Origin: a virus
Strand: one strand, 5' to 3'
IMG/VR virus record: IMGVR_UViG_3300025898_000040
Coordinates: 1-20,389 of that record
Length of the DNA stretch: 20,389 bases
The notes under the pieces were generated by a model. The model worked only from the letters and a program-made list of their open reading frames with translations, was not told where the DNA came from and made no database searches. Of this stretch, positions 1 to 20,389 are shown piece by piece. A program made the position numbers and the translations under genes. Position 1 is the stretch's first letter; each line of letters opens with the position of its first letter.

Positions 1-259
1 GCGGTGCGACCGCGCCAGGCAGGTAGGGCACAGACCAGTCGGCCACCACGGTCAGGATGATGTTATTGGTGAGGTCGACGCCGGCACCGCCGAGGTTTTT
101 CGCGTTGATGCCGGACAGCGCTCCGTCCTTGTCCTTCTTCCGCAGGTGCATCGGGTCGCGCAGTTCCACCCAGCCGCCGGAGGGCAACGGGCGCCGGGCC
201 TGGAACGGTACCGGCTCGTCGACGGGCGTCTGGGTGTCGTCGATACTCAGGTTCTCCAC
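1..259 (-). CDS. Putative tail assembly chaperone (5' part only; continues past the left edge)
   Basis: The first ~86 codons of a gene whose stop lies beyond the window. The start is taken as the GTG at 259 because GGAG sits six bases upstream; an in-frame GTG at 271 is possible but lacks a Shine-Dalgarno sequence. The product begins acidic (ENLSIDDTQTPVDEPVPF) and contains PSGGWVELRDPMHLRKKDKD, a Trp-Val-x-Leu-Arg-Asp-Pro segment that I recall from the small proteins encoded right after the tail tube gene in actinophages, where tail assembly chaperones usually lie. Chaperones of this class hold the tape measure protein during tail assembly and are often extended by a programmed frameshift; any such slip site would be outside the window. 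The role is inferred from position and weak resemblance. Confidence 0.6.
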   Translation of the reverse strand, partial: MENLSIDDTQTPVDEPVPFQARRPLPSGGWVELRDPMHLRKKDKDGALSGINAKNLGGAGVDLTNNIILTVVADWSVPYLPGAVAP

Positions 260-284
260 GGTGTTCTCCACGGGTTTGCAGGGA

Positions 285-1298
285 TCAGAAGGTGCCGGCC
301 GCAACGGCGTTCTGCAGGGTCACCTTGACCGGGCTCACGCCGCCGGACGCGCCGGCGTTGGTGCTGTTGGCGACAGCCTTGAACGTCGACTCGTAGCCGA
401 TCGCCTCGGACCCGAAGTTGAGCTTCGTGGTGTCGAAGGCGGCGGCCTGGCAGTCGACCTGCAGCTGCAGCGCCGCGCCGAGGGTCAGCCCGTTGCTGAT
501 GATCCATTGGAACTGGGGCTGGGTGTTGTTGGCCATGTAGAGGTAGGCCGACTCATCGGCGGGCACGGTGAACGCCAGCTTGCCCGCGACGGTGACCGCG
601 CCGCGCTGGATGATGAACGGGTTCTGGCTGTTCTGGCCGGTGTAGTACGGCTTGAGCTTCCGACTGATGGTCAGTTCCCAGGAGCCGATCGTCTTGACCT
701 GAGTGCCACCGCTGGCCGGGCCGGCCAGGCCGAGCACCGACCGCCACGAGGCCATCGGCTGCGCGGTGGTCGGCGAGCTGGTCGGAATCGCGCCGGCGAT
801 GACCGACGCCCAGCCCATCCCCTTGGCCTCGAACATGACCAGCTCGGACTCGGCGTTGCCCTTGAGGATCAGCTCGGACAGGCAGGCACCGGCGTACTGG
901 CGGGCCAGGTTGGTGGCCGGCAGGCCCTGCCACTGGGTGAAGGTCAGGGTGCCCGGCTGGCCGCCACCAGAGTTGAGCAGCGAGAAGGCGTGCGTGAACG
1001 GGGCCGACGCGCCCGTGGTGGTCAGGTCGCCGAGGAGGTTGTTGAGCAGGTATCCGCCCATGTCGCCGAACCACGGCCCGGACATGGAGAACTCGGACCG
1101 GCTGACGCCCTGCTGGACGCCATACTCGTCGACCATCGAGCCACGCAGCGCCTTGTCGATGAGCCAGGTGAACTTGTCCTCCGGCTCGAACTTCTCCAGC
1201 GGCAGGGTGAACACCGGGGCCACCGGAGTGCCCGGCGTGGTTTCCTTCGCGCCCCCGACGAAGACTTTCGCAGAGGGGAATGTGACTGGTCCGGGCAT
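285..1298 (-). CDS. Major tail tube protein
   Basis: A 337-residue protein that should polymerise into the inner tube of the phage tail. The N-terminal part has the pattern I associate with the phage tail tube family Phage_tube_2: KETTPGTPVAP near residue 18, then an LP-x-E-x(4)-ED stretch, LRGSM, YGVQQG, EFSMSGP and GxxLLNNLLG within the first ~90 residues. The rest alternates short hydrophobic strands with Gly/Ser turns and ends in KVTLQNAV, as expected for a beta-sandwich tube subunit. No signal peptide or membrane segment is visible. AGGAG lies six bases before the ATG and overlaps the TAG of the upstream gene, which suggests translational coupling. It sits between the putative tail terminator and the putative chaperone, the usual order in siphoviruses. 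The family call is from motif memory, not a search. Confidence 0.85.
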   Translation of the reverse strand: MPGPVTFPSAKVFVGGAKETTPGTPVAPVFTLPLEKFEPEDKFTWLIDKALRGSMVDEYGVQQGVSRSEFSMSGPWFGDMGGYLLNNLLGDLTTTGASAPFTHAFSLLNSGGGQPGTLTFTQWQGLPATNLARQYAGACLSELILKGNAESELVMFEAKGMGWASVIAGAIPTSSPTTAQPMASWRSVLGLAGPASGGTQVKTIGSWELTISRKLKPYYTGQNSQNPFIIQRGAVTVAGKLAFTVPADESAYLYMANNTQPQFQWIISNGLTLGAALQLQVDCQAAAFDTTKLNFGSEAIGYESTFKAVANSTNAGASGGVSPVKVTLQNAVAAGTF

Positions 1299-1301
1299 GG
1301 C

Positions 1302-1562
1302 CTACTCCTGCGCGGTTGCGGTGACGTCACCGGCGCCGGCCGGCGGGGGCTTGGGGGCGTTGTCCGGTTCGCGGGTGGCCGGTCCCGGGTGCGACTCCCA
1401 GTGCCCGTCCGCAGCCGGCTCGCCGTCGTGGGCAACGACGTCACCGTGCTCGACGGTCACCGGGATGTGCATGTACGTGCGGGCGACGCCACCGATGTAC
1501 CGCCAGAACTTGGCGGCCTCGGCCTCGACGGCGGCCAGCGGGGCGGGCTTGGCTGTTGGCAT
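1302..1562 (-). CDS. Small hypothetical protein between tail terminator and tail tube
   Basis: An 86-residue protein that I do not recognise. The N-terminal half is alanine-rich and helical (AAVEAEAAKFWRYIGG), with a short aromatic/hydrophobic segment, YMHIPVTVEHGDVV, around residues 30-43. The C-terminal half is disordered, proline-rich and acidic (EPDNAPKPPPAGAGD). GGGAG lies upstream of the ATG at 1562. The stop is three bases before the tail tube ATG, and the tail tube ribosome-binding site overlaps it, so the two are probably co-translated. The position suggests a minor tail or connector accessory protein, but nothing in the sequence proves a function. Confidence 0.65.
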   Translation of the reverse strand: MPTAKPAPLAAVEAEAAKFWRYIGGVARTYMHIPVTVEHGDVVAHDGEPAADGHWESHPGPATREPDNAPKPPPAGAGDVTATAQE

Positions 1563-1575
1563 GGCGGTCTCCCGG

Positions 1576-2118
1576 TCAGGCTTGGACGTACTCGTGGGCC
1601 TCGAACTGCACGCCCACGTAGGTCTTGGTCAGTTGTGCGGTGGTGCGGCCCTGCCGGACCCGCCACCGGATCCACGGCTCGCCGCCCTCGCCGACCTGGA
1701 ACGCGCCCGCCTCGAAGCCGCCGGATCCGCAGGTGCGGTCCGCGCGCACGCGGGCGATCAGGGCGTCCCGGATGCCGTAGGCGAAGTCCTGGGCGTCCTC
1801 GGCGTACTGCTCGCTCGAGCGGATGTAGCCGTGCAGGGTGACCGCGTGGGCGACCCTCTTGACGCCGCTGGTGGCGCCGGCCACCGCCACGCGCTGCTCA
1901 TGCCCGTCCTCGATCTGGATGACCAGCGCGCAACCGTTCTTGGTGCCGGTCGGGGCACCGAGGAAGTACGCGGCGTCATCCTCCTGCTTCCACCAGGCCC
2001 GCTTGACCGTGTAGATGCCAGGCACGACCTGCGGGTTCTGGTGGTAGATGCGCAGCGCCGCGTCGTAGGGGCCGCCGAAGTACTGGCACAGCTGGTCGAG
2101 GACGGTCTGCGTGGTCAC
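1576..2118 (-). CDS. Putative tail terminator / tail completion protein
   Basis: About 180 residues. The GTG at 2118 is preferred because it makes a four-base GTGA overlap with the upstream stop and has GGTGG five bases upstream; the GTG at 2127 would add three residues. The sequence mixes an N-terminal helix (TVLDQLCQYFGG) with beta-rich stretches such as NGCALVIQIEDG and a helical block, SEQYAEDAQDFAYGIRDALI, around residues 102-121. It ends in strands (TTAQLTKTYVGVQFEAHEYV). Size, mixed fold and location just before the tail tube gene fit tail terminator proteins, which cap the tube and join it to the head. The assignment rests mainly on gene order; I see no diagnostic motif. Confidence 0.6.
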   Translation of the reverse strand: MTTQTVLDQLCQYFGGPYDAALRIYHQNPQVVPGIYTVKRAWWKQEDDAAYFLGAPTGTKNGCALVIQIEDGHEQRVAVAGATSGVKRVAHAVTLHGYIRSSEQYAEDAQDFAYGIRDALIARVRADRTCGSGGFEAGAFQVGEGGEPWIRWRVRQGRTTAQLTKTYVGVQFEAHEYVQA

Positions 2119-2318
2119 AGCCGCCACCGGTCATCAAAGGGAATGCCGAGCTTCCACGCGCACGCTTCGAGCTTCGCGTTGATCTCGTCGTCGGTCAGGC
2201 CCGCATCGCGCCGGACAGCCCGCCAGTGGTACCAAGCGGCGAGGTACTCCTCCAGCGTGGCGAAGTCGTATCGATGGGGCTGTAGGCCGGCCTCTCGGTC
2301 GGCGAGGTGGACGGTCAC
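2115..2318 (-). CDS. Small hypothetical protein of the connector region
   Basis: A 67-residue protein starting with GTG in a four-base GTGA overlap with the preceding adaptor gene, with GGAGGG ahead of the start. It is aromatic and helical: YDFATLEEYLAAWYHWRAVR at about residues 17-36, then an acidic LTDDEINAKLEACAWKLG helix. In siphoviruses a head-tail stopper often lies here, but this protein is shorter than the usual stopper and shows no beta-barrel pattern, so I do not assign that role. A competing frame at 2134-2376 is Arg/Pro-rich and looks like a shadow. Coupling on both sides supports it as a real gene. Confidence 0.65.
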   Translation of the reverse strand: MTVHLADREAGLQPHRYDFATLEEYLAAWYHWRAVRRDAGLTDDEINAKLEACAWKLGIPFDDRWRL

Positions 2319-3190
2319 CGGACCCTCCGGTACGGGCGCAGCAGCCGGATGGCCTCGGCGACCAGGCCGGAGCCATCCTTGCGGGAGTCCTCGGTGCGGG
2401 TGCTCACCGGCACCGGGGCGTCCGGGAACGCGTCGTCCTTGGACGTGTCCGGGCGCAGCAGCAGCGCAACCGCGTAGTTGACGATGGCCTGCTGCGCGTC
2501 GGCGGGCAGTTGCGAGATCCCTGAGGTGGCAGTGTGCGCGTTGACCATGCCGGCGGTCAGCGGCACCGTGGTCGAGCCGGGCACGTAGGTGTTGGCGACC
2601 GTGACGGCTTCCTCGAGGCCGGGTTCCCAGATGCGCAGGACGTCACCCGCGATGATGCCCGTCGGGTCTTTCACGGTCACGCTGGTCGCGTTGGCCAGGG
2701 TGTCGGCGGCCAGGGTGGTGGTGACGTAGCCGGCGAGGATGGTCCAGGTGGTGTAGATCTCGCTGGACCAGGCCGGCGGCCCGAACTGGATCGCGCCGAA
2801 CTGCGGGGTCAGCGGCCCGAACGGGAAGACCACCTGGCGCCCGTCTTCGATCCACTGCCCGGTCAGGTCGGGGACCGCCTGCAGCGCGCCCGGCTGGTAC
2901 CCGTAGGACAGGCCGGTGACCTGCTTGACCGGGTTGTCGTTCGGGTGGAACTTAAGCCGGCCTTCCCGGTCCGGGCGTAGCCGCTTGTTCTGGATCAGGG
3001 TGTGCGCGTGCAGGGGCTGAGTGCAGATGCCCACGGCCCAGGCGGACGCGCGCAGCAGGATGTTGTTCAGCTCGTCGGCCTGGTGCGCCAGCACGGTGTC
3101 CCCAGAGACCAGGTTCTGCAGGTCCAGGTAGGTGGGGTACGCCTTGAACGTGGCGACGGTGAGGTACGGGGAGGTCACGGGAATGATCAC
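2315..3190 (-). CDS. Putative head-tail adaptor (connector) with beta-rich insert
   Basis: A 291-residue protein starting at a GTG with GGAGG six bases upstream. The N-terminal ~75 residues (YLTVATFKAYPTYLDLQNL, then a QADELNNILLRASAWAVGIC helix) and the C-terminal ~70 residues (LPADAQQAIVNYAVALLLRP onward, ending in a basic RLLRPYRRVR) are helical, as in HK97 gp6-like adaptors, which dock on the portal and receive the tail. Between them, at about residues 155-225, is a beta-rich module (ATSVTVKDPTGIIAGDVLRI followed by EEAVTVANTYVPGSTTVPL) with Asp-Pro and Gly turns. Typical adaptors are only 100-150 residues, so the middle looks inserted. It lies between the capsid and tail tube genes, where connectors are expected. 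The call is by architecture and order. Confidence 0.6.
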   Translation of the reverse strand: MIIPVTSPYLTVATFKAYPTYLDLQNLVSGDTVLAHQADELNNILLRASAWAVGICTQPLHAHTLIQNKRLRPDREGRLKFHPNDNPVKQVTGLSYGYQPGALQAVPDLTGQWIEDGRQVVFPFGPLTPQFGAIQFGPPAWSSEIYTTWTILAGYVTTTLAADTLANATSVTVKDPTGIIAGDVLRIWEPGLEEAVTVANTYVPGSTTVPLTAGMVNAHTATSGISQLPADAQQAIVNYAVALLLRPDTSKDDAFPDAPVPVSTRTEDSRKDGSGLVAEAIRLLRPYRRVR

Positions 3191-3217
3191 GGCGGCCTCC
3201 CTGGCCTCGGTGTGGAC

Positions 3218-3433
3218 CTACTCGAAAACCCAGTCGCCGTGGATGCATCCAGCGGCAGTGGTGCCGGCGGGGATGCCGTAGGGGAAGCACACCCCGGCGT
3301 CCGGGCAGAAGTCCGCCTCGGCCGCCTCTGTGGGCGTCTCCGGGTCCGGGGTGTCCTGAGGTACCTCCGGGTCCGGCGCGGGCGGCGTGGGCGTGCTGGC
3401 GGCCCGCGAGGCGGCCTTCTTTGCGGGTGGCAT
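3218..3433 (-). CDS. Small Ala/Pro-rich protein with cysteine-containing C-terminus
   Basis: A 71-residue protein of unknown function. It begins with a short basic stretch (MPPAKKAASRAAS), continues as a disordered, acidic Pro/Thr/Glu-rich linker to about residue 40, and ends in a compact segment with three cysteines and a histidine (DFCPDAGVCFPYG, then GCIHGDW). The Cys/His spacing could bind one metal ion, but this is only a possibility. AAGGAG lies five bases before the ATG and overlaps the TAG of the upstream zinc-ribbon gene. Its place between two probable metal-binding or virion genes is the only context clue. Confidence 0.6.
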   Translation of the reverse strand: MPPAKKAASRAASTPTPPAPDPEVPQDTPDPETPTEAAEADFCPDAGVCFPYGIPAGTTAAGCIHGDWVFE

Positions 3434-3435
3434 CG

Positions 3436-3693
3436 CTACTCCTTCACGCAGTCAGCGCCGCAGCGGGAGCAGAGGCGCACGTAGGGCCGGAAGCCGCAGC
3501 ACGGGCAGAGGTACCCGCCGTTGACCTGGCCGCCGAGGTTCGGTCGGAAGCCGCCGACCTTGAGCAGGGCGGCGGCGTCCCGGGGGCTCATCTGGTACAT
3601 GCCGTCCCGCGACTTGTACCGGCGGCCGGACACGCCGTCGACCTCGCGCACGCGGCCGTCCGGGGCGGCCACCTTCACCAGGTCGGCGGCCAT
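3436..3693 (-). CDS. Small zinc-ribbon protein
   Basis: An 85-residue protein starting at the ATG at 3693, which overlaps the upstream stop by one base (TAATG). A longer reading of this frame back to 4074 exists, but its extra N-terminus is the Arg/Pro/His-rich shadow of neighbouring genes and is rejected. The C-terminal 25 residues carry two CxxC pairs (CPCC at 63-66 and CSRC at 75-78) plus a further Cys at 82, a classic zinc-ribbon layout. The N-terminal part (DLVKVAAPDGRVREVDG and a MSPRDAAALLKVGGF helix) resembles small actinophage proteins encoded near capsid genes. Function unknown; a structural or connector accessory role is inferred only from location. Confidence 0.7.
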   Translation of the reverse strand: MAADLVKVAAPDGRVREVDGVSGRRYKSRDGMYQMSPRDAAALLKVGGFRPNLGGQVNGGYLCPCCGFRPYVRLCSRCGADCVKE

Positions 3694-4004
3694 TAGCTGT
3701 TCTTGGTGGTGTTGCCGGGGGTACGGATGGCCGCGGTGATAGTCGCCGCCACGGTAGGCAGGTCGCCGCCCAGTACCGCGGCGTCGACCCGGTACGGCGT
3801 CATGGTCACCGCGGGGGTGAGGGCGGCCTGCTGGGCGGCGGTCAGGCCGGTCCAGTAGGTGCCCAGGGCGCTGAGGATGGCAGCGGCACCGGCGGTGGTG
3901 AGGCGGTCGCCCTGGCCCACGACTGAGAGCCGGTTGCCTTCCGACCACGATTCGACCTGCATGCGCGTGCTCGGCTGCGGCACAGCGTGGACCTGGTTGG
4001 GCAT
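3693..4004 (-). CDS. Hypothetical protein immediately downstream of the major capsid gene
   Basis: About 103 residues. The ATG at 4004 is preferred over the ATG at 4010 because AGGA lies seven bases from it but is almost touching the earlier one. The sequence has an N-terminal extended part (VHAVPQPSTRMQVESWSEGN), a helix (TTAGAAAILSALGTYWTGL), and a second helical segment (LPTVAATITAAIR) before a polar tail. No family is recognised. The slot directly after a major capsid gene is often used for a decoration or small head protein, so a virion role is plausible but unproven. Its stop overlaps the start of the zinc-ribbon gene. Confidence 0.65.
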   Translation of the reverse strand: MPNQVHAVPQPSTRMQVESWSEGNRLSVVGQGDRLTTAGAAAILSALGTYWTGLTAAQQAALTPAVTMTPYRVDAAVLGGDLPTVAATITAAIRTPGNTTKNS

Positions 4005-4035
4005 GATCATTTCCTATCCGGGGGTCCAGGGCTGA

Positions 4036-4063
4036 CCGGGCGCCCCGTGGAGTGGACACCCGG
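4036..4063 (-). other. Possible RNA hairpin after the major capsid gene
   Basis: In the 79-base gap after the capsid gene, the minus strand reads CCGGGTG, a 14-base loop, then CGCCCGG, giving a seven-pair stem with one G-U pair. There is no U-run after it, so it is not a standard terminator. It could stabilise the 3' end of abundant capsid mRNA. In a GC-rich genome such a stem could also be chance. Confidence 0.2.
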
Positions 4064-4083
4064 CCAGCCGGCACCGATTGGGC

Positions 4084-5742
4084 CTACTGGAGGCCGATGA
4101 GCGTCCCGGACCAGGCCGGGGCGTAGTGCACGAGGGTGCCGAACAAATACGTGGACACATCGTACGTAAACTGGATGATCGGCCAATCTACGGACATATA
4201 GTCCTGGACGTTGATGACCTCGGAGGTCGAGGAGACCTCGCTGTCCGGCACCGGCAGGGTCCGGGAGCGGATCAGCGAGCAGCCCAGCGGCATGTACGGA
4301 TGCACGTCCAGGTCGACCATCTTGCCGGTGACCTGGTTGGCGATGCCGTTGACGATCTCGCCGACCACGTGCCCACCGGCGCCCTGCTCGAAGGCGATCC
4401 GGTAGTTGCTGGAGGTCGCCGACCCCTTGAGGTAGTCGCCGAGCTTCTTGCGGATCCCGCCGTCCACCCAGATCTCGTCCGGGTCGGCCAGGCGCTTGTC
4501 GTTGCCGGTGCCGCCGCCGGGGTTGATGTTGGCGCCGTACAGGGCGATGAACGCCTGCTGCCACGGGTCGTCGTTGGTGACCGCGGCGTTGACCCGCTTG
4601 ACGTAGCCGGCCTGGGTCGGGTCGGCCAGGACGGTGAGGTACCCGTCGTAGCCGTTGGCGTTGGCGGTGGAGTCCGCGCCGGGCTGGGCCGCGCCGCCGC
4701 CAGCGAAGCTGGTCAGGATGAAGCTGTTGCCGGAGAACGACGTCTGGAACGTCTCCGTACCAGCACCTGCGTTGGTGACGTACACGTTGTAGCCCAGCGC
4801 GCCGACCGGCTCCGAGGTCACCGTGATGGTGATCGAACCGGTGCCGGTGGTGGTCAGGGCGCTGATCTCGTTGGAAACCACCGACTCACCGCCGCCGGCC
4901 CGCGCGGTGACCGTGACCCGGTAGGTCGCGGCCGGGATGGTGCCGCCAGTGTTGGCGATGGTGGCGGAGATGACGGGTGCGGCGACCGCGCCCGCGTAGC
5001 CGTTGCCGCCGGTGCCGCGACCGAACAGCAGCGCCCGCTCTTCGCCGCCGAACGTCGCCCACAGCAGGGCGGTCTGGCTGAGCTGACGGATGTCGTCGAA
5101 GCCCTGACCAGCGAACTGCGCCTTCCAGGTCACCGAGTCGCTCAGGCCCTGCTCGACGTACGTGACCGACTTGGAGTCGGAGGCGTAGTTGATCTTCGAG
5201 CCACGGCGCAGGTTGATCGGCCCGAACCCGGTCGACGCGGTCTCGCTGTTCATGAACGCCATCGCGTCCGCGACACCGCCGACACCGGAGTTGGTCCAGC
5301 CCAGGATGCGCTTGAACTGGCGGGCGGTGCCCTGGCCCTTGCCACGCGGCGTGCTGTTGCGCAGCGGGGTCATCCGGGGCACCAGCAGCTTGGCCGGCGC
5401 CTCCAAGTCGTACGGCACCAGGCCGGCGGCGTTCGGGAAGGTCAGCGACCAATCCTTGCCGAGGTCGGCGAGGCTACTCTTGAGCGCCTCCAGGTCCGCG
5501 GACATGCCCGCGGCGGCGTCGGCGGACAGGCCTTTGGTGATGGCCTCGACCCGCTCGGCGATGCGCTGCGAGTTGGGCTTGGCGACAATGCCGGTCTTCG
5601 GCGCGAACGCGAGGTCGCCGCTGGCCGAGCGGCCGTGGGTCTCGCGCATGACGCCCTTGTACTGCTCGAAACGGCTGGCGACCTCGCCGCCGGTGGCCGC
5701 GTCGGAGAACATCTCCGAGGGCGGAGGAGCTGCGTATGGCAT
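4084..5742 (-). CDS. HK97-fold major capsid protein with inserted Ig/FnIII-like domain
   Basis: A 552-residue protein, clearly longer than the ~300-400 residues usual for HK97-type capsids. Residues ~10-100 are helical and charged (IAERVEAITKGLSADAAAGM) and may act as a delta-like scaffolding segment. The core follows: VPYDLEAPAKLLVPRMTPLR at 109-128, FKRILGWTNSG, FGPINLRRGSK, then a helix with QTALLWATFGGEERALLFGR that matches the capsid spine region. Residues ~253-350 form a separate beta domain (APVISATIANTGG, ATYRVTVTARAGGGESVVSN, LGYNVYVTNAG) with the strand pattern of Ig or fibronectin type III folds. The capsid fold resumes (ADPDEIWVDGGIRKKLGDYL) and ends in beta strands. AAGGA lies ten bases before the ATG. 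It directly follows the protease gene, as expected. Confidence 0.88.
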   Translation of the reverse strand: MPYAAPPPSEMFSDAATGGEVASRFEQYKGVMRETHGRSASGDLAFAPKTGIVAKPNSQRIAERVEAITKGLSADAAAGMSADLEALKSSLADLGKDWSLTFPNAAGLVPYDLEAPAKLLVPRMTPLRNSTPRGKGQGTARQFKRILGWTNSGVGGVADAMAFMNSETASTGFGPINLRRGSKINYASDSKSVTYVEQGLSDSVTWKAQFAGQGFDDIRQLSQTALLWATFGGEERALLFGRGTGGNGYAGAVAAPVISATIANTGGTIPAATYRVTVTARAGGGESVVSNEISALTTTGTGSITITVTSEPVGALGYNVYVTNAGAGTETFQTSFSGNSFILTSFAGGGAAQPGADSTANANGYDGYLTVLADPTQAGYVKRVNAAVTNDDPWQQAFIALYGANINPGGGTGNDKRLADPDEIWVDGGIRKKLGDYLKGSATSSNYRIAFEQGAGGHVVGEIVNGIANQVTGKMVDLDVHPYMPLGCSLIRSRTLPVPDSEVSSTSEVINVQDYMSVDWPIIQFTYDVSTYLFGTLVHYAPAWSGTLIGLQ

Positions 5743-5767
5743 GGGTCAGAGTCCTTTGTGGTCGGCG

Positions 5768-6919
5768 TCAGGCCGGGACACGGGCGCGCGTCTCGCGTGC
5801 CAGATCGGCGTAGGCCTGCGCGGTCTTGGGGTCCGTTGCACGCAGCTGCATGGCCAGGTGGTCGTACCGCTGCGCATCGGCGAGGGCCGTGGATCGGCTC
5901 TCGGCCTTGGCGATGTCCTGCACTGGGCGTGCGAGGACGGGACCGCCCGGAACCGGTTGCGCCTTGACCTTCGCCAGCTCGGCCTCCAGCGCCTTGATGC
6001 GCTGCTCTGAGGCGGTGCTGGCCTCTGCCACGGCGGACTTGACCAGGGTTGCCAGGTCGGTGTTCTCCGGCGCCTGGATGGCGTCGGTGGTCTGGGTGGG
6101 CGGCTCCGCAGCCGCCTTGGTGGTGTCGGGCCGGATGTCCAGCTCGATCACGGCGACCGTCTCGCCTTCCTCGGCGGCCTCCTGCGCGCAGAACCATCGC
6201 AGCGCGGATACCGCTTCGAGCAGGCAGGCGATCTGGTAGGCGTCGCACATCTCGCCAGCGGCGAGGGTCTCAGCCTCGGACACGATGATCCGGGCAATGG
6301 CGGCGATGGCCGCCTCGGCGTCAGCGATGTCCTGGACGGGTGCGGCCTTGCCCAGATCGGGCACCAGTTCGCGCACGGCGGCGGCCAGGTCGGTGGCCTG
6401 CTTGACCAACTCCGGGTCGGTGGCCTTCTCCTCGGCGTCCTCGGCCTCGACCGGCTCCATGGCGTCGCCGACCATCTTGCAGATGGCCATCTTGGCGGTG
6501 GGGTTGCACGGCCGGTCGACGTAGCTGACCTCAACGATGTCACCGCCGACGATGCGGCCACCGGGCGCCGCAGCGTCCTTGATGACCTTCGGGTTCTTGA
6601 TCCCGATGGAGTAGCCCTTGAGTACGCCGCTTTCGATCTTCGTAGCAGTGTTGGGGTCGACGCATTTCGAGTCCAGCCACCAGTCGTCGCCCTGAGCCTC
6701 CAGGGCGGTACCGACACCGGCGGCGATCGGCTGGTGCATCTCGCGGACGTTGCCCCACTCAAACCAGGCCGGCATGGAGGCCTTGAGCCAGGTCGGATCG
6801 CAAATCTGCTGGTCCAGGTCGAGGTCGGGTCCGGTGGCCTTCCCGCGGACCAGCAGGTCGCCGTTCTCGTCGCGCTCAGCCTTGACGATGTCGGCCGCGT
6901 ACGCGTAGGTGATCTTCAC
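5768..6919 (-). CDS. Prohead maturation protease with long C-terminal (scaffold-like) extension
   Basis: A 383-residue protein starting at a GTG five bases after GGAGGAG; the frame is open further upstream, but that part overlaps the portal gene and looks like a shadow. The first ~148 residues resemble the HK97 U35 serine protease family: the candidate catalytic histidine is H62 in MHQP, the candidate serine is S104 in LKGYSIGI, and DIVEVSYVDRPCNP at 127-140 matches the family's terminal strand. The remaining ~235 residues are acidic, Ala/Glu-rich and helical, with a likely coiled coil at about 286-322 (SEQRIKALEAELAKVKA). No separate scaffold gene is seen between portal and capsid, so this tail may guide capsid assembly before being cleaved. 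The third catalytic residue could not be placed confidently. Confidence 0.82.
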   Translation of the reverse strand: MKITYAYAADIVKAERDENGDLLVRGKATGPDLDLDQQICDPTWLKASMPAWFEWGNVREMHQPIAAGVGTALEAQGDDWWLDSKCVDPNTATKIESGVLKGYSIGIKNPKVIKDAAAPGGRIVGGDIVEVSYVDRPCNPTAKMAICKMVGDAMEPVEAEDAEEKATDPELVKQATDLAAAVRELVPDLGKAAPVQDIADAEAAIAAIARIIVSEAETLAAGEMCDAYQIACLLEAVSALRWFCAQEAAEEGETVAVIELDIRPDTTKAAAEPPTQTTDAIQAPENTDLATLVKSAVAEASTASEQRIKALEAELAKVKAQPVPGGPVLARPVQDIAKAESRSTALADAQRYDHLAMQLRATDPKTAQAYADLARETRARVPA

Positions 6920-6921
6920 GG

Positions 6922-9630
6922 TTACTCCTCCGCGCTCGCGGTGGTCAGGTCGGTTGAGGTCTCCCAGGCGGGGCCGATGGCGCACCGGCAGTCCGGGTGT
7001 CCCGGTGGCGCGTCGTCGCCGGACGAGAAGTAGGCGCTGAGCAGAACCGGACCGTCGTCCTGGTTGCCGTTGCAGATCGAGCAGACCCGCTCGTCCAGCG
7101 CGGTCAGCCACTCCTTGGCCGGCACGCCGTTGTCGAGGTACCGCTGCAAGGTGGCCGCCGATACCGCCCGGTTGGTCTCCGTGACGGCGACCATGTCAGC
7201 CCACCGCGGGTCGTCCAGCACGTCGCGCAATGCCCGGCCGAGCCGGTCGACGGACCAGCCCTCGTCCAGCGCCTGAGCGAGGATTTCGGCCAGGTCGCCG
7301 AGCCGGTTGTCCGCGATGGACTTGATCGTGACCTCGGCCCTGGCCAGCAGGGCTTCGAGACCTTCACCGCGACCCTGGGCGCCGAGGATCTCCAGGGCAG
7401 CCTGCCAGTCGCCGGGGGTCCAGCCGGCCCAGTCGATCGCGGTGCCGGCCTGGGCGACCAGCGTGGCCGCGGCCCGGTCGCCGATCAGGTAGCCCTCGGT
7501 GTAGATGGCCTGCAGGACGTCGGCCAGAACCTCGGTGATGTCGAGGTTCTGGGTGCCGAGCCAGGCGAACGCATCGGCCTGCCCTGGGTCGCTACTGGCC
7601 GCCTTCCGCGCCGCCAGCCAGTCCCGGGCCAGGGTGCTGGTCGGTACGGCGCCAGTCAAAGCCTGGGAGAGCAGCGGGGCGTAGTGCCGCGCCACGTCCA
7701 GGTCCTTGTCCCATCCCGGCCAGGTTCGGCCGTCCGGGACTTTTGGGCCGGCATCACTCGCCTTGAACACCCAGTCGCCGGGCCGGATGTCGATCATGTC
7801 GACGGTGAAGCCGCCCTTGCCGATGAGCTCGTCGTACGTGTGGTGGGCCCACTCGAACGGCCGTGACGCCTGGCCGGGATTGCGCCGCGACCACTTGCGA
7901 TACGCGCGCACCTCGGCAGACTTCTCCGCGGCGGTGGGCTCGCCCGGCGGCTTCTTCCCGCCGGGCGGCGTCTCGGTGCCCGGCTCGCCTTCCTGCCCGG
8001 GTGGCACGTCCGGGGTCGGCTGGGCGGGGCCGATCAGCTGGCCGGGCGGCGCCTGCTGGCTGGATCCCTCGACGAAGACGATGCCGCGACCGGTGATGAT
8101 CATCGGCATGTCGGCTTCGGGGAAGTCGTACCGCGGCTTGCCCAGCTCGTCACGCCGCTCGTTCAGCGTGACGACAGCAGACGCCTGGCGCTTCTCCTCC
8201 ACGTCGTCCGCGCCCGGGTCGCCCTCGTCGTCGAGGCCGAGGAACTTGAACTCCAGCTCCCTCGGCACGCCGGCATGGGTACGCAGGATCCAGGTGATCA
8301 GGCCCTCGACGTACTTGATGATGGGCCGGGTCTTGCGCTGCTGGACGTCTTCCTGGCCCTCGTGGTACCCCTCGCTGCCCAACCCCTTGGCCTCGGTGAA
8401 ACCCAGCTCGGGCAGCGTGGTGTCGAAGTGTGCCGCCAACAGCTTGATCAGGTGCAGGTCGTACTCCGGCTTGTACTTCTCGGCCAGCGCGTCGGCGGAC
8501 ATCCCACCGGCCGGCTTCACCCCGGGCGGCAGGAACCGCGCCAGGTGCCGCTCGAACGTCTGCCCGGACAGGGCGTCGTTCCAGGCGCGCTCGTACTCCA
8601 GCAGCTGTTCCGGCGTCCACTGCAGGGTTTCCGGCGTCTCGTACAGGCCGGCCACACTGGTGCCCTGCGAGTACTCGGACTTCATCCAGACGTGCCGCTT
8701 GAGGTACAGGTCGCCGTCGTCCAGGGCCTGCTCCACGGCCGAGTACCCGTACGGCGTCCAGACCCGCACCACCCGGCGCAAGTAGATCAACTGGTCGGCG
8801 GAGTAGCCGCCCTCGATGACCTCGTGCTCGTTCTGGTCCAGGCTGACGTCGGCGGTGAACTCGCCGCGGGGAAAGCCGTGCAAAACCTGCTGGTACGCCG
8901 GGAACGGCGCGAGCGGTCGGCCACCGCGCTCATCGAGCAGCGGCTTGATAGTCGACCCGTCCAGCACCTCCAGCGACCACAAGTCGCCGCCGTACGTGTA
9001 CCGCGGGTAGATGGCGGCCGCGTCGAGGACGAAGACCTCCTCCAGCAGCATGGACAGCCACTGGGCGAACTGGTAACCGTTGGCCCGGTCCGGCATCTCC
9101 AGGAAGCCCACGGCCCGGTCGATCTGGGGGCCGAGGTCGTCGCGCAGCTTCCGCTCCACCTCGGCGCGGCCGGAGGTGCCGGCGTCGTCCTTCTGGGCTG
9201 ACTCGACCGCGGACTGGGCGATCACCACGTCCCAGTCCAGGCCGGTCATGTGATCTTTGCGGATCTCGATGCACCGGCGGAACAGGCTGATCCCGTCGGC
9301 GGCGTCGCGCAGCAACTTCCACGGGTGCAGGCGGTGCGAGGTGCCGGGCAGGTTCCAGGTGACCGGGTACTGGTAGATGCGCGGCTCGGCCCGACCGGTG
9401 TCGGTGCGCGGGTCGTCCAGCGGGGCGGGGATGAGCGGCAGGCCGGGGCCGAACGGCGTGGCTGCCCACCGCGGGTCACGCGGCAGCGGCATGGCCACGG
9501 TGCCGTTGGGCTTCTGCTGGCCGGCCTGGCGCAACGCCTCGACCTGCGCGGCGACGTCGGTGATCTGGCCGCCGACCCGGCCCAGTTCGGGCAGGGCCTT
9601 GAGGATGAGCCGGCGCAGCGGGTTGGCCAT
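6922..9630 (-). CDS. Portal protein fused to a MuF-like capsid morphogenesis domain
   Basis: A 902-residue protein. Residues ~85-520 fit the phage portal family: LFRRCIEIRKDHMTGLDWDV near 116, the YQFAQWLSMLLEEVFVLDAA helix at 186-205, GYSADQLIYL, YGYSAVEQAL at 294-303, then SEGYHEGQEDVQQRKTRPII. A Pro/Gly/Glu-rich linker (525-570) leads to a C-terminal MuF-like region: ETN at 818-820, CSIC at 850-853 and HPDCRC at 878-883, the Cys/His set that marks Mu gpF-type proteins. The portal forms the DNA entry ring; MuF proteins enter the procapsid with it. It is about twice the usual portal length because of the fusion. AGGGGG precedes the ATG; the gene begins nine bases after terminase and its TAA overlaps the protease ribosome-binding site. 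Confidence 0.88.
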   Translation of the reverse strand: MANPLRRLILKALPELGRVGGQITDVAAQVEALRQAGQQKPNGTVAMPLPRDPRWAATPFGPGLPLIPAPLDDPRTDTGRAEPRIYQYPVTWNLPGTSHRLHPWKLLRDAADGISLFRRCIEIRKDHMTGLDWDVVIAQSAVESAQKDDAGTSGRAEVERKLRDDLGPQIDRAVGFLEMPDRANGYQFAQWLSMLLEEVFVLDAAAIYPRYTYGGDLWSLEVLDGSTIKPLLDERGGRPLAPFPAYQQVLHGFPRGEFTADVSLDQNEHEVIEGGYSADQLIYLRRVVRVWTPYGYSAVEQALDDGDLYLKRHVWMKSEYSQGTSVAGLYETPETLQWTPEQLLEYERAWNDALSGQTFERHLARFLPPGVKPAGGMSADALAEKYKPEYDLHLIKLLAAHFDTTLPELGFTEAKGLGSEGYHEGQEDVQQRKTRPIIKYVEGLITWILRTHAGVPRELEFKFLGLDDEGDPGADDVEEKRQASAVVTLNERRDELGKPRYDFPEADMPMIITGRGIVFVEGSSQQAPPGQLIGPAQPTPDVPPGQEGEPGTETPPGGKKPPGEPTAAEKSAEVRAYRKWSRRNPGQASRPFEWAHHTYDELIGKGGFTVDMIDIRPGDWVFKASDAGPKVPDGRTWPGWDKDLDVARHYAPLLSQALTGAVPTSTLARDWLAARKAASSDPGQADAFAWLGTQNLDITEVLADVLQAIYTEGYLIGDRAAATLVAQAGTAIDWAGWTPGDWQAALEILGAQGRGEGLEALLARAEVTIKSIADNRLGDLAEILAQALDEGWSVDRLGRALRDVLDDPRWADMVAVTETNRAVSAATLQRYLDNGVPAKEWLTALDERVCSICNGNQDDGPVLLSAYFSSGDDAPPGHPDCRCAIGPAWETSTDLTTASAEE

Positions 9631-9639
9631 GGCGTCCCC

Positions 9640-11181
9640 CTACTTGCGCCGTGCGGCGGCGTACCGGCTGATCCAGCCGCCCAGGTCGGCGCCGGCCGGC
9701 GAGTGGAAGGCGAGCAGCAGCGCGTCGGCGTGGTCCGGTGAGCGGCCCTTGAGCCGTTCCCGGATGTCGTCCTTGCTCTCGACCTTGATCCGGCCGGAGG
9801 TGTCCAGTTCGTACCGCGGTTCGAGCAGTTCAGCCACGGTACGGTCCGCGTTGTCCATACTGGCCAGGTCCCAGGCGCGGTCCTGGCTGAGTAGGCGGCC
9901 GACCTCCCACCAGATCTGGCTGCGCAGGTTGAAGTACTTCACCGGGTCGGTGGCCTTCTCCGCCACGTTGACCTCGACGATGGCGGCGGTGTGTTCGCTG
10001 CGGCTGTACCGGTTGCGCAGCTCGCCGCACAGCCCCCAGCCGATGCCGATGGCGTCGACCTTGACGGAGGTGGCGCCGGACTCGCGGATGGCGTGCAGGA
10101 CCAGCGGGGCCAACTCCTCGGGCCGGTCGCTGTTGGACGTCCACTCACGGCCGGCGCGGATGCCGCGGCGTTCGCGGATGACGGTGAGGTCGCCGCCGCC
10201 GCCGACGTCCACGCCTAGTTCGACGGGCAGCAATTCGGCCGGGGTGCGGGGCATCTCCAGGTCGAGCCGGCAGGCAGCGACGTCCTCAACGCGGACAACC
10301 GCGAAGGGGTCTTGCGTGGGGAACTCGCCGAGCACCTTGCTGATGTAGATCGGGTTGTCGGTGCCCCACTCTTCGGCCTTCTCCTCGACCCAGCCGCGGC
10401 TGATGAGCATCTCCGCCAGTTCAGGCGGTACCTGCTCGCCGGTGAGGTTGGGCGAGTCGAACGCGCTGATACGGATCTTGTGCCAGTTGGTGCCGCGCTC
10501 GCTGACCTGCTTGAAGTGGGTGGACGGGTTGTCCGGGTTGCCGATGGCGAGGATGCGGCAGCCGTCGTTGGTGGTCAGCGCGTCGGCGGCGATCCACAGC
10601 TGTTCGGGGATGCCGCAGGCCTCGTCAATGATGACCAGCACCCGGCGGGCGTGGATGCCCTGGAAGGCAGCCTCGTCGTGGTCGGCGGGCTTGCGGCCGA
10701 ACGCGACCAGTTCGCCGTCCACCGACCACTCGGTCTGGTTGACCTTGCCAATGAGCCCGGCGCGCTTGTGCATTTGCCGGATGTAGCGCCACAGGATGGC
10801 CCGGACCTGGGGGAACGTCGGCGCGGTGGTGACGACGAACGCCTCACCAGGTTCGTGCACGTCGAGCCACCAGCCGGCGACCCGTGAGGCGATGTGCGAC
10901 TTGCCGACGCCGTGGCAGGACCGGACAGCGACCCGGCGATGATCGAGCAGGGACGCCATGATCTCGCGCTGCTTGGACCAGGCGAACTCGTTGATCCGCT
11001 CGTTGATCCATGCCGTGGGATCGGTGCGGTACCGCTGGATGCGGACCTGCGCGGCCTGCCGCTCCCGCTCAGCCTTGAGGCGGTGCAGTTCCCGCAGCGT
11101 CGTCAACCGATCCAAGGTCAACGCCGCCAGACTCGGCGAGCTCGTCGTTGAGACGCCGGATCTCGGCCTCGATGACGTCAA
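9640..11181 (-). CDS. Terminase large subunit (packaging ATPase and nuclease)
   Basis: A protein of up to 513 residues that should pump DNA into the procapsid and cut the concatemer. The ATPase half shows Walker A SCHGVGKSH at 88-96, Walker B VLVIIDEACG at 181-190 and a coupling-type segment, ILAIGNPDN, at 210-218. The nuclease half has an RNase H-like acidic triad candidate: D325 in ELGVDVGGGGD, D376 in VKVDAIGIGWG and D483/D486 in SPDHADALLLAF. The start is uncertain: TTG at 11181, with GAGG nine bases upstream, is the longest reading and overlaps the small-subunit gene by 113 bases. In-frame TTG codons at 11121, 11115 and 11106 are alternatives; no ATG lies before Walker A except residue 75, which is too late. 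Confidence 0.92.
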   Translation of the reverse strand: MTSSRPRSGVSTTSSPSLAALTLDRLTTLRELHRLKAERERQAAQVRIQRYRTDPTAWINERINEFAWSKQREIMASLLDHRRVAVRSCHGVGKSHIASRVAGWWLDVHEPGEAFVVTTAPTFPQVRAILWRYIRQMHKRAGLIGKVNQTEWSVDGELVAFGRKPADHDEAAFQGIHARRVLVIIDEACGIPEQLWIAADALTTNDGCRILAIGNPDNPSTHFKQVSERGTNWHKIRISAFDSPNLTGEQVPPELAEMLISRGWVEEKAEEWGTDNPIYISKVLGEFPTQDPFAVVRVEDVAACRLDLEMPRTPAELLPVELGVDVGGGGDLTVIRERRGIRAGREWTSNSDRPEELAPLVLHAIRESGATSVKVDAIGIGWGLCGELRNRYSRSEHTAAIVEVNVAEKATDPVKYFNLRSQIWWEVGRLLSQDRAWDLASMDNADRTVAELLEPRYELDTSGRIKVESKDDIRERLKGRSPDHADALLLAFHSPAGADLGGWISRYAAARRK

Positions 11182-11662
11182 GGGTGATCACCTCGACCTT
11201 GGTCGGGGCGTCGAGGCCGAGCAGCTTGGCCCGGCGCTCCATGATGCGGATCATGCGATCGATGGCTTGCAGGACCGGGCCGTCGTCCTCCAGTGGTTCC
11301 CCGCCGACGTAGGTGACGTTGCCCCGGTCGTCGAGTACCGGCATGCCGCCGACGTAGACGATCTTGCCGTGCGACACGGTGAGGTGCCGGCGCTCCAGCA
11401 CGGCCAGCGCGGCCCGGTACATCTCGTCGAGGCGGGCCAGTTCCATCTGCCGGACCTCGGCGGCCGGCTCGGTCACCGTGGCGACCAGGGCGCGCTCCAC
11501 GGCCGCCCGTGCGGCAGCCCGGTCGCAGTAGTCCAGCTCGGTGGCGATCTGCTCGTACGTCATGCCTCGGGCGCGCAGGCGGGCGGCGGCGGCGTCCTGC
11601 TCTGCGTGCTCGATGGTGCGGGTGAACCTGCCGGTACGGTCACGGACCTTGTTGCGGGCCAT
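11069..11662 (-). CDS. Terminase small subunit (DNA-recognition)
   Basis: A 197-residue protein expected to bind the packaging site and deliver it to the large subunit. An N-terminal helix-turn-helix lies at about 34-58 (MTYEQIATELDYCDRAAARA), a pattern common in actinophage small terminases. It is followed by long helices for oligomerisation (RQMELARLDEMYRAALAVLE), a Gly/Val beta hairpin region (VYVGGMPVLDDRGNVTYVGG at 102-121), and IMERRAKLLGLDAPTKVEV, which I recall as conserved in this group. The ATG is preceded by GGGGTGAG. The C-terminus overlaps the start of the large subunit in another frame. The beta hairpin insert between the helices is a little unusual. Family call from motif memory and from adjacency. 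Confidence 0.85.
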   Translation of the reverse strand: MARNKVRDRTGRFTRTIEHAEQDAAAARLRARGMTYEQIATELDYCDRAAARAAVERALVATVTEPAAEVRQMELARLDEMYRAALAVLERRHLTVSHGKIVYVGGMPVLDDRGNVTYVGGEPLEDDGPVLQAIDRMIRIMERRAKLLGLDAPTKVEVITLDVIEAEIRRLNDELAESGGVDLGSVDDAAGTAPPQG

Positions 11663-11665
11663 GGC

Positions 11666-11833
11666 TCACCCCGTGTCATCGCCGCGCAGTTGCGCGCGCA
11701 GTTCGTCGATCAGCCGGCGGTGATGAGCCTTGAGGCGTCGGTGGTGCACGTACAGGGCCGGGATCGTCCAGACGATCGACGCGGCCAGGTTCGGCCACAC
11801 CGCTACCCACCAGCTCAGCAGCAGGGCAGGCAT
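11666..11833 (-). CDS. 55-residue single-span membrane protein
   Basis: A short gene from ATG 11833 to TGA 11666, separated by one base from the upstream stop (TGACATG) and by three from the small-terminase ATG, so it sits snugly in the operon. The product starts with a hydrophobic, Trp-rich span at about residues 3-28 (LLLSWWVAVWPNLAASIVWT), followed by a strongly basic amphipathic tail (HHRRLKAHHRRLIDELRAQL). Charge distribution predicts the tail in the cytoplasm. Comparable small membrane proteins with an HHRxLxxH tail occur near terminases of actinophages, as far as I recall. It could be a lysis- or envelope-related factor, but no holin signature (several spans or gene clustering with a lysin) is visible. 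Confidence 0.65.
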   Translation of the reverse strand: MPALLLSWWVAVWPNLAASIVWTIPALYVHHRRLKAHHRRLIDELRAQLRGDDTG

Positions 11834-11834
11834 G

Positions 11835-12032
11835 TCACGCCGCCGCGGTGACCAGTTGACCGTCGACGCGGGCCACGTGCACGTCGGTGAGGATCCGGGC
11901 GCCGGCGTGGTCCTTGGCTCGAAGGCAGGTGAAGCCCCCGGCGTGGTCGGCGTGGGTCCAGCCGCACAGCTCGCCGGTGACGGCGGCCAGCTCGGCCTCC
12001 AGCTGCTCGGTGGTGGTCGGCTGTGGGTTCAC
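11835..12032 (-). CDS. Small Cys/His protein, possibly metal-binding
   Basis: A 65-residue protein starting at GTG 12032, whose first bases form a GTGA overlap with the stop of the HNH gene. The frame is open further upstream, but that part is antisense-type shadow inside HNH. After a helix (TTTEQLEAELAAVTGEL) comes a compact Cys/His block, CGWTHADHAGGFTCLRAKDH at residues 23-42, with C23, H27, H30, C36 and H42 available as ligands. Actinophage genomes carry many small proteins with a comparable C-x-H-x-H-x-C-x-H arrangement. A metal-binding regulatory or structural role is possible; no specific function can be assigned. Confidence 0.65.
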   Translation of the reverse strand: MNPQPTTTEQLEAELAAVTGELCGWTHADHAGGFTCLRAKDHAGARILTDVHVARVDGQLVTAAA

Positions 12033-12475
12033 CGCTTCACGTCCTTCGCTGGCACGAACTCGGCCGCCGGCAGGATCCCGGCCTTGCGGTACCGCAATGG
12101 CTCCCACAGCGGACCCGGGATGACGTGGATCCCGAAGTGCGTGCGGTGGTGCACGGCGCACAGGACCTCAAGGTTGCCCGGCGACTCGATCCACTCGGCG
12201 AACGCCTCATCATCGGCGAGGTGCAGGCCGAGCTGAGCGTTGACCTTGAACAGGTCGATGCCGCCCTGCTGACTGAACTCGATGTGCGAGTGGTGTAGTT
12301 CCAGGTTGCCGCCGCAGTAGTCGTCGCCAATGACGCACTTGTAGAGGCCTTGCCGCTTCATCCGGGCCTTGGCCTGCTGGAACAGGTGGTAGTGCGGATC
12401 GGTCTCGCGCGGTTCGTGCTCAGGAACGTGCGTAATCAGGTGCAGGGTGAGCGCCTGGTCGTGAGCAGCGGTCAT
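12029..12475 (-). CDS. HNH endonuclease
   Basis: A 148-residue nuclease. The ATG at 12475 is chosen because GGGGGT lies just upstream; the longer reading to 12532 would translate the terminator hairpin. The beta-beta-alpha-metal core is visible: C47 and C54 of a first zinc pair, LELHHSHIEF at 58-67 with the HNH histidines, SPGNLEVLC at 98-106 with N101 and C106, and VHHRTH at 108-113 with the final histidine. HNH proteins next to terminase genes assist DNA cleavage during packaging in several HK97-like phages, and this location fits that role. The alternative is a homing endonuclease, but the gene is embedded in the operon with a stop-start overlap, which argues for a packaging function. Confidence 0.85.
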   Translation of the reverse strand: MTAAHDQALTLHLITHVPEHEPRETDPHYHLFQQAKARMKRQGLYKCVIGDDYCGGNLELHHSHIEFSQQGGIDLFKVNAQLGLHLADDEAFAEWIESPGNLEVLCAVHHRTHFGIHVIPGPLWEPLRYRKAGILPAAEFVPAKDVKR

Positions 12476-12491
12476 GGCTACCCCCGGACAT

Positions 12492-12517
12492 GCGAAAGGC
12501 CCGCACTGTGGCGGGCC
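12492..12517 (-). terminator. Rho-independent terminator / attenuator hairpin ahead of the HNH gene
   Basis: On the minus strand a perfect seven-pair GC stem (GGCCCGC / GCGGGCC) with loop CACAGT is followed by TTTCGC. It lies 17 bases before the HNH start and could end transcription from the replication side. The U-tract is short, so termination may be partial. Because the candidate promoter lies upstream of it, it may work as an attenuator. Confidence 0.7.
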
Positions 12518-12549
12518 TGGCTCCGGGCACACTTCACCCCGGCGGTCCG

Positions 12550-12579
12550 ATCATGCAAGATCGCAGGTCACTCCGTCAA
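12550..12579 (-). promoter_or_regulatory. Candidate sigma-70-type promoter for the HNH/packaging/virion operon
   Basis: On the minus strand TTGACG (12579-12574) and CATGAT (12555-12550) are 18 bases apart, matching the -35 consensus in five of six positions and the -10 in four of six. The -35 overlaps the TGA of the upstream gene. Transcription would begin near 12543 and meet the terminator hairpin about 26 bases later. It is the best promoter-like pair seen in this gap, but was found by eye. Confidence 0.4.
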
Positions 12580-12785
12580 CTCGGCACGCGGAGCACCATG
12601 GTCGCCAGGTACTTGCGGCCGACCGGGGCGTACTGGATCGCGCCGTGCAGTTCGTAGCCCTGGGCCTCGGCCTTGGCGATCTTCTTCTGTAGCGACCCCA
12701 TCCGCCAGCCTCGCAGGATCAGGGTCGACCTCATCGGCTTCGTCATTCCACCCTCCACGGTTTGGCGCTCAGCATCATCCGTCAT
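12576..12785 (-). CDS. Small DUF4177-like protein
   Basis: Up to 69 residues. The ATG at 12785 forms an ATGA overlap with the preceding gene and has AGGAG seven bases upstream; an internal ATG at 12746, with GGAGGG close by, would give 56 residues and cannot be excluded. The pattern SLQKKIAKAEAQGYELHGAI (residues 31-50) followed by a basic loop and YLATMVLRVP resembles the small DUF4177-type fold, in which a helix with 'EGWE' precedes a strand pair. Such proteins are common in phages and have no firm function. It is the last gene of the replication-side cluster, ending at the candidate promoter. Confidence 0.6.
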   Translation of the reverse strand: MTDDAERQTVEGGMTKPMRSTLILRGWRMGSLQKKIAKAEAQGYELHGAIQYAPVGRKYLATMVLRVPS

Positions 12786-13603
12786 GCCGCTGCTCCTGGT
12801 GTCTCTGTCGAATAGTCGACCCAGCCATTGTCACCGCAGGCCAGGCACGTCCGGTACGCCCACAGGTCACCCGGCTCGCCGCCATCCACCCCCATGAACC
12901 GCACCTCTACCGCCGGGCGCACAAACCGCTCCCCGTCCCGGTCGTCCGTCACGGTGGTGGCGCCGCACTCGTCGCAAGCCTGCCCGCGCAGCTGGTGGAT
13001 GCGTTCCTCCACGCCCTGCCCGACCAGCAGGGTGCCGATCCGGCCAGCCCACTGCCGGAAGACGAACGTCATCCGGTCGATCACCGCGTCGACGGCCAAG
13101 GACTCGGCCCGTGCCGCGGTCGCCTTCAACAGGTGACCGACGGGCGGCATCGTGCGGTCCGCCAGGGGGTCGGAGTCGTCGAGGGTGAGCCGGTGTACCG
13201 CCGGAGCCGGTTCGGGCGGTACGGACTCACCCAGGCGGCTGGGCGCACCCATCCAGGGCCACGCCCGCCGGGCCCAACCGGGCATCCGCTCCGGCGGGGC
13301 GAACGTGGTGTGCTCGGCGGCCCGGTACGGCCGGCGATCGATGCCCAGGTTGTCGGCCCAGCCGTGCACGTTGCCGACCACCTCCACCCACAGGTCCAGC
13401 GCATCGGCAGCCAGGGGCAGGCGGCCGCCTGGCACGGTGCGCCCGCCACGGCCCCCCGTGGACGACGCCACCACCAGGTGCAACTGCGCGAGGAGGCAGG
13501 GCGCCCGCACGGTGTAGAACCGGTCCGGGTCGCCTGGCAGGTAGTTCACCCGCTGAGTTTGGATCCGGACCAGCGTGGCCACGGCGTCATGCAGGTCGGT
13601 CAT
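12782..13603 (-). CDS. Actinophage protein with C-terminal zinc ribbon (DUF7341-like)
   Basis: A 273-residue protein starting at ATG 13603; the frame extends to 13717, but that part overlaps the polymerase C-terminus and is treated as shadow. Residues 1-~100 contain a TGGRGGRTVPGG loop and the helix ALDLWVEVVGNVHGWADNLG, which resemble an actinophage family I believe is called DUF7341. The middle is polar and Trp/Pro-rich. The C-terminus has two CxxC pairs (CDEC and CLAC, about residues 213-252) that should form a zinc ribbon, separated by an acidic strand region. Proteins of this kind lie near terminase or replication genes in Streptomyces and Micromonospora phages; their role is unknown, and a nucleic-acid-binding function is only inferred. 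Confidence 0.7.
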   Translation of the reverse strand: MTDLHDAVATLVRIQTQRVNYLPGDPDRFYTVRAPCLLAQLHLVVASSTGGRGGRTVPGGRLPLAADALDLWVEVVGNVHGWADNLGIDRRPYRAAEHTTFAPPERMPGWARRAWPWMGAPSRLGESVPPEPAPAVHRLTLDDSDPLADRTMPPVGHLLKATAARAESLAVDAVIDRMTFVFRQWAGRIGTLLVGQGVEERIHQLRGQACDECGATTVTDDRDGERFVRPAVEVRFMGVDGGEPGDLWAYRTCLACGDNGWVDYSTETPGAAA

Positions 13604-13659
13604 CGTGCCTGCTCGTCCGACGTGACGGCCTGCGTAGTTGCGGCAAGACGATCGATCAT
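13600..13659 (-). CDS. Possible 19-codon mini-ORF between polymerase and the zinc-ribbon gene
   Basis: The sequence MIDRLAATTQAVTSDEQAR fills the 52-base gap exactly. Its ATG overlaps the polymerase TGA by four bases (ATGA), GGAGGG lies eight bases upstream within the polymerase gene, and its TGA overlaps the next ATG in a second ATGA. It may be a coupling peptide that carries ribosomes from polymerase to the next gene, whose own ribosome-binding site is weak. Too short to prove as a protein. Confidence 0.35.
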   Translation of the reverse strand: MIDRLAATTQAVTSDEQAR

Positions 13660-16600
13660 GCTGAATCCCTCCATGCGAAACTCGGCTCGCTGGCCTCGGC
13701 CTTGATCTCGATCCCAAACAGCTCCCGGGTCATGCACCGGGACAGCTCGGCGGTGGCCTCCGCGGCGTCCTGCTCGGGCACCACGGCCACGATCTCGTCA
13801 TGCACCGGCAGCACCACACCCCCGCCCCAGCGGGTGGCGTCCCAGGCCAGCAGGGCGTCGCCGAGCAGTTCCCGAGCGGTGCCCTGAATGCAGTAGTTGG
13901 GTGCCTTGTGTGGGTATTCGCGGGGCAGGTGGATGACCCGGCCCGAGTAGGTGGGCATCGCGGTGGCGCCCGAGCGCACGTGCCGCTTGACCTCATCGGC
14001 CCAGGCCACGTAGCCGGGGGCGACCAGCTGGAGCGAGTCCACGATTGCGGCCATGGTGGACTCGGGCACGCCGAGCTGGCGGGCCAGGCTGGGCACGCCG
14101 CCGCCGTACGCCCACCCGAACACGCCGCGCTTGGCTGTGTAGCGGTCGGACTTGGTCCACTCCGGGCCGAAGGCCTGCTCAGCCACCATGGCGTGCAGGT
14201 CGGCACCCTCGCGCAGGATCCTGATCAGGTTCGGGTCCTGGCTGAGCGCGGCCATCACCCGAATCTCGACGCCGGAGAAGTCGGCCGAGATCAACAGGTG
14301 GCCGGGGTCGGCGGTGATGCACGCCCGGACACCGCCCTGCCGCGGCAGTTGCTGGAGGTTGGGCCGCACACAGCTCATCCGCCCGGTGTCGGTGCCTAGG
14401 GTGTAGACCGTCGGCCGGGCACGGGCATCGCCGTAATCGCACAGCACCCTGTACGGCTCCAGGAAGGTGCTCAGGACCGTCTCGTGATGCCGGTATGCCA
14501 GGACCGTCTTGACGAGGTCTGCGGCCTCACCAGACAGGCCGCTAAGGGCCTCCAGCACACCGGCCGCCACGCTGGCCTGTCCCTCGGGGTGCCGGGCACT
14601 GGGCTGGGTCCTGGGTAGGTGCACGCCCAGCGCGGTGAGCCGGTCGGCCAGCTGCCGGTCACTGCCGGGGTTGTCGACGCCCAGCGTTCGGAGCGCGGCG
14701 GCCGCGGTCTCCATGGCCGGCTGGTGCTCGTCGTGCAGCGCCTGGACCTGTGCCCGGTCGATGGGCAGGCCGCGGTGGGCAACCCGGGCGGTGATGCGCT
14801 GGACGGCGCGCTCCCGGTCCAGCAGGTCGGCGGGCAGTTGCGGCAGCCGGACCGCCAGGGCAGCGGTGTCCAGCACGTCGCTGGCGGCGTACCGGATCAT
14901 CGTCGAGCAGGTGGAGTCGACCTGGGCCCACCCGGACCGCTCCGGCGGGGTGGTGAGCTTGACGTCGGTCAGCCACCCGTTGACCTTGAACAGCGCCGCG
15001 CGTGCCTTGTCCGCCTCCGGCGCGGTGGCAGTCGCAGAACCCAGGACCGCCTCGGCAAGTTGCTTGAGGCCGGGGTCACTGCCGGTGCTGCTCGGGTCGG
15101 CAAGCTTGGCTGGGATCACGGTGTCGTGCATCCGGTCCCAGGCGGACTCCTCGGCCAGGCCGGCGTGCACCAGCGGCACCAGGTCGGCGGTGGCCGAGTG
15201 GGCGTGGAGGCGTGGCGCGGCGGCCAGCGCCTGGCGGATCACTTCGGCCTGACCCGGGTCGGTCGGGTCCAGCACCACGGCGGTGGTCTCGTCGCCGAGT
15301 TGGACGGTGCGCAGTCGGTAGTCGGCGTGGCCGGGTGCGTACCCGGTGGTCTCCACGTCCACGGTCAGCGCTCCGGTCAGCATGATGTCGGGCATCACGG
15401 TGGCAAGCGCGTACGAGGTCAGCGGGGTGATCTTGCCCGAGCGGTCCACGGCAGCGGGCAGGGGTACCGCCTCGCCTGCGGCAGCCTGCCGGGCGGCGGC
15501 CCGCTCCTGCTCACGCTGAGTAGCCTTGGTGACCCGGTCGACCCGGCGTGACGGCTTGGGGGCCGGTGACGGGTCCGCCAATCCCGTCACAAGAGGGGGT
15601 TCGCCCAGGTCAGCAGGGGTCCCGGTGACCGCCGCTGTGACGGGTTCCCGCGAACCTCCTATTTCCCGGCCAATTTCCCTATTTTCTATATGATCTTTAT
15701 TTATTGATGTTGAGGTTGTAGAACACAAAGAACCCGTCACACCCGTCACAGACCCCCCAGAAATATGGGGCTGACCTGGGGTTGTCTCCCGTGACGGGTC
15801 GGAGGCGGAACCCGTCACCGACCCGTCACCAAACCCGTCACGCGGGGTTGGAGCCGTCACAAGGGCTTGAGCGGCTGCCGGGGCACTCGGAGGGGTGGGC
15901 AGGACCCCGAATCCTCCACCCAGCGTGACCCGCAGTTGCCGGTACCAGCCATCGCGGCGGTGCTCCGGCGGGTATCCGAGGTCGCTCAGCCGCCGGCCCC
16001 ACTTCGTCATGGTGGGCCGGACGCCGTCCTTGATCCCGTTGTTGCGGCACCAGGCCACGAACTGCTCGTGGAGGGTGCCGGCCCGGGTGCCCGGCTCGTA
16101 TGCCTCGCAGGCCTCGGCTACCCACTGCCCGATCGGGTCCTGGTCGGCCGCGACCAGCTCGGCCCGATCCCGGATGTGTTCCGGGGCGGCGGCGGTCAGC
16201 GCGCTGTTCCGGTCGGCGAACCAGCGGCCGGCCTCACGGACCATCTGCCAGAGCACTCCGGGTGCCTCGGTCCGCCAGGCGGCGCCGGTGGTGTCGCCGA
16301 TCGCGGTACGCGCGGCTCGGACCTCGGCCTCGTCGCCCTCGCAGGGGATCAGCCGGACCCGTGCCCGGACGGCCGGGTCGGTCAGCGGCGGTTCGTCGTT
16401 GGCGGTGAGCACCAGGGTGTGGGTCGGGTTGAAGGTGACCGGGTCGCGCCGCATCTCATTGCCGGTCAGCGCCGTGCCGCCGGTCAACTGCTTAAGCCGC
16501 TCCTGGGCCCAGCGACCCTCCCGCGGGCCCTCGTCGATGAACGCCAGCCGCCGGCCCATCAGGGCGTAGACGATGGAGGCGTGGGCGTTGTCGCCGCCGC

Positions 16601-18335
16601 TGAGCAGCCGGGGGTCGGCGCTCAGTGCGTAGGACCCGAGCACCGTCATGAGCAGGTGGACGACCTGCGACTTACCGCGCCGCTGCGGGCCGAGCAGGAT
16701 CGGCAGGGCGGCGTCCGGCTCGCCGGTGAAGGCGATGGCCAGCACGCGCAGCGCCCAGGCGCGCACCTCCGGGTCCGGCCAGACCGCGGCCAGGAAGGCA
16801 TCCCAGCGGGGTGTGGGCACGTCCATCGGCGGGCACACCGCGCTGTGCAGGTGCGGGGTGCCCGGGTCGATCGGCACAGGTACCGGCCGGTCGGCCGAGG
16901 CCCTCAGGTCCCACGCCGTCCCCCCTGCCCACAGCAGGCCCGGGTCGGTGTCCAGGTCGGCCAGCTTGAGCGAGCAGGGGTGCGTGCCGGCGGACACCGC
17001 GGCGGTCATGGTCGCCGCGACGCCGTTGCGCCCCGCGGTCATCATCAGGCGCTTGCGCCGGTCGGCGTACTGCCGCTCCGTGCTGCCCTTCTCGGCGTCC
17101 GGGTTGCCGCGCGGCATCAGTTCGGCCAGTTCGTGTACGGCCCAGCGGGTCAGGTCGCCGCGGGTCTCCCAGCGGTCCGGGCCACGCAGCAGCCAGGTAC
17201 CGCCGTCGACCGCGTACCGCAGGACCGGCCACATCCGGTGCAGGACGGCGGCGCTGATGCCCTGGTCCAGGTCGGCCCGGGGGTCGAAGACGTGCGCGCC
17301 GATGATCTCGCGCACCGACCACGGCACCGCTTCCGGCACGGGCGGCGCCACGCCCGGGTCGCCGCCGGGAGCCGGTACGGACCAGCGGTCGCCGCCGGAG
17401 AAGCACGGATCCCGGTCCACCTGCCGGTCGCCGACCACCGTGACCGCCTTGCGCGCGGAGGTGAGCAACATCCGGTCGAACTCGCCCTCGCGGCCCTCGC
17501 CAGCGGTCAGGATCTCCCAAGCGGCGCGCAGGTCGGCCAGCGCCACCCCGACACCCGGGTGCCCGGCCGCACCCAACTGGGTGAGGTGGTGGGACCGCGC
17601 GGTGGTGACGTCGTGGCGGCTGCCCTGGCTGGCCGCGCGCAGTTCGGCGGTGGCCTTGACAGCGGCGTCGGTCACCTCGGCGCACGACGGTCGCAGGTCG
17701 GCTAGCAGCGTGGACAGCAGCGACTGGCCCCGCCCGTAGTCGGCAGCCACGGGACCGGCCTCAGAGGCGCCCTCGCGCAGCCCGGCCACCCAGGCCTCCG
17801 GAAGGTCGGGGAGTTCGTTCGGCTTCGGTACCGACTCGCTGCGGGCGCCGCTCGGGTCGTACCAGTGATAGGCCGCGCCGCCCGCGTCGGGGTTGAGCGA
17901 TGGCCACGCCACGGCGTACCGGTGGTGCCGCTGAATGATCTCGATGGCCTCGCCCAGTTTGGTGGCGTACCGCCCGGCCAGCACCCGGTAGAAGCGGATG
18001 CCCGAGGGCAGGTCGCGCGCCGACGAGCGCCAGGTGGGCGGCAGCGGCCCCCAGCGCGTCTCGTACTCGGCGATCCAGTCGCCGCCGCGCTTGTCCACGT
18101 CGCCCTTGCGGTAGTGGTCGACGTCGATCCCGATCACGCCGTCCGGCATGCGCAGGGCGATCGACCAGTCCCCGTGGCTGCCGGCCCACAGCGCCAGCTG
18201 GTGCGCGTCGGTGTCCCGGCCGTCCTCGCCGGTGAACCCGACGGGCGGCGGGCTCTTGGTCGCGACCGGTACCGGCAGGATGGCGGGCCACCCGGCCAGG
18301 GCGTAGTCGGCGACGCCGTCAGCGAACGGACGCAC
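13656..18335 (-). CDS. Primase-helicase-DNA polymerase fusion (prim-pol, SF3 helicase, 3'-5' exonuclease, family A polymerase)
   Basis: A 1559-residue replication protein starting at GTG 18335, 17 bases inside the upstream gene. Domains in order: AEP prim-pol (~1-190) with D71/D73 in IGIDVDHY, LPSGIRFYRV at 109-118 and IIQRHHRYAVAWPS at 133-146; D5-like linker region (~340-540); SF3 helicase with Walker A GPQRRGKS (549-556), Walker B LAFIDEG (597-603) and TANDEP (644-649); a winged-helix-like end (~735-805); an unstructured joint (~815-960); DEDD exonuclease with D993/E995 in VDVETTGY, D1051 and Y1149/D1153; family A polymerase with D1352 in motif A, K1402/F1406/Y1410 in the O helix and HDE at 1512-1514. 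All catalytic motifs are present. These are normally two genes. The joint's DNA holds iterons and an AT-rich patch. No intein or frameshift is visible. Confidence 0.93.
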   Translation of the reverse strand: MRPFADGVADYALAGWPAILPVPVATKSPPPVGFTGEDGRDTDAHQLALWAGSHGDWSIALRMPDGVIGIDVDHYRKGDVDKRGGDWIAEYETRWGPLPPTWRSSARDLPSGIRFYRVLAGRYATKLGEAIEIIQRHHRYAVAWPSLNPDAGGAAYHWYDPSGARSESVPKPNELPDLPEAWVAGLREGASEAGPVAADYGRGQSLLSTLLADLRPSCAEVTDAAVKATAELRAASQGSRHDVTTARSHHLTQLGAAGHPGVGVALADLRAAWEILTAGEGREGEFDRMLLTSARKAVTVVGDRQVDRDPCFSGGDRWSVPAPGGDPGVAPPVPEAVPWSVREIIGAHVFDPRADLDQGISAAVLHRMWPVLRYAVDGGTWLLRGPDRWETRGDLTRWAVHELAELMPRGNPDAEKGSTERQYADRRKRLMMTAGRNGVAATMTAAVSAGTHPCSLKLADLDTDPGLLWAGGTAWDLRASADRPVPVPIDPGTPHLHSAVCPPMDVPTPRWDAFLAAVWPDPEVRAWALRVLAIAFTGEPDAALPILLGPQRRGKSQVVHLLMTVLGSYALSADPRLLSGGDNAHASIVYALMGRRLAFIDEGPREGRWAQERLKQLTGGTALTGNEMRRDPVTFNPTHTLVLTANDEPPLTDPAVRARVRLIPCEGDEAEVRAARTAIGDTTGAAWRTEAPGVLWQMVREAGRWFADRNSALTAAAPEHIRDRAELVAADQDPIGQWVAEACEAYEPGTRAGTLHEQFVAWCRNNGIKDGVRPTMTKWGRRLSDLGYPPEHRRDGWYRQLRVTLGGGFGVLPTPPSAPAAAQALVTAPTPRDGFGDGSVTGSASDPSRETTPGQPHISGGSVTGVTGSLCSTTSTSINKDHIENREIGREIGGSREPVTAAVTGTPADLGEPPLVTGLADPSPAPKPSRRVDRVTKATQREQERAAARQAAAGEAVPLPAAVDRSGKITPLTSYALATVMPDIMLTGALTVDVETTGYAPGHADYRLRTVQLGDETTAVVLDPTDPGQAEVIRQALAAAPRLHAHSATADLVPLVHAGLAEESAWDRMHDTVIPAKLADPSSTGSDPGLKQLAEAVLGSATATAPEADKARAALFKVNGWLTDVKLTTPPERSGWAQVDSTCSTMIRYAASDVLDTAALAVRLPQLPADLLDRERAVQRITARVAHRGLPIDRAQVQALHDEHQPAMETAAAALRTLGVDNPGSDRQLADRLTALGVHLPRTQPSARHPEGQASVAAGVLEALSGLSGEAADLVKTVLAYRHHETVLSTFLEPYRVLCDYGDARARPTVYTLGTDTGRMSCVRPNLQQLPRQGGVRACITADPGHLLISADFSGVEIRVMAALSQDPNLIRILREGADLHAMVAEQAFGPEWTKSDRYTAKRGVFGWAYGGGVPSLARQLGVPESTMAAIVDSLQLVAPGYVAWADEVKRHVRSGATAMPTYSGRVIHLPREYPHKAPNYCIQGTARELLGDALLAWDATRWGGGVVLPVHDEIVAVVPEQDAAEATAELSRCMTRELFGIEIKAEASEPSFAWRDSA
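15548..15860. repeat. Iteron array: eleven copies of ACCCGTCAC or its complement
   Basis: Perfect copies as ACCCGTCAC begin at 15732, 15741, 15810, 15821 and 15833; perfect copies as GTGACGGGT begin at 15566, 15637 and 15791. One-mismatch copies lie at 15548-15556, 15582-15590 and 15852-15860. Copies at 15732/15741 are head to tail, and those at 15810, 15821 and 15833 are 11-12 bases apart, about one helical turn. The copies at 15791-15799 and 15810-15818 form a nine-pair inverted repeat with a ten-base loop. The 9-mer is read as VTG, GDG, DPS or PVT depending on frame and direction, so it is a DNA repeat. It flanks the AT-rich patch on both sides. Confidence 0.85.
15661..15730. other. AT-rich DNA-unwinding element; candidate replication origin inside the polymerase fusion gene
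   Basis: Bases 15671-15710 are 31 of 40 A/T, in a window that is otherwise strongly GC-rich. Codons here (several ATA, AAT, AAA, GAA, TCA) differ sharply from the surrounding gene. The encoded joint is Ser/Thr/Asn/Glu-rich (STTSTSINKDHIENREIG). An AT-rich patch beside iterons within a replication gene matches the layout of the phage lambda origin inside gene O. Initiator binding and function are inferred. Confidence 0.6.
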
Positions 18336-18462
18336 GGGTACCCGCTTTCCGGGGGAGCTTGATGGGCTGGCCGCAGGTGATGCAGCGGTGCCAGGGCTGG
18401 GAGTCCGCGGGTACCGGCTGGCCGCAGCGGAAGGTCGAGCAGGCGACCATGCCGGGCCTCAC
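18319..18462 (-). CDS. 47-residue zinc-ribbon protein
   Basis: A short gene whose GTG start makes a four-base GTGA overlap with the stop of the RuvC-like gene and whose 3' end overlaps the start of the polymerase fusion by 17 bases, so the three are likely co-translated. It could also start at the internal ATG at 18450. The product carries C8 and C13, then C27 and C30 (ACSTFRCG and HRCITCG), a compact two-pair zinc site, followed by a basic tail (IKLPRKAGTRASVR). The size and charge suggest a small nucleic-acid-binding or replication-accessory protein, but the sequence alone does not show this. A much longer reading of the same frame, up to 18795, is Arg/Ala-rich shadow and is rejected. Confidence 0.65.
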   Translation of the reverse strand: MRPGMVACSTFRCGQPVPADSQPWHRCITCGQPIKLPRKAGTRASVR

Positions 18463-18920
18463 CGCGCACCCGCCCGGGCGCTGAGCGGGTCGGGCAGGCC
18501 GTAGGTCTTGCAGGCGCAGAACAGCGCGTGCCGGGCGCCGTCGCGGGCGTGCCGCATGCCGGTCGTCGGCTCCAGCAGCCCGGCCGCGGCCAGCCGGGCG
18601 TCGGTAGCCCAGGGCTTCACCTCGGACGCCGATCGCAGGACGAAGTCGATGCCCAAGCTGTCCGCCCATGCCTCCAGGTCGCCGAGCACGGTCCGGGCCG
18701 CGGCGCCGCCCGAGGGGGTGCGTGAACGCCCGGCGCGCGGCCCGACCACGAACCGCTCCGCGGCCAGCGCGGTGAGCTTGAACCAGGCGTGCCACTCGTC
18801 GAGCAGCATCCGCAGGCTGCCGGGCGTGACCTGGGCGATTTCCAGGGTCTCGGTCGGCCGCGTGGGTCGGATGAGGACCGCGCCGACCATGGGCCCGGGG
18901 TCAATACCGGCGATGAACAT
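18459..18920 (-). CDS. RuvC-like Holliday junction resolvase / RNase H-fold nuclease
   Basis: A 153-residue protein starting at ATG 18920, which overlaps the helicase stop by one base (TGATG). The first strand is FIAGIDPGP with D7 as the first metal ligand, as in RuvC (IxGIDPG). A second acidic candidate is E55 in AAERFVVGP, and the C-terminal helix has H124, D127 and H131 in MRHARDGARHALF, matching the last Asp-containing motif of the fold. The length is close to RuvC. It should cut branched DNA before packaging or support recombination-dependent replication together with the neighbouring helicase. The longer upstream reading is shadow of the helicase gene. Several actinophages carry a similar gene beside their replication proteins. 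Confidence 0.82.
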   Translation of the reverse strand: MFIAGIDPGPMVGAVLIRPTRPTETLEIAQVTPGSLRMLLDEWHAWFKLTALAAERFVVGPRAGRSRTPSGGAAARTVLGDLEAWADSLGIDFVLRSASEVKPWATDARLAAAGLLEPTTGMRHARDGARHALFCACKTYGLPDPLSARAGAR

Positions 18921-20389
18921 CAGGCGGCCGCCTTCCTCGTGGAGAGTCCGCCGAGCAGCTGCGTGACGATCCGCCTGTCTTGCAGCAGTTCCGCCAGCTG
19001 GCCGGCCTTGTCGTAGAGCACCCCGCGGATGCGGGAATCGATCGTGTTGGTCGCGACGATGTCGATGACCTCGATCGAGTCGTGGATCTCCGACCCGATG
19101 CGGTGGCAGCGGTCCTCGGCCTGGGTGGCGTCGACCAGCGACCAGGGGCGTTGGAGGAAGACGACGGTGCGCGCGGCGGTCAGGGTCAGGCCGACGCCGC
19201 CGGCTGCGGTGGTGGCGCACAGCAGGCCGAGCTTGCCCTTCTGGAAGGCCTCGACCGTCTCGGTGCGTTCCTTCATGGACTGCCCGCCGACGACGTACCC
19301 GACCTGATAGCCGGCGGCCGTTGCCTGTTGCCCGGCCAGCATCATGAGCTGGCGCGACGGCGCGAACGCCACCACCTGCTCGTCCGGCCGCTCGGCCAGC
19401 ACCTCCAGCAGGGCGTCCACCTTCCACGAGGGCGCTTTGAGATCGAGGTGGGTGTGTTCGACTTCCTCGCCCTCGCGCGGGCCGCTGGTCGCCACCTCGA
19501 CAGTGATCCGCACGTCTGCCGCGGCAGAGGCAAGGCCGTTGAGAAAGTTGATTTTGGCCAGTACATCCATCACGGCCAGCTCCTGGCCATCAGGCAGCTC
19601 GGCCAGCATCTGGGACTCGAAGTTGTCGTAGGCCTTGCGGTACGCCTCGGGCAGCTCGACGTTGCGCACGCTGTAGACCTTCGGCGGCAACTGGGTCAGC
19701 ACATCGGCCTTGGCCACGCGGCGGTGCTGGCCGTGCAGGGTGGCCCGGAACTCCGGCTCGCTTGCCGTGTTGAGGCCGAGCACGCGGGCGCTGTAGTCGC
19801 CGGGGACGGTGACGCAGTACCGCTCCTTCCACCGCTCCCCCGACGGCCACGCCAGCGGCGCCAGGGCCTCCAGGGTGGGCCAGAGGTCGCCCGGGTGGTG
19901 AGTGATCGGGGTCCCGGACAGCGCGACGAACGTGTCGGCCTTGCGGGCCAGCCGGCGCGCGGCCAGCGACCGGGCGGCGTGCGGCGACTTGATCAGGTGG
20001 CACTCGTCGACCACGACCGACCGGGCGCCAACCTTGTCCAGGGGGTGGTGCTTGGCGGCGTCCATCCTGGTGGTGTCGTAGCTGGCGACGATGACGTGCG
20101 CTGCGGCGCCGGCCGGCCGCGCGGCCAGGCGCCGGCGGTGGTCCGGGGTGCCCCGCCACGCGGTCACGCGCCAGTCCGGGGCCCAGGTTTTCCAGGCCTC
20201 CACCCACGGGTCCACGACGGAGGCCGGTGCGATGACGAGGACGGGCGCGACCTGGTGGCCGGCCGCGGCCCGCTCCAGCAGGCCCAGGATCGTGGTGATG
20301 GTCTTGCCGGTGCCCGGGTCGTCGAACAGCAGCGCCCGGCCGGTGGCGGCGATCATCGTGGCGCCTTCGACCTGGTACGGCCGGGGGGT
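18920..20389 (-). CDS. SNF2-like superfamily 2 DNA helicase/translocase (5' end beyond the right edge)
   Basis: At least 489 residues; the frame is open to the window edge and the residues before the ATG at 20356 include RPYQVEGA, the usual start of the SNF2 ATPase core, so the true start lies outside. Counting from that ATG: Walker A DPGTGKT at 13-19, DEAH-box variant DECH at 117-120, motif III SGTP at 147-150, then the second lobe with VVAFAPSRQ (328-336), AAGGVGLTLTAA (384-395) and arginine-finger motif VI QAEDRCHRIG (412-421). All core motifs are intact. It likely moves along or remodels duplex DNA during replication or recombination. It is the first gene of the visible cluster, and the resolvase follows with a one-base overlap. 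Confidence 0.9.
   Translation of the reverse strand, partial: TPRPYQVEGATMIAATGRALLFDDPGTGKTITTILGLLERAAAGHQVAPVLVIAPASVVDPWVEAWKTWAPDWRVTAWRGTPDHRRRLAARPAGAAAHVIVASYDTTRMDAAKHHPLDKVGARSVVVDECHLIKSPHAARSLAARRLARKADTFVALSGTPITHHPGDLWPTLEALAPLAWPSGERWKERYCVTVPGDYSARVLGLNTASEPEFRATLHGQHRRVAKADVLTQLPPKVYSVRNVELPEAYRKAYDNFESQMLAELPDGQELAVMDVLAKINFLNGLASAAADVRITVEVATSGPREGEEVEHTHLDLKAPSWKVDALLEVLAERPDEQVVAFAPSRQLMMLAGQQATAAGYQVGYVVGGQSMKERTETVEAFQKGKLGLLCATTAAGGVGLTLTAARTVVFLQRPWSLVDATQAEDRCHRIGSEIHDSIEVIDIVATNTIDSRIRGVLYDKAGQLAELLQDRRIVTQLLGGLSTRKAAA

Follow-up and report, generated by a model that had tools for sequence, protein, structure and literature searches.

A probable replication origin of the P4-alpha/SaPI-Rep kind inside the coding sequence of a one-polypeptide phage replicase

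In phage P4, a satellite, the alpha protein unites a primase, a helicase and a C-terminal winged-helix origin-binding domain, and it is paired with short iterons. Reportedly, no DNA polymerase is attached to alpha, and the P4 origin is said to lie outside the coding sequence. In the Lactobacillus phages A2 and phiadh, a helicase gene precedes the primase gene, the annotated rep_origin begins at the 3′ end of the latter, and there are iterons on either side of an AT-rich stretch. The SaPI/PICI Rep-ori systems and the SCCmec helicase Cch2 are built around a self-loading D5-type initiator helicase, the C-terminal domain of which binds iterons directly downstream of the gene, in two sets around an AT-rich region (PMC6092414, PMC7581432). 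The PICI origins have the same layout and experimental support, as their segments support replication (PMC6092414); in Cch2, the C-terminal domain is what binds the downstream iterons (PMC7581432).

Other systems share only some of these features. Lambda O and the replisome organiser genes of Tuc2009/TP901-1 have origin repeats within the initiator gene (PMC8965321), but these initiators are of an unrelated type that loads a host or phage helicase, and they themselves contain neither a D5 helicase nor a primase or polymerase. In lactococcal phage 1706, GP55 carries a helicase, an AEP primase, an exonuclease and a DNA polymerase in one polypeptide, although the polymerase is of family B, the order of the domains is different, and the portion of the source available does not report an origin in the gene (PMC12205980). 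The ORF904 protein of pRN1 joins a Prim-pol, an SF3 helicase and a winged helix, and a required element is found directly downstream of its own gene; however, this element is a stem-loop and not a set of iterons, and no polymerase is fused (PMC4234260).

The locus described here comes from an actinobacterial tailed phage. The window, meaning the whole stretch of DNA that was analysed, is a 20,389-base (20.4-kb) record with a GC content of about 70% and with terminase, portal and protease-like genes on the minus strand. A single minus-strand ORF (13656..18335) encodes a protein of 1559 amino acids that holds the helicase, primase and polymerase domains together, making it a one-polypeptide replicase, provided that it stays uncleaved. 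From the N-terminus, it comprises a Prim-Pol domain (residues 10-176, 17808..18308; Pfam PF09250, E 1.2e-16), a D5_N domain (residues 372-520, 16776..17222; PF08706), a helicase ATPase core (residues 547-651, 16383..16697; PF19263, DUF5906), a C-terminal winged helix of the helicase part (residues ~730-805, 15921..16148), a joint, a 3′-5′ exonuclease domain (residues 989-1161, 14853..15371; PF01612) and a family A DNA polymerase domain (residues 1201-1538, 13722..14735; PF00476, E 3.1e-51), all on the minus strand. As in the A2 and phiadh modules, a helicase gene precedes the primase, here a SNF2/DEAD-like helicase on the minus strand (18920..20356) upstream of the replicase gene. An identical 1559-aa protein is present in IMG/VR contig 3300005437_000026. 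The joint between helicase and exonuclease is a low-complexity segment of about 180 residues with no stop codons in the frame of the ORF, compared to 10 and 6 in the other two frames. A separate polymerase made from an internal start was considered and rejected; the only candidate is an in-frame GTG with a weak upstream motif at residue 992, which is already part of the exonuclease domain.

The structure of the helicase part was modelled with AlphaFold for residues 340-815 using 38 sequences, and the model (mean pLDDT 90.6) matches D5-type hexameric helicases across the D5_N region. In Foldseek, the whole modelled region matched AsfvPrimPol (E ~1e-18) and the poxvirus D5 hexamers (E ~1e-14), the ATPase core matched AsfvPrimPol, vaccinia D5 and MPXV E5, and the profile of the protein matches AsfvPrimPol and D5 as well, which makes this a D5/SF3-type hexameric helicase. 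In the model, residues 791-803 (15927..15965, minus strand) form the wing hairpin of the C-terminal winged helix. Modelled alone (pLDDT 82.9), the winged helix has as its top structural match the phage P4 origin-binding domain 1KA8 (Z 9.5, 2.0 A, 77 residues), followed by RFX domains, so that the predicted fold is that of a C-terminal winged-helix origin-binding domain. Since the Foldseek E value against 1KA8 is weak (0.016), the match rests on agreement of fold and on context, and the matches beyond P4, RFX and AsfvPrimPol are generic winged-helix ones. RFX1 is known to place its wing in the major groove (PMC6137059), in line with a role of the wing residues in determining specificity in the present protein.

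The joint is also where the repeats are found. Between 15548 and 15860 there are eight exact copies and three one-mismatch copies of the 9-mer ACCCGTCAC, on both strands, all eleven with the core CCGTCAC. The exact copies on the plus strand are at 15732..15740, 15741..15749, 15810..15818, 15821..15829 and 15833..15841, and the inverted ones (minus strand) are at 15566..15574, 15637..15645 and 15791..15799. The copies with one mismatch are AGCCGTCAC at 15852..15860 (plus) and, inverted, at 15548..15556 (minus), together with TCCCGTCAC at 15582..15590 (plus). No exact ACCCGTCAC occurs in the rest of the 20,389-base record. One-mismatch copies in the whole window number 15 against 10 expected, which is not significant alone, whereas their clustering is; the repeat score of the joint is 19.0, compared to at most 10.0 in any control stretch of equal length from the same locus. 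The copies are translated as VTG, RDG, PSR or PVT; they occur in both orientations and use two of the reading frames, which indicates a feature of the DNA. The spacer between the two iteron sets (15646..15731), a probable unwinding element, contains the AT-richest 40-mer of the whole record, which begins at 15672, is bordered by the copies at 15637 and 15732, and has 32 of 40 A/T. The earlier note had described eleven copies in both orientations around an A/T patch in a GC-rich genome, and this description holds once a single mismatch is allowed. GC skew has no extremum at the joint and is uninformative as evidence for an origin.

Iterons thus lie directly 3′ of the part encoding the helicase and winged helix, in two sets around a region that should melt easily, as in the SaPI/PICI and Cch2 systems. 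Unlike in those systems, where the origin is outside the gene, here they are inside one ORF with PolA following in frame. The iteron sequence also differs from that of P4. The earlier note compared the arrangement with lambda-type origins, and the placement inside the initiator gene stands. The initiator itself is not a Lambda O/P-like initiator with a loader but a D5-type primase-helicase-polymerase, and its closest counterparts are the P4-alpha, SaPI-Rep and Lactobacillus A2-type systems, with the array directly 3′ of a D5-type primase-helicase gene.

A scan of viral contigs and genomes yielded 42 distinct loci in which a single open frame encodes both a primase-helicase and a polymerase. 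One of them is in a Micromonospora zingiberis prophage (L048), and the helicase halves of the 42 loci share from about 33% to 81% identity with the two query proteins. When each joint was scored for repeats against all stretches of equal length in its own locus, the joint outscored every control in 34 of the 42. Two-strand 9-mer clusters, searched over up to ~17 kb, exist in 36 loci; in 35 of these, the strongest one is in the joint, the exception being L032, in which it lies elsewhere. No such cluster was found in L029, L036, L037, L151, L158 and L160. A clear array was not found in L037/L144, L160 and L040, and it is weak or degenerate in L029, L036, L151 and L158; the degenerate copies of L036 sit at positions that fit the scaffold described below. 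The same fusion with no repeats in the joint would have counted against an origin, but the clearest array lies in the joint in 35 of 42 loci, and the remainder are degenerate, weak or mostly more diverged. Frame maintenance could not be judged from indel lengths in close pairs, since the alignments were too noisy and the gap lengths not consistently multiples of three, so stop counts and the open ORFs of the 42 loci were used instead.

The 9-mer varies among genomes but is nearly uniform inside each, with ACCCGTCAC, ACCCTTCAC, ACCCTCCAC, ACCCGCCTG, ACTGTCCTG, ACCCTGCAC and others represented. Its arrangement on the coding strand follows a conserved scaffold, -(21)-(11)-(19)+(48-50)-(8-9)-[spacer]+, of which the 11-bp step is common to 33 of 39 loci (the maximum is 12 with positions randomised). 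In 33 of 35 cases, the spacer that separates the minus group from the plus group stands out within its own locus: it either contains an AT-rich 20-mer, which is the case in the window, or is a long tract, of up to 43 nt, in which purines and pyrimidines alternate. Alternating tracts can adopt the Z-form under supercoiling. The spacer is probably the melting element.

Some of these loci are unusual in other ways. The primase end looks swapped in L031, L032, L033, L036, L038 and L025, in which the N-terminal primase part is unlike that of the window; in L025, L033 and L038, this goes with a polymerase half that is 76-82% identical to the window's. The fused replicase of L144 (5845-11559) has a LAGLIDADG-like insertion (residues 785-842) in its helicase part and no clear iterons. 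In L145 (3694-8148), the same type of PolA is joined to another kind of N-terminal part, one that contains DUF3854, and iterons are absent. At L176 (9584), the polymerase match starts a single base ahead of the stop codon that ends the helicase ORF; this could reflect a frameshift, an error in the sequence or a polymerase gene that is separate and overlaps.

The variation of the 9-mer made it possible to compare the iteron consensus of each genome with the columns of the protein. Columns of the joint were left out because the joint encodes the iterons and would covary with them trivially, leaving 809 columns. The best-covarying of these are residue 797 with base 5, residue 792 with base 6 and residue 794 with base 9, each of which ranks ahead of the next unrelated column for its base, and all three are in the wing hairpin. 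When base 5 is G, residue 797 is K, R or W in 23 of 24 genomes, and when it is T, another residue, mostly N, is found in 14 of 15. Similarly, H792 accompanies a T at base 6 in 19 of 22 genomes and never occurs with C or G. Bases 3 and 8 have too little variation for covariation to be interpreted. A striking pair is L022 and L024, with a helicase distance of 0.04, in which ACCCGTCAC with H792/K797 in the one stands against ACCCTCCAC with R792/N797 in the other. Changes in iteron bases track the helicase tree no better than shuffled labels, so congruence of trees is no guide to whether the iterons and the helicase half travel together, and the covariation was tested in independent pairs instead. 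In tree-independent pairs, the residue at 797, 792 or 794 (for bases 5, 6 and 9) differs in 9/10, 10/11 and 8/8, respectively. A handful of other columns differ in equally many pairs without sorting by base in the way of the wing residues; it is this sorting, and not the pair test by itself, that is specific. Non-fused phages with a readable register offer a weaker check, since their registers were assigned by eye, and they agree for base 5: with G at base 5, residue 797 is W in L088 and R in L236, and with T it is N in L230, L234 and L240 and I in L232, L233, L238 and L241. This covariation, along with the fold match to the P4 origin-binding domain, supports the binding of the iterons by the winged helix at ~730-805, a role that the earlier note had offered as one option for residues ~735-805 of the same protein.

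The array is not confined to fused genes. In a scan for repeats alone, blind to protein, with the matches checked afterwards, the arrays of mixed orientation lay chiefly in the joints of fused genes or immediately behind primase-helicase genes that are not fused. Mixed-orientation ACCCGTCAC clusters also occur in L068, L097, L100, L125 and L079/L083, with no adjoining primase-helicase match. The primases of A2 and phiadh are ~51-57% identical to that of L088, and their modules resemble the present one in the homologous primase-helicase, the rep_origin at its 3′ end and the iterons flanking an AT-rich stretch; they differ in having no fused DNA polymerase, other iteron sequences and an array outside the primase ORF. 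A palindrome like TTAGCAGTCGACATACTAGAGTGCTAA, which resembles the CIRCE (HrcA) element, is located beside the Lactobacillus-type phage origin in L230 (4117-4150) and downstream of the array in L088. In phages of the phiC31 type, in which primase and PolI are encoded separately, no such array was found between the two genes, which counts against the origin reading. Streptomyces phage Shawty (L013, 6494-6702) has three copies of CGTGAGTAG, in both orientations, in a non-coding stretch after the PolI gene, and these could be an origin site in phiC31-type phages.

Since non-fused relatives, A2/phiadh, PICIs and Cch2 share the layout, the array most likely predates the fusion, although the tree is unrooted. 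It would once have stood directly 3′ of a primase-helicase gene and have become coding when a polymerase was joined in frame across it. Fused relatives with polymerase halves ~80% identical have different helicases and different repeats, and for this reason the exchangeable unit looks like the helicase with its repeats, the polymerase being separable. The expectation that gene and origin always move together appears to hold in part, for the helicase and its repeats, but does not extend to the polymerase half.

What else might such an array be? An operator, through which the winged helix or another regulator would control transcription or autoregulate the replicase while replication starts elsewhere, has in its favor that plasmid iteron initiators often autoregulate and that the covariation indicates probable binding and not replication. 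It seems quite unlikely for an array ~2.5 kb inside the transcription unit and not at the promoter, with an AT-rich or alternating spacer fixed between iteron sets in a way that suits melting, and at a position that is annotated as rep_origin in non-fused relatives; moreover, PICI segments of equal layout support replication (PMC6092414). There is only a very slim chance that the array is some other DNA site, such as a partition centromere or a packaging or recombination site. The protein that covaries with it is the P4-like domain of a replicative helicase rather than a Par, terminase or integrase protein, and the packaging genes are kilobases off in the window, even though iteron-like arrays serve as centromeres and transfer origins too, and the winged-helix protein TcpK reads 9-bp oriT repeats by its wing (PMC6137059).

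Protein selection also needs to be considered, since the joint is translated as a linker, and the repeats could be the by-product of a Gly/Ser/Thr/Pro-rich linker of VTG-like units; eight of the 11 copies are in one reading frame, and five of these read VT. Against this, two orientations and two frames yield different peptides, orientation and spacing are kept at the level of bases in relatives in which the amino-acid sequence of the joint is hardly conserved, and the arrays of non-fused relatives are non-coding or outside the primase gene. Hardly any credence can be given to such a by-product.

A replication origin in the joint, as the earlier note had proposed, is strongly supported by comparison with the fused relatives and with the annotated origins of the non-fused ones. 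Very probably, then, the joint is an origin of the P4-alpha/SaPI-Rep kind inside the coding sequence of a one-polypeptide replisome, a reading supported at the level of sequence by the array, its scaffold, the covariation, the fusion, the folds and the layout common to annotated origins. No experiment on this phage or its fused relatives was found in the literature searched, and an in vivo start at the joint, DNA binding, melting, ring assembly and bidirectional initiation are what the comparison would predict. The P4-like winged helix (~730-805) would bind the 9-bp iterons, with the wing reading bases 5, 6 and 9. Two D5-type helicase rings would assemble on the two sets of iterons, which are mostly in inverted orientation to each other across the spacer, and the spacer, AT-rich or, in many relatives, an alternating purine-pyrimidine tract, would melt. 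The rings would then unwind outwards, the N-terminal prim-pol would prime, and the attached family A polymerase would extend.

We lean, though not strongly, towards a broader view in which the whole replicon is held in one gene. It would be an autonomous replisome with a coding linker as its own origin and a fast-evolving wing-iteron code in which many iterons change along with two or three residues of the wing (e.g., L022/L024), and alternating tracts would replace the AT-rich melting element in GC-rich phages. If true, one stretch of DNA would be both a protein linker and an origin in the all-in-one replicase of dozens of distinct phages and prophages. It would also provide a testable recognition code for P4-type origin-binding domains, stating which wing residue reads which base, with many natural specificity variants and with AT-rich and alternating purine-pyrimidine melting elements that can be compared in nature. 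Consisting of a single protein and a few hundred base pairs of DNA, this system would be a compact candidate for reconstituting replication.
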